From NCBI RefSeq assembly GCF_000211835.1, contig NZ_AEGR01000065.1, positions 1 through 59,812 on the forward strand: a stretch of DNA of 59,812 nt, written 5' to 3'. This document shows positions 1-59,812 of the stretch, piece by piece (position 1 is the first letter of the stretch; the number at the start of each line of letters is the position of its first letter). The stretch comes from Hylemonella gracilis ATCC 19624. GTDB taxonomy: Bacteria > Pseudomonadota > Gammaproteobacteria > Burkholderiales > Burkholderiaceae_C. Made by a program: the position numbers and the translations under genes. Below the pieces are notes generated by a model that did no database searches, was not told the DNA's origin, and saw nothing but the letters and a program-made list of their open reading frames with translations.

Positions 1-48
1 CCTCGTTGCCTCGTTGCCTCGTTGCCTCGTTGCCTCGTTGCCTCGTTG
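1..48. repeat. Tandem 8-bp repeat, at least six copies
   Basis: Six perfect head-to-tail copies of CCTCGTTG fill the first 48 bases, and the array may continue beyond the window edge. The unit length is not a multiple of three, so a copy-number change inside a reading frame would shift the frame. It lies just past the 3' end of the YbaK-family gene, and no reading frame through it can be assigned from this window. Confidence 0.9.
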
Positions 49-63
49 TGTTGGTTAACTCAC

Positions 64-594
64 TCAGGCGGGCTGCGACACCGTGACATCCACCACTGGC
101 GCGCCCTCTGTCAGGCGCGGCAAATCCCGCGGCTGCAATCTGAACACAGCGTGCGGATGCCCGGCCGCGGCCCAGATGTCCTCGAAGCGGAACAGCTCGC
201 GGTCGATCAGCACCAGCGGAGGCTCGCGATGGCCGATGGGCGACACACCGCCGATCGCGAAACCCGTGCGGGACTTGACGAAATCCGCATCGGCGCGGCC
301 CAGCCGGCCCACCAGCGCTTCCACCTTCTTTTCGTCGACGCGCAGATCGCCCGAGGTGATGACCAGCACGGCCCGCTCGTCCGCCGGTTCGCCCGGGGCC
401 GTCGCGCCCTTGTGGCGAAACACGATGCTCTTGGCAATCTGGCCGAGCGCGACGCCCAGCGCGTCCGCCGCCTGCTGGGCCGTGCGCGCGGCGTCATCCA
501 ACATCAGCGGCGCGTGCGGGTGGCCCTTGGCCTGGAGCAGCGCGGCCACGCGTTGCACGCCTTCGGGCAAGGGTTTGACTTCGGCGCCACACAT
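64..594 (-). CDS. YbaK/EbsC-family aminoacyl-tRNA deacylase-like protein
   Basis: A 176-residue protein of the YbaK/ProX-like editing-domain family, whose members hydrolyse misacylated tRNA such as Cys-tRNA(Pro) in the cytoplasm. Supporting features are the AQQAADALGVALGQIAKSIVF stretch, the VLVITSGDLRVDEKK segment, and the GFAIGGVSPIGH motif characteristic of the family's substrate pocket. The frame stays open upstream to 717, but that extension is a Thr/Glu/Lys-rich translation of a simple repeat, so the ATG at 594, with GGGAG about 9 nt upstream, is preferred. The family is clear; which tRNA it edits cannot be told from sequence alone. Confidence 0.88.
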   Translation of the reverse strand: MCGAEVKPLPEGVQRVAALLQAKGHPHAPLMLDDAARTAQQAADALGVALGQIAKSIVFRHKGATAPGEPADERAVLVITSGDLRVDEKKVEALVGRLGRADADFVKSRTGFAIGGVSPIGHREPPLVLIDRELFRFEDIWAAAGHPHAVFRLQPRDLPRLTEGAPVVDVTVSQPA

Positions 595-611
595 TCCAGC
601 ATGCTCCCTTT

Positions 612-659
612 GAGTTTCAGTTGCTTTAGTTTTATTTTCAGTTTCGGTTTCAGTTTCAG
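612..659. repeat. Imperfect hexamer repeat (TTTCAG-like) upstream of the ybaK-family gene
   Basis: About seven imperfect copies of a TTTCAG/TTTTAG-like hexamer run through this stretch. On the minus strand it reads as repeated CTGAAA and sits directly upstream of the YbaK-family start. It is AT-rich in a GC-rich neighbourhood and could affect promoter spacing; no function is shown. Confidence 0.7.
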
Positions 660-735
660 CCCAAGTCTTGCCGCCCCCACCTCGGACCCGTGCCGCGTCA
701 CCCCGGGCGGGCGTCACGGCAGGGGCGCACCGGTT

Positions 736-1578
736 TCAGATCAGCGGCTTGAGCGTGATTTCTTCCGGCCCCGTGGCAGGCTGCGCCTGCTCCCGGCGCG
801 CACTCTCCAGAGAGGCTTGCACGACTTGGGCCATCGCCAGGCGCACCTGGCGCGCACGGGCTGCCGCGACGTCCACCGGCACGCCGGCATGCGTGGCCAA
901 GACCTCGGACTGCAGGCGTGACGGCTCGGGCAGCGCAGCCACCCGGGTCGGCCTCGGTGGCGGTGCCGCAGGCGGGGCAGCTGGGACCGGAGGGGAGGAA
1001 ATTTCGGTCGACGTATCCGGCGGCGTGTCGGTCAGGGAAGGTGCTGCCAACACGTCAGACGCGGGCGGCAACGGACCGATGGCCGGGGCCACCTCTTCGG
1101 CGGGAGGCTGTGCAAAGGCCCCCTCGGCATGCTCGGCCTCCAGCCCGTGCGGGTCTGGCCCGGGGGTGTCGGATGTCGCGCCCGCCATCGCATCGGTGGC
1201 GCGAGGCGGCATCGTCGCATCCCCAGCAAGAGGCTGCGCGCCCGAGTCGGCAACGAGCAGCACATCGTCGGCCACCACCGGCTCGGGCGGAAGCTCCCCG
1301 CGCGCGGATCGGCGCATGCTGACTCGACGGCGCACGGCCTGTTCGTACTGGCGCGCGTCGTTCAGCCGCATCAGCACACGACCCCAGACCGTGCGGCGAT
1401 GCTCGTCGTCCAGACGCGGCCAGCTCGTGATTTCCTCGAGGCTGCGCAGGCAGACCGGGCACAGGCCCGTGCTGGTGCTGACCTTGCAGAGGGCGCAGAA
1501 CACGGGCAAGTCGCTGGGCGGCAGGTAAAGCCGCCGCACGCGCTCGGCCCAGCGTGCCTGTGCTTGCTTGTACGTCAT
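736..1578 (-). CDS. DUF1289-domain protein with long low-complexity tail
   Basis: A 280-residue protein. Residues about 28-75 carry a small cysteine-rich module with two CxxC pairs (CALC, then CPVC after TSTGL), followed by RSLEEITSWPRLDDE and RRTVW. This matches the DUF1289 pattern of CxxC, TGLC, R-(T/S)-L-(D/E)-E-I, W and ER-AVW. DUF1289 proteins are usually only 60-100 residues and of unknown function; the cysteines suggest metal binding. The remaining roughly 200 residues are Ala/Pro/Asp-rich, probably disordered and without a recognisable domain. It lies 48 bp downstream of the reductase gene on the same strand. Domain assignment is good, function unknown. Confidence 0.75.
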   Translation of the reverse strand: MTYKQAQARWAERVRRLYLPPSDLPVFCALCKVSTSTGLCPVCLRSLEEITSWPRLDDEHRRTVWGRVLMRLNDARQYEQAVRRRVSMRRSARGELPPEPVVADDVLLVADSGAQPLAGDATMPPRATDAMAGATSDTPGPDPHGLEAEHAEGAFAQPPAEEVAPAIGPLPPASDVLAAPSLTDTPPDTSTEISSPPVPAAPPAAPPPRPTRVAALPEPSRLQSEVLATHAGVPVDVAAARARQVRLAMAQVVQASLESARREQAQPATGPEEITLKPLI

Positions 1579-1626
1579 GTCACGGTCCCTCGTCTTCGAT
1601 GGTGTGGCCCGTGGGGCCGGATCTGT

Positions 1627-2574
1627 TCAATAGCCCTTCACCGGATCGACCAGCCCCGCGATGGGCTCGCCCCGCTCCAGCCGCGCGATCTTGCCGACGA
1701 TCTGCGCCACGCTTTCGTCACGCAAGGTGCGTGCCGCGGTGTGCGGCGTCACGGTGATCTTCGGATGGGTCCAGAACGGATGCCCCGCAGGCAGCGGTTC
1801 CTGGCGAAAGACATCGAGGGTGGCGCCCGCCAGATGGCCGCTGTCGATCAAGGGTATCAAATCTTCCTCGACCAAATGTCCGCCGCGCGCCACGTTGATG
1901 AGGTAGCCACCGGGCATGAGCTGGCCCAAGGTCTCGCGGTTCAATATGCCCTGCGTTTCGGAGGTCAGCGGCAAGAGGCAGACCAGCACCTTGCTCGCGG
2001 CGAGAAAAGCGGGCAAGCCATCGCGTCCCGCGTGGCACTGCACGCCGGGCAGGCCCAGATCCTCCGCGCGCCGCAGTGAGCGGCTCCAGCCTCGGACCGG
2101 AAAGTCCAGGCCCTGCACCGCGCGCGCCACACGCTGACCCAACACGCCCAGGCCCAGGATGCCCACCGGCCAATCCTGACGCGCGCGCGGCCTGCGAAAA
2201 CCCCAGTGGCCCTGCGTCGCCTCGGCCTCGTAGGCATCGAACTCACGGAAATGCCGGACCAGCGCATGGAGCACGTACTCGGCCATCTGCGCGGACATGC
2301 CCGCGTCGTCCAGGCGCACCAGCCGCAGTCCTGGCCGAAAGCGCAGCTGCGTGATGGCATCCACACCCGCGCCTAGGTTGAACAAGGCCTTCAAGCGGGT
2401 TTGCTCGTCCAGCAGCCGCTGCGGCGGCGCCCACACCAGGGCGTAGTCGCCTGGAGGCGCGCCGGGCTCCCACACCGCCACCTCGGCCTGAATGCCGGCC
2501 CCGCTCAGTGCGTGTCTCAGGGCGGACAACCAAGGTTCGGGACGAAAGTCTTCGCCGTGGAAATAGATGTTCAT
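1627..2574 (-). CDS. ghrA: Glyoxylate/hydroxypyruvate reductase A-like 2-hydroxyacid dehydrogenase
   Basis: A 315-residue cytoplasmic NAD(P)H-dependent 2-hydroxyacid dehydrogenase. It begins MNIYFHGEDFRPEPW and has a Rossmann glycine motif (GILGLGVLGQRVA), the substrate-binding arginine in INVARGGHLVEEDL, an acidic residue in TLDVFRQEPLP and the catalytic histidine in ITVTPHTAA. This is the GhrA arrangement; the family reduces glyoxylate and hydroxypyruvate. The ATG at 2574 is chosen because the upstream extension to 2652 is not family-like. It diverges from the GGDEF/EAL gene with about 270 bp between them. Exact substrate preference is inferred. Confidence 0.88.
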   Translation of the reverse strand: MNIYFHGEDFRPEPWLSALRHALSGAGIQAEVAVWEPGAPPGDYALVWAPPQRLLDEQTRLKALFNLGAGVDAITQLRFRPGLRLVRLDDAGMSAQMAEYVLHALVRHFREFDAYEAEATQGHWGFRRPRARQDWPVGILGLGVLGQRVARAVQGLDFPVRGWSRSLRRAEDLGLPGVQCHAGRDGLPAFLAASKVLVCLLPLTSETQGILNRETLGQLMPGGYLINVARGGHLVEEDLIPLIDSGHLAGATLDVFRQEPLPAGHPFWTHPKITVTPHTAARTLRDESVAQIVGKIARLERGEPIAGLVDPVKGY

Positions 2575-2846
2575 GAAGTCCTGATTGGATAGGCCCTCTG
2601 CGCAGAATTCAACACAGTCGGGGCTGCAGGTGTAACAGACCGGCACGTCCACCAGGGGCCCGATGGGACAATGCGCGATTCGCCTCTTTCAAAAAATCGT
2701 AACAAAAACCGGAGACACGCCAGGCACGCCGCATGCGGCGGCGAGCAGCGCCACGCGCCCGCATGCCTTGCACACCCAGGGCTTGCATTGGGGGTTCGCC
2801 CCCAACGGTCAAGGCCCCGCACTTTCCGGCACGGGATTTGCTGCTC

Positions 2847-5126
2847 ATGCGCTCTCGCCTTTCCAAAAACATGCCCGTCGCTCTGCCTATTCCGCCCGAC
2901 CCTGCCGTTCCTCTGACGGCGCCGTCCTCGGTCCCGGCCGGTTCTCCGGCAGGCTCACCCTCCAGCCGGTCCCGGCGCACCACCCTGCTGAGCGTGCGTG
3001 AGCTGGACCGTGCGCGGGTGCTCGACACCCTGATCAACAACCTGGACGGCATGGCCTACCGCTGTCTGAACGACGCGCACTGGACCATGGTCTTCGTCAG
3101 CCAGGGCTGCTTGGCCCTGACCGGCTACACACCGCAGGAGCTGGTGCACAACGCGGTGGTGAGCTGGGAACAGATCACCCATCCGCTGGACCGCGAGCGC
3201 GTGCGCACCTCGGTCGCCACCACCTCGTCGACCAATCTGCGTTTCGCCGTGGACTACCGCATCGTCAGCAAGGACGGCACCGTGAAATGGGTGCACGAAC
3301 GCGGCGTGGCCGTGGCCGATGAGCAAGGCACGCTGGTGATCGAGGGCTTCATCGAGGACGTCACCTCGCAGCGCGCGCTCGCCGAGGCCCAGCAAGCCGC
3401 CGAGCAGCGTTACCGCCACATCTTCGAACATGCCTCGGAAGGCATCTTCCAATCCACACCGGAAGGCCATTATCTGGAGGTCAACCCGGCGCTGGCGCGC
3501 CTGTACGGCTATGAAAACGCGCAGGCGCTGATCACGGGGCTGCAAAACATCAGCCGACAGCTCTACGTGAAGGAAGGGCAACGCGAGCTGTTCCGCCAGA
3601 TCATGGCCGAGCAAGGCGAGATACTGAATTTCGAATCCGAGATTTACCGCGCCGACGGTTCGCGCATCTGGATTTCCGAGAACGCGCACACCGTCTGCGA
3701 TGCCGAGGGCAACTTGCTCTACTACGAAGGCACGGTGCAGGACATCTCCGAGCGCCGCCGCTACCAGCAAGAGCTGGAGCACCAAGCCAACCACGACACC
3801 CTGACCGGCCTGCCCAACCGCATGCTGCTGAGCGACCGCGTGGAGCAAGGCATCGCCCGCGCGGAACGCCTGGGCTATCACCTGGTGGTGGTCTTCATCG
3901 ACCTCGACCATTTCAAGTTCATCAACGACAGCCTGGGCCACGACGCGGGTGACGAACTGCTCAAGGAAGTGGCGCTGCGGCTGCGCCGCTGCGTGCGCGC
4001 CTCGGACACGGTGGCGCGCCTGGGCGGGGACGAATTCGTGCTGCTGCTGGCGGACCACTTCCGCAGCAGCACCGTGATCGACCAACTGCAGCGCGTGCTC
4101 AGCGAGATTTCACAACCGGTGCAACTGTCGGGCCGTGAGTTCCAGGTTGGCGCCAGCCTGGGCGTGGCCATGTACCCGGGTGATGGCGAGGACGCCCTCA
4201 GCCTCTTCAAGCACGCGGACGCGGCCATGTACGCCGCCAAGGGCAACGGGCGCAACAACTTCCAGTTCTTCACGCGCGAACTGAACCACGTGGCCACCGA
4301 GCGGCTGCATCTGGAAGCGGCGCTGCGCCACGCCATCGACCACGACGGCTTCGAGGTGCACTACCAGCCCAAGACCGACGCCAACCGGCGCATCATCGGC
4401 ATGGAAGCGCTCGCGCGTTGGCGGCCGCCGGAATATGGCCCCATCAGTCCGGACCGTTTCATCCCGATCGCGGAAGACAGCGGCCTGATCCTGCCGCTGA
4501 CCATGACCATCCTGCAACGCGCGTTCGTGGCCACGCGGCGCTGGAACGAAGGGCGGGACCTGAAGCGCAACCCGCTGCGCATCGCGGTCAATCTCTCGCC
4601 GCGCCTGTTCCTGAGCGACGACATCGTCAGCCACGTGCACCGCCTGCTGCGCGACGCGGACCTGTCACCCGAGCTGGTGGAACTGGAGATCACCGAAACG
4701 GTCTTCATGAGCCGCAGCGAGCGGGTTCTCGAAACGCTGATCCAGTTCAAGCAATTGGGCTTGCAGCTGGCCATGGATGATTTCGGCACGGGCTACTCGG
4801 CGCTGAGCTATCTGCGGCGCTTTCCGCTGGACATCATCAAGATCGACCGGTCCTTGGTGACGGGCATCGAGCGCGAGGAAGAGGTCGCCATGATCGCGCG
4901 CGCGGTGCTGTCGCTGGGCCAGAGCCTGCACAAGACCGTGGTGGCCGAAGGCGTGGAGAACCAGGCGCAGTTCGACTTCTTGCGCAGCCAGGGCTGCGAT
5001 GAATTCCAGGGTTACTTGCTGTCGCGCCCCTTGAGCGAGGCAGGCATGTCCGAGTTGTTGCAGTCGCACGGCGGCTTCATCCCCGCGCCCCAGAGCGTTG
5101 ACAGCACGCCCGCCACGTCAGGCTGA
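2847..5126 (+). CDS. PAS-PAS-GGDEF-EAL bifunctional cyclic-di-GMP protein
   Basis: A protein of about 759 residues that makes and/or degrades the second messenger c-di-GMP. Two PAS folds occupy roughly residues 55-180 and 185-315. The GGDEF domain has an intact RLGGDEFV active site near residue 392, and a RASD inhibitory-site motif lies five residues before it, so product inhibition is likely. The EAL domain has EALARW near residue 519, DDFGTGYS, and IKIDRSLV, so the phosphodiesterase site also looks intact. No membrane segment is visible, so it is probably a cytoplasmic sensor. Several ATGs are possible; 2847 and 2874 both precede a low-complexity N-terminus, and an ATG at 2733 is considered less likely. 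Confidence 0.92.
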   Translation: MRSRLSKNMPVALPIPPDPAVPLTAPSSVPAGSPAGSPSSRSRRTTLLSVRELDRARVLDTLINNLDGMAYRCLNDAHWTMVFVSQGCLALTGYTPQELVHNAVVSWEQITHPLDRERVRTSVATTSSTNLRFAVDYRIVSKDGTVKWVHERGVAVADEQGTLVIEGFIEDVTSQRALAEAQQAAEQRYRHIFEHASEGIFQSTPEGHYLEVNPALARLYGYENAQALITGLQNISRQLYVKEGQRELFRQIMAEQGEILNFESEIYRADGSRIWISENAHTVCDAEGNLLYYEGTVQDISERRRYQQELEHQANHDTLTGLPNRMLLSDRVEQGIARAERLGYHLVVVFIDLDHFKFINDSLGHDAGDELLKEVALRLRRCVRASDTVARLGGDEFVLLLADHFRSSTVIDQLQRVLSEISQPVQLSGREFQVGASLGVAMYPGDGEDALSLFKHADAAMYAAKGNGRNNFQFFTRELNHVATERLHLEAALRHAIDHDGFEVHYQPKTDANRRIIGMEALARWRPPEYGPISPDRFIPIAEDSGLILPLTMTILQRAFVATRRWNEGRDLKRNPLRIAVNLSPRLFLSDDIVSHVHRLLRDADLSPELVELEITETVFMSRSERVLETLIQFKQLGLQLAMDDFGTGYSALSYLRRFPLDIIKIDRSLVTGIEREEEVAMIARAVLSLGQSLHKTVVAEGVENQAQFDFLRSQGCDEFQGYLLSRPLSEAGMSELLQSHGGFIPAPQSVDSTPATSG

Positions 5127-5174
5127 GACAAGGGACGAACGACCGCGGCTCAGGGCGGTCACCGCAGCGGCGAT

Positions 5175-5867
5175 TCAACGGGCCAGCAACGCGGGCAGTT
5201 CGCGCATGTCCCCGAACAACTGGGCCGCGCCCGCGCGCAGCAAGGCGTCTCGCTGCGCGTCATGGCGCGCCGGGTCCGCCTGCGGCGGCAAGTAAGCGAA
5301 CACCCGGGCGCCCGCGGCAACGCCCGCCTGCACGCCAGCTTGGGTGTCTTCCACCACCGCGCAGGCCTGGGCCGCCACGCCCAGTGCCGCGGCGGCGGCC
5401 AGGTAGACATCCGGGTGCGGTTTGGAACGTGGCGTTTCATGGCCGCTGAAGATGCGCCCCTCGAAATAGTCGTACAGACCCACCTTGCGCAATTGAAGCT
5501 CCACCTTGCCTCGGTCCGCGCCCGAGGCGCAGGCCATGCGCCCGCCGCAGGCACGGTGCACCCGCGCCACGGTGTCATGGATGTGGGCGATGGCGGTCAG
5601 GCGCGCCTCCAAGGCGGCATTGCGTCGCAGATAGAAGGATTGCAGCCATTCCTCGGTGAAGGGCTGACCAGTGCGTGCCTCGATCTCGGCGCGCTGCTCG
5701 CGCACCGCGCGGCCGATGAAGCGGGCCTCGCATTCCTCCTGGGTCATGGACCAGCCCCGCTCTTCCAGCATGTCGCGCAACACGCCGTTGGTGATGGGCT
5801 CGCTGTCCACCAGCACGCCATCACAATCGAAAAGCACAGCCTCGTAATTCAGGGTCTCGATGTCCAT
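5175..5867 (-). CDS. HAD-superfamily phosphatase (phosphoglycolate phosphatase/beta-PGM-like)
   Basis: A 230-residue haloacid-dehalogenase-fold hydrolase. Motif I is FDCDGVLVDSEP, with the nucleophile Asp at about residue 14 and the acid/base Asp at 16. Motif II is in MACASGADRGKVE, and motifs III/IV lie in KPHPDVYLAAA and CAVVEDTQAGVQAG. An alpha-helical cap lies between motifs I and II, as in subfamily I enzymes such as Gph, YqaB or beta-phosphoglucomutase. An in-frame ATG at 5879 would add four residues (MIGR). It is convergent with the cyclic-di-GMP gene and divergent from the aminotransferase. The substrate cannot be assigned. Confidence 0.88.
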   Translation of the reverse strand: MDIETLNYEAVLFDCDGVLVDSEPITNGVLRDMLEERGWSMTQEECEARFIGRAVREQRAEIEARTGQPFTEEWLQSFYLRRNAALEARLTAIAHIHDTVARVHRACGGRMACASGADRGKVELQLRKVGLYDYFEGRIFSGHETPRSKPHPDVYLAAAAALGVAAQACAVVEDTQAGVQAGVAAGARVFAYLPPQADPARHDAQRDALLRAGAAQLFGDMRELPALLAR

Positions 5868-6061
5868 GCGCCCGATCATAGCCAGCGCAGTTGCGCGATG
5901 GCGAGGCACGGCGACGTAGGTCGAAGCTCGGCGGAGCGCGGATCTGGCCAGCACGGCGCGCGCAACTGGCTCTAAGACAGGGGCAGCGCTCGGGCCATAG
6001 TCGGCCCATCCCTGACCTACCCGGTCATGGCCTGGACCATCACCCATCGGAGCCCCACCCC

Positions 6062-7393
6062 ATGAACGCAGCCGCCCCCTTCAGCAACGCCGCCGTCCGC
6101 CAGCTCGAGACCGAGCTAGTGCTGTCGTCCTGGTCGGTGCAAAGCCAGCTGAATCCTTTGGTCATCGCCGGCGGCGCGGGCTGCATGCTCTGGGATTACG
6201 AAGGCAACCAGTACCTGGATTTCAGCTCGCAACTCATCAACACCAACATCGGCCACCAGCATCCCAAGGTGGTCAAGGCGATACAGGATCAGGCCGCCCA
6301 GCTCTGCACGCTCGCACCTTCCAACGCGACCGCCGTGCGCGGCGAAGCGGCCAAGCGCATCCTGGCGCGCGCGCCCCAGTCCGGCCCCCGCAGCTTCAAG
6401 AAGATTTTCTTCACCAACGCCGGTGCCGACGCGAACGAAAACGCCATGCGCATGGCGCGCCTGTACACGGGCCGCGACAAAATCCTCTCGGCCTACCGCT
6501 CCTACCACGGCAACACGGGCTCGGCCATCGTCGCCACCGGCGAGGCACGGCGCGTGCCCAACGAGTACGCACGCGGCCACGTGCACTTCTTCAACCCTTA
6601 CCTCTATCGCAGCGAGTTCAACGCGACGAGCGAAGCCGAGGAGTGCGAGCGCGCCCTGCGCCACCTGCGCCGCGTGATCGAGGCCGAAGGCCCGACCAGC
6701 ATCGCCGCCATCCTGCTGGAATCGATCCCCGGCACGGCGGGCGTGCTGGTGCCGCCGCAGGGTTATCTGAAAGGCGTGCGCGCCCTGGCGGACGAATTCG
6801 GCATCCAGCTCATCCTCGACGAAGTGATGGTGGGCTTTGGCCGCACCGGCGCCTGGCTCGCGCTGGATCACTTCGACGTGCAACCCGACCTGGTCGTCTT
6901 CGCCAAGGGCGTGAACTCAGGCTACGTGCCCGTGGGCGGCGTGATGATCTCGGACCAGATCAGCGAGTTCTTCCAGAACCGCTACTTCCCCGGTGGCCTC
7001 ACCTACTCCGGCCACCCGCTGGCCATGGCCTCCATCATCGCCACGCTGGACGCCATGGCCGAGGAAGGCATGGTCGATAACGCGCGGCGCATCGGTGAAG
7101 AGCACCTGGGCCCGGGCGTGAAAGCACTGGCCGCACGCCACCCCATCATCGGCGAGACGCGCGGCAAGGGCGTGTTCTGGGCGCTGGAGTTCGTGAGCGA
7201 CCCGGTCAAACGCACGCCGCTGCCACCCGCGCGGCTGGCCGAACTTAAAGCCGCCGCGCTGCGACGCGGCCTGCTCGTCTTCGCGGTCGAAAACCGCTTC
7301 CACCTCGCGCCGCCCTGCATCGTGAACGCGGATCAGGTGAAGCAGGCGCTGGCGGTGCTGGACGAGGTGCTGGCCGAACACGGCAAGCTCTAA
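6062..7393 (+). CDS. Class III PLP aminotransferase (taurine-pyruvate aminotransferase-like)
   Basis: A 443-residue fold-type I PLP enzyme. The N-terminal SSWSVQSQLNPLVI and YLDFSSQLINTNIGHQHPKV segments resemble Tpa-type taurine:pyruvate aminotransferases. The cofactor pocket shows FFTNAGADANENAMR, ILDEVMVGFGRTGAWLA with the PLP-binding Asp, and the Schiff-base Lys in VVFAKGVNSGYVPVGG. The start at 6062 has a GGAG about 10 nt upstream. No taurine transport or sulfoacetaldehyde genes flank it, so the natural amino donor (taurine, beta-alanine, a diamine or another omega-amino acid) is unresolved. It converges on the restriction endonuclease gene with a 43-bp gap. Confidence 0.85.
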   Translation: MNAAAPFSNAAVRQLETELVLSSWSVQSQLNPLVIAGGAGCMLWDYEGNQYLDFSSQLINTNIGHQHPKVVKAIQDQAAQLCTLAPSNATAVRGEAAKRILARAPQSGPRSFKKIFFTNAGADANENAMRMARLYTGRDKILSAYRSYHGNTGSAIVATGEARRVPNEYARGHVHFFNPYLYRSEFNATSEAEECERALRHLRRVIEAEGPTSIAAILLESIPGTAGVLVPPQGYLKGVRALADEFGIQLILDEVMVGFGRTGAWLALDHFDVQPDLVVFAKGVNSGYVPVGGVMISDQISEFFQNRYFPGGLTYSGHPLAMASIIATLDAMAEEGMVDNARRIGEEHLGPGVKALAARHPIIGETRGKGVFWALEFVSDPVKRTPLPPARLAELKAAALRRGLLVFAVENRFHLAPPCIVNADQVKQALAVLDEVLAEHGKL

Positions 7394-7436
7394 AGGCGCA
7401 TCGGCATCGGCAGGCCGATACGGCCGGTTGCCAAGA

Positions 7437-8153
7437 TTATTCTTCGCTGGCCTTGTCTTGTTGACCCGCGCCTGACCCGGCATGGACACGGTAGCGGCCG
7501 CGCGCTTCCTCCACCAAGAAGTGTGGCGAGCGCGGCGGCAAGATGCTCTCCAAATGGTCCTTGGCCTCGCGCGCGATTTGCTCGGCGGATTCAGGGCGAG
7601 GTTGACATTTCAAGGCCCAGGCCCGCCCAGGATGCAACACATCCCACTTGGGCTGCATGCCGTTGTACCGGCCCTTGCCCGGGTCATGGTTGCCAAAGCC
7701 GTCGATGAGCGCGTTCCAGATGGGCGTGAACTTGGCGATGAGCAGGGATTCACCGAGCGGAATCCAAATGTCGTCCACGACGAGAAAGCGGCATTGGAAA
7801 TCCTCGATCCGCAAATTGCTCGCGGCGGCGATGCTTTCCGCGTGCTCGTTCAAGCGATTCCATAGCGCCTTGGTCTTGCTGGTCTGGTCCAGCGCGCCAC
7901 CCTTTCGACCTCCAGCGGGCACGGCTTTACCAACGTAAATGGGCGCGATGGGATTGCCGTCGGACTCCCTGTTGCGCAGGCTCAAGGACAGGTAAGGTGC
8001 GAAGTCACCACCGTAATAGAGGGCATATATCCCCGCGCCATGGAACATGGGCAAGTTCGCCAAAGGATGAGGCTTGCGCCCCAGCAAGGCCTCGGCGACG
8101 CTGGCGCCCAGGTTCTGCTTGTCCAGGGGGTTAAAGGGAACTGGGTCGCTCAT
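7437..8153 (-). CDS. Eco29kI-family GIY-YIG type II restriction endonuclease
   Basis: A 238-residue protein with a GIY-YIG nuclease core: GIYALYYGG at residues 41-49 and IYVGKAVPAGGR at 72-83, giving the usual Tyr, Lys and Arg catalytic residues, and a candidate metal-binding Glu in IPLGESLLIAKF. This combination is typical of the Eco29kI family, whose type member recognises CCGCGG. The start codon overlaps the methyltransferase stop by four bases, so the two are translationally coupled and the methyltransferase comes first. Lower-GC codon use than neighbouring genes fits acquisition. The recognition site is inferred only from the family. Confidence 0.85.
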   Translation of the reverse strand: MSDPVPFNPLDKQNLGASVAEALLGRKPHPLANLPMFHGAGIYALYYGGDFAPYLSLSLRNRESDGNPIAPIYVGKAVPAGGRKGGALDQTSKTKALWNRLNEHAESIAAASNLRIEDFQCRFLVVDDIWIPLGESLLIAKFTPIWNALIDGFGNHDPGKGRYNGMQPKWDVLHPGRAWALKCQPRPESAEQIAREAKDHLESILPPRSPHFLVEEARGRYRVHAGSGAGQQDKASEE

Positions 8154-9391
8154 GCCGCATGCGCGAATGAGGGCTGAATGGCTCGCTCGCGCGTCTCGCG
8201 CAAGTCAGCCTCCAACAAGTGTTGCGCCACGCTGCACGCGACCACCCGGCCCAGGGCGACGGGCACCGCGTTGCCCAATTGCCGCATGGCCTCGGTCCAG
8301 GAGCCATGCAGGACATACCCATCGGGAAAGGTTTGCAAGCGCGCGGATTCGCGCACGGTGAAGTACCGAGCCTCGCCCGTGGGTTTGACCATCATGTTCT
8401 CCCCCCCCGGGACGCCGTGGTCACCCGCCTTGAGTGTCTTGGCAGGCAAGTCAAGCGGGCTGCCTGTGTGTCCAGGATAGGCGCGCGCGCCAGCCTGGAA
8501 CTGATGATTCAAGACATCGCCCTCGCTCCTCTGGGGGTCGGGCAAGCCGAGCAAGGCATCACGCACCGTGCGCCATGGCGCGCGCGTTGGCGGCAAGCCC
8601 AGTCCCTTCAAGCGTTCGATCAAGCCTGCATGCGACTTGTGGGGCTGGGGACGCGCACGCTTGGCAACCCCATGCCGCTCCCAATACTCGCCCGTGACCC
8701 ATTGATCGTGTAACAACGCGTCAAGTGAGTGGGTTTCTCGAGGAAAAGACCATTGAATTGGAAGGTCGCGACGAAAGCCAACGATGAAGACGCGCTCTCG
8801 CCGTTGGGGCACGCCGTAATTCGCCGCGTTGACAAGGGTCGGCACGACGTTGTACGCCAGCCCGAAGCCGCCTCGGCGCTTGGCGGTCTTGAAACGCTGC
8901 AAGCGCTGATGATGGTCCGCCCAACTTTCATCGACCAGGCGAGTCAGCTCGGGAAACTCCAGCTGAAGCAGTATGTATTGGTAATAGTTGTGGAAGGTGG
9001 AGCGCGTCAGTCCCTTGACGTTCTCCACGATGAAGGCCCTAGGACGCAGACGCCTGATGACATCCACCGTGGCTGGAAACATGTCTCGCCCGTCTTGATG
9101 CGCCTTGTGCTTGCCACCCATGGAGAAAGGCTGGCAGGGAGGCCCTCCCGCGAGAAGGTCCAGCTTGCCCTCCAATCCCGAGGCGTCGAAATCCCGAGCC
9201 CAGTTGCGCACATCGCCTTCAACCACGGGCCAGTCGCGGACCAGGGGATGCCCCCTCTCCTGGTTTTGACGCACGGTATCGCACGCCCATTTGTCCCACT
9301 CAACCACCGCATGGGAGCGAAATCCAGCCAAGGCGACTCCCATGGCCAAGCCCCCCGCGCCAGCGAAAAGTTCTATCGAAGTCAGGGACAT
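8150..9391 (-). CDS. C5-cytosine DNA methyltransferase of the R-M system
   Basis: A 413-residue type II DNA (cytosine-5) methyltransferase that protects host DNA from the adjoining endonuclease using S-adenosylmethionine. Ordered motifs are I (ELFAGAGGLAMG), IV with the catalytic Cys near residue 86 (GGPPCQPFSMGG), VI (IVENVKG), VIII (QRRERVFIVG) and X (QLGNAVPVALGRVVA). The variable target-recognition region lies between VIII and X. It starts 4 bp after vsr ends and overlaps the endonuclease start by 4 bp. A run of eight G bases lies within the gene. The gene is intact. Confidence 0.93.
   Translation of the reverse strand: MSLTSIELFAGAGGLAMGVALAGFRSHAVVEWDKWACDTVRQNQERGHPLVRDWPVVEGDVRNWARDFDASGLEGKLDLLAGGPPCQPFSMGGKHKAHQDGRDMFPATVDVIRRLRPRAFIVENVKGLTRSTFHNYYQYILLQLEFPELTRLVDESWADHHQRLQRFKTAKRRGGFGLAYNVVPTLVNAANYGVPQRRERVFIVGFRRDLPIQWSFPRETHSLDALLHDQWVTGEYWERHGVAKRARPQPHKSHAGLIERLKGLGLPPTRAPWRTVRDALLGLPDPQRSEGDVLNHQFQAGARAYPGHTGSPLDLPAKTLKAGDHGVPGGENMMVKPTGEARYFTVRESARLQTFPDGYVLHGSWTEAMRQLGNAVPVALGRVVACSVAQHLLEADLRETRERAIQPSFAHAA
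8401..8408. repeat. Homopolymeric G8 tract inside the methyltransferase gene
   Basis: Eight consecutive C on the plus strand (G on the coding strand), preceded on the coding strand by CCC. It encodes the Gly-Gly of VPGGENMM. Such a tract is prone to slippage; with eight bases the frame is currently open. Confidence 0.85.
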
Positions 9392-9395
9392 GGCG

Positions 9396-9803
9396 TCATT
9401 TCTCCAAAAACATCAGCATCTTGAGCATGACCTTGACGGGATCGCGCAACTCACACTCCCAAACAACTAGGCTCATCCAACCCAACCTTGTCAGCGCTGC
9501 TCGGTTTAAGACATCGCGGCGGCGATTTTGGTCAAACTTGGAGGACCAAAAATCCTGGTTGCTCTTCGGCAACCTCGCCAAGGCGCAGCGATTATGCCGA
9601 TGCCAAAAACACCCATGCACGAAGATCACCTTTCGTCGCCGCGCGAACACCAAATCGGGACGGCCAGGGAGATTTTGCGAATGAAGTTGGAAGTGGTAAC
9701 CCAGCTTGCGCGCGAGATGGCGCGTGAGCATTTCAGGCGATGTATCTCGAGACCGCACGCGCGACATGCGCTCGCTACGTTCTTCGGGACTCAATGTATC
9801 CAT
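9396..9803 (-). CDS. vsr: Very short patch repair endonuclease (Vsr)
   Basis: A 135-residue mismatch endonuclease that nicks beside T in T:G mismatches created by deamination of 5-methylcytosine. Family hallmarks are MSRVRSRDTSPEM, LPGRPDLVFARRR with the catalytic Asp, and VIFVHGCFWHRH followed by a Cys, which matches the zinc-site His/Cys residues and the catalytic His of E. coli Vsr, then LVVWECEL near the C-terminus. The ATG at 9803 is used because a longer GTG-started frame would run into the MocR-type gene. It is the first gene of a vsr-methyltransferase-endonuclease run and is visibly less GC-rich than its neighbours. Confidence 0.93.
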   Translation of the reverse strand: MDTLSPEERSERMSRVRSRDTSPEMLTRHLARKLGYHFQLHSQNLPGRPDLVFARRRKVIFVHGCFWHRHNRCALARLPKSNQDFWSSKFDQNRRRDVLNRAALTRLGWMSLVVWECELRDPVKVMLKMLMFLEK

Positions 9804-9832
9804 GCGGCAATATAGATTGAAGCATCGGTTCC

Positions 9833-11392
9833 TCACACCCGCGCCATCACATCCGCCAACAACTCAATCCCCGGCGCGATGCGCTCTGCGGAGATGGCGG
9901 AAAAGCCCAGGCGGAAATGCCGGTCCGGCGGGTTTACATCAAAGAAATTCGGCGCGCCCGGCTCGATCAGCACGCTGCGGCGTGAAGCCGCCCAGGCCAG
10001 CTTCTGCGCACTGATGGCCTCGGGCGCTTGCAGCCAGAACGCCGAGGCGCCCGAGCCTCCGGCGTAAGCGCAACCATCCAGGTGCTGCTCGATGGCATGA
10101 CGCAGGGCGTCATGCTTGCGCGCATGCGCCGAGCGGTAACGGCGCAGGTGGGCGTCGTAGTCGCCCTCGGCCAGGAAGCGGGCCAACAGTCGCTGGGCAT
10201 GCAGGGGTGCGTGGCGCAGCATCAGGCGGCGCAGGGCGCGCAGCTCGCGCACCAGTTCCTCGTCGGCCACCAGGTAACCCAGGCGCAGGCCCGGCCCCAG
10301 GCTCTTGGAAAAGCTGCTGAGGTAGATGACCCGGCCATGCCGGTCCGCCGCCTTGAGCGCGGGCGGCGGGTGACTGGAAAGATCAAGGTCAGCGTCGTAG
10401 TCGTCCTCGATCAGCACCTGGTCACGCGCGTGCGCCTGCTGCCAGAGCCGCGTGCGCCGCTCCGCGCTGAGCGTGACGCCCGTGGGCACCTGGTGGCTGG
10501 GCGTGACGTACACGTAGTCGCACTCTGCCAGGCGATCGTCCAGGCACAGGCCGTGCGCGTCCACGTCGTGCAGGGAAATGTCGGCGTTCTGCATGGCGAA
10601 GACGTTCCAGGCATCACGAAAACCCGGGTTCTCCAAACCGACGCGCACACCCGGCCCCGTCAGCAGGCGCGCCAGCAGGTAAAGCGCGTTCTGCGAGCCT
10701 TGGGTGACGAGGATTTCGCCGGGCGCGGCCTGGATGCCGCGCTTGGGCAGCACGCGGGTGCGCAGCTGCGTGATGAGTTCGGGATCGTCCTGGTCCACGG
10801 CATCGCTGATCCAGAAATCGCGGTGCCGTTTCGATTGCAGCGTCTCGCGCGCCGCGCGGCGCCAAGCCGCAGCGGGGAACAAGGCGGGATCGGCCTGACC
10901 ATAGGCGAAAGGGTACTGGTACTGACGCCAATTGCTGGGTCGAAGGATGCCTTGGCGCGGGCCGGCGGGCTGGCGGATGCGCTCGCCCCAGCTTGGGGAA
11001 CGCGCCGTTCCCGCCGCGACATCCGGCGCACCACCCGTGCCCGCGTCCCGGTCAGTGTCCCGCATGAGAAGCGATGGCAGACGGCTGGCCAGTTCGCGGT
11101 AGTCGGGATGCAGGTAATAACCGCTGCGCGGGCGGCTTTGCAGGAAACCTTTTTCCAACAAACTCTCGTAAACCAGGGCCACCGTGTTGCGTGCGACCGA
11201 AAGCTGACGTGACAGGTCACGGCACGAAGGCAGCGGCTCGTCAGGGGGAAAGGCGCCATGCAAGATGGCATCCACCAGGGCTTCGCGCAGCTGTTCCTGC
11301 AAGCCGCGCGTGCGCTCGAACTCCAAATGGAAGTAATGGTCGATCACGGGAGTCGTCAAGCAAGGGACGTACCTGAAAAAACCGAGGTGCAT
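9833..11392 (-). CDS. MocR/PdxR-type regulator (GntR HTH fused to aminotransferase domain)
   Basis: A protein of about 519 residues that joins a GntR-type winged HTH (LQEQLREALVDAILHG, then LPSCRDLSRQLSVARNTV) to a fold-type I aminotransferase domain that binds PLP as an effector. The aminotransferase part shows ILVTQGSQNALYLLARLL, VLIEDDYDADLDL and VIYLSSFSKSLGPGLRLGYL, which contains the PLP-Lys. Such proteins control vitamin B6, GABA, taurine or ectoine genes. It is divergent from an amino-acid ABC transporter, its most likely target. The N-terminus is uncertain: ATG 11392 is called, but TTG or GTG codons about 30-45 nt further in would also fit. Confidence 0.88.
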   Translation of the reverse strand: MHLGFFRYVPCLTTPVIDHYFHLEFERTRGLQEQLREALVDAILHGAFPPDEPLPSCRDLSRQLSVARNTVALVYESLLEKGFLQSRPRSGYYLHPDYRELASRLPSLLMRDTDRDAGTGGAPDVAAGTARSPSWGERIRQPAGPRQGILRPSNWRQYQYPFAYGQADPALFPAAAWRRAARETLQSKRHRDFWISDAVDQDDPELITQLRTRVLPKRGIQAAPGEILVTQGSQNALYLLARLLTGPGVRVGLENPGFRDAWNVFAMQNADISLHDVDAHGLCLDDRLAECDYVYVTPSHQVPTGVTLSAERRTRLWQQAHARDQVLIEDDYDADLDLSSHPPPALKAADRHGRVIYLSSFSKSLGPGLRLGYLVADEELVRELRALRRLMLRHAPLHAQRLLARFLAEGDYDAHLRRYRSAHARKHDALRHAIEQHLDGCAYAGGSGASAFWLQAPEAISAQKLAWAASRRSVLIEPGAPNFFDVNPPDRHFRLGFSAISAERIAPGIELLADVMARV

Positions 11393-11547
11393 CGCCAAGG
11401 CCGCAGCGGTGCGGCCCGCGCGGCAACTGGCCAAGGGCGCCAGCGCAACTGTCACCATCGCCACCCACCTTGTCGTGCGCGCTCCGGACCCCGAGGCCCG
11501 AACTTTGCATGAGTCCGTTTGTCCAGCAACAACCGCCCGGAGCAACC

Positions 11548-12450
11548 ATGGCCCCCCTGACTGTTTCTTCCGTCCCCGCTTCCTTCCATGCCGCCGCGCG
11601 TTCCGTCGCACGCACGCTGGCGGTGATCCTGGCCCTCTCTGTGACCGCCCTGTCCGCGCACGCCGACCTGGCCGACATCCAGAAGAAGGGCGTGTTCAAG
11701 GTCGCCACCGAGGACGACTACCAGCCCTTCAACTTCATCCAGGACGGCAAACCCGTGGGCTTCCACGCCGACATGCTGGCCGACCTGCAGACGTTCATGG
11801 CCAAGAAGAGCGTCAAGGTCCAGCAAGAAATCCTGCCCTGGACCGGCCTGCTGGCCTCCGTCGCGGCCGGCCAGTACGACATGGCCTACACCGGCGCGCT
11901 GGTGACGGAAGAACGCCTCAAGGTCTTCAACTTCGCGCCGCCCTTCGCCTCGGCCCAACACTTCTACATCAAGCGCGCGGGCGACAAGAGCCTGGGCGAC
12001 ATCCCCACGCTGTCGGGCAAGACCGTGGGCGTGCAGGCCGGCAGCGCCCTGCTGGCGCGCCTGCCCGAGCTGGAAGCCATGCTCAAGAAGGTCGGGGGCA
12101 AGCTGGGCAAGGTGGTGGAGTACCCCTCCTACCCCGAAGCCATGGCCGACCTGGCCAACGGCCGCCTGGACTACGTGATCGACGCCGTGGTGCCGGCCAA
12201 CACCATCGTGGCGGCCAAGCCCAAGGTCTTCGCCAAGGGCGTGGCCGTGTCCGGCGGCGGCTTCGCGGCCTGGCCTATCCCGAAGAACAACCCGGAACTG
12301 CTCAAGCTGATGACCGAGTTCATGACCGAGTTGCGCAAGAGCGGTCGCCTGGCCGAGTTGCAGAAGAAGTGGTTTGGTGAAGCCTTCCCGGCCCTCCCGA
12401 CCGAACCCATCACCAACTTCGATCAGTTCAAGAAACTCGCGGGCATGTAA
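11548..12450 (+). CDS. Periplasmic substrate-binding protein of an amino-acid ABC transporter
   Basis: A 300-residue family 3 solute-binding protein. The first 39 or so residues form a signal peptide with a hydrophobic core (TLAVILALSVTALSAHA) and probable cleavage after AHA. The mature part has the family patterns GVFKVATEDDYQPFNF, VGFHADMLADL, YDMAYTGALVTEERLKVFNFAPPF and TVGVQAGSALLARLPELEA. The ATG at 11548 has GGAG 7 nt upstream; an ATG at 11509 lacks a ribosome site. It is first in a binding protein-permease-permease-ATPase operon. The ligand is probably a polar or basic amino acid or a derivative, which cannot be fixed from sequence. Confidence 0.9.
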   Translation: MAPLTVSSVPASFHAAARSVARTLAVILALSVTALSAHADLADIQKKGVFKVATEDDYQPFNFIQDGKPVGFHADMLADLQTFMAKKSVKVQQEILPWTGLLASVAAGQYDMAYTGALVTEERLKVFNFAPPFASAQHFYIKRAGDKSLGDIPTLSGKTVGVQAGSALLARLPELEAMLKKVGGKLGKVVEYPSYPEAMADLANGRLDYVIDAVVPANTIVAAKPKVFAKGVAVSGGGFAAWPIPKNNPELLKLMTEFMTELRKSGRLAELQKKWFGEAFPALPTEPITNFDQFKKLAGM

Positions 12451-12528
12451 GACCACGCCGCCCGCGCCAAGCCGGTCGAAGCCATTCCTTCGACCGGCGC
12501 GGCACGCGCGGCCACCCGGAGCAAGAAC

Positions 12529-13170
12529 ATGGACGAGCAAGCCTGGCGCATGCTGTTCGCCGGGGCCTGGGTCACGGCCTGGACCTCGGGCCTGGCCATC
12601 GCCATGGGCGTGGTGATCGGCTTGGGCCTGGCGCTGCTGCGCATGGCCCGCATCCCCCTGCTGGACCCGCTGCTGGCAGCCTGGATCAGCTTCGCGCGCG
12701 CCACGCCCCTGGTGACGCTGGTGCTCTTCATCTTCCTGGCCTCGCCCAAGCTGGGCTTGTCGCTGAACCGCGAGATAGCCGCCGTGCTGGCGCTGACCAT
12801 CAACACCTCGGCCTTCAACGCCGAGGTCTGGCGCTCGGCCTTCCGGGGTTTCTCGCGTGAGCAGCTGGAAGCGGCCCTGGCCTGCGGCATGACGCGCCTG
12901 CAAGCTTTCCGCCGCATCATGCTGCCGCAGATGGCCGTGACCAGCATGCCCGGTCTGATCAACGAGATGACCTTCCTGGTCAAGGGCAGCCCCGCCATCG
13001 CCGTGATTGGCATGGTGGACCTCACGCGCGTGACCAACCGCATCGCCGCCGTCACCTACGAACCCCTGCCGCCCATCCTCGCCGCTGCCGTGCTCTACAT
13101 GGCGCTGATCGCGTTGATGGTGAAGCTGCAAGGCATGGCGCAGCGCAACGCCCATCGGCTCGCGATGTAA
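12529..13170 (+). CDS. Polar amino-acid ABC transporter permease (HisM/ArtQ type)
   Basis: A 213-residue inner-membrane permease with about five hydrophobic segments, the first at residues 9-32. The EAA-type loop that contacts the ATPase is LEAALACGMTRLQAFRRIMLPQ, shown here in part, followed by the MTFLVKGSPAIAVIG segment common in HisMQ-family permeases. A GGAGC ribosome site lies just before the ATG. A 78-bp gap separates it from the binding protein and 14 bp from the second permease, so the two permeases probably form a heterodimer. Confidence 0.9.
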   Translation: MDEQAWRMLFAGAWVTAWTSGLAIAMGVVIGLGLALLRMARIPLLDPLLAAWISFARATPLVTLVLFIFLASPKLGLSLNREIAAVLALTINTSAFNAEVWRSAFRGFSREQLEAALACGMTRLQAFRRIMLPQMAVTSMPGLINEMTFLVKGSPAIAVIGMVDLTRVTNRIAAVTYEPLPPILAAAVLYMALIALMVKLQGMAQRNAHRLAM

Positions 13171-13184
13171 GGAACGCTCGCCCC

Positions 13185-13862
13185 ATGTCCGACACGCCCA
13201 ACAACTGGACCGCGCTCTGGGAGCACCGCGACCTGCTGCTCAACGGCCTGGGCACGACGGTGCTGCTCTTCGTGCTGGCCGCCATGCTGAGCTTCGTGCT
13301 CGGCTGCCTGCTGGCCTGGCTGCTCGAAGGCCGCGACAACGCGCCGCGCCGCACCCTGCGCCTGGGCATCAACGCGCTGCGCATGCTGCCCTTCCTGATC
13401 TTCATCTACCTGCTGTACTACGGGCTGCCCAGCCTGGACATTCGACTGGAAGCCTGGGACGCGGGATTGATCGGCCTGTCTTGCTACTACGCCGCCTACT
13501 ACGCGGAAGTGCTGCGCGGCGCGCGTCTGGTGCTGCCGTCGGGCTCGCTGGACGCGGCTTATGCCCACGGCTACCGGCGCGGCAAAGCTTTCCTGCGCAT
13601 CGTGCTGCCCCAGCTGGTGATGCGCACGCGCGGCGAGAGCGGCAACCTGCTCATCATGTGCCTGAAGGACACCTCCTTCCTGGGCATCATCACCGTGACC
13701 GAGCTGACTGCGGCGGCCAACGCCATGTCCTCGCGCTACTTCATCCCCATGGAGGCCTTCGTGCTGGTGCTCGGGCTGTACTGGGCGCTGGGCATCACGG
13801 TGGACGCGCTGATGCGCCGCTTTGGACGCTATGGGCGGCAACGAGGACTTGAATATGAGTGA
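13185..13862 (+). CDS. Polar amino-acid ABC transporter permease, second subunit
   Basis: A 225-residue HisMQ-family permease with about five membrane segments (for example TVLLFVLAAMLSFVLGCLLA). The conserved cytoplasmic loop is LDAAYAHGYRRGKAFLRIVL, followed by LKDTSFLGIITVTELT. Its last eight bases overlap the start of the ATPase gene (ATGAGTGA), which indicates translational coupling. Confidence 0.9.
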   Translation: MSDTPNNWTALWEHRDLLLNGLGTTVLLFVLAAMLSFVLGCLLAWLLEGRDNAPRRTLRLGINALRMLPFLIFIYLLYYGLPSLDIRLEAWDAGLIGLSCYYAAYYAEVLRGARLVLPSGSLDAAYAHGYRRGKAFLRIVLPQLVMRTRGESGNLLIMCLKDTSFLGIITVTELTAAANAMSSRYFIPMEAFVLVLGLYWALGITVDALMRRFGRYGRQRGLEYE

Positions 13863-14646
13863 AAAAACAGTCACCAGCCCTCAGGCCGGTGCACCCGCAG
13901 TGGAAATACGCCACCTGTCCAAGAGCTTCAACGGCGTGGAGGTGCTGCGCGACATCGACCTCAGCGTGGCCAAGGGCGAGGTGGTCAGCATCCTGGGCTC
14001 CTCGGGTTCGGGCAAGTCCACCCTGCTGCGCTGCGTGAACTGGCTGGAACAGCCCGACCGGGGCGAGATCCGCATCGGCGGCGCGCGCATGGGCGTGGAC
14101 GACCAGACCGGCAAGCCCCTGCCGGGCCGGGCCCTGGCCGCGATGCGCGCGCGCACGGGCATGGTGTTCCAGAGCTTCAACCTTTGGCCGCATTTCACCG
14201 TGCTGCAAAACGTGATGGAAGTGCCCGTGCACGTGCAAGGCAAGCCCAAGGCCCAGGTGCGCGAACAAGCCCTGGCCCTGCTGGCCAAGGTCGGCATGGC
14301 GGACAAGGCCGGGCAGTACCCGCACACCCTCTCGGGTGGGCAGAAGCAGCGCGTGGCCATCGCCCGCGTGCTGGCCATCGAGCCCGAGGTGCTGCTGTTC
14401 GACGAGCCGACCTCCGCGCTCGACCCTGAGCGCGTGGGCGAGGTGCTGGCCGTGATGCGCGACTTGGCGGGCGGCGGCTACACCATGATGGTCGTCACGC
14501 ACGAGATGGATTTCGCCCGGGCCGTCTCGGACCAGGTGGTGTTCCTGGAACAAGGCAAAATCATCGAGCGCTGCGCCCCCGAGAAGTTCTTCACGAACCC
14601 GGAGACCGACCGGGTGCGCAAGTTTCTCGAACTGGAAATCAAGTAA
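13855..14646 (+). CDS. Amino-acid ABC transporter ATP-binding protein (HisP/GlnQ type)
   Basis: A 263-residue ABC ATPase that powers the two permeases just upstream. Walker A is GSSGSGKST, the Q-loop lies in GMVFQSFNLWPH, the signature is LSGGQKQRVAIARVLA, Walker B is VLLFDEPTSALDPE and the switch His is in MMVVTHEMDFA. The SFNLWPH and T(S/A)ALDPE features are typical of polar amino-acid importers. ATG 13855 is preferred over 13822 because it overlaps the preceding stop codon in the usual way. Confidence 0.94.
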   Translation: MSEKTVTSPQAGAPAVEIRHLSKSFNGVEVLRDIDLSVAKGEVVSILGSSGSGKSTLLRCVNWLEQPDRGEIRIGGARMGVDDQTGKPLPGRALAAMRARTGMVFQSFNLWPHFTVLQNVMEVPVHVQGKPKAQVREQALALLAKVGMADKAGQYPHTLSGGQKQRVAIARVLAIEPEVLLFDEPTSALDPERVGEVLAVMRDLAGGGYTMMVVTHEMDFARAVSDQVVFLEQGKIIERCAPEKFFTNPETDRVRKFLELEIK

Positions 14647-14707
14647 GCACGTGTTTCGATCCGTCTTGAACGCCGCGGCCCTTGGGGGCCGTGGCTGGGC
14701 CTGAGCC

Positions 14708-16379
<1,672 letters not shown>

Positions 16380-16523
16380 AGAGGGCCCGAGCGCCGCAGC
16401 CAAGGAGCCCTGGGCTCGCGGATGCCGCCGACGCGGCATTCAGCGCATCGAGACGATCGGCCACCTTGTTGGCCTGATGCATGGCGGCGCTCTTGACGGG
16501 CTACTCGCTGGCGTTCAAAGGGC

Positions 16524-17705
16524 TCAGACCCGTTCGATCGCCATCGCCACGCCCTCGCCACCGCCGATGCACAGCGTGGCCAAGCCGCGCTTCTTGCCAC
16601 GCGCCTGCAAGGCGTGCAGCAGCGTGACCAAGATGCGCGCGCCGCTGGCGCCAATCGGGTGGCCCAGCGCGCAGGCGCCGCCGTTGACGTTGAGGATCTC
16701 GTGCGGCACCTTCAGCTCGGCCATCAGCGCCATGGGCACGACGGCGAAGGCTTCGTTGACTTCCCACAGGTCCACGTCCTTCACGCTCCAGCCCGCGCGG
16801 GCCAGCGCCTTTTGCGTGGCACCAATCGGCGCGGTGGTGAACCACTCGGGCTCGTGCGAGTTGATGGCGTGGCCCATGACCTTGGCCAGGGGCTTGCAGC
16901 CGAGCTTCTTGGCGGTGGACTCGCGCATCATCACCAAGGCGGCCGCGCCATCGTTGATGGAGGAGCTGGACGCGGCGGTGATCGTGCCGTCCTTCTTGAA
17001 GGCGGGTTTGAGCGTCGGTATCTTGTCCAGCTTGGCCTTGCCCGGGCCTTCGTCGATCTCGACCACGGTCTCGCCCGCGCGCGTCTTGACGGTCACGGGC
17101 GTGATCTCGGCCTTGAAAGCACCGCTGGTCGTGGCGGCTTGCGCGCGCTTGACGCTCTCGATGGCGAAAGCGTCCTGCGCCTCGCGCGTGAACTTGTACT
17201 TGGCCGCGCAGTCCTCGCCGAAGGTGCCCATGGCACGCCCCGCTTCGTAGGCATCTTCCAGACCGTCGAGCATCATGTGGTCGTAGACCTTCTCATGCCC
17301 CATGCGGTAGCCACCGCGCCCCTTGAGCAGCAGGTAGGGCGCGTTGGTCATGCTCTCCATGCCGCCGGCGACCACCACGTCCGCCGTGCCCGCGACCAGC
17401 ATGTCGTGCGCGAACATGGCCGCGCGCAGGCCAGATCCGCACATCTTGGACAGGGTGACGGAACCGGTGGTCTTGGGCAGCCCCCCCTTGAAGCCCGCCT
17501 GCCGCGCCGGTGCCTGGCCCTGGCCCGCCATCAGGCAGTTGCCGATGATCGCCTCGTTGACCAGCTCGGGCGCGATGCCCGCGCGCGCCACCGCCGCCTT
17601 GATGGCCGCGCCCCCGAGATCGTGCGCCGCGAGGGACGCGAAGTCGCCCATGAAGGCGCCCATGGGCGTGCGGGCTGCGCTGACGATGACGATGGGATCA
17701 GACAT
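16524..17705 (-). CDS. Acetyl-CoA C-acetyltransferase (thiolase)
   Basis: A 393-residue thiolase that condenses two acetyl-CoA or cleaves acetoacetyl-CoA. The nucleophilic Cys is at about residue 89 in VTLSKMCGSGLRA, the active-site His is in CALGHPIGASGARI, and the second Cys is in LCIGGGEG. Length and motifs match AtoB/PhaA-type biosynthetic or degradative thiolases. It could finish leucine or ketone-body breakdown by cleaving the acetoacetate-derived CoA ester, although the liu operon is 10 kb away. The ATG at 17705 follows an AGGAG. Confidence 0.93.
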   Translation of the reverse strand: MSDPIVIVSAARTPMGAFMGDFASLAAHDLGGAAIKAAVARAGIAPELVNEAIIGNCLMAGQGQAPARQAGFKGGLPKTTGSVTLSKMCGSGLRAAMFAHDMLVAGTADVVVAGGMESMTNAPYLLLKGRGGYRMGHEKVYDHMMLDGLEDAYEAGRAMGTFGEDCAAKYKFTREAQDAFAIESVKRAQAATTSGAFKAEITPVTVKTRAGETVVEIDEGPGKAKLDKIPTLKPAFKKDGTITAASSSSINDGAAALVMMRESTAKKLGCKPLAKVMGHAINSHEPEWFTTAPIGATQKALARAGWSVKDVDLWEVNEAFAVVPMALMAELKVPHEILNVNGGACALGHPIGASGARILVTLLHALQARGKKRGLATLCIGGGEGVAMAIERV

Positions 17706-17979
17706 GGTGTGCTCCTTGGGTGGGGGCCGCGTGAATGACAAAGGTGGGCGAGATCGGAAATGCCAGCGGCCGAGTCCGGCGATTGTGCCGCTAAAGAGCC
17801 TGGCCGGCACCCTTCGGCACGGGTCCGCAGCACTACGTAGGGGGGATTACCCGGCGTCGTGCCCAGGCCGTTCTTGTTCACCTCGACATGGACAAGGCAG
17901 GGCGCGCCGCGTCGCCCACGGACCCGCAGAGACCGGCCCATGCCTGCGGGACGTGCAACACCCCTCACGTCACAAACTG
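17706..17979. other. Divergent intergenic region between thiolase and nitrilase operon
   Basis: The 427 bp between the thiolase and nitrilase starts hold no convincing gene. The part nearest the thiolase should contain its promoter, but no strong hexamers stand out. The right part holds the promoter and leader described separately. Confidence 0.5.
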
Positions 17980-18008
17980 TTGACGCGCCATTTTTCCGCG
18001 TTCATAAT
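17980..18008 (+). promoter_or_regulatory. Sigma70-type promoter of the nitrilase/amide-transport operon
   Basis: TTGACG at 17980-17985 and CATAAT at 18003-18008 are each one base from consensus and 17 bp apart. Transcription would begin near 18015, giving a leader of about 118 nt that contains two hairpins and a terminator before the first start codon. This is one of the best promoter matches in the window. Confidence 0.72.
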
Positions 18009-18020
18009 TTGCGGCACTGA

Positions 18021-18060
18021 CGCGGCCTGGGCCGCGCCAGGACCTCAGCAACATTGCTGA
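18021..18060 (+). promoter_or_regulatory. Tandem small hairpins in the leader, candidate ANTAR target
   Basis: Two potential 5-bp hairpins with 6-nt loops lie 3 nt apart. The first is CCTGG (18026-18030), loop GCCGCG, CCAGG (18037-18041). The second is TCAGC (18045-18049), loop AACATT, GCTGA (18056-18060). ANTAR proteins bind paired hexaloop hairpins whose loops have A at position 1 and G at position 4. Here loop 1 keeps only the G and loop 2 only the A, so the match is partial. A competing hairpin, CGCGGC (18021-18026) with GCCGCG (18031-18036), excludes the first. The ANTAR gene at the end of this operon is the reason to take the structure seriously. Confidence 0.45.
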
Positions 18061-18076
18061 CCACATACCGGCTATG

Positions 18077-18116
18077 AAAGCCCCTGACATGCGCTAGCGC
18101 GCGGTCAGGGGCTTTT
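18077..18116 (+). terminator. Intrinsic terminator (attenuator) just upstream of the nitrilase start
   Basis: Arms AAAGCCCCTGAC (18077-18088) and GTCAGGGGCTTT (18104-18115) are perfectly complementary. The loop contains the smaller palindrome GCGCTAGCGC. The sequence runs on as T-G-CTTTT. The hairpin ends 16 bp before the ATG at 18133 and is downstream of the promoter, so it can only act as an attenuator of the operon it precedes. Confidence 0.85.
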
Positions 18117-18132
18117 GCTTTTGGGAGTTTGA

Positions 18133-19047
18133 ATGTCGTCTTCGTCGTCCGCCTTGGGCCACCGCCGTGCACCGGGTTTGTCCGCGCCCCCCCTCACCGT
18201 GGCGAGCATCCAGATGGAACCTCGCATCGGCCACAAGGAAGAGAACGTGGCCCACTCGGTGGCCCTGATCGAGCGCGCCGCGGCCGATGGCGCCGCCCTC
18301 GTGGTGTTGCCCGAACTCACCAACAGCGGTTACATGTTTGACAGCCGCGAAGAAGCTTACGCGCTGGCGGAGGCGGTTCCGCACGGCCCCACCACCATCG
18401 CCTGGGCCGACGCGGCGCGGCGCTGCAACACGTACATCGTGGCCGGCATCGCTGAACGCGATGGTGACCGCCTCTACAACTCGGCCGTGGTCATCGGCCC
18501 ATCAGGTTGGTTGGGCACCTACCGCAAGCTGCACCTGTGGGGCGACGAGCACCTGTTCTTCGAGTCTGGCGACAAGGGCCTGCCCCTGTTCCATACCCCG
18601 TGGGGCCGCCTGGGCGTGGTGATTTGTTATGACGGTTGGTTCCCCGAGGTCTATCGCCTGCTCGCCATGCAGGGCGCCGACGTCGTGGCCATGCCCACCA
18701 ACTGGGTGCCCATGCCGGGCCAGCCCGCTGGCAGCCCCGCGATGGCCAACACCCTGGCGATGGCCAGTGCCCACAGCAATGCGCTGAACATCGTCTGCGC
18801 CAACCGCACGGGCACCGAGCGAGGCCAGTCCTTCATCGGCCAGAGCCTGATCGTCGATGCCCACGGCTGGCCGCTGGCGGGGCCGGCGCCACAAGCCGGC
18901 GCCGACACCGTGCTGCTGGCGCAGCTCGACCTTCAGGCCACGCGCCAGGCACGCCAGCTCAACGCCTTCAACCACGTGCTGCGCGACCGCCGCGCCGACC
19001 TCTACGACCCCATGCTCGGCACCGGATGGCCACTGTCCCGTCACTGA
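18133..19047 (+). CDS. Nitrilase-superfamily carbon-nitrogen hydrolase
   Basis: A 304-residue cytoplasmic hydrolase of amides, nitriles or carbamoyl groups. The catalytic triad is present: Glu61 in LPELTNSGYMF, Lys132 in YRKLHLWGDEH and Cys165 in VVICYDGWFPE. The first 20 residues are a Ser-rich tail before the fold begins at LTVASIQMEPR. GGGAG lies 5 nt before the ATG. It is the first gene after the attenuator and is followed by an amide-type ABC transporter and an asparaginase, which suggests release of ammonia from an imported amide or nitrile. True nitrilase versus aliphatic amidase or omega-amidase activity cannot be decided from sequence. Confidence 0.9.
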   Translation: MSSSSSALGHRRAPGLSAPPLTVASIQMEPRIGHKEENVAHSVALIERAAADGAALVVLPELTNSGYMFDSREEAYALAEAVPHGPTTIAWADAARRCNTYIVAGIAERDGDRLYNSAVVIGPSGWLGTYRKLHLWGDEHLFFESGDKGLPLFHTPWGRLGVVICYDGWFPEVYRLLAMQGADVVAMPTNWVPMPGQPAGSPAMANTLAMASAHSNALNIVCANRTGTERGQSFIGQSLIVDAHGWPLAGPAPQAGADTVLLAQLDLQATRQARQLNAFNHVLRDRRADLYDPMLGTGWPLSRH

Positions 19048-19102
19048 TGCCGTGTTGTCCTTCCCGCTTTCCCTTAGCCTTCACCCACCAAGGAGCCTTC
19101 AG

Positions 19103-20269
19103 ATGATCACCCCCTTCCCCTCCCTCCTGCGCCACGGCCTCATCGCCGTGGTCGCCGCGTTCTCGCTGCAGGCGCAAGCCGCAGACCCCATCCGCATCGG
19201 CGTGGCCGTGGGCCTGTCGGGCGCGAACAGCGTGGTCGCACCCGCCGTGGTGCAATCCTCGCAACTGGCCGTCGAAGAAATCAACGCCTCGGGCGGCATC
19301 CTCGGGCGCAAGGTCGAACTTGAAATCGTCGACGACGCCTCGGGCGCGGTGGGCGCGCAGAAAGCCTTCGACACCCTGGTGTTCCAGAAGAAGGTCGACG
19401 CCATCATCGCCATGGAAACCAGCGCCGCGCGCAATGCGGCCCTGCCCATCATCTCGCGCGGCAAGGTGCCTTACATCTACACCTCGTTCTACGAAGGGCG
19501 CTCGTGCAACCCCTGGATGTACGTCAACGCCTGGGTGCCCGAGCAGCAGGTGGCGCCGATCGTCAACTACTTCGGCACCACCCTCAAGGCGCGCAATTTC
19601 TTCCTGGTGGGCAATGACTACGCGTTCGGGCGCGGCATGCTGGACTTCACCAAGAAATACATCGAGAAAAACGGCGGCAAGGTGGTCGGCGAGGAATACC
19701 TGCCCATCGACGGCTCGGACTGGACGCCGGTGCTCAGCAAGATTCGCGCGGCCAAGGCCGATGCACTGATCAGTGCCACCGCGGGCGGCGCGCCCAATGT
19801 GTCCCTGGCCAAGCAGCTGCAGGGCTCGGGCCTGAACCTGCCCTATGGCAACCTCGCCATCGACGAAGCCACCGCGAAGAACATGGGCGACGTGGCCACG
19901 GGCATGTACATGTCGGCCTCCTACCTGACCACCATCGGCACCCCCGAGAACCAGAAGTTCATCGCGGCGATGAAGAAGAAGTTCGGCGCCGACCTCAAGA
20001 CACCCAACGAACTCTCCGAGCCTCAGTACGAAGCCTTCTACTTGTACAAGGCGGCGGCCGAGAAGGTCGGCGCGATGGACAAGGAAAAAATCATCAAGGC
20101 CCTGGCCGAGGTCTCCTACACCGGACCGCGGGGCGAAGTGCGCATGGACAAGAGCCGCCACGCTCCGCTGTCGATGCGTCTGGCCCAGATCCAGACTGGC
20201 GGCACGATCAAGATTCTGCAGACCTTCCAAGGCGTGGACCCGGGCACGCAGTGCCCCGACCTGAAGTAA
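19103..20269 (+). CDS. Periplasmic type I binding protein of an amide/urea/branched-chain-type ABC transporter
   Basis: A 388-residue Leu/Ile/Val-type binding protein. A signal peptide covers residues 1-25 or so (LIAVVAAFSLQAQAA), and the mature chain begins DPIRIGVAVGLSG. Patterns include VEEINASGGILGRKVELEI, VGNDYAFGRGMLDF and GEEYLPIDGSDWTPVLSKI. The last resembles the AmiC/FmdD/UrtA branch, suggesting short amides or urea rather than leucine. The ATG at 19103 has AGGAG 7 nt upstream. It lies 55 bp after the nitrilase. The later AmiC-like protein shares the same fold but lacks a signal peptide, so one protein collects substrate outside and the other reads it inside. Confidence 0.9.
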   Translation: MITPFPSLLRHGLIAVVAAFSLQAQAADPIRIGVAVGLSGANSVVAPAVVQSSQLAVEEINASGGILGRKVELEIVDDASGAVGAQKAFDTLVFQKKVDAIIAMETSAARNAALPIISRGKVPYIYTSFYEGRSCNPWMYVNAWVPEQQVAPIVNYFGTTLKARNFFLVGNDYAFGRGMLDFTKKYIEKNGGKVVGEEYLPIDGSDWTPVLSKIRAAKADALISATAGGAPNVSLAKQLQGSGLNLPYGNLAIDEATAKNMGDVATGMYMSASYLTTIGTPENQKFIAAMKKKFGADLKTPNELSEPQYEAFYLYKAAAEKVGAMDKEKIIKALAEVSYTGPRGEVRMDKSRHAPLSMRLAQIQTGGTIKILQTFQGVDPGTQCPDLK

Positions 20270-20281
20270 ATGCACTCCGAG

Positions 20282-20302
20282 TCCGGCGCCGTTGGCGCCG
20301 GA
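20282..20302 (+). other. Strong hairpin after the binding-protein gene
   Basis: TCCGGCGCC, a 3-nt loop, then GGCGCCGGA form a perfect 9-bp stem 12 bp after the stop codon. No T-run follows, so it is unlikely to terminate. Such hairpins often protect the mRNA of abundant binding proteins from 3' decay, which would raise its level over the permeases. Confidence 0.65.
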
Positions 20303-20417
20303 GCGAACCTCACGCCTCCACCTTTCCACCCACGCCAAGCAGGACGGTCCGGCCGGGCACGGCCCGTGCTTCGACCCAGGACCCGTGCACCATCAAAAAG
20401 AACCGAGGAGCCCTCTG

Positions 20418-20468
20418 ATGACCAGAAAACGCCGTGTTCCCTTCGATCACCCGCTGTCCGACAACTAG
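20418..20468 (+). CDS. Candidate 16-residue micropeptide
   Basis: A tiny frame encodes MTRKRRVPFDHPLSDN. It has GAGGAG 7 nt before its ATG, a better ribosome site than most real genes nearby, and stops 9 bp before the LivH-type start. It is basic at the N-terminus, with no hydrophobic stretch. It may couple translation into the permease, act as a small regulator, or be fortuitous. The 208-bp gap it sits in holds nothing else but the hairpin at 20282. Confidence 0.35.
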   Translation: MTRKRRVPFDHPLSDN

Positions 20469-20477
20469 GAACGCACC

Positions 20478-21311
20478 ATGGTTCTGCTGCTGGACACACT
20501 CACCACCGCCGCGATGTTATTCATCGTCACGGCGGGACTGATGATGATCTTCGGGGTCATGAAGATCGTGAATTTCGCGCATGGCGCGCTGCTGACCCTG
20601 GGCGCGTACGCGAGTTACGTGGTCACGCGCCTGCAGCTGGATGCCTGGCTGGCCTGGCCGCTGGCCATCGTGGTTGGCGTGACCGTGGGCATGCTGGTGG
20701 AGGCGCTGATCGTGCGCCCGCTCTACAAGCGCCCGCTGGACGCCATCCTGGCGACCTGGGGACTGGGCATCGTGATCGGCCAGTTGATCGTGATGGCCTT
20801 CGGTCGCGAGGTGCAGTTCGTGGACGCACCCCTTTCAGGCACTTGGCGGGTGGCTGGACTGGACTATTCCGCCTACCGCCTGATGCTGGTGCCGGTGGCG
20901 ATCGCCTTGTGCCTGGGACTCACCGGCCTGCTCAGTGGCACGCGCTTCGGCGTGCGCACGCGCGCCGTGATCATGAACGAAGAACTGGCCAGCAGCCTGG
21001 GCATCCACTCGGGCCGCGTGCGCTTCATCACCTTCAGTCTGGGGGCCAGCCTGGGCACGCTGGCGGGCGCCATGATCACGCCGTTCTCCAGCGTGGACCC
21101 CAACATGGGTCTGCCCTGGCTGGTCAGCGCCTTCATGCTGGTGATGGTCTCGGGCCATTCCATGGTCAGCCTGCTGCTGACCTGCGTCGTCTTCAGCGCT
21201 GCCCAGGTGCTGGTCAGCACGTATGCCAGCCCCGTGCTGGGTGGGCTGACCATCGCCGTGCTCGCGGCCATCACGCTGCGCATCCGTCCCAAGGGGTTTG
21301 CCCGTGGCTGA
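20478..21311 (+). CDS. LivH-type ABC transporter permease
   Basis: A 277-residue inner-membrane permease of the LivH/UrtB family with about eight hydrophobic segments. Near the N-terminus are LFIVTAGLMMIFGVMKIVNF and AHGALLTLGAYASYVV, the hallmark of this family. TRFGVRTRAVIMNEELASSL is the cytoplasmic coupling loop. The stop codon overlaps the next start by 8 bp. With the following LivM domain it would form the pore for the periplasmic binding protein upstream. Confidence 0.9.
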   Translation: MVLLLDTLTTAAMLFIVTAGLMMIFGVMKIVNFAHGALLTLGAYASYVVTRLQLDAWLAWPLAIVVGVTVGMLVEALIVRPLYKRPLDAILATWGLGIVIGQLIVMAFGREVQFVDAPLSGTWRVAGLDYSAYRLMLVPVAIALCLGLTGLLSGTRFGVRTRAVIMNEELASSLGIHSGRVRFITFSLGASLGTLAGAMITPFSSVDPNMGLPWLVSAFMLVMVSGHSMVSLLLTCVVFSAAQVLVSTYASPVLGGLTIAVLAAITLRIRPKGFARG

Positions 21312-23124
21312 TACCTCCCTGCATCACAACCAGACATCGCCACAGTCCGCCGCGCCCGTGCGCGCACGGGCCGCGTCCCTCCATCATGTCGTGCTGCTGG
21401 CGGCGATGGGCGCGGTGCTGCTGGTCGCGGGCCCCTGGATGTTCGACACCTACCTGCTCAACATCCTGATCAAGGCGTTTTTCTTCGCCATCGCGGCGAT
21501 CACGGTGGACATCCTTTGGGGCTACACCGGCTACCTGACCTTCGGCCAATCGGCCTTCTTCGGCATCGGGGCCTATGCGGCCGGGCTGACGTTCACGCAC
21601 GCCGGCTTCAGCGCATCCACGGCGCTGCTGGCGATGGGTACCACGCTGCTGGGCTGCGCCGCCGTGGCCGGCTTGGTGGGATGGCTGTCGTTCTACCGCG
21701 GCGCCTCGCCCTTCTTCGCCACGGTGATCTCGCTCGTGCTGCCCATCGTGCTCACCCAGCTGCTGCTCTCGGGTGGCAGCTTCACCGGGTCGAGTTCAGG
21801 GCTCACGGGCTACCCGACGTTCGACGGGTCCATCGAGGCCTGGTACTGGGCGGCGGGCAGCCTGCTGACGGTGGCCGGTGTCATCGGCTGGGTGCTGGTG
21901 CGCAGCGACGCGGGGCGCATGCTCCTGGCCATCCGCGACAACGAGGCACGCTGCACCTACCTCGGCATCAACACCTCGCGGGTGAAAACCACGCTGCTCA
22001 TCGCCATGGGCGTCATGGCCGGCATCGCGGGCTTCGGCTACAGCAGCTTCAGCGGCGTGGTCGCACCGGAACTCACCGGCTTCGCGCTGGGCACCGAACT
22101 CATCATCTGGGTGGCGCTGGGCGGCCGGGGCACGCTGTGGGGGCCACTGGCGAGCGGGGTGCTGGTCAACGTGGCCACGGCTTACCTGAGCAGCAGCATG
22201 CCGTTTGCCTGGCAGCTGATCCTGGGTGCGGCCTTTGTGGTGGTGATCGTGCTGTTCCCGCAAGGGCTCATCCCCCTGCTGCTCCAACCCTTCGGCCTGT
22301 CGCGGGACGTGGCGCGCGCGCCGCTGCTGCGGGAGCGGGCCGTCACGCCAGGCGCCCAGGCCTCCGGCACGGCGCTGCGCATGCGGGGCGTGACCAAGAA
22401 CTTCGGCGCACTCAAGGTGCTGCGGGGCATCGACTTCGAGGCTCAGTCCGGCGAACTGGTGGGTCTGATCGGCCCGAATGGCGCGGGCAAGACCACCTTG
22501 ATGCGCTGCATGAGCGATGGCATTGAACGCAGCGGCGGCACGGTGGAACTGTGCGGCATCGACATCCGCCAGCTGCCGCCCGAGGTCTGCGTGCACCTGG
22601 GTCTGGGCCGCAAGTTCCAGAACGCCAACATCTTCGAGTCACTGACCGTGGCCGAATGCCTGCGCATCGCCGGTACCCGGCTGGAGCGCCCCTCGCTGCT
22701 GCGCCAGAACCCGGTACTGCAGCTGCCCGCCTACGCGCTGCACGTGCTGCACACCACGGCGCTGGACCACAAGCTGACCACGGTGGCGCGCGATCTGTCT
22801 CACGGCGAGCAGCAGGCGCTGGAACTCGCCATGGTGCTCGCGCTGAAGCCGCGCGTGGTGCTGCTCGACGAGCCCACGGCGGGTCTGACCAAGACAGAGC
22901 GCACCCAGATTGGCGAGTTGCTGTCCTCGCTGGCCCATCAGCATGGGTTGTGCTGCCTGCTGGTGGAGCATGACCTCGACCTCGTGGCGCAAATCTCGAC
23001 CCGCATCGTGGTTCTGCACCAGGGAACGATCGTCATGCAGGGCAGTTTCCAGGAGGTGGTGAATTCGCCCCTGGTCAAGACCATCTACTCCGGCGACGCC
23101 CGGCCCCAAGGGGAGCACGCATGA
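21304..23124 (+). CDS. Fused LivM-type permease and LivG-type ATPase
   Basis: A 606-residue fusion. Residues 1 to about 335 are a LivM/UrtC-like permease with many membrane helices (ITVDILWGYTGYLTFGQSAF and IRDNEARCTYLGINTSRVK are family motifs). After a short linker a LivG-type ATPase begins near 357: Walker A GPNGAGKTTL near 389, signature LSHGEQQALELAM, Walker B VVLLDEPTAGLTK. GTG at 21304 is chosen because AAGGGG lies 7 nt upstream; the in-frame TTG at 21298 is too close to it. Translation is coupled to LivH (8-bp overlap) and to LivF (4-bp overlap). In most operons the two halves are separate genes. Confidence 0.9.
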   Translation: MADTSLHHNQTSPQSAAPVRARAASLHHVVLLAAMGAVLLVAGPWMFDTYLLNILIKAFFFAIAAITVDILWGYTGYLTFGQSAFFGIGAYAAGLTFTHAGFSASTALLAMGTTLLGCAAVAGLVGWLSFYRGASPFFATVISLVLPIVLTQLLLSGGSFTGSSSGLTGYPTFDGSIEAWYWAAGSLLTVAGVIGWVLVRSDAGRMLLAIRDNEARCTYLGINTSRVKTTLLIAMGVMAGIAGFGYSSFSGVVAPELTGFALGTELIIWVALGGRGTLWGPLASGVLVNVATAYLSSSMPFAWQLILGAAFVVVIVLFPQGLIPLLLQPFGLSRDVARAPLLRERAVTPGAQASGTALRMRGVTKNFGALKVLRGIDFEAQSGELVGLIGPNGAGKTTLMRCMSDGIERSGGTVELCGIDIRQLPPEVCVHLGLGRKFQNANIFESLTVAECLRIAGTRLERPSLLRQNPVLQLPAYALHVLHTTALDHKLTTVARDLSHGEQQALELAMVLALKPRVVLLDEPTAGLTKTERTQIGELLSSLAHQHGLCCLLVEHDLDLVAQISTRIVVLHQGTIVMQGSFQEVVNSPLVKTIYSGDARPQGEHA

Positions 23125-23840
23125 GCGTCACCACGTTTCCACCGGCACTGGCGCTCCACGGCGTCACCAGCGGCTACCGCGGGTCCGTGGTACTGCGCGA
23201 CCTCACGCTGCGCATCCACCGAGGCGAAGCCGTCGCCCTGCTGGGCAAGAATGGCATGGGCAAGAGCACTCTGCTCAAGACGGTGATGGGCTTTCTGAAC
23301 AAGCAAGCCGGCACCATCCACCTGAACGGCGAGAACATCACGCGCCAATCAACGCACCACATCGCGCGCCAGGGCGTGGCCTATGCGGCGCAGGAGCAGC
23401 CTCTGTTCGCGGACCTGAGCATCCGCGACAACCTGCGCCTGGGCTTGCCGCGAGCGTCACTCTTCGAGGAGCGATTCGCCACGGTGGAGCCCCTGTTCCC
23501 GGTGTTTGGCAGTCGACTGGCGCAGCACGCTGGCACGCTGTCGGGCGGTGAGCAAAAGATGCTGCTGCTGGCCCGCGCGCTGATGGCGCGGCCCTCGGTG
23601 ATCCTGCTGGACGAAATCACCGAGGGTCTGCAGCCTTCGGTGATCGACCGTCTCGCCCAGGCCTTGCTGCGAGAGCGCGATCAGCACGGAACCACCCTGC
23701 TGGTGGTGGAGCAGAACGTGCCCTTCGCGCTGCAGCTGACAGACCGCTACCTGATCCTCAAGCAGGGCGAGCTGATCGATGAAGGCGAATCCAGGGTCGA
23801 TGGCGCCATCGACGCGGTGTACCGTCACCTGCGGGTTTGA
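23121..23840 (+). CDS. LivF-type ABC transporter ATP-binding protein
   Basis: A 239-residue ATPase that pairs with the fused LivG domain. Walker A is LGKNGMGKSTLL, the signature is LSGGEQKMLLLARALMARP and Walker B is VILLDEITEGLQP. The Asp-Glu-Ile-Thr-Glu form is common in LivF/UrtE. GGGGAG lies upstream of an ATG that overlaps the previous stop (ATGA). Confidence 0.93.
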   Translation: MSVTTFPPALALHGVTSGYRGSVVLRDLTLRIHRGEAVALLGKNGMGKSTLLKTVMGFLNKQAGTIHLNGENITRQSTHHIARQGVAYAAQEQPLFADLSIRDNLRLGLPRASLFEERFATVEPLFPVFGSRLAQHAGTLSGGEQKMLLLARALMARPSVILLDEITEGLQPSVIDRLAQALLRERDQHGTTLLVVEQNVPFALQLTDRYLILKQGELIDEGESRVDGAIDAVYRHLRV

Positions 23841-23852
23841 GGAGCAAACACC

Positions 23853-24878
23853 ATGGCGCATTCGATGCAGATGCAGACCCAGCCCCCCGTTGCGCTGAAC
23901 GTACCCTTGTGCCAGCTGATCGCGACAGGTGGCACCATCGCCATGAAGATCGACCCTGTGCGAGGCGGCCCCGTGCCCGCGCTCTCCGGGGCAGACCTGC
24001 TGGCCGCCGTGCCGGCCATGGCGCAAGTCGCACGGCTGGAAGTGCGCGAGTTGTTCAACATTCCCTCGGACCACGTGGACGCAACGCACTGGCTGCGCTT
24101 GAAGCACGCGGTGGACGAGGCACTGGCACGTCCCGAGGTCACCGGAGTCATCGTCTCGCATGGCACCGACACGATGGAAGAAACCGCCTGGTTCCTCGAC
24201 CTCGCCATCGACAGCGACAAACCGGTGGTGCTGACGGGCGCCCAGCGCAATGCCTCGGTGCCGGACTTCGACGGGCCGCGCAATCTGCTCAACGCGGCAC
24301 GCGTGTGCGTCGAGCGGAGCGCGCAAGGCATGGGGGTGATGGTCGCCATGAACAACCAGATCCATGCCGCGCGCGAAGTCAGCAAGACGCACACGTCCGA
24401 CGTGGAGGCGTTCAAGTCCGGCGATTTCGGCCTGCTGGGCGTGATCGACGAGGACCGGGTGGTCTTCTCGCGTCGGCCCACGCGACGCCTGCATCTGCCG
24501 CCGCAATCGGGGGCACTCCCGCGGGTCGAGATCATCCCCATGTTCGCGGGCGCCCGCGGCGATCTGCTGTGCGCCGCGGTCGCTCTGGGTGCGCGGGGCA
24601 TCGTGGTGCAGGCCCTGGGCCTGGGCAATGTGAACGTTGACCTGCTAGCGGCCGTGAAGGAGGCCATCGCGCAAGGCGTGGTCGTGGCCGTCGCGACGCG
24701 CGTGCCCAACGGCCGGGTGCAACCGGTTTACGGCTTCGAGGGTGGCGGTCGCACCCTGCAGGCGGAGGGCGCGGTGTTCACCGACAATCTCAGCCCGCAC
24801 AAGGCCCGCATCTTGCTCATGCTGGCGCTGCAGAGCGCCACAACCCCCAGTCAGTTGCAAAGCCTGTTTGACCGATGA
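23853..24878 (+). CDS. L-asparaginase (type II-like fold, no signal peptide)
   Basis: A 341-residue asparaginase/glutaminase-family amidohydrolase. The first catalytic motif is LIATGGTIA with the nucleophilic Thr near residue 28. The second is VSHGTDTMEETAWFL with the Thr-Asp pair near 105-106, and a Lys-containing third motif follows in the ALGLGNVN and MNNQIHAAREVSK regions. No signal peptide is visible, so it acts in the cytoplasm after import. It sits 12 bp after livF and 9 bp before the AmiC-like gene. The operon context suggests asparagine or a related amide is a substrate and possibly an inducer. Confidence 0.9.
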   Translation: MAHSMQMQTQPPVALNVPLCQLIATGGTIAMKIDPVRGGPVPALSGADLLAAVPAMAQVARLEVRELFNIPSDHVDATHWLRLKHAVDEALARPEVTGVIVSHGTDTMEETAWFLDLAIDSDKPVVLTGAQRNASVPDFDGPRNLLNAARVCVERSAQGMGVMVAMNNQIHAAREVSKTHTSDVEAFKSGDFGLLGVIDEDRVVFSRRPTRRLHLPPQSGALPRVEIIPMFAGARGDLLCAAVALGARGIVVQALGLGNVNVDLLAAVKEAIAQGVVVAVATRVPNGRVQPVYGFEGGGRTLQAEGAVFTDNLSPHKARILLMLALQSATTPSQLQSLFDR

Positions 24879-24887
24879 AGGAACGCC

Positions 24888-26045
24888 ATGCCCGATGACC
24901 TGACCCCGCCACGATCAGCCCAGGGAGAAGGCTGGCGCGTTGGCGTGCTGTTTTCGCGCTCGGGGCCCACGGGCGTCACCGAGTCGGAGCACTTCTTCGG
25001 CACGGCGCTCGCCATCGAGGAGATCAACCAGCTCGGCGGCGTGCTTGATCGCCCCTTGATTCCCGTGGTCCACGACCCCAAGGGCGATATCGCCGAGTAC
25101 CGCAAGCTCGCAACGCGCATGCTGCTGGAAGACGAGGTCACCGTGGTGTTCGGCTGCTCGCGATCGTCCAGCCGCAAGGCGGTGTTGCCGGTCATCGAAC
25201 GCAACAATGCGCTACTCTGGTATTGCTCGTTCTACGAAGGCTTCGAGTACTCGCCCAACGTGATCTACACCGGTGCCGTGCCCAACCAGAACAGCGTGCA
25301 GCTGGCGGCCTACCTGATGCAGAACCGCGGCACGCGCTTCTACCTGGTGGGTGCCGACTACATCTACCCGCGAGAGTCCAACCGCGTCATGCGCGACATG
25401 GTGGAACAGCATGGCGGCGAGATCCTGGACGAGGTTTACCTGCCCATCGAGGCGAGCGACGTGGAACTCAAGGAGGTGCTCACGGACATCCGCGCGCAAC
25501 AGCCGGACGTGGTCTTCTCCACGCTGGTGGGCCAGTCAGCGCGGCGGTTCTACCAGCTGTACCCTGAGTTCGGACTGGACCCGAAGAAGATGCCGATTGC
25601 CAGCCTGTCCATGGCCGAGGAAGAGATACGCCTGATCGGTCCGGCGCTGTGCGAGGGGCATATCACCTCGGCCACCTATTTCGGCTCGGTGCGCAACGAA
25701 AGCAACCAGCGCTTCCAGGCGCTGTGGCGCGAGCGCTTCGGTGATCGGCCCACCAGCACCTGGTCGGAGATGGCCTACACCCAGGTGCACCTGTTCGCGC
25801 GTGCCCTGCAACGCGCCGGCGGCATGGACCGGCGCAAGTTGGTGGAAGCGGCGCGCACGGTCTCCTTCGATTCACCGGAAGGCCTCGTGACGGTGGATGC
25901 CGAGAACAACCACTGCGCCCTCACGCCGCGCATCGGCATCTGCCGAGCCGACGGGCAGTTCGAGATCGCCTGGGAAGCCTCGGGACCGGTACGCCCCGAC
26001 CCCTACTTGTCCACCTTCGGCTTCTCCGAGTTCTGGTTGAGGTGA
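24888..26045 (+). CDS. amiC: AmiC-like cytoplasmic amide-sensing regulator
   Basis: A 385-residue type I periplasmic-binding-fold protein without a signal peptide. It resembles Pseudomonas aeruginosa AmiC along its length: YEGFEYSPNVIYTGAVPNQN, VGADYIYPRESNRVMRDM, DVVFSTLVGQSA and EASGPVRPDPYLSTF. AmiC binds small amides in the cytoplasm and, when empty, holds AmiR inactive. It is followed 3 bp later by an ANTAR protein, reproducing the amiC-amiR pair. Ligand specificity may differ from acetamide because the enzymes here are a nitrilase-type hydrolase and an asparaginase rather than AmiE. Confidence 0.88.
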   Translation: MPDDLTPPRSAQGEGWRVGVLFSRSGPTGVTESEHFFGTALAIEEINQLGGVLDRPLIPVVHDPKGDIAEYRKLATRMLLEDEVTVVFGCSRSSSRKAVLPVIERNNALLWYCSFYEGFEYSPNVIYTGAVPNQNSVQLAAYLMQNRGTRFYLVGADYIYPRESNRVMRDMVEQHGGEILDEVYLPIEASDVELKEVLTDIRAQQPDVVFSTLVGQSARRFYQLYPEFGLDPKKMPIASLSMAEEEIRLIGPALCEGHITSATYFGSVRNESNQRFQALWRERFGDRPTSTWSEMAYTQVHLFARALQRAGGMDRRKLVEAARTVSFDSPEGLVTVDAENNHCALTPRIGICRADGQFEIAWEASGPVRPDPYLSTFGFSEFWLR

Positions 26046-26048
26046 GCG

Positions 26049-26678
26049 ATGAGTTCGAGCCTCCGCCGCCTCTACGAAGATTTGCGCAGCATCAGCGTCA
26101 CGGTCGTCTACCCACCCGGGGAAGACCGCGACGTGGTGGTGCAACAGCTGCAGCGCATCGGCTGCCGCCTCAAGGTGGTGTGGCCCTTCCCGGCCGAACC
26201 CCCCGCGGGCGTGGACGTGATCCTGTTCCAGGTGTCCCAGGACCTGGAGGGCCGCAGCGCCTGGAACGCCAGCGCGGTGGACGCGGCGTTCGTGGCCCTG
26301 TCGGACTATGAAAGCCCGACCACGCTCAAGCTGCTGCTGGACACGCGCGCGCACGGTGTCATCACCAAGCCGTTCCGTTCCTCGGGCATCTTGAGCACGT
26401 TGGTGCTGGCTCGTGCGTCGCAGGGTTTTCAGCAGCGCCAGCAGGGCAAGATCGAGAAGCTGGAATCCACCATCAAATCGCGACGCCAGATCGAGAAAGC
26501 CATCCGCGTGCTGGTGGACTACCAGCGCATGACGGAAACCCAGGCCTACGAGCACATGCGCGAGCGCGCCACCGGCCTGCGCGTGACGGTTGCCGAGGTG
26601 GCCGCGATGCTGCTGGAGGCGCACGAGGCCATGGAGAAGTTGGGTTTCGCGACAGCCAAACCCGCGAGCGGGAAATAG
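26049..26678 (+). CDS. amiR: AmiR-like ANTAR transcription antiterminator
   Basis: A 209-residue regulator. The N-terminal part is a degenerate receiver-like domain (VTVVYPPGEDRDVVVQQLQR; SDYESPTTLKLLLDTRAHGV and ITKPF). A coiled coil follows at about residues 125-150 (RQQGKIEKLESTIKSRRQIE), then the C-terminal ANTAR RNA-binding helices (AIRVLVDYQRMTETQAYEHM and later TVAEVAAMLLEAHEAM). AmiR binds leader RNA and prevents termination once released from AmiC. The expected target is the attenuator at 18077-18116 of its own operon. It is the last gene; the next gene is convergent. Confidence 0.88.
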   Translation: MSSSLRRLYEDLRSISVTVVYPPGEDRDVVVQQLQRIGCRLKVVWPFPAEPPAGVDVILFQVSQDLEGRSAWNASAVDAAFVALSDYESPTTLKLLLDTRAHGVITKPFRSSGILSTLVLARASQGFQQRQQGKIEKLESTIKSRRQIEKAIRVLVDYQRMTETQAYEHMRERATGLRVTVAEVAAMLLEAHEAMEKLGFATAKPASGK

Positions 26679-26715
26679 AGCGCAGCGCTGACCGCGCGCC
26701 GCTCACCCAACGCGC

Positions 26716-27648
26716 TCACCCCACGCGCTTCGCCCGCACCGCCTTGGACACGCGCGACACCGGCTCGCGCCCCAGCGCGACGCTGATGTAGACGCCTACG
26801 TCGATCAGCGCATCCAGGTCGATGCCGGTTTCGATGCCCATGCCGTGCAGCAGGTACACCATGTCCTCGGTCGCCACGTTGCCGGTCGCGCCCTTGGCGT
26901 AGGGACAGCCGCCCAGGCCCGCCACGGAGGCATCGAACTGCCAGATGCCCAGTTCCAGGCTGGCCAGCGTGTTGGCCAGGGCCTGTCCGTAGGTGTCGTG
27001 GAAGTGGCCGGACACCTGGTCCACGCCATAGTGCCGCAGGGCGGCGTCGAGCGCGCGCTGCACCTTGAGCGGCGTGCCCACGCCGAGGGTGTCGGCCACG
27101 CCCACGTGCTGCACGCCGATGTCCTTCATCAACTTGGCCAGCATGCCCACGCGCTCGGGCGCGACCTCGCCTTCATAAGGGCAGCCCACCGTGCACGACA
27201 TCGCGCCGCGCACCGCGAGGCCGTGCTCCAGCGCCCGCGCGACCACGGGACGGAAGCGCTCGATGCTCTCGGCGATGGAGCAGTTGATGTTCTTCTGGCT
27301 GAAGGCCTCGCTGGCCGAAGCGAAGACCACGACATCGTCCGGCCATTCCTCGCGCGGTGCGGCCAGGGCCGCGTCCATGCCCTGCAGGTTCGGCACCAGC
27401 ACCGCGTAGCGCACATCGCGCGGGTCATCGATGGAGCGACGCAAGCCCCGCATGACCTCGGCGTTGTCGGCCATCTGCGGCACCCACTTGGGGCTGACGA
27501 AGCTGGTGACCTCGATATGCTTCAGGCCCGCCGCGCGCAAGCGGCGCACCAGCTCGATCTTGACCCCGGCGGGCACGAACTGTTTTTCGTTCTGCAGACC
27601 GTCGCGCGGACCGACATCGACCAGCTGAACATGAGTGGGAAGGTTCAT
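26716..27648 (-). CDS. Hydroxymethylglutaryl-CoA lyase
   Basis: A 310-residue TIM-barrel lyase that splits 3-hydroxy-3-methylglutaryl-CoA into acetoacetate and acetyl-CoA, the last step of leucine breakdown. Signatures are LVDVGPRDGLQNEKQFVP with the catalytic Arg and Asp, EVTSFVSPKWVPQMAD, SGHFHDTYGQALAN with metal-binding His residues, and GLGGCPYAKGATGNVATED. It is last in the ivd-mccB-hydratase-mccA-lyase operon, 60 bp after mccA. Synonyms in other genomes are mvaB or liuE. Confidence 0.95.
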   Translation of the reverse strand: MNLPTHVQLVDVGPRDGLQNEKQFVPAGVKIELVRRLRAAGLKHIEVTSFVSPKWVPQMADNAEVMRGLRRSIDDPRDVRYAVLVPNLQGMDAALAAPREEWPDDVVVFASASEAFSQKNINCSIAESIERFRPVVARALEHGLAVRGAMSCTVGCPYEGEVAPERVGMLAKLMKDIGVQHVGVADTLGVGTPLKVQRALDAALRHYGVDQVSGHFHDTYGQALANTLASLELGIWQFDASVAGLGGCPYAKGATGNVATEDMVYLLHGMGIETGIDLDALIDVGVYISVALGREPVSRVSKAVRAKRVG

Positions 27649-27708
27649 GGCGGTTCTCGAAGGTGTGGGAACGCAGGAGGTGGGCAGGCAAGGGGTGGGA
27701 ACGCAGCG

Positions 27709-29841
27709 TCACGACGCTGAGCGCGGCGTGTCAAGCGCGACGGCGGCACCCAGTCTCAGCAGTTCCGCGCCCTCGGCCACTTGATCGCCCTGGGCGTAGA
27801 GCAGCGCCTCCACCGTGCCGTCCGCCGGCGCGGTGATGGCGTGTTCCATCTTCATGGCCTCCATCACGGCCAGCACCTGCCCTTGGCGCACGAGGTCCCC
27901 CGCGCGGACCGCGAAAGACAGAACCTTGCCCGGCATCGGCGCCACCAGCCGTCCCGCGACCTCATGGGTCGCCGCCGCATCGGTCAGCGCATCGATGTAT
28001 GTGATGCCGCCCGCGCCTTCGGCGGTGAAGACCTGCCATTGCGCGTGCTGACGGTGAACGGCCACGCTGCGGCGCTCACTCGCCCAGCCCAGGTCCAGCA
28101 CGCCCTCGGGCAGCGGCTGGAACGAAAGCAAGCCCTCGGCGCTGTCCGCACCCGAGCTGACGGTCAGGTGCCGTTGCTCGGCGGGGCCGTAACGCAAGAG
28201 CGCATGCACCTTCTGTTCATGGCACACGAAGTCGAAGCGACGCGTGGCCTGACCCCAGGCCCGCCAGCCGTCGCGTCGCGCGAAAGGTGAGGACGGGGTG
28301 ACGGGGTGCACGTCCGTGGTCTCGGTGGCCTCGTCCGCCAGCACGCGCGCCACCACGGCCGCGACCCGCAGGGGCAGGCCCAGCGGCTCGCGCCCGAACA
28401 GGCGGGCGCTTTCGCGCTCGATCAAGCCCGTGTCCAAGCGCGCGTGCGCGAAGGAAGGCGTCGCCAACACGTGGCGCAGGAACTGCACGTTGTTGGCCAC
28501 GCCGACGATGCGCACCTGCGCCAGCGCCGCGTCCAGCCGGGCCAGCGCTTCCTCGCGCGTGGCGCCGTGCACGATGAGCTTGGCGATCATGGGGTCGTAC
28601 CAGGGCGTGATCTCGTCGCCCTCTTCCACGCCGTCGTCCACGCGCACGAACCCCGTGCCCGCGTCGGCCCGCGTGTAGCAGGCGGCGGGCGGCTTGCGGT
28701 AGACGGCCAGGCGCCCGGTGGCGGGCAGGAAGCCCGTGTCCGGGTTCTCGGCGCAGAGGCGCGCCTCGATGGCATGGCCGTTGATGTGCAACTGGTCTTG
28801 CGTCAGGGGCAGGGACTGGCCCGCCGCCACGCGCAGCTGCCACTCCACCAAGTCCAGGCCGGTGATGGCCTCCGTCACAGGATGCTCGACCTGCAGTCGG
28901 GTGTTCATCTCCATGAAGTAAAACTTCATCGGCGTGTGACGCGCACCTGAAGGCACCGCCCCCTGCGCGGACGCATCGTCCTCGGTCGTTTGCTCGACGA
29001 TGAATTCCACCGTGCCCGCGCCCACGTAGCCGACGGCCTGCGCCGCACTCAACGCCGCGCGGCCCATCTGGCGGCGCAAGGTGTCGGACAGGCCCGGGGC
29101 CGGGGCTTCTTCCAGCACTTTCTGGTGCCGGCGCTGCACGGAGCAGTCGCGCTCGAACAGGTAGACCCCTTGACCCTGGGTGTCGGTGAAGACCTGGATC
29201 TCGATATGACGCGGGCGCAGCAAGTATTTTTCAATCAACACCGCGTCGTCGCCAAAACTGCGCGCCGCCTCGCGCCGGCAGGCCTCGAGCGCGGCGTCGA
29301 AATCCTGCGCGCGCTCGACCACCCGCATGCCCTTGCCGCCGCCACCGGCGCTGGCCTTGATCAGCACGGGGTAACCGATGGCCTCGGCCTCGCGCCGCAG
29401 CAGCTCGGGACTCTGGTCCGCGCCGTGGTAACCCGGCACCAGGGGCACGCCCGCCTGTTCCATCAGGCGCTTGGCCTCGGCCTTCAAGCCCATGGCCTGG
29501 ATGGCCGAGGCCGGTGGGCCGATGAAGACCAGACCCGCGCCCGCGCACGCGCGCGCGAAGTCCTCGTTCTCGGACAAGAAGCCGTAACCCGGATGAACCG
29601 CCTCCGCCCCGGTGGCGCGCGCCGCCGCCAGGATGGCCTCGATGCGCAGGTAACTGTCTTGCGGCGCATTGCCGCCCGGCATGACGCTGATGGCCACAGC
29701 CTCGTCGCAGGCGCGCACATGCTTGGCATTCGCATCGGCGTCTGAGTACACGGCCACCGTGCGGATGCCCAGGCGCCGCGCGGTCGCGGCGACGCGGCAG
29801 GTGATTTCACCGCGGTTGGCGATGAGGATCTTTTTAAACAT
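27709..29841 (-). CDS. mccA: Methylcrotonyl-CoA carboxylase biotin-carrying subunit
   Basis: A 710-residue biotin-dependent carboxylase alpha chain. The N-terminal biotin carboxylase has KILIANRGEITCRVAATARR, the ATP-grasp loop KASAGGGGKGMRVV and the EMNTRLQVEHPVTE active-site segment. The last about 75 residues form a biotinyl domain with the biotinylated Lys in AVMEAMKMEH. The operon with isovaleryl-CoA dehydrogenase, a glutaconyl hydratase and HMG-CoA lyase fixes the substrate as 3-methylcrotonyl-CoA rather than acetyl- or propionyl-CoA. It starts 12 bp downstream of the hydratase stop. Confidence 0.94.
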   Translation of the reverse strand: MFKKILIANRGEITCRVAATARRLGIRTVAVYSDADANAKHVRACDEAVAISVMPGGNAPQDSYLRIEAILAAARATGAEAVHPGYGFLSENEDFARACAGAGLVFIGPPASAIQAMGLKAEAKRLMEQAGVPLVPGYHGADQSPELLRREAEAIGYPVLIKASAGGGGKGMRVVERAQDFDAALEACRREAARSFGDDAVLIEKYLLRPRHIEIQVFTDTQGQGVYLFERDCSVQRRHQKVLEEAPAPGLSDTLRRQMGRAALSAAQAVGYVGAGTVEFIVEQTTEDDASAQGAVPSGARHTPMKFYFMEMNTRLQVEHPVTEAITGLDLVEWQLRVAAGQSLPLTQDQLHINGHAIEARLCAENPDTGFLPATGRLAVYRKPPAACYTRADAGTGFVRVDDGVEEGDEITPWYDPMIAKLIVHGATREEALARLDAALAQVRIVGVANNVQFLRHVLATPSFAHARLDTGLIERESARLFGREPLGLPLRVAAVVARVLADEATETTDVHPVTPSSPFARRDGWRAWGQATRRFDFVCHEQKVHALLRYGPAEQRHLTVSSGADSAEGLLSFQPLPEGVLDLGWASERRSVAVHRQHAQWQVFTAEGAGGITYIDALTDAAATHEVAGRLVAPMPGKVLSFAVRAGDLVRQGQVLAVMEAMKMEHAITAPADGTVEALLYAQGDQVAEGAELLRLGAAVALDTPRSAS

Positions 29842-29853
29842 GCCGTGCCTCCA

Positions 29854-30642
29854 TCACCCCAGCCAAGACGGCTTGCGTTTTTCCAGGAAGGCCAGCACGC
29901 CTTCGCGGCCTTCGCTGCTGGCGCGGATGTCGGCGATGCCTTCGACCGTCCAATCGATCAGGGTCTGATCAATGGGGCGACCCGCCACTTCGGCGATCAG
30001 CCGCTTGCACGCGCGCACGGCCGCCGGGCCGTTGGCACACAAGGCTTGGGCCAGTTCGTCCACCTTCGCGTCCAGCGCTGTTGCGCTGACCACTTCGTGC
30101 ACCAGACCGATGCGGTGAGCCTCGGCGGCGTCGAAACGTTCGGCGGTGAGGAAGTAGCGCTGCGCCGCGCGCGCGCCCATGGCACGCAGCACATACGGGC
30201 TGATGGTCGCGGGCACCAGGCCGATGCGGGTTTCACTCAGGCAGTAAGCCGCCGTGTCCACGCTGATGGCGATGTCGCAGGCCGCGACCAGGCCCACGCC
30301 GCCCGCGTAGGCGTCGCCCTGCACGCGGGCGATGACGGGCTTGGGACATTCGGCGATGGTGCGCAGCATCTCCGCGAGGCGGGCCGCGTCGGCCAGGTTG
30401 TCCTCGTGCGTGTAGCCCGCCATGCGTTGCATCCAGCGCAGGTTGGCGCCAGCGCAGAAGGCCGGGCCGTGCGCGCCCAGCACCACGACACGCACCTCGC
30501 GCGCTTCGCTGGCGAGGGTGAAGGCGCGCGTGAGTCCGGTGACCAGGGTGTCGTCGAAGGCGTTGCGCGTCTCGGGCTGATTCAGCCAGATCCGCGCGAC
30601 AGGACCTTGCAGGTCCACGTCGAGCGAGGTGAAGTCTTTCAT
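29854..30642 (-). CDS. Methylglutaconyl-CoA hydratase (enoyl-CoA hydratase family)
   Basis: A 262-residue crotonase-fold enzyme. The oxyanion-hole motifs are PAFCAGANLRWMQRM and VQGDAYAGGVGLVAACDI, and the acidic catalytic region is FCLSETRIGLVPATISPYV-like, beginning YCLSETRIG. Its place between mccB and mccA indicates hydration of 3-methylglutaconyl-CoA to HMG-CoA (liuC). The ATG at 30642 has AGGAGG 8 nt upstream; the frame continues further upstream but only as shadow sequence within mccB. Confidence 0.92.
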   Translation of the reverse strand: MKDFTSLDVDLQGPVARIWLNQPETRNAFDDTLVTGLTRAFTLASEAREVRVVVLGAHGPAFCAGANLRWMQRMAGYTHEDNLADAARLAEMLRTIAECPKPVIARVQGDAYAGGVGLVAACDIAISVDTAAYCLSETRIGLVPATISPYVLRAMGARAAQRYFLTAERFDAAEAHRIGLVHEVVSATALDAKVDELAQALCANGPAAVRACKRLIAEVAGRPIDQTLIDWTVEGIADIRASSEGREGVLAFLEKRKPSWLG

Positions 30643-30685
30643 GCCCTTGGCCTCCTGCATTGCCTTCTGCGTCGGATGTGCCCGC

Positions 30686-32314
30686 TCACATGCGGAACAC
30701 GCCGAATTTCGGCTCGGGCACCGGTGCGTGCCGCGCCGCCGCCAGGCCCAGGGCCAGCACGCGCCGCGTGTCGGCCGGGTCGATGACGCCGTCGTCCCAG
30801 AGCCGCGCGGTCGCGTAATACGGGTGGACCTGCGCTTCGTACTGCGCCTGGATGGGGGCCTTGAAGGCGGCCTCCTCCTCGGCGCTCCACTGCCCGCCCT
30901 TGGCTTCGATGCCGTCGCGCTTGACGGTGGCCAGCACACTCGCGGCCTGTTCACCGCCCATGACGCCGATGCGCGCGTTGGGCCACATCCAGAGGAAGCG
31001 CGGCGAGAAGGCGCGCCCGCACATGCCGTAGTTGCCCGCGCCAAAACTGCCGCCGATGATGACCGTGAACTTGGGCACGTTGACGGTGGCCACCGCCGTC
31101 ACCATCTTGGCGCCGTGGCGGGCGATGCCCTCGTTCTCGACTTTGCGGCCCACCATGAAACCGGTGATGTTTTGCAGGAAGACCAGGGGCACCTTGCGCT
31201 GGCCACAGAGTTCGATGAAGTGCGCGCCCTTCTGCGCGCTTTCGCTGAACAGGATGCCGTTGTTCGCCACGATGCCCACCGGCATGCCCTCGATGTGGGC
31301 GAAGCCGCAGACCAGGGTGGCGCCGAAGCGGGCCTTGAACTCATGGAACTCAGAACCGTCGACGATGCGGGCGATGACCTCGCGCACGTCGAAGGGCTTG
31401 CGGCTTTGCCGGCCTGCTTCGTCCATCGGAATGAGGCCATGCAGTTCCTCGGCGGCATAGGCGGGAGACTGGGGCGGAATGTCGGCATGGGCGATCGGCA
31501 CCTCGCGCGCGACGTTCAGGTTCGCCACGGCCTGCTGCGCCAGGGCCAGAGCGTGCAGATCGTCACGCGCCAGATGATCCGCCACGCCCGACAGCCGCGT
31601 GTGCACGTCGCCACCGCCCAGGTCTTCGGCGCTGACCACCTCGCCGGTGGCCGCCTTCACCAAGGGCGGGCCGCCCAGGAAGATGGTGCCCTGCCCCTGC
31701 ACGATGATGGACTCGTCACTCATGGCCGGCACGTAGGCGCCGCCCGCCGTGCAACTGCCCATGACCACGGCGATCTGCGCGATGCCTTGCGCGGACATCT
31801 GGGCCTGGTTGTAGAAGATGCGCCCGAAATGGTCGCGGTCGGGAAACACCTCGTCCTGGTTGGGCAGGTTGGCCCCGCCCGAATCGACCAGGTAGATGCA
31901 GGGCAGGCGGTTGACCTCGGCGATCTCCTGCGCGCGCAGGTGCTTCTTGACCGTCATCGGGTAATAGGTGCCGCCCTTCACCGTGGCGTCGTTGCAGACG
32001 ACCATGCAGTCCACGCCGCTCACGCGGCCGATGCCCACGATCAGGCCCGCGCCGGGCGCTTCGTCGCCGTACATCGCATGCGCGGCCAGCGGCGCGATTT
32101 CCAGAAAGGGCGAGCCCGGATCCAGCAGTTGCAACACGCGCTCGCGCGGCAGCAGCTTGCCGCGCGCGACATGCTTGGCACGAGCGGCTTCACCACCGCC
32201 CTGCTCGACGCGGGCGAACTGCGCGCGCAGGTCCTCCACCAGGGCGCGCATGGCGGCGGCGTTGGCTTGAAAGGATTCCGAGCGCGGGTTGAGTTGGGAA
32301 TGGAGCTTGCTCAT
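30686..32314 (-). CDS. mccB: Methylcrotonyl-CoA carboxylase carboxyltransferase subunit
   Basis: A 542-residue carboxyltransferase beta chain. It has [20 protein letters not shown], the acyl-CoA-binding [33 protein letters not shown] and, in the C-terminal half, [20 protein letters not shown]. It pairs with the biotin subunit two genes downstream to carboxylate 3-methylcrotonyl-CoA. The ATG at 32314 (MSKLHSQL) is preferred to the one six codons upstream. A 51-bp gap separates it from ivd. Confidence 0.94.
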
Positions 32315-32365
32315 GGCGACCGGTGTGTGCAATCGGTGATCCGTGCTGCCCTGGCCCTGCGGGGG

Positions 32366-33616
32366 TCAGGCGGTTTCGGCGTACAGCTCGCGACCGATCA
32401 GCATGCGGCGGATTTCCGACGTGCCCGCGCCGATCTCGTAGAGCTTGGCGTCGCGCCACAGGCGCTCGACCGGGAAGTCGCGGGTGTAGCCCACGCCGCC
32501 CAAGGCCTGGATGGCCTCGCCCGCCATCCACGTCGCTTTCTCGGCGGCGTAGAGGATGGCGCCCGCCGCGTCCTTGCGCAAGGTGCGCGCGTGCGCGGCA
32601 CTGTCGCAGGCGCGGCCCACGGCATAGACGTAGGCGCGGCAGGCTTGCCAGGTGCTGTACATGTCGGCCAGCTTGCCCTGCATGAGCTGGAACTCGCCGA
32701 TGCTCTGGCCGAACTGCTGGCGCTCGTGCACATAGGGCAGCACCGCGTCCATGCAGGCGGCCATGATGCCCAGCGGCCCGCCGCTGAGCACGGCGCGCTC
32801 GTAGTCCAGGCCGCTCATCAGCACCTTGGCGCCATGGCCCACGCCGCCCAGCACATTGGCCTCGGGCACCTCGCAGTGGTCGAAAAAAAGCGGGTAGGTG
32901 TTGCTGCCGCGCATGCCCAGCTTGTCCAGCTTGGCGCCGTGCGTGAAGCCGGGCCAGCCCTTTTCCACGATGAAGGCGGTCATGCCGCGGGCGCCCCCGC
33001 CTGCCGCCCGGCCGCCCGAAGGCGGGCGAGCCCCCTCGGGGGGCAGCGCAGCGTGGGGGCTTCCATCGTCAGCATCGGTTTTTGCGTAGACCACCAGCAC
33101 GTCGGCATCCCCGCCATTGGTGATCCACATCTTGCCGCCGCTGAGCAGGTAAAAACCGTTCTTCGGTTCGGCCTTGAGCTTCATGCTGACCACGTCACTG
33201 CCCGCGTTGGGTTCGCTCATGGCCAGCGCGCCGACATGCTCGCCGCTGACCAGTTTGGGCAGGTACTTTTTCTTCTGCGCCTCGCTGCCATTGCGGTGGA
33301 TCTGGTTGACGCAGAGGTTGGAATGCGCGCCGTAGGACAGCCCCACGGAAGCCGAGGCGCGCGAAACTTCCTCCATGGCGATGATGTGGGCGAGGTAGCC
33401 GAGGTCGACCCCGCCGTATTCCTCGGCCACCGTCATGCCGTGCAGACCGATGCCGCCGAGCCGCGCCCAAAGCTCGCGCGGGAAGTGGTTGTCGCGGTCG
33501 ATGGCCGCGGCGCACGGCGCGATCTCCTCGGCGCAGAAGTCGGCCACCGCCTCGCGCAGTTCGTTCAAGGTGTCGCCCAGGCCGAAGTCCAGGCCGGGCA
33601 ATGGGCGTGCGGGCAT
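32366..33616 (-). CDS. ivd: Isovaleryl-CoA dehydrogenase with in-frame insert
   Basis: A 416-residue FAD acyl-CoA dehydrogenase; the family is usually about 390. It has [75 protein letters not shown] and, near the C-terminus, [20 protein letters not shown]. The last matches isovaleryl-CoA dehydrogenases and is followed by [15 protein letters not shown]. Residues about 182-209 are an extra Gly/Pro/Arg/Ala-rich segment not expected in the family, where the protein would normally run from YAKTD directly to [13 protein letters not shown]. First gene of the leucine operon. The rest of the fold looks intact, so it is probably still functional. Confidence 0.93.
32992..33066. repeat. Palindromic REP-like element inserted in frame in ivd
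   Basis: This stretch has adjacent hairpins, CCGCC-CGAA-GGCGG and GCCCCC-TC-GGGGGGC, then a GCAGCGCAGCGTGGGGGC tail. It falls exactly where the encoded protein has extra residues compared with the family. A similar arrangement (C5/G5 palindrome beside a GCCGC-GAA-GCGGC hairpin) occurs between rpoB and rpoC in this window. Confidence 0.65.
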
Positions 33617-33972
33617 GCGCTTGTCTCCTTGGCCCGGGCCCTGCGCGCAGGGCCCGGCGGGTCTTGTGTGTTTTTCTCAGCGTCGGCGAAACGCCTGTTG
33701 CTGGCACCGCAGCTTAGGCGCTCAGGCGGCGCATTTGGTGCCAGAATGGTTGCAAATTGCGCCACTGCATTGAATCCAGGGTAAGCCCCAGGGGCGACGC
33801 TGGTGCGAGCTCTGGTTCAAGTTCTGGGCGGGTGCGGGAGCTGGATCGGCTCGGTCTTGTCGCCCGAGCAGGTGCCGCCCTTATGCCGCCCCTAAGCAGC
33901 CCTTATGCCGCTCTTGTGCTGCCCCCAGCGACCGGTGCACCTTGAGCTTCCACCACGCCTTTTGCTGTGTTC
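33617..33972. other. Divergent control region between ivd and the AraC-type regulator
   Basis: 356 bp without a convincing gene. It should hold the promoters of the liu operon and of the regulator. Near 33880-33930 it has imperfect repeats of a GCCGCCCTTAT-like unit. No clear -35/-10 pair was identified. Confidence 0.5.
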
Positions 33973-35112
33973 ATGTCCAGCCCCGCCGCCCTGCCGACCC
34001 CACCCGCCCAGTCGATTCGACGGGCGAGCCCACCCGCACGCGCCACGCGCCCCGCCACGCCCATGGGTTTTGTGCGGGCCATCGTGCAGGCCTACACCGA
34101 CCGCGACCTGGACCCGTCGGCTGCGCTGCAAACGGCACAAATTACGCCAACAGAACTGGCGCGGGCGGACGCTCGGGTCAGCGCCGCCCAATTCGAAGCC
34201 CTGAACGCGCACGCCATGCAGGAGCTGGACGACGAGGCGCTGGGTTGGTTCAGTCGCCCGCTGCCCTGGGGCAGCTACGGAATGCTCTGCCGCGCCTCGA
34301 TCACCGCGCCCGACCTGGGCGTGGCCCTCAAGCGCTGGTGCCGCCACCACCGCCTGCTGGTGGATGACATCGCCCTGCGGCTGGAAGTGAGCCAGGGCCT
34401 GGCCTCGGTCTGGGTCGAGGAGCGGCACCCCGGCGTGTTTCCCGAGCCCGCCCTGCGCGAGTTTTGTCTGGTGTCCACGCTGCGCTTTCTGCACGGTTAC
34501 GCAAGCTGGGCCATCGACTCACGCCTGGCCCTGCGCGCGGCGCTCTTCCCCTATGCCGCGCCAGCGCATGCCGATGTGTACCCGCTGATGTTTCCCGGAC
34601 CCGCGCAGTTCGACACGCCCCAGGCGCGGGTGACTCAGGCCGGCTTGTGCTTCGACGCCAGCTACCTGGCCCTGCCCCTGCGGCGCGACGAGAACGCGCT
34701 GCGTGCCATGCTGCAGCGCGCCCTGCCGCTGACGGTGCGCCCCTATCGGCGCGACCGCCTGCTGGGCCAACAGGTGCGCGAAGCGCTGCGCGCGCCGCCC
34801 GCCAAGCCTCTCGGGGGAGCGAGCGCGGGCATCGACTCCGCGCATACCGCGCACGCGCTGGCGGCGAGGCTGCACATCTCCGCGCGCACCCTGCACCGGC
34901 AACTGCAAGCCGAGGGCCTGACGCTGCAAACGCTCAAAGACGAGGCCCGCCGCAGCCAGGCCGAGGACCTGTTGCGGCGCACGCAGCGCGCCATCAAGCA
35001 GGTGGCGCTGGCGACGGGCTTTCGCAACGAAAAGAGCTTTGCCCGCGCCTTCCGCGCCTGGACGGGCCAGAGTCCCTCGGAGTTCCGGCGGCAGGCGCAG
35101 CCAGATCGATGA
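33973..35112 (+). CDS. AraC-family transcriptional regulator
   Basis: A 379-residue regulator. The N-terminal two thirds match the arabinose-binding-like domain of OruR/ArgR-type AraC proteins (RAIVQAYTDRDLDPSAALQ; GMLCRASITAPDLGVALKRW; FCLVSTLRFLHGYASWAID). The C-terminal double HTH begins about residue 290 (AARLHISARTLHRQLQAEG) and ends with VALATGFRNEKSFARAFRAW. It is divergent from the leucine catabolic operon and is the obvious candidate to control it. The start is uncertain: ATG 33973 is called; a GTG at 33967 or ATG at 34063 are alternatives, and none has a good ribosome site. Confidence 0.88.
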   Translation: MSSPAALPTPPAQSIRRASPPARATRPATPMGFVRAIVQAYTDRDLDPSAALQTAQITPTELARADARVSAAQFEALNAHAMQELDDEALGWFSRPLPWGSYGMLCRASITAPDLGVALKRWCRHHRLLVDDIALRLEVSQGLASVWVEERHPGVFPEPALREFCLVSTLRFLHGYASWAIDSRLALRAALFPYAAPAHADVYPLMFPGPAQFDTPQARVTQAGLCFDASYLALPLRRDENALRAMLQRALPLTVRPYRRDRLLGQQVREALRAPPAKPLGGASAGIDSAHTAHALAARLHISARTLHRQLQAEGLTLQTLKDEARRSQAEDLLRRTQRAIKQVALATGFRNEKSFARAFRAWTGQSPSEFRRQAQPDR

Positions 35113-35137
35113 CGACTTGAGCCTGGGCGTGGACGTA

Positions 35138-37396
<2,259 letters not shown>

Positions 37397-38056
37397 TCAG
37401 CCCCGCGGCATCACCGCCACGGCTGCCAGGGCCTGGCGGTAGGTCTCTTCCAGCGTCTCGGTGCTGTCGACGTTGATCTTCAGGTCTTGCAAGAGGCCGT
37501 CGTGCAGGCCGAACACCCAGCCGTGCAGGGTGACCTTCTGCCCGCGCGACCAGGCGTCGAGCATGACGGTGGTCTGGGCCACGTTCACGACCTGCTCGAT
37601 GGCGTTGAGTTCCACCAAGGCGTCATGGCGGTACTTCTCCGGCAGGCTGTCGAGCAGGGCGCGGTGACGGTCACGCACGTCCATGATGTGGCGCAGCCAG
37701 TTGTCGGCCAGGCCGATGCGCGCGCCTTCCAGCGCGGCCTGCACGCCGCTACAGCCGTAGTGGCCCACGACCATGATGTGCTCGACCTTGAGGCGCTCCA
37801 CCGCGAACTGCACGGTGGACAGCACGTTGAGGTCCGACGGCACGACGATGTTGGCCACGTTGCGGTGCACGAAGACTTCACCCGGGTCCAGGCCGGTGAT
37901 CTGGTTGGCGGGCACGCGGCTGTCGGAACAGCCGATCCACATGTACTTGGGCTGCTGCTGCGCGCGCAGGGCGCTGAAGAAGCCGGGGCGCTCGCGTTCC
38001 ATCTGCGCGGCCCAGGCGCGGTTGTGGGCGAAGAGGTCTGCAGGGGTTTTGCTCAT
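37397..38056 (-). CDS. can: Beta-class carbonic anhydrase
   Basis: A 219-residue zinc enzyme interconverting CO2 and bicarbonate. Zinc ligands and the Asp-Arg dyad are in MWIGCSDSRVPANQI (Cys43, Asp45, Arg47) and VVGHYGCSGV (His99, Cys102). HRNVANIVVPSDLNVLSTVQ and LHGWVFGLHDGLLQDL are typical of E. coli Can. The ATG at 38056 is chosen because the region upstream is not family-like. It is divergent from the MBL-fold gene. Confidence 0.94.
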   Translation of the reverse strand: MSKTPADLFAHNRAWAAQMERERPGFFSALRAQQQPKYMWIGCSDSRVPANQITGLDPGEVFVHRNVANIVVPSDLNVLSTVQFAVERLKVEHIMVVGHYGCSGVQAALEGARIGLADNWLRHIMDVRDRHRALLDSLPEKYRHDALVELNAIEQVVNVAQTTVMLDAWSRGQKVTLHGWVFGLHDGLLQDLKINVDSTETLEETYRQALAAVAVMPRG

Positions 38057-38178
38057 CCGCGCATTCTCCCCGATGCGCCTGAGACCGGCTCTTGCGCCCA
38101 GACGACACGCCTTGGCGGCACGGCGCGAACGGCACCCGCTGCATACAATGGTCCGATCCCCGACCCCACTGGCTGCGC

Positions 38179-39258
38179 ATGAACGAACTCGAACGCGAAT
38201 TGCATTACCCACTCGGAGACACCCTGCCCGTGGCGGGCGGCGCGCTGGAGATCGCGCCGGGTGTGCGCTGGATACGCATGGCCCTGCCCTTCGCGCTGGA
38301 CCACATCAACCTCTGGCTGCTGCGCGACGAGATGGAAGGCCCCAACGGCCCGTTGCAAGGCTGGACGGTGGTGGACTGTTGCGTCAGCCGCGACGAGTCC
38401 AAGGCCTTGTGGGAACAAATCTTCGTCGACGCACTCGATGGCCTCCCCATCCTGCGCGTGATCGTCACCCACATGCACCCCGACCACGTGGGGCTGGCGC
38501 ATTGGCTTTGCGCGCGCTGGAGCACGCCTGATCGTCCTTGCCGCCTGTGGATGAGCGCGACCGACTATTACCTCGCGCGCATCGGTTCGGCCGGCAGCAA
38601 TGGCTTCGGCGGCGAGGGCGCGGCCCAGTTCTTCGCCGCCCATGGCCTGCGCGACCCGGAGTCCATGGACAAGGTGCGCGAACGTGCCCTGTACTACCCC
38701 AGCCTGGTGCCCGCCGTGCCGACGCAATTCGTGCGCCTGATGGACGGCGACCTGGTGCGCATCGGCGCGCAGCAATGGCGCTGCATCAGCGGCCATGGGC
38801 ACGCGCCCGAACACATCGCGCTCTACAACGAGGCGCAGGGGCTGCTGATCGGCGGGGACATGATGCTGCCGCGCATTTCCAGCAACATCAGCGTGTTCGA
38901 GTCCGAGCCGGAATCCAATCCCTTGAAGCAGTTCCTGCAATCCATCGACAAGTTCCAGTGCCTGCCCACGGCCACGCTCACCCTGCCCTCGCACGGCAAG
39001 CCCTTCACCGGCCTGCACAAGCGCATCCGCCAGTTGCACGACCACCACCGCGAGCGCTTGGCCGAAGTCATGGCGGCCTGCGCCGAGCGCCCGCAGTGCG
39101 CGGCCGACATCCTGCCGGTGATGTTCAAGCGCAAGCTGGACCTGCACCAAACCACCTTCGCCATGGGTGAGGCCATCGCCCACCTGCACGCGCTCTGGTT
39201 CGAGGGAAAAGTGCGGCGCACGCGGGACGAGGACGGGGTGTACCGCTTCCGCGGCTGA
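38179..39258 (+). CDS. MBL-fold metallo-hydrolase
   Basis: A 359-residue metallo-beta-lactamase-fold protein. The metal-binding motif is VTHMHPDHVGLA (His98, His100, Asp102, His103), later ligands are in SGHGHAPEHIALY and LIGGDMMLP, and a C-terminal helical region follows. The general arrangement is that of glyoxalase II-like and lactonase-like hydrolases. A TACAAT hexamer at 38144-38149 could be its -10. The substrate is unknown. Confidence 0.87.
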   Translation: MNELERELHYPLGDTLPVAGGALEIAPGVRWIRMALPFALDHINLWLLRDEMEGPNGPLQGWTVVDCCVSRDESKALWEQIFVDALDGLPILRVIVTHMHPDHVGLAHWLCARWSTPDRPCRLWMSATDYYLARIGSAGSNGFGGEGAAQFFAAHGLRDPESMDKVRERALYYPSLVPAVPTQFVRLMDGDLVRIGAQQWRCISGHGHAPEHIALYNEAQGLLIGGDMMLPRISSNISVFESEPESNPLKQFLQSIDKFQCLPTATLTLPSHGKPFTGLHKRIRQLHDHHRERLAEVMAACAERPQCAADILPVMFKRKLDLHQTTFAMGEAIAHLHALWFEGKVRRTRDEDGVYRFRG

Positions 39259-39359
39259 ACGCACTCGGGCGCCATCGCCCGCACGCACTCCCTGTGCCGG
39301 AGCGATACAGTCCCGCGGCGGCCGTCTAGAAAACAGTACAAAAGCTGTATTTTAGAAAA

Positions 39360-39429
39360 ACAATCTATTGGCTGTAAATCAAAATAACATGCTATAAAGC
39401 GTAAACATAATATACAACCAATAGATTGT
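39360..39429. promoter_or_regulatory. Inverted-repeat operator pair over the hipBA promoter
   Basis: CAATCTATTGG at 39361-39371 and its exact reverse complement CCAATAGATTG at 39418-39428 flank an AT-rich promoter region. With flanking bases the two half-sites agree over ACAATCTATTGG-x-TGTA. The right copy abuts the hipB start codon at 39430. CATAAT near 39406 could be the -10. This is the kind of paired site bound by HipB-like repressors for autoregulation. Confidence 0.75.
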
Positions 39430-39696
39430 ATGAATGACTACCCGGTTCGCACCCCCGACCAGCTGCCCACCCTGCTCCAGGCCTTCCGCAAGCAGGCCGG
39501 CCTGACACAAAACGAGGCCGCACTGCGCCTGGGCGTGACGCAGCAGACCTACTCGGCGCTGGAACGCAATGCCGAAACAGTCGGCACGGGCCGGCTGCTG
39601 AAGCTGCTGAACATCCTGGGTGTGGAACTGGTGCTGCGCCCGATCACGCCACAGCCCCCCGCCGCAGGCGACGACCGCCGCCACCCGGTCTGGTGA
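39430..39696 (+). CDS. hipB: HipB-like antitoxin, XRE-family HTH repressor
   Basis: An 88-residue protein with a Cro/CI-type HTH at residues 17-65 (FRKQAGLTQNEAALRLGVTQ, then QTYSALERN) and a short Pro-rich tail. It precedes a HipA kinase by 3 bp, the standard antitoxin-toxin order. No Shine-Dalgarno sequence is visible before the ATG, and the upstream operator touches it, so the mRNA leader is very short. It should bind the inverted repeats at 39360-39429 and neutralise HipA. Confidence 0.88.
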   Translation: MNDYPVRTPDQLPTLLQAFRKQAGLTQNEAALRLGVTQQTYSALERNAETVGTGRLLKLLNILGVELVLRPITPQPPAAGDDRRHPVW

Positions 39697-39699
39697 GCC

Positions 39700-41043
39700 A
39701 TGGGACGGCTCTCCCACACCCGCAAGCTCGGGCTCTGGATGAACGGCGCCTTCGTCGGCAGCTGGAGCCAAGCCCCGAACTCGCCCGACACGCTGCAGTA
39801 CGACCTGGCCTGGATCCAATCCGAAGCGGGCCGACCTCTGTCGCTCTCCTTGCCCTTCACGCCGGGCAACCGGCCGCATCGCGGCGACGCGGTGCGGGCC
39901 TATTTCGAGAACCTGCTGCCCGACAGCAAGACCATCCGCGACCGGATCGCGCGGCGCTACCAGGCCGGCTCCGCCGAAGCCTTTGCCCTGCTGGCGCAGA
40001 TCGGGCGCGACTGCGTGGGCGCCCTGCAGCTCTATCCCGACGGCATGGCGCCCGCCGGGCCCGACACGGTGCAGGCCAGCCCCTTGAGCGAATCGGACGT
40101 GGCCCAGGTGCTGCGCGGCACCGTGGCGCCAACGATCGCCACGGAACTCCCCGACGACGACTTCCGCATCTCCATCGCCGGTGCGCAGGAAAAGACCGCG
40201 CTGCTGCGCGTCGACGGCCAGTGGTGCCGCCCCCATGGCAGCACGCCCACCACGCACATCTTCAAGCTGCCCATGGGCCTCGTGGGCAACCAACGCTACG
40301 ACCTCAGCCATTCCGTGGAGAACGAATGGCTCTGCGCGCTGATCCTGCGGACCTACGGCTTGCCGGTGGCGAACTGCGAGGCGCTGCAGTTCGAGGACAT
40401 GAAGGCCTTGGTGGTCGAACGCTTCGACCGCCGCTGGTGGGGCGAGGAAGGCCAGCGGCAGTTGATTCGCCTGCCGCAGGAAGACCTGTGCCAGGCCACC
40501 GGGACCCCGCCTCACCTCAAATATGAAACCGACGGCGGACCCGGCATCGACACCCTGCTGCGCCTGCTCAACGGCTCGACGCAACGCGAGGTCGACCGGC
40601 GCACCTTCTTCCAAGCCCAGGTGCTGTTCTGGATGCTGAGCGCGACCGACGGCCACGCCAAGAACTTCAGCCTCTTCCTGCGCGCGGGCGGACGGTACGA
40701 ACTCACGCCCTTGTACGACGTGCTCTCGGCCTACCCCTTCCTCGGCGAAGGCCCCGGCAAGCTCTCACCCCACAAGGCCCGGCTGGCCATGGCGGTGCGG
40801 ACGAAAAACGCGCACTGGAAAATCCGCGAGATCTTGCGCCGGCATTGGGTGGACCTGGGCGAGGCCCAGGGCGTGCTCAGCGCCGACGGCCGCCCGGCGT
40901 CGCAGTTGATTGACGACCTCGTGGCACGCACGCCCCAGGTCGTGGCGACCGTGCGCGGTCAACTTCCGCGGGGCTTTCCGCCGCAGGTGGCGGACAGCAT
41001 TTTGGAGGGCTTGATGGAAGCGGCGCAGAAGCTGGCGGGGTGA
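39700..41043 (+). CDS. hipA: HipA-family toxin serine/threonine kinase
   Basis: A 447-residue kinase, close to E. coli HipA (440). It has the N-terminal subdomain LGLWMNGAFVGSW, the Ser-containing ATP-binding loop ISIAGAQEKTALL, PTTHIFKLPMG, the catalytic SATDGHAKNFSLF with Asp and Asn, and the metal-binding Asp in LTPLYDVLSAYP. All key residues appear present. HipA phosphorylates glutamyl-tRNA synthetase in E. coli and drives growth arrest and persistence. It starts 3 bp after hipB and is translationally coupled. Confidence 0.92.
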   Translation: MGRLSHTRKLGLWMNGAFVGSWSQAPNSPDTLQYDLAWIQSEAGRPLSLSLPFTPGNRPHRGDAVRAYFENLLPDSKTIRDRIARRYQAGSAEAFALLAQIGRDCVGALQLYPDGMAPAGPDTVQASPLSESDVAQVLRGTVAPTIATELPDDDFRISIAGAQEKTALLRVDGQWCRPHGSTPTTHIFKLPMGLVGNQRYDLSHSVENEWLCALILRTYGLPVANCEALQFEDMKALVVERFDRRWWGEEGQRQLIRLPQEDLCQATGTPPHLKYETDGGPGIDTLLRLLNGSTQREVDRRTFFQAQVLFWMLSATDGHAKNFSLFLRAGGRYELTPLYDVLSAYPFLGEGPGKLSPHKARLAMAVRTKNAHWKIREILRRHWVDLGEAQGVLSADGRPASQLIDDLVARTPQVVATVRGQLPRGFPPQVADSILEGLMEAAQKLAG

Positions 41044-41120
41044 GTGCGGGTGAGGGCTCGGACGACGGGGACGCCGAAGAAGACGATCAGTTCAAAACAG
41101 TCCGCCCCTGCCCCGGAGAC

Positions 41121-41534
41121 TCACAATGTGCTGGCGGAAGAAGAGTGCGAAGAGGCAGGCACCGCAGCACCGCCCCACGACGCCAGCAGGTAATCGGCCA
41201 ACTGGTCCGCGACATCGTTGTCAAAGCTCATCAGCAACTCCGGCGCCTGGGCTTCGGCGGCGGATTTCAGAACGCCCGCCAAGCTTTCTCGTTGTGCCTC
41301 GGTCACCGCATGGTGGTGCCGCTTGGCCAGGCTGGCCACGGTGGCGTCGCGCAGACGGTCCGAGCCGAGCACGTGCCAGGCATAGTCAATCTCATACCGT
41401 TCAAACGCGTCCTTGAGACTTTCACCGTTCTGCTTGGCTTCCTGCGCGAAGTGGTGCAGCGTGCGGGTGCTCAGGGTGCTCATGACATAGGCCATGGACG
41501 CGTCATGATCGGTCGCGGATTTATCGAGGTTCAT
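41121..41534 (-). CDS. Hypothetical protein, helical, unknown function
   Basis: A 137-residue soluble protein not recognised. It is rich in helix formers, with segments such as MSTLSTRTLHHFAQEAKQNG, ESLKDAFERYEIDYAWHVLG, and a Ser-rich C-terminal tail. The ATG at 41534 has AGGAG 7 nt upstream. It is convergent with hipA (77-bp gap) and stands alone. GC and codon use look like its neighbours, so it is probably a real gene. Confidence 0.7.
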   Translation of the reverse strand: MNLDKSATDHDASMAYVMSTLSTRTLHHFAQEAKQNGESLKDAFERYEIDYAWHVLGSDRLRDATVASLAKRHHHAVTEAQRESLAGVLKSAAEAQAPELLMSFDNDVADQLADYLLASWGGAAVPASSHSSSASTL

Positions 41535-41752
41535 GGAGAACTCCTGGTGAGATGGCGCGTGAGCACCAAACGCATCGGCACTCCACCGCGTGGGCGAGTT
41601 GCTGACTGACGCGTGACAGTGATCCAGCCACGAGCGCCACCAAGGTGGCGGCCAGTGCCTGGCACGAAAACGGCGCTGGGCCGAACGGGGAAATCGCCAC
41701 CGGGGCTGCCTCGGGTGCGGTTCAAGGCGCCGAGCGGGATGGCGTGAAAAAC
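41535..41752. other. Intergenic region, nothing recognised
   Basis: About 218 bp between the hypothetical gene and the tRNA-Phe terminator. It should hold the promoter of the hypothetical gene; no clear hexamers or RNA were seen. Confidence 0.4.
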
Positions 41753-41787
41753 AAAAAGCCATCCCAGAGCAGGGATGGCTTTTTTTG
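41753..41787 (-). terminator. Bidirectional intrinsic terminator after tRNA-Phe
   Basis: AGCCATCCC (41757-41765), a 6-nt loop and GGGATGGCT (41772-41780) form a perfect stem flanked by A-rich and T7 runs on the two sides. It ends the tRNA-Phe transcript on the minus strand and would also work in the other direction. Confidence 0.88.
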
Positions 41788-41796
41788 AAGAGATTC

Positions 41797-41872
41797 TGGT
41801 GGCCTGGGGCGGAATCGAACCACCGACACGCGGATTTTCAATCCGCTGCTCTACCAACTGAGCTACCGGGCC
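41797..41872 (-). tRNA. tRNA-Phe (GAA)
   Basis: A 76-nt cloverleaf on the minus strand, with GCTCAGTTGGTAGAGC D-arm, anticodon GAA within TTGAAAA, TTCGATT T-loop and encoded 3' CCA. The acceptor strands are GGCCCGG and CCAGGCC, which leaves position 5 (C) opposite position 68 (A) unpaired; the T-stem has one G-T pair. All else is standard. Confidence 0.96.
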
Positions 41873-41911
41873 GTGAGCCGCAGATTATAGCAGCAAAGTC
41901 GGACCGAACTT

Positions 41912-42676
41912 TCAGAAACCGGAGGGCGGGCCTTGGAGGCTGTCGAGGCCTTCGTCGCGTCCGTCCTCGCCACTCGCTGCCACGGGTGCGGAGCGCTTGC
42001 CGCGGCCCAGGTCCACGCCGAGCTGCTTGAGCTTGCGGTAGAGGTGGGTGCGCTCCAGGCCGGTTTTTTCGGCGACGCGGGTCATGGAGCCGTTCTCGTG
42101 CGCGAGGTGGTATTCGAAGTAGGCTTTCTCGAAGTCGTCGCGCGCTTCGCGCAAGGGCTTGTCGAGCTGGAAGTGCTGCTTGGCCGGAGGACCGGGATCG
42201 ACAGGAACCAGCACCGGAGATTCCGCGGGCACGGCGCCTGTGAACGAGACCGGCGCCCCCATCACGGAACGTGGCGCGGGCGCGGCGGAGGCGGGGGACG
42301 CGGGCGTGCCACTGTTGCGCGCCAGGCCCTGCTCCACGGCCTTGAGCAGTTTTTGCAGGGTGATGGGTTTTTCGAGGAACGCCTGCGCGCCGATCTTGGT
42401 GGCGGCGACCGCCGTCTCGATGGTGGCGTGCCCGCTCATCATGATGACGGGCATGGTCAGCAGGCCGGCGGCGGACCATTCCTTGAGCAGGGTCACGCCA
42501 TCGGTGTCGGGCATCCAGATGTCGAGCAGCACGAGGTCGGGGCGTTCGCGCTGACGGGCCTCGCGCGCCTGCGCCGCGTTCTCGGCCAACTCAACCGCAT
42601 GGCCCTCATCGTTGAGGATTTCCGAGAGCAGATCGCGGATGCCGAGTTCATCATCGACGACCAGAATGTTTGCCAT
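41912..42676 (-). CDS. NtrX-like response regulator lacking an AAA+ domain
   Basis: A 254-residue regulator. The N-terminal receiver domain has ILVVDDELGIRDLL, the phospho-acceptor Asp in LVLLDIWMPDTDG, the conserved Ser in MMSGHATIETAV and the Lys in FLEKPIT. A Pro/Ala-rich linker follows, then a Fis-type HTH (MTRVAEKTGLERTHLYRKLK). NtrX proper has a sigma54-activating AAA+ ATPase between these parts; it is absent here, giving a RegA/PrrA-like layout. The cognate sensor gene lies 56 bp upstream. Confidence 0.88.
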   Translation of the reverse strand: MANILVVDDELGIRDLLSEILNDEGHAVELAENAAQAREARQRERPDLVLLDIWMPDTDGVTLLKEWSAAGLLTMPVIMMSGHATIETAVAATKIGAQAFLEKPITLQKLLKAVEQGLARNSGTPASPASAAPAPRSVMGAPVSFTGAVPAESPVLVPVDPGPPAKQHFQLDKPLREARDDFEKAYFEYHLAHENGSMTRVAEKTGLERTHLYRKLKQLGVDLGRGKRSAPVAASGEDGRDEGLDSLQGPPSGF

Positions 42677-42732
42677 GGTGTGAACGCAGTGATCTCGAAA
42701 CGATGGGTAAGGCGCGGCAGGAGGAGTTGACT

Positions 42733-45144
42733 TCAGGTCGCCACGGCGGGCGACTCCACGGTGAATGATAACGACACTTGCGCGCCGATCACTTGATCCT
42801 CGGCAACACGGTTGGAAAGATCGATGCGCGCGCGGTGATCGTCCATGATCTTCTTGACCACGGCCAGCCCCAAGCCGGTGCCCTTGGCCTTGGTGGTGAC
42901 GTAGGGCTCGAAGGCACGCTTGAGGATGGCGTCCGGAAAACCCGTGCCCCAGTCCAGCACCGACAGGCGCACCCGGCCGCGCGCGGGGTTCCACTGGGTG
43001 CGCACGAGCACGGCGAATTCCGGGCCGCTGCGCCCGGCAGTTTCCGTGGCGTCCTGGGCGTTCTGCAGCAGGTTGTGCAGCACTTGGCGAAGTTGCTGGG
43101 CGTCACCCCGGATGAGTGGACAGGCGGGGTCCAGCTCGGTGCGCATCAGCACATGCGGCGACGGCGTCGGACCGGCCAGCAGCGAGAGCTGCGGCGAGGG
43201 CTGGGCATCACCGAGGTAGAGCTGCAGCACATCCTGCACCAAGGCATTCAGGTCCAGCGGCTTCAGCTCGGCCGCGGGCAAGCGCGCGTAGTCGCGGAAC
43301 TCATTCACCAGGCGCTTCATGGCATCCACCTGGTCCACGATGGTCTTGACGGACTTGGTGACCACGGCCTGCTCGGCGGGCTCGACCTTGCCCGTGAGTT
43401 TTTTCTCCAGCCGCTCGGCGGAGAGCTGGATGGGCGTCAGCGGGTTCTTGATCTCATGCGCCAGGCGGCGCGCGACCTCGCCCCAAGCCTGGGCACGCTG
43501 GGCCGAGACGATGTCGGAGATGTCATCGAACACCAGCAGCCACAGGCTGCGGCCCTGCACGCCGCCGGGCAGTTCAGCACCGCGCACCACGAGGGTGAGC
43601 ACATCGCGGTCTTTGGTGCCCATCAGGTCAGCGATCTCGGAGGCGCGCTCGTCCGAGCGCAGCAAGCCCAACTCGATGGACTGCTGCCAATGATCGAGTG
43701 AGCGCTCGCCCTGCTCCGCGCGCTCGGCGACGAAATGTTCAAACTGCAACCGGACCTGGCGCGCGAAGTCTTCCAGCCCCGCGATCTCCGGCAAGCGGCG
43801 GCCCACCCACGGATCCACCGGCGTGCGCAAGGCGCCGCGCAGGATCAGCTCCGCCCCTGGGTTGACGGACTGGATCACGCCCTGCGCGTCCAGCACCATG
43901 ACGCCAGCCGTCAGGTTGTCCAGGATGGTCTGCAAATTCTCGCGCGCGGCGCTGACTTGGCCCATGCTGGCCTCGACCGCTCGTCGAGCGTCCGCGAGCT
44001 GCTGGGTCATGTCGGCGAACGAACGGGTCAATCCGCCCAGCTCGTCGCGGCCTTGCAGCGCCGCTTTGGGGGTGAGGTCACCGGCCGCCACCTGGCGCAC
44101 GCCCTCGGCCAGCAGCAACAAGGGCTGGGTGATCTGGTTGCCCAGGGCCACGGCCAAGAGCACGGCACCGAAGATGGCGAGGAAGAGGCTGAGCGTCAAC
44201 GTGCCGATGTACATGCGGCGCAGCCCTTGGCGGGCCAGCGAACGCTCCTGGTATTCATTGCGGGCCGCGGACACCGCCAGGGCGTTGGTCACCAGGCTTT
44301 CGGAGAGTGTCTGCGTCAGCTCCAGATAGCGTGGCTCATCCAAGGCGCCCAGGCTCATGCTGCGGCTAGGCACGTTCGGCATGCTCACCAGCGCTTGAAT
44401 GCGGGCCGGCGCGGGGGCCAAGGCGTTGGCATCCTCGAGGCCCTCAATCCAAGTCACCACCTGCTGGCGGCGCGCACGCTCCAACTGCGTGGTGGCGGGC
44501 CGTTCCGTGTGCAAGGCGAAGCGTGAATCCCCGGCGCTGGCCAGCATGCGCAGGGACGCCCCCTGGGCACGCCAGAGCACGGCGTCGTGCACCTCCAGCT
44601 GATCGCGCAGACGCTCCAGCATCAGTCCCGCCTCCACGTCGGAGACATCCTGCAACTGGCCCGCCGCCAGCCTGGCCTTGGCGGCCAGATCGTTGGACAG
44701 CGAATCCAGCGTCGCGCGGCCCAGGTTCAGGCCGGCCTCCAACGCGCCTTCCACCTGCACGTCGAACCAGCTTTCAATGGAGCGCGCGACGAACTGGTAG
44801 GACACCACGTAGATCAGCAAACCAGGCACAAACCCAGCCAGGGCAAATACCAGCGACAGCCGCAGCAGCAGACGGCTGCCGAAGCGACGTTCGCGCAGGT
44901 GGCGCAGCAAACGCACCGCCACCCAGCCGATGGCGATGAACAGCGCGACGGCCACCACGACGTTGAGCGCGAACAGGCGACCATAGTGGCGTTCGTACAG
45001 TTCGTGCTTGCCGGTGGCCTGGGTCAGCAAGAACAGCAGCACCAGACTGAGTGCCACCACGATGGTGAGCAGTACCAGCAGGACCAGCCGCAGTGAGCCC
45101 GGAGAACGGGCCACGGCGGAGAGGCGGGGCAGCAAGGGTTTCAC
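42733..45144 (-). CDS. NtrY-like membrane sensor histidine kinase
   Basis: An 803-residue kinase. Membrane helices lie at about 20-41, 58-78 and 93-118, a long extracytoplasmic region follows, then a fourth helix at about 312-335 and HAMP (QPLLLLAEGVRQVAAGDLTP). A PAS domain near 405-520 precedes the dimerisation domain, with the phospho-His in RRLAHEIKNPLTPIQLSAE, and the ATPase domain shows NLLQNAQDATE, DWGTGFPD and KGTGLGLAVVKK. This is the NtrY layout. Partner of the NtrX-like regulator; probably senses redox or nitrogen status, which is inferred. Confidence 0.9.
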   Translation of the reverse strand: MKPLLPRLSAVARSPGSLRLVLLVLLTIVVALSLVLLFLLTQATGKHELYERHYGRLFALNVVVAVALFIAIGWVAVRLLRHLRERRFGSRLLLRLSLVFALAGFVPGLLIYVVSYQFVARSIESWFDVQVEGALEAGLNLGRATLDSLSNDLAAKARLAAGQLQDVSDVEAGLMLERLRDQLEVHDAVLWRAQGASLRMLASAGDSRFALHTERPATTQLERARRQQVVTWIEGLEDANALAPAPARIQALVSMPNVPSRSMSLGALDEPRYLELTQTLSESLVTNALAVSAARNEYQERSLARQGLRRMYIGTLTLSLFLAIFGAVLLAVALGNQITQPLLLLAEGVRQVAAGDLTPKAALQGRDELGGLTRSFADMTQQLADARRAVEASMGQVSAARENLQTILDNLTAGVMVLDAQGVIQSVNPGAELILRGALRTPVDPWVGRRLPEIAGLEDFARQVRLQFEHFVAERAEQGERSLDHWQQSIELGLLRSDERASEIADLMGTKDRDVLTLVVRGAELPGGVQGRSLWLLVFDDISDIVSAQRAQAWGEVARRLAHEIKNPLTPIQLSAERLEKKLTGKVEPAEQAVVTKSVKTIVDQVDAMKRLVNEFRDYARLPAAELKPLDLNALVQDVLQLYLGDAQPSPQLSLLAGPTPSPHVLMRTELDPACPLIRGDAQQLRQVLHNLLQNAQDATETAGRSGPEFAVLVRTQWNPARGRVRLSVLDWGTGFPDAILKRAFEPYVTTKAKGTGLGLAVVKKIMDDHRARIDLSNRVAEDQVIGAQVSLSFTVESPAVAT

Positions 45145-45160
45145 ACCGACACCTTGGCGG

Positions 45161-45946
45161 TCAATCCAGGCGCTCGACGGTGAAAGTACGCTGGCGGTTC
45201 AGGTCCAACTCCCAGCCGTCATCGCCCAAGGCGCCGATCTGCAAGGGGCGCGGCAGTTTGTCGGTGTCGAGATGAAAGTGGAACTCGATGCGGTGGTCGT
45301 CTTCGGCTTCCAACGCGGACCAATCGGCGACCCGCCATTGCGTGATGTGCTGAATGACGGTCAGGGCCTCGTCCAGGCTGTCAAAGGTTTGGGCCAGTGC
45401 GGCGTTGCCGGCCCGCGCTGACGATGCTGCGCCCACGCTGAGGCGCCAGCGCTGCGTGAGCGGCTGGTAGACCAGACGCCATTGCCGCTGCGCGCGGCTG
45501 ACGCGACTGTCCAGCCACCACCAGCGCTCGCGGTAGATCTCGACCTCGGCCGTGAAGATCACGGACAGTCCTTTGTACAAAGCATCGCGCACCGGCTCAG
45601 GCAAATCGAAGCGCAGGCGGACACCCAACTCCAAGGCGTCCCCCTGGCGGCGCAGTTGCAAGGCACTCACCGTGGGCGCCTGGGAGGTACGGGCCACCCC
45701 AGGCAATGAGGGCGCAGTGAGCGCGGGCGCAGGAGGCGGGACTGGCGCGGGGACGGAATTGGTCACCGCTTCGACGGCAGCCTGGTCTTCGGCCGTGCCG
45801 GGCACGGCCTGCGCTGCCTGGGCAGCCGGGGTTTGCGCCCACCCCAGCACCACGAGCGGGAAGGCAACGCCCCAAATCAGGGCATGCCGCAGCCGAGCCG
45901 AGACGTCAGCCCCCCTCTTTTGACAACAGCGCGTAATAAAAGCCAT
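45161..45946 (-). CDS. DUF4390-domain exported protein
   Basis: A protein of about 261 residues with a membrane or signal segment (HALIWGVAFPLVVLGWA, ending AQAAQA), a Pro/Ala-rich spacer, then the DUF4390 fold: VRLRFDLPEPVRDALYKGLS, FTAEVEIYRERWWWLD and WRLVYQPLTQRWRLSVG. It is commonly found between rsmB and ntrY in betaproteobacteria, as here. The start is uncertain: ATG 45946 overlaps the rsmB 3' end by about 40 bp; it could be shorter. Function unknown. Confidence 0.78.
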   Translation of the reverse strand: MAFITRCCQKRGADVSARLRHALIWGVAFPLVVLGWAQTPAAQAAQAVPGTAEDQAAVEAVTNSVPAPVPPPAPALTAPSLPGVARTSQAPTVSALQLRRQGDALELGVRLRFDLPEPVRDALYKGLSVIFTAEVEIYRERWWWLDSRVSRAQRQWRLVYQPLTQRWRLSVGAASSARAGNAALAQTFDSLDEALTVIQHITQWRVADWSALEAEDDHRIEFHFHLDTDKLPRPLQIGALGDDGWELDLNRQRTFTVERLD

Positions 45947-47315
45947 CGTGCCCACGGATGGCATTGTCCGTGAGCGCCTCGGATTGAATCGCTGAATGAG
46001 GCCATAAATGCCCCGGAGCGGGTCGCAAGGACGCCTCTTTGTTGTGCGCAAGAAACGCCAGCACCTGTTCTTCCCCCTCCGCTTTGAAAACGGAACAGGT
46101 GCAGTAGAGCATCCGACCGCCCGGGAGCAGGCGCGGCCAGAGGGCCGCCAGCAGCCGCGCCTGCTGGCGGGCCAGGTTGGCGATGTCGCTTTCCCGGCGC
46201 AACCAGCGCACGTCCGGGTGCCGCCGCACGATGCCCGAGGCGGTGCAAGGCGCGTCGAGCAGGATGGCGTCGAAGCGGAGGTCATCCCCCAACCCCGCCG
46301 CGCGCCAAGCGGCGGCTTGGCCCGCGTCGGCCGCGACCACCTGGGCGCGCAAGCCCAGGCGTTGCAGGTTCTCGTCGATGCGCCGGCAGCGTTCGGCGTC
46401 CACGTCCAGCGCGATCACCTCCGCGTCCAGGCCGCGCGCGGCGATCAGCTCCAGCAGATGCGCTGTCTTGCCGCCCGGAGCGGCACACGCGTCCAGCACA
46501 CGGATGGGGCGGCCGGGGGTCCGCGCGGCTGGCAGGTCATCCAGCAACAGGGGGGCCGCCAGTTGGGCTGCTGCGTCTTGCACGGACACGCGACCTTGGG
46601 CAAAGCCGGGAATGCGGTGGACCGGCAGGGGCTGCTCCAGCGTCACGCCTTGCGCGCCATTGCGCCAAGCGGCCAGGCCGGCCACCTGCAGGTCGGCGAG
46701 GTAGGTCTCCACCGGGCCTTGCGCGAGGTTGACGCGCAGGGTCAGCGGGGGTGGGTTGTTGTTGGCGTCCAGCACGGCCTGCCAATGCGCGGGCGCCTCC
46801 TGCCGCAGACGCTCGATCCACCAGCGCGGGTGGTTCCACCGCGCCACGAGGGCGGTGGCCGGGTCTTCGTCGATGTCGGCCAGCAGGTCCACGCGCTCGC
46901 GCAGGAAGCGGCGCAGGCAGGCATTGAGGAAGCCCGCGCTGTTGCTGACGGAGCGCGAGCCATGGCGCTTGGCCGCCTCCACCGCCTGGTTGACCAAGGT
47001 GTGGGCGTCGTAGTCCTGTGCCTGCGTGCTGGCCAGCGCCAGGGCCAAGCACAGCAAGGCGTCCACCGCGGGCACGGGCTTGCGCGGGGCGAGCAGGGCC
47101 CGCAGCGCTTCGGCACGGCCCAGACCGCGCAGCGCGGCGTAAGCCAGGGCCTGCACGCCGGGGCGCAGGCCGGCGGCCACGGCCTCGATCGCGTCACTGG
47201 CGGAACGGCCCGCGCGCACGGCGGCCAGCACCTGGGCCGCCGCCTGCAGCTGCTGCCACAGCTCGGGCGCGCGCGCGGAAGCGGAGGGAACGGGAGGGGA
47301 AACGTCAGCGGTCAT
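45906..47315 (-). CDS. rsmB: 16S rRNA (cytosine-967-C5)-methyltransferase RsmB
   Basis: A 469-residue RNA m5C methyltransferase. The N-terminal NusB-like helical domain covers residues to about 150. The catalytic domain has the SAM motif VLDACAAPGGKTAHLLEL, DAPCTASGIVRRHPDVRW with a conserved Cys and LLPGGRMLYCTCSVF with the catalytic Cys. The ATG at 47315 gives MTADVSPP. It leads the rsmB-DUF4390-ntrY-ntrX run and is separated from rpoC by a terminator. Confidence 0.94.
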   Translation of the reverse strand: MTADVSPPVPSASARAPELWQQLQAAAQVLAAVRAGRSASDAIEAVAAGLRPGVQALAYAALRGLGRAEALRALLAPRKPVPAVDALLCLALALASTQAQDYDAHTLVNQAVEAAKRHGSRSVSNSAGFLNACLRRFLRERVDLLADIDEDPATALVARWNHPRWWIERLRQEAPAHWQAVLDANNNPPPLTLRVNLAQGPVETYLADLQVAGLAAWRNGAQGVTLEQPLPVHRIPGFAQGRVSVQDAAAQLAAPLLLDDLPAARTPGRPIRVLDACAAPGGKTAHLLELIAARGLDAEVIALDVDAERCRRIDENLQRLGLRAQVVAADAGQAAAWRAAGLGDDLRFDAILLDAPCTASGIVRRHPDVRWLRRESDIANLARQQARLLAALWPRLLPGGRMLYCTCSVFKAEGEEQVLAFLAHNKEASLRPAPGHLWPHSAIQSEALTDNAIRGHDGFYYALLSKEGG

Positions 47316-47325
47316 GCGGCACAAA

Positions 47326-47356
47326 GAAAAACGCCCCAAGGCGCGAGCCTTGGGGC
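47326..47356 (-). terminator. Intrinsic terminator of the rpoBC operon
   Basis: On the minus strand GCCCCAAGGC, loop TCGC, then GCCTTGGGGC gives a perfect 10-bp stem, followed by GTTTTTC. It lies 43 bp past the rpoC stop. Confidence 0.92.
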
Positions 47357-47398
47357 ATGGGCAGGGACCACGGCAACGCAGTGGTCACGCAGCGGCGA

Positions 47399-51625
<4,227 letters not shown>

Positions 51626-51678
51626 GATGAACTTCCTTCAATAATTTTGAGATGACTTAACCGTGGAACACCGTGGGA

Positions 51679-51742
51679 CCGGCTTTGCCGGACCACTGGT
51701 GTTGTCCCCCTAGGGGGAAGCCGCGAAGCGGCACAGGGGGGG
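51679..51742. repeat. Palindromic REP-like cluster between rpoB and rpoC
   Basis: Three adjacent palindromes are present: CCGGC-TTT-GCCGG (51679-51691), TCCCCC-TA-GGGGGA (51705-51718) and GCCGC-GAA-GCGGC (51720-51732), then a G7 run. No T-run follows. The layout resembles the insert in ivd. Confidence 0.75.
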
Positions 51743-51745
51743 TCG

Positions 51746-54700
51746 TCAACTCCTTTCGAGCTCGATGTCCAGGCCCAAGGAACGGATTTCCTTGACCAGC
51801 ACGTTGAACGATTCCGGCATGCCGGCCTCGATCGCGTGCTCGCCCTTGACGATGTTCTCGTACACCTTGGTGCGGCCCTGCACGTCGTCGGACTTGACGG
51901 TGAGCATTTCCTGCAGCACGTAGGACGCGCCGTAGGCTTCCAGCGCCCACACTTCCATTTCGCCGAAACGCTGGCCGCCGAACTGTGCCTTGCCGCCCAG
52001 CGGCTGCTGCGTGACCAGCGAGTACGGGCCGGTGGAACGCGCGTGCATCTTGTCGTCGACCAAGTGGTGCAGCTTCAGGTAGTGCATGTAACCCACGGTG
52101 GTCGTGCGCTCGAAGGCGTCGCCGGTGCGGCCGTCGTACAACTGAGCCTGGGTGCGGGTCTCGTTCAGGCCCTTGGCCTTGGCCACGTCGTCCGGGTAGG
52201 CCAGCTTGAGCATGCCGCGGATTTCTTCCTCGGTCGCGCCGTCGAACACGGGCGAGGCGAAGGGCACGCCGCTGGTGAGTTCCTGGGCCATCAGGCGCAG
52301 TTCGTCGTCCTTCAGCTTGGCCAGCTCTTCCTTGCGGCCAGCGCTGTTGTAGACCTGCTCCAGGAAGCCGCGGATCTCGGTCGTGGCGGCCTCGCGCTGC
52401 AGCATGTCGCCAATGCGCTGGCCCAGGCCCTTGCCGGCCCAGCCCAGGTGGACCTCGAGCACCTGACCGATGTTCATGCGCGAAGGCACGCCCAGCGGGT
52501 TGAGCACGATGTCCACGGGCGTGCCGTCGGCCATGTAAGGCATGTCCTCGACCGGGGTGATCTTGGAGACCACCCCCTTGTTGCCGTGACGGCCGGCCAT
52601 CTTGTCGCCAGGCTGAAGGCGGCGCTTGACGGCCAGGTAGACCTTGACCATCTTGAGCACGCCCGCGGGCAGCTCATCACCCTGCGTGAGCTTCTTGCGC
52701 TTCTCTTCGAAGGCGAGGTCGAAGCTGTGGCGGGTCTGCTCCAGGCTGTTCTTGATCGATTCGAGTTGCGACGCCACTTCGTCGTCCGCCGGGCGGATGT
52801 CGAACCAGTGGTGCTTCTCGATGGAGGCCAGATAGGCCTTGTCGATCTTGCTGCCCTTGGCCAGCTTGCTCGGGCCACCGTTGGCGGTCTTGCCGTTGAG
52901 CAGCTTCTCGATGCGGTCGAAGGCGTCGGCCTCGACGATGCGCAGCTGGTCGTTCAGGTCCAGGCGGAAGCGCTTGAGTTCATCGTCGATGATCTGCTGA
53001 GCGCGCTTGTCACGCTGGATGCCTTCGCGGGTGAAGACCTGCACGTCGATGACGGTGCCTTGCGAGCCCTGGTCCACGCGCAGCGAGGTGTCCTTCACGT
53101 CGGAAGCCTTCTCGCCGAAGATGGCGCGCAGCAGCTTCTCTTCCGGGGTCAGCGTGGTCTCGCCCTTGGGCGTGACCTTGCCGACCAGCACATCGCCCGG
53201 CACCACTTCGGCACCGACGTAGATGATGCCGGACTCGTCCAGGCGGTTGAGTTGCTGTTCGCTCAGGTTCGGGATGTCACGGGTGATTTCCTCGGCGCCC
53301 AGCTTGGTGTCGCGCGCCATGACCACCAGCTCCTCGATGTGGATCGAGGTGTAGCGGTCGTCGGCCACCACGCGCTCCGAGATCAGGATCGAGTCCTCGA
53401 AGTTGTAGCCGTTCCAGGGCATGAAGGCGATCAGCATGTTCTGGCCGATGGCGATCTCGCCCAGGTCGGTCGAGGCGCCGTCCGCGATCACGTCACCCTT
53501 GGCCAGCTTGTCGCCCTTCTTGACGATGGGACGCTGGTGGATGTTGGTGTTCTGGTTGGAACGCTGGTACTTGATGAGGTTGTAGATGTCCACGCCCACT
53601 TCACCGGCCACGGCTTCGTTGTCGTTGACGCGGATCACGATGCGAGTGGCATCGACCGAGTCGACCACGCCGCCGCGCGTCGCCGTCACGACGGTGCCGG
53701 AGTCAATGGCGGCCACGCGCTCGATGCCGGTGCCAACCAACGGCTTTTCCGGACGCAGCACGGGCACGGCCTGACGCGACATGTTGGCGCCCATCAGCGC
53801 GCGGTTCGCGTCGTCGTGCTCCAGGAAAGGCACCAGCGAAGCGGCCACGGAGACGATCTGCGCGGGCGAGACGTCCATGTACTGGATGCGGTCAGCGCCG
53901 CAGAGGATGGATTCACCCTTCTCGCGGGCGGACACCAACTCGTCGGTCAGCTTGCCGTCCTTGTCCAGCGTGGCGTTGGCCTGGGCAATGACGTACTTGC
54001 CTTCCTCGATGGCGCTGAGGTAGTCGATCTTGGTCGTGACCTTGCCGTCTTCCACTCGGCGGTACGGCGTCTCGATGAAGCCGTATTCGTTCAGGCGGGC
54101 ATACAGGGCCAGGGAGTTGATCAGACCGATGTTCGGGCCTTCCGGCGTTTCAATCGGGCAGACGCGACCGTAGTGCGTGACGTGCACGTCGCGCACCTCG
54201 AAGCCAGCGCGCTCGCGGGTCAGACCGCCCGGGCCCAGGGCCGAGACGCGACGCTTGTGCGTGATTTCGGCCAGCGGGTTGGTCTGGTCCATGAATTGGG
54301 ACAGCTGGGACGCGCCGAAGAACTCCTTGAGCGCCGCGGAAATCGGCTTGGAGTTGATCAGGTCGTGCGGCATCAGCGGCTCTTGTTCAGCCTGGCCCAG
54401 ACGCTCCTTCACGGCCTTCTCGATGCGCGCCAGACCGGTGCGGTACTGGTTCTCGGCCAGTTCACCGACGCAACGCACGCGGCGGTTGCCCAGGTGGTCG
54501 ATGTCATCGACTTCGCCGCGGCCGTTGCGCAGGTCCACGAGGATCTTGACCACGGCCAAGATGTCCTCGTTGGTCAGCACCATGGGGCCCGCGGGGTCCG
54601 AATTGCCCAGCTTGGCATTGAACTTCATGCGGCCCACGCGCGACAGGTCGTAGGTGTCCGGGTTGTAGAACAGGCGCTGGAACAGCGCTTGCACGGCGTC

Positions 54701-55858
54701 CTCGGTGGGCGGCTCGCCGGGGCGCATCATGCGGTAGATGGCCACGCGGGCGGCGAACTCGTCCGTCGTTTCGTCGATGCGCAGGGTCTGGCTGATGTAG
54801 GCGCCTTGGTCCAGCTCGTTCGTGTAGATGCATTGCAGCTCTTGCACGTTGGCGGAACGCAGCTTCTTCAAGAGGGCCTCGGTCAGCTCTTCGTTGGCCT
54901 TGGCGATGATTTCACCCGTGTCCGGATCGACGATGTTGCGCGCGACCACGCGACCGATCAGGAAGTCTTCCGGCACGCTGATGTGCGTGGTGCCGGACTG
55001 CTCCAGCTCACGCGTGTGGCGCGCGGTGATGCGCTTGTCCTTGGCGACGATCACCTTGCCCGACTTGTCGGTGATGTCGAAACGCGCCACTTCGCCGCGC
55101 AGGCGTTCAGACACGAACTCCATCTGCGCGCCACTGTCTTGCAGGCGGAAGTTGTCGTTGACGAAGAAGTTGGCGAGGATGGTTTCCGGATTCAGGCCGA
55201 TGGCCTTGAGCAGGATCGTGACGGGCATCTTGCGGCGACGGTCCACGCGGAAATAGAGGATGTCCTTGGGATCGAATTCGAAGTCGAGCCAGGAGCCGCG
55301 GTAGGGAATGATGCGGGCCGAGAACAGCAGCTTGCCCGAGCTGTGCGTCTTGCCCTTGTCATGCTCGAAGAACACGCCCGGCGAGCGGTGCAGCTGCGAG
55401 ACGATCACGCGCTCCGTGCCGTTGATGATGAAGGAGCCCTTGTCGGTCATGAGGGGCACTTCGCCCATGTAGACCTCTTGCTCCTTGACTTCCTTGACCA
55501 CCTTGTTTTGCGGCGTCGAGGACTCGCGGTCATAGATGATGAGCTGCACGCGCGCGCGCACGGCCGAGGCGAACGTCAGGCCACGGGTCTGGCATTCACG
55601 CACGTCGAAGGCGGGTTTGGCCAGGTTGTATTCGAGGAACTTCATCTCGACAAACCCGTTGTGCGAGACGATGGGGAACGCCGATTCAAAGGCGGCTTGC
55701 AAGCCCTCGGGCCTGCGCTTGGTGGAGGACAAGTCCGCCTGCAGGAAGCTTGTGTAGGCGTCCTTTTGCATCTGCAGGAGGTAAGGAATTTCCAGCACGC
55801 TATCGCGGCTGCCGAAGCTCTTGCGGATGCGCTTGCGTTCGGTAAAGGTGTAGGCCAT
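51746..55858 (-). CDS. rpoB: DNA-directed RNA polymerase subunit beta
   Basis: A 1370-residue beta subunit. The N-terminus is [18 protein letters not shown]. The rifampicin-binding region reads [20 protein letters not shown] then [10 protein letters not shown], with the usual Gln, Asp, His and Ser at the main resistance positions, so it looks rifampicin-sensitive. The [20 protein letters not shown]-type loop and [15 protein letters not shown] are present, and it ends [10 protein letters not shown]. It follows rplL after a 274-bp gap with hairpins. Confidence 0.98.
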
Positions 55859-56023
55859 GAGATCTCCGGGCTATGAGGCTCTAGGCGACTGGCGCGTCGG
55901 ACGCGCGCGCGCGCACGTCAGCAGGCTTGGTGGTTGGCCGCTACCAACCTCTGGCGGACGGCCGCGCATTGCACACGGCCCGAACCAAGGCGTCTTCTGC
56001 AGTCGGGGTCAGAAGACACTCGG

Positions 56024-56049
56024 AAAGAGCGCCATTGTGGCGCTTTTTC
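56024..56049. terminator. Second hairpin in the rplL-rpoB gap
   Basis: AGCGCC (56028-56033), loop ATTGT, GGCGCT (56039-56044), extended by A/T pairs with one wobble. It has a T5 on the plus strand but only a short T-run (CTCTTTCC) on the minus strand where rpoB is read, so it is at most a partial terminator or attenuator. Confidence 0.5.
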
Positions 56050-56083
56050 CGGGTGTGCTCTGGAGGCTCTCCTCTAAGCACCA

Positions 56084-56118
56084 AAGGCTGGAGTGCCTTT
56101 GCAGGTCACTCCAGCCTT
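56084..56118 (-). terminator. rplL-rpoB intergenic attenuator/processing hairpin
   Basis: AAGGCTGGAGTG and its exact complement CACTCCAGCCTT form a 12-bp stem with an 11-nt loop, 14 bp past the rplL stop. In minus-strand sense it is followed by only TGG, so read-through would be expected. This matches the partial attenuator and processing site found there in E. coli, which makes L7/L12 more abundant than polymerase. Confidence 0.7.
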
Positions 56119-56132
56119 CGAGCAAGGTCGAA

Positions 56133-56510
56133 TTACTTGAGTTCGGCCTTGGCGCCGGCTTCTTCCAGCTTCTTCTTGGCGGCTTCGGCGTCAGCCTTGG
56201 GCAGGGCTTCCTTGACGGTCTTGGGAGCGCCGTCCACCAGGTCCTTGGCTTCCTTCAGGCCCAGGCCGGTGATTTCGCGCACGGCCTTGATGACGGAGAC
56301 CTTGTTGGCGCCAGCGTCGGTCAGCACGACGTTGAAGTCGGTCTTCTCTTCAGCAGCAGCGGCACCACCACCGCCACCACCGGCGGCCGGGGCGGCCATG
56401 GCGGCGGCGCTCACGCCAAACTTCTCTTCGATGGCCTTGACCAGGTCATTGAGTTCCATGACCGTCATGCTGTCCAGCGCGGTCAGAAATGCGTCTTTAT
56501 CGAATGCCAT
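56133..56510 (-). CDS. rplL: 50S ribosomal protein L7/L12
   Basis: A 125-residue stalk protein. The N-terminal dimerisation helices ([20 protein letters not shown]), an Ala/Gly-rich flexible hinge ([15 protein letters not shown]) and the C-terminal factor-binding domain ([20 protein letters not shown]) appear in the standard order. ATG 56510 gives MAFDKDAF. It is 48 bp after rplJ and ahead of an attenuator. Confidence 0.98.
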
Positions 56511-56558
56511 TTTTGATTCCTTCAAATTCCACTAAGTTGGTTGACTGGTCGCGCCCAT

Positions 56559-57059
56559 TCAGGCGGCGGCCGTTTCGCCTTTTTTCGCCGCCAAAGCACC
56601 CAGCACCACGGCGGTGCGGGAGATCGGCGACTTGAGCAAGCCGCACAGCTGAGCCAGCAGCACTTCCTTGGAGGGAATGCTTGCGAGCTGCTTCACGCCA
56701 TTGACGTCCAGGGCCTTGCCACCGTATGCGCCGCCGCGAATCACCAGCTTGTCGTTGGTTTTCGCGAAGTCGGCCACCACGCGGGCAGCGGCCACGGCAT
56801 CGGCGGAGAAGCCATAGATCAGCGGGCCGGTCATCTGGTCGCTCACGACTTCGAACGCACTGCCAGCCACGGCACGGCGGGCCAGGGTGTTCTTCAGAAC
56901 ACTCAGACTCACACCCTGCTTGCGGGCTTCAGAGCGCAGCTTGGTCATGGCCGCGACCGTGACGCCGCGGTATTCCGCCATCACGAGCGTTTGAGCTTGA
57001 GCGGCGAGGCCGGTCACTTCGGAAATGACCGCTTCTTTCTCACTGCGATTCAGACTCAA
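56559..57059 (-). CDS. rplJ: 50S ribosomal protein L10
   Basis: A 166-residue protein that anchors L7/L12 to the ribosome. It starts [18 protein letters not shown], has [20 protein letters not shown] and [14 protein letters not shown], and ends with the L7/L12-binding helix ([20 protein letters not shown]). The 278-bp leader before it probably carries the L10 autoregulatory site. Confidence 0.98.
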
Positions 57060-57337
57060 GGTCTAACTCCTTCAAAATGCATCGGCTTGCATGACGCCCG
57101 CCGATGCGCCTCTCTTGCAGCGACCAACTGTTTCGGAACTGGCATCCAATGCCTTATCCATCTGCAGCGGGATCGCCATCTGCGCTGGAAATTAAGCGTT
57201 CCCTCCGACGAGGCACCACGCACCAGCGGTCTCGGATGACCCGGAAAACTTCGCAAGCTGAGTTGCGCCGCCTTCCGGCCCACCACATCGAGCCACCCTC
57301 GCGGGCGACTCAAATCCTCTTCACTGACGCCGTGGCC
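57060..57337 (-). other. rplJ leader region (rplA-rplJ gap)
   Basis: 278 bp with no gene. In other bacteria the RNA here binds L10 or the L10-L7/L12 complex to repress translation. No specific L10 motif could be identified by eye, so the role is by position only. Confidence 0.45.
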
Positions 57338-58033
57338 TCAGGCCGCGATCGTCTGCGTATCCACGCGCACGCCCACACCCATCGTGGACGACACCGCGAC
57401 CTTGCGCAGGTAGATGCCCTTGCTGGTGGCCGGCTTGGCCTTGTTCAGGGCGTCGATCAGCGCGGCCAGGTTGCCTTGCAGCTTGGCGGCGTCGAAGGAG
57501 CGGCGACCAATGGTGCCGTGCACGATGCCGGCCTTGTCGGCGCGGAACTGCACTTGACCTGCCTTGGCGTTCTTCACGGCCGTGGCCACGTCGGGCGTCA
57601 CGGTGCCGACCTTGGGGTTGGGCATCAGGCCACGGGGACCGAGCACTTGACCCAGGGTACCGACCACGCGCATCGCGTCGGGCGCGGCGATGACCACGTC
57701 GAAGGGCATGTCGCCAGCCTTCACGCGGGCAGCCAGATCGTCCATACCGACCACGTCGGCGCCGGCGGCCTTGGCCTCCTCAGCCTTGGCGCCTTGGGCG
57801 AACACGGCCACGCGCTTGGTCTTGCCAGTGCCGTGCGGCAGCACAACGGCGCCACGAACCACTTGATCAGACTTCTTCGCGTCGATGCCGAGCTGCACGG
57901 CCACGTCGATGCTCTCATCGAACTTGGCGGTGGCGAACTGCTGAACCAGCTTGAGGGCATCGCCCAGCGGGTACAGCTTGGTGCTGTCAACCTTGCCCTG
58001 CAGGGTCTTGGCTTTTTTGGTGAGCTTGGTCAT
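57338..58033 (-). CDS. rplA: 50S ribosomal protein L1
   Basis: A 231-residue protein with [20 protein letters not shown], the family signature region [20 protein letters not shown], and [19 protein letters not shown]1 represses the rplK-rplA mRNA in many bacteria. The ATG at 58033 starts one base after the rplK stop, so translation is coupled; an ATG at 58051 would overlap rplK and is not expected. Confidence 0.98.
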
Positions 58034-58034
58034 G

Positions 58035-58466
58035 TCACACGCCCTCCACATTCACGCCCATGGATCGGGCGGAGCCAGCGATCGTGCGCACTGCGGCGTC
58101 CAGATCGGCGGCGGTCATGTCCTTCATCTTGGTCTTGGCGATCTCCTCGAGCTGAGCGCGGGTGATCTTGCCAACCTTGTCCAAGTGCGGCTTGGAAGAG
58201 CCCTTGTCCAGCTTGATGGCCTTCTTGATCATGACGGTCGCCGGGGGCGTCTTGATGATGAAGGTGAAGCTCTTGTCCGCGAACGCGGTGATCACCACCG
58301 GCAGCGGCAGACCGGGCTCGACGCCCTGGGTCTGGGCGTTGAACGCCTTGCAGAACTCCATGATGTTCAAACCGCGTTGGCCCAGCGCGGGGCCAATCGG
58401 CGGCGAGGGATTGGCCTTACCAGCCGGCACTTGCAGCTTGATAAAACCGACGATTTTCTTCGCCAT
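58035..58466 (-). CDS. rplK: 50S ribosomal protein L11
   Basis: A 143-residue protein. It has [40 protein letters not shown] and a C-terminal rRNA-binding domain ending [15 protein letters not shown]. All of these are near-invariant in the family. It lies 123 bp after nusG. Confidence 0.98.
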
Positions 58467-58589
58467 GCTTTACTCCTTGCGGGTGAAAACGCTTCGGCTA
58501 CGCGCCGAGGCTCCCCGGGGTTGACGACTCATCGAGACCACATCCGCGCCGAGTCGGGAAGCGCGAACTGAAAATTGAACGGTGGCGGA

Positions 58590-59180
58590 TCAGGTCTTTT
58601 CGACCTGTCCAAACTCCAGCTCGACCGGGGTCGAGCGACCGAAGATCGTGACCGCCACGCGGACCTTGCTCTTCTCGTAGTTGACTTCCTCGACCGCGCC
58701 GTTGAAGTCGGTGAACGGACCTTCCTTGACGCGCACCAGCTCACCCACGGTGAACTCCACCTTGTGACGCGGCTTGTCGGAACCTTCCTGCATCTGGTTG
58801 ACGATCTTCATGACCTCCTCTTCGGAGATCGGCGTCGGCCGGTTGTTCTTGCCGCCGCCCACGAAACCCGTCACCTTGCTGGTGTGCTTGACCAGGTGCC
58901 AGCTCTCGTCGTCCATCACCATCTCGACCAGCACATACCCCGGGAAGAACTTGCGTTCCGTGGTGCGCTTCTGGCCGTTCTTGACCTCCACCACCTCTTC
59001 CATGGGCACCAGGATGCGACCGAACTTGCCCTGCAAGCCCGCGCGGTTGATGCGCTCGAGGATGTTGCGCTCGACCGCCTTCTCCATGCCCGAATAGGCA
59101 TGAACCACGTACCAGCGCAGGTCGGGGTTCTTGGCCTGGGCCGGCAGAGTGGAAGAGGTATCGATTGCGTCCGCCATCAT
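58590..59180 (-). CDS. nusG: Transcription termination/antitermination factor NusG
   Basis: A 196-residue protein with the NGN domain ([56 protein letters not shown]) and a KOW domain ([20 protein letters not shown]). Three tandem candidate starts (GTG 59183, ATG 59180, ATG 59177) follow GGAGG; 59180 has the best spacing and overlaps the secE stop by one base. Confidence 0.97.
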
Positions 59181-59563
59181 CACTTCCTCCAGCCCAGCAA
59201 AAGATCAAAAATCACCCACTCCAGGGTTTTGTCGGTCAGCCACAGAAACAGCGCCATCACCACGGCAAAACCAAAGACGTACAAAGTCATCTGGATGGAC
59301 TCGCGGCGGGTGGGCCAGACCACCTTACCCACTTCACGCCAGGCATCACGACCAAAGCCCCAGAGGTCACGACCCGGCTGGGCCGTGAAGAAAATGGCAA
59401 TCGCCAGGGCCAGCGCCAGCAGCAAAGAACCCCAGCGCAGCAAGCCGCCGTGGGCGCTCAGACTGTAAAAAGCCACGAAGCCCGCCAGCAGCAGGATGAC
59501 CGCCGCCGCCAGCTTGAGCTTGTCCAACCCGCTACCGACCGTTTCGACTTGTGACGTTGCCAT
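59180..59563 (-). CDS. secE: Preprotein translocase subunit SecE
   Basis: A 127-residue membrane protein with three hydrophobic helices (residues about 16-36, 41-60 and 95-117). The conserved cytoplasmic [16 protein letters not shown] segment that contacts SecY precedes the last helix. This three-helix form is usual in proteobacteria. It stops within the nusG start. Confidence 0.96.
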
Positions 59564-59611
59564 ATTTCTGAACCGATTCCCTACAACCCGCCAGCGCCCC
59601 TGGAGACGCTG

Positions 59612-59638
59612 AAGCCCGCCAGGTTGTGGCGGGCTTTT
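59612..59638. terminator. Hairpin between tRNA-Trp and secE
   Basis: AAGCCCGCCA, a 5-nt loop and TGGCGGGCTT form a 10-bp stem. The T-run (CTTTT) is on the plus-strand side. On the minus strand, where tuf and tRNA-Trp are read, only CTTC follows, so it may act as a weak terminator or a 3' trimming signal. Confidence 0.65.
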
Positions 59639-59672
59639 CGAACAAACCCAACCGATCTCGCGATCTGTCAGG

Positions 59673-59748
59673 TGGCAGGGGCAGTAGGAATCGAACCTAC
59701 AACCTTCGGTTTTGGAGACCGACGCTCTGCCAATTGAGCTATACCCCT
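59673..59748 (-). tRNA. tRNA-Trp (CCA)
   Basis: A 76-nt cloverleaf on the minus strand: AGGGGTA acceptor, GCTCAATTGGCAGAGC D-arm, anticodon CCA in CTCCAAA, TTCGATT T-loop, TGCCCCT and encoded 3' CCA. The tuf-trnW-secE-nusG order is conserved in betaproteobacteria. Confidence 0.97.
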
Positions 59749-59759
59749 ACGCGACTCTC

Positions 59760-59812
59760 TTACTCGATGATCTTCGCCACGACGCCGGCGCCGACGGTCT
59801 TGCCGCCTTCGC
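59760..59812 (-). CDS. tuf: Elongation factor Tu, C-terminal end (partial)
   Basis: The last 16 codons and stop are in the window and read EGGKTVGAGVVAKIIE, the conserved EF-Tu C-terminus. The gene continues past the window edge. Confidence 0.95.
   Translation of the reverse strand, partial: EGGKTVGAGVVAKIIE

Follow-up and report, generated by a model that had tools for sequence, protein, structure and literature searches.

The window, the whole 59,812-nt stretch of DNA analysed here, carries on its plus strand an amide-use operon (18133-26678) that runs from an amidase through an ABC transporter, an asparaginase-family enzyme and an AmiC-like protein to AmiR. The first gene (18133-19047) encodes a nitrilase-superfamily amidase (CN_hydrolase, 7.4e-56), for which the nearest solved structure is the archaeal nitrilase 3ivz. 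It is followed by an ABC transporter of the urea/amide type (19106-23840), matched by the UrtA-E models at scores below their own cut-offs, with genes for a binding protein (19106-20269), a permease (20478-21311), a permease-ATPase fusion (21298-23124) and an ATPase (23121-23840). The fusion joins UrtC- and UrtD-like domains, permease and ATPase, in a single protein of 608 residues. An asparaginase-family enzyme (23853-24878) and an AmiC-like amide sensor (24888-26045; solved AmiC 1qnl/1pea, 1.7e-86) come next, the latter 3 nt upstream of amiR (26049-26678). The original prediction had taken the last gene to code for an AmiR-like ANTAR protein, as it does: the product combines the AmiR_N pseudo-receiver (PF21332, 3.5e-38) with an ANTAR domain (PF03861, 4.9e-11), the domain pair by which AmiR is defined.

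The gene order amidase-transporter-(asparaginase)-AmiC-AmiR is kept in Acidovorax, Herbaspirillum, Cupriavidus, Ramlibacter, Variovorax, Achromobacter, Bordetella, Pseudomonas and others. Among 25 congeners no AmiR relative better than E 6.7e-8 was found and, judged by sequence, the operon is sporadic within its genus and has its nearest kin in Acidovorax. Given the lack of an orthologous AmiR in these congeners and the 95-96% identity of the Acidovorax proteins, the distribution probably reflects horizontal transfer or wide loss. Two of the Acidovorax operons (loci L031 and L032, about 930-4425) carry approximately 3.5 kb between the binding-protein and first permease genes that is absent from the window. 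Partial AmiR matches (residues 67-200 and 95-205) occur in two Variovorax genomes (L074 and L075, around 10001), with no match to the amidase, AmiC or asparaginase of the window operon around them.

The operon is preceded by a leader of approximately 118 nt, about 18015-18132, from promoter to amidase start. A sigma70-type promoter, TTGACG-17-CATAAT, lies at 17980-18008 on the plus strand, where it had been predicted; the pattern by itself is at chance level (1 found against 1.3 expected in 16 kb), and a permissive scan of the 48 homologous leaders finds a promoter-like pair no more than 150 nt from the first conserved hairpin in 44, and in 28 of these the -35 is of the TTGAC type. Transcription would then start near 18015. 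The folding of the 120-nt leader has a z-score of -4.7, with none of 200 shuffles as good. At the predicted transcript start is a 5' stem-loop (18017-18040, -14.0 kcal/mol), and downstream follow two hairpins that we call P1 and P2. P1 (TCAGC-AACAUU-GCUGA, 18045-18060) is supported by covariation and has the first loop base, A1, at 18050 and the fourth, A4, at 18053. A 9-nt linker (18061-18069) separates it from P2 (18070-18082), which is supported by conservation in 48 leaders and can be drawn as GGCU-AUGAA-AGCC or as GGC-UAUGAAA-GCC. The 3' arm of P2, AGCC at 18079-18082, is shared with an intrinsic terminator (18079-18122, -28.5 kcal/mol) as the base of its 5' arm; in this terminator 18079-18088 pairs with 18104-18113 around an inner hairpin. 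The terminator reads AGCCCCUGAC...GUCAGGGGCU at 18079-18113, then TTTTGCTTTT, with T-tracts at 18113-18116 and 18119-18122. It had been correctly located in the original prediction, 16 nt before the amidase ATG at 18133; our own pattern scan did not list it because of its loop limit of 8 nt. The gene upstream of the operon, a thiolase, is divergent on the minus strand and therefore cannot be the gene that this terminator closes. A likely ribosome binding site, GGGAG, follows at 18123-18127. No Rfam family reached its gathering score over 17000-19000, the best being isrO on the minus strand with 18.4 bits (E 0.51, cut-off 42).

Genome contigs were scanned for AmiR, which gave 47 relatives with 66-96% identity in the best segment and the operon around most of them. 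Leaders were read at 44 of these 47 loci, 42 directly and L031 and L032 through L078 and L079, leaving out L052 (contig edge) and L074 and L075 (no amidase gene); together with the window and L086, L087 and L109 they make up the 48 leaders. P1, P2 and the terminator are present in all 48 aligned leaders, always with the second hairpin overlapping the 5' arm of the terminator, and no locus with its amidase leader in view lacked the motif. The original prediction of an ANTAR attenuator, possibly of a divergent target class, was to fall if homologous operons lacked paired hairpins and a terminator at this place, and all three parts are kept there. In P1, 99.5% of cells are paired, and over 41 distinct rows the outer pair is GC in 26, UA in 11, and AU, CG, UG and another combination in one each. 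In the terminator, 96.8% of cells are paired and three pairs show compensating changes on both sides. In controls with the 3' partners slid, 25-54% of cells are paired in P1 and the terminator, all below the true register. The GGCUAU and AGCC of P2 are invariant in 48 of 48 leaders, and for that reason its pairing has no support from covariation. A covariance model of the leader gives one strong match in its own genome (81 bits), and the only other match (19.9 bits) falls on the complementary strand of this terminator. With one strong site, the operon itself appears to be the sole target of AmiR. In the 25 congeners the model found nothing better than E 0.04, and weak matches in 11 of them (E 0.04-0.8) were taken as chance.

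The two hairpins first proposed as the ANTAR pair, with 5-bp stems and 6-nt loops 3 nt apart, can both be found in the sequence (CCTGG-GCCGCG-CCAGG at 18026-18041 and TCAGC-AACATT-GCTGA at 18045-18060). The second is the conserved P1, but the first is not conserved: a hairpin of this kind ending 1-6 nt before the P1 core occurs in 2 of 48 leaders, the window and L044, and that of L044 is different and overlaps the P1 flank, while L078 and L079, the Acidovorax loci with 94-96% identical AmiR, lack the hairpin at 18026-18041. The partner of P1 is instead P2, which had been overlooked, and the suspicion voiced at the time that a site might be mis-drawn was right, the true second hairpin being the one that overlaps the terminator base. 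The competing hairpin CGCGGC-CTGG-GCCGCG (18021-18036) likewise exists and is preferred by the minimum-energy fold, as part of the 5' stem-loop that excludes 18026-18041, but its proposed role as a switch finds no support. The 5' segments of 28 of 48 leaders fold at z -2 or lower (60 shuffles each), with a different sequence each time, which makes a structure of the 5' end a likelier reading of 18017-18040 than a switch. In the alignment, the conserved alternative folding is that of P2 against the terminator, not that of 18026-18041 against 18021-18036. The arrangement in which 18026-18041 and 18045-18060 form the ANTAR pair and 18021-18036 the switch is thus drawable, but its first hairpin is confined to the window, has G at loop position 1 and makes no contact with the terminator, and we regard it as very improbable.

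According to PMC3369931 and PMC8934654, each of the two hairpins of an ANTAR target has a hexanucleotide loop with A1 and G4, and the second hairpin overlaps the terminator base. In the EutV-RNA structure (PMC8934654), Tyr164 stacks with the flipped G4, to which Arg142, Lys149 and Glu160 form bonds, and Met172 plugs the RNA loop. The leader departs from this rule in both hairpins. Its P1 has A at base 4, and P2, GGC-UAUNNNA-GCC in 48 of 48 leaders, has a loop of seven bases, or five if the U-A pair forms; the loop starts with A only when that pair is counted as stem, and the 7-nt reading has G at position 4 in 19 of 48. P1 loops are six bases long in 26 of the 48 leaders, the window among them, and seven bases long in 22. 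In the hexaloops of the window clade only positions 1 and 4 are invariant (A in 26 of 26 each), and A stands at position 1 in 21 of 22 heptaloops. From this invariance, the same two positions appear to matter here as in known targets, with A replacing G at position 4. The window linker of 9 nt lies inside the 5-12 nt of Enterococcus faecalis; linkers are longer in part of the clade and reach approximately 14-16 nt in Achromobacter and Bordetella, by eye on the aligned leaders.

The protein departs at the corresponding places. The ANTAR domain of the window AmiR aligns to EutV without gaps and keeps Arg142, Glu160, Tyr164, Arg168 and Arg175, but in EutV numbering Lys149 is replaced by Ile and Met172 by Thr. 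All close AmiR orthologues have Ile or Val at 149 and Thr at 172, whereas Pseudomonas aeruginosa AmiR, EutV, Rv1626 and NasR (1qo0, 6wsh, 1s8n and 4akk) have both Lys149 and Met172. As hexaloops in both hairpins and G4 were looked for and not found, we do not file the leader as a canonical ANTAR target, although it is predicted to work like one. Searches of open-licence papers, judged by title and opening abstract, turned up neither the operon leader nor the altered loop code. The mechanism class is already known; the variant with A4, an odd P2 loop and altered AmiR residues appears to be new within that scope.

The relation between residue 149 and loop base 4 was followed in 117 rows of AmiR and leader, 45 from the window and the 44 loci and 72 from 129 fetched regions; no leader was assigned in the other 57 regions, NasT-like proteins among them, some of which may not reach the leader. 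Automatic motif calling missed or misplaced several P1 hairpins, and one run found none. Loops in the 69 rows outside the window clade, which belong to more distant AmiR proteins, were read from printed leaders by program and by eye, not blind, and the presence of the letters was confirmed by program for 36 of the 69. After 22 rows with 7-nt P1 loops were dropped together with L105, L151 and L152, in which P1 was not placeable, 92 rows remained for base 4. Proteins with Lys149 go with G4 in 33 of 35 rows, the exceptions being L208 with A4 and L176 with U4. Those without Lys149 go with A4 in 40 of 57 and with G4 in 17: Ile149 with 21 A and 4 G, Val149 with 15 A and 3 G, Gln149 with 3 A, Ser149 with 1 A and Thr149 with 10 G. 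The Ile149 and Val149 rows that keep G4, and so weaken the link, are L147, L195, L198 and L199, and L143, L184 and L196, respectively, and the three Gln149 proteins also lack Glu160. Tree contrasts on starred branches give 3 that agree, none that oppose and 1 neutral with 81 rows, and 2, 0 and 2 with 117 rows, for which 65 of the 200 pairings yield 1, 0 and 3; the rows are related, and both sets are too few to reach significance. Among the first 56 hexaloops, column 149 ties with alignment column 73 and EutV 153 as the best fit to base 4, so it is the EutV structure, not the count alone, that singles it out. With few independent contrasts and out-of-clade loops read partly by eye, the link between residue 149 and base 4 is a hypothesis, but a good one. 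A second candidate, that Met172 to Thr goes strictly with a P2 loop starting with U, held in 81 of 81 rows and was broken once Alphaproteobacteria were added; in the larger set Thr172 goes with U in 76 of 76, and Met172 with A in 24, G in 8 and U in 9.

Leaders elsewhere show further arrangements. Alphaproteobacterial AmiR operons with Thr172 can have, abutting P1 at 0-2 nt, a third hairpin with a six-base loop (for example GAGC-AGGUUU-GCUC), which makes, with P1 and P2, a triple-hairpin ANTAR leader. It occurs in 4 of 4 Ile149 and 8 of 13 Val149 leaders, its loop starts with A in 11 of 12, and in these loci (L143, L144, L146, L147, L182, L184, L186, L192, L195, L196, L198 and L199) the leader lies after amiR. 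At three loci (L174, L179 and L183) an attenuator-like leader precedes amiC, some 1200 nt ahead of amiR, and another follows amiR at approximately +720 to +770, and L148 and L149 have two successive attenuator-like motifs after amiR, at about +640 and +765, both drawn with G4 in P1.

From comparative sequence evidence, we consider it very probable (roughly 0.85) that the leader acts as a transcription attenuator dependent on AmiR and controls the whole amide-use operon, including its own regulator. The basis for this is observed: conserved anatomy, covariation, the AmiC/AmiR gene order and one strong genomic site. In the mechanism that we infer, RNA polymerase would start near 18015 and, without inducer, AmiC would hold AmiR, the terminator at 18079-18113 would fold and the polymerase would stop at the T-tract, short of the amidase gene. 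Once AmiC binds an amide-like ligand, AmiR would be freed as a dimer and would bind first the emerging P1 and after it P2. With its 3' arm (18079-18082), P2 would thereby capture four bases at the terminator foot, next to the T-tract; the terminator would fail and the operon would be read. By itself P2 is much weaker than the terminator (-3.6 against -28.5 kcal/mol), so it would win only if the protein captures it during transcription, which fits a default-off attenuator opened by AmiR. As a second layer, the AmiR-leader pair has drifted from the usual ANTAR code, with A4 for G4 in P1, a P2 loop of 5 or 7 nt, and Lys149 and Met172 lost. What speaks against the attenuator is that P2 is invariant and its five-base loop is no hexaloop, that P1 lacks the G4 needed by EutV, and that the linkers of Achromobacter and Bordetella are at least as long as the 14 nt reported in PMC3369931 to cut EutV function.

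Other explanations of the terminator do less well. A constitutive terminator or a terminated small RNA unrelated to AmiR, such as a decoy or insulation element, would yield a stable transcript of approximately 100 nt, and AmiR-RNA binding is itself a prediction; however, conservation extends past the terminator to P1 and P2, which stand before AmiC/AmiR operons in many genera, and other AmiR groups carry a like motif after amiR or before amiC, where regulated genes start, which makes this improbable. Ribosome-mediated attenuation, in which a leader peptide sets the folding of the terminator, could draw on an open reading frame in the window, ATGAAAGCCCCTGACATGCGCTAG (MKAPDMR) at 18074. An ATG is present there in 19 of 48 leaders, with a stop after seven codons in the window only, and we reject this explanation, to which such poor conservation leaves hardly any credence. 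The AmiR-dependent attenuator is our preferred reading, within which the departure from the ANTAR code can be explained in two ways. A4 and the P2-loop changes may be neutral drift, AmiR reading mainly the stem and A1, and the loss of Lys149 having relaxed the need for G4. G4 is found with every residue-149 class except Gln and Ser (4/25 Ile, 3/18 Val and 10/10 Thr), the tree contrasts are few, and Met172 AmiRs also occur with P2 loops that start with U (9/41) or have 7 nt (3/41), but the invariance of positions 1 and 4 alone in the clade P1 hexaloops suggests that A4 is held and not drifting; we rate drift only a little below an even chance. Alternatively, the pair may be re-coded, residue 149 (with 160 and 172) reading base 4, A4 having been able to take the place of G4 once Lys149 was lost, and the change preventing cross-action of AmiR and NasR on each other's leaders, an idea that we hold tentatively and place clearly below even.

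Published searches for ANTAR targets, as described in PMC3369931, required A1 and G4 in each loop. A class with A4 in P1, odd P2 loops and loss of two contact residues suggests that such searches undercount targets. If the re-coding is true, ANTAR specificity follows a residue-to-base code and searches with A1 and G4 fixed miss whole classes; a genuine residue-base link would allow orthogonal ANTAR switches to be distinguished from their sequences. The variants of leader and AmiR are in any case natural material for testing how ANTAR proteins choose their RNA.

Compared with known systems, the locus resembles the ami leader of P. aeruginosa, as described in PMC3369931, in having a terminator between promoter and amidase gene, AmiC and AmiR in the operon, a short upstream hairpin and a second one at the terminator base. 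It differs in that its amidase is not of the AmiE type (67 bits with the aliphatic amidase model against a cut-off of 427), in having its own transporter and asparaginase, and in its AmiR, a 31% class relative of P. aeruginosa AmiR 1qo0 (E 1.6e-23) without the Lys149 and Met172 of the latter. In L108, where AmiR is 88% identical to 1qo0, the leader as drawn has the P1 loop AGCGUC (A1, G4), the P2 loop AAAUGG and a 28-nt linker. The eutP, eutG, eutS and eutA leaders of E. faecalis EutV likewise have two hairpins with the second overlapping the terminator, and the window linker lies within their range, but EutV needs A1/G4 hexaloops, in contrast to the A4 in P1, the 5- or 7-nt P2 loop and the Ile149 and Thr172 of the window.

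One other ANTAR protein is encoded in the genome, a NasR-kind NIT and ANTAR protein (L218, G000 contig C71, 26123-27757) that has Lys149 and Met172. The next gene downstream encodes an NMT1-type transporter protein, which we take to be nitrate-type, and between the two genes lies a leader with P1 GUGCC-CA-ACC-AAUGAC-GGU-CA-GGCAC and P2 GGAC-AACGGC-GUCC, the latter at the base of a terminator that folds at -38.1 kcal/mol. Like the window leader, it has P1 and then P2 on the terminator base, before a transporter gene; unlike it, approximately 22 nt and an extra hairpin separate P1 from P2, and both loops, AAUGAC and AACGGC, have A1 and G4. As read from their sequences, a canonical and a variant ANTAR system occur together in this genome, and the coexisting NasR would make a differing code useful, perhaps for insulating the two.
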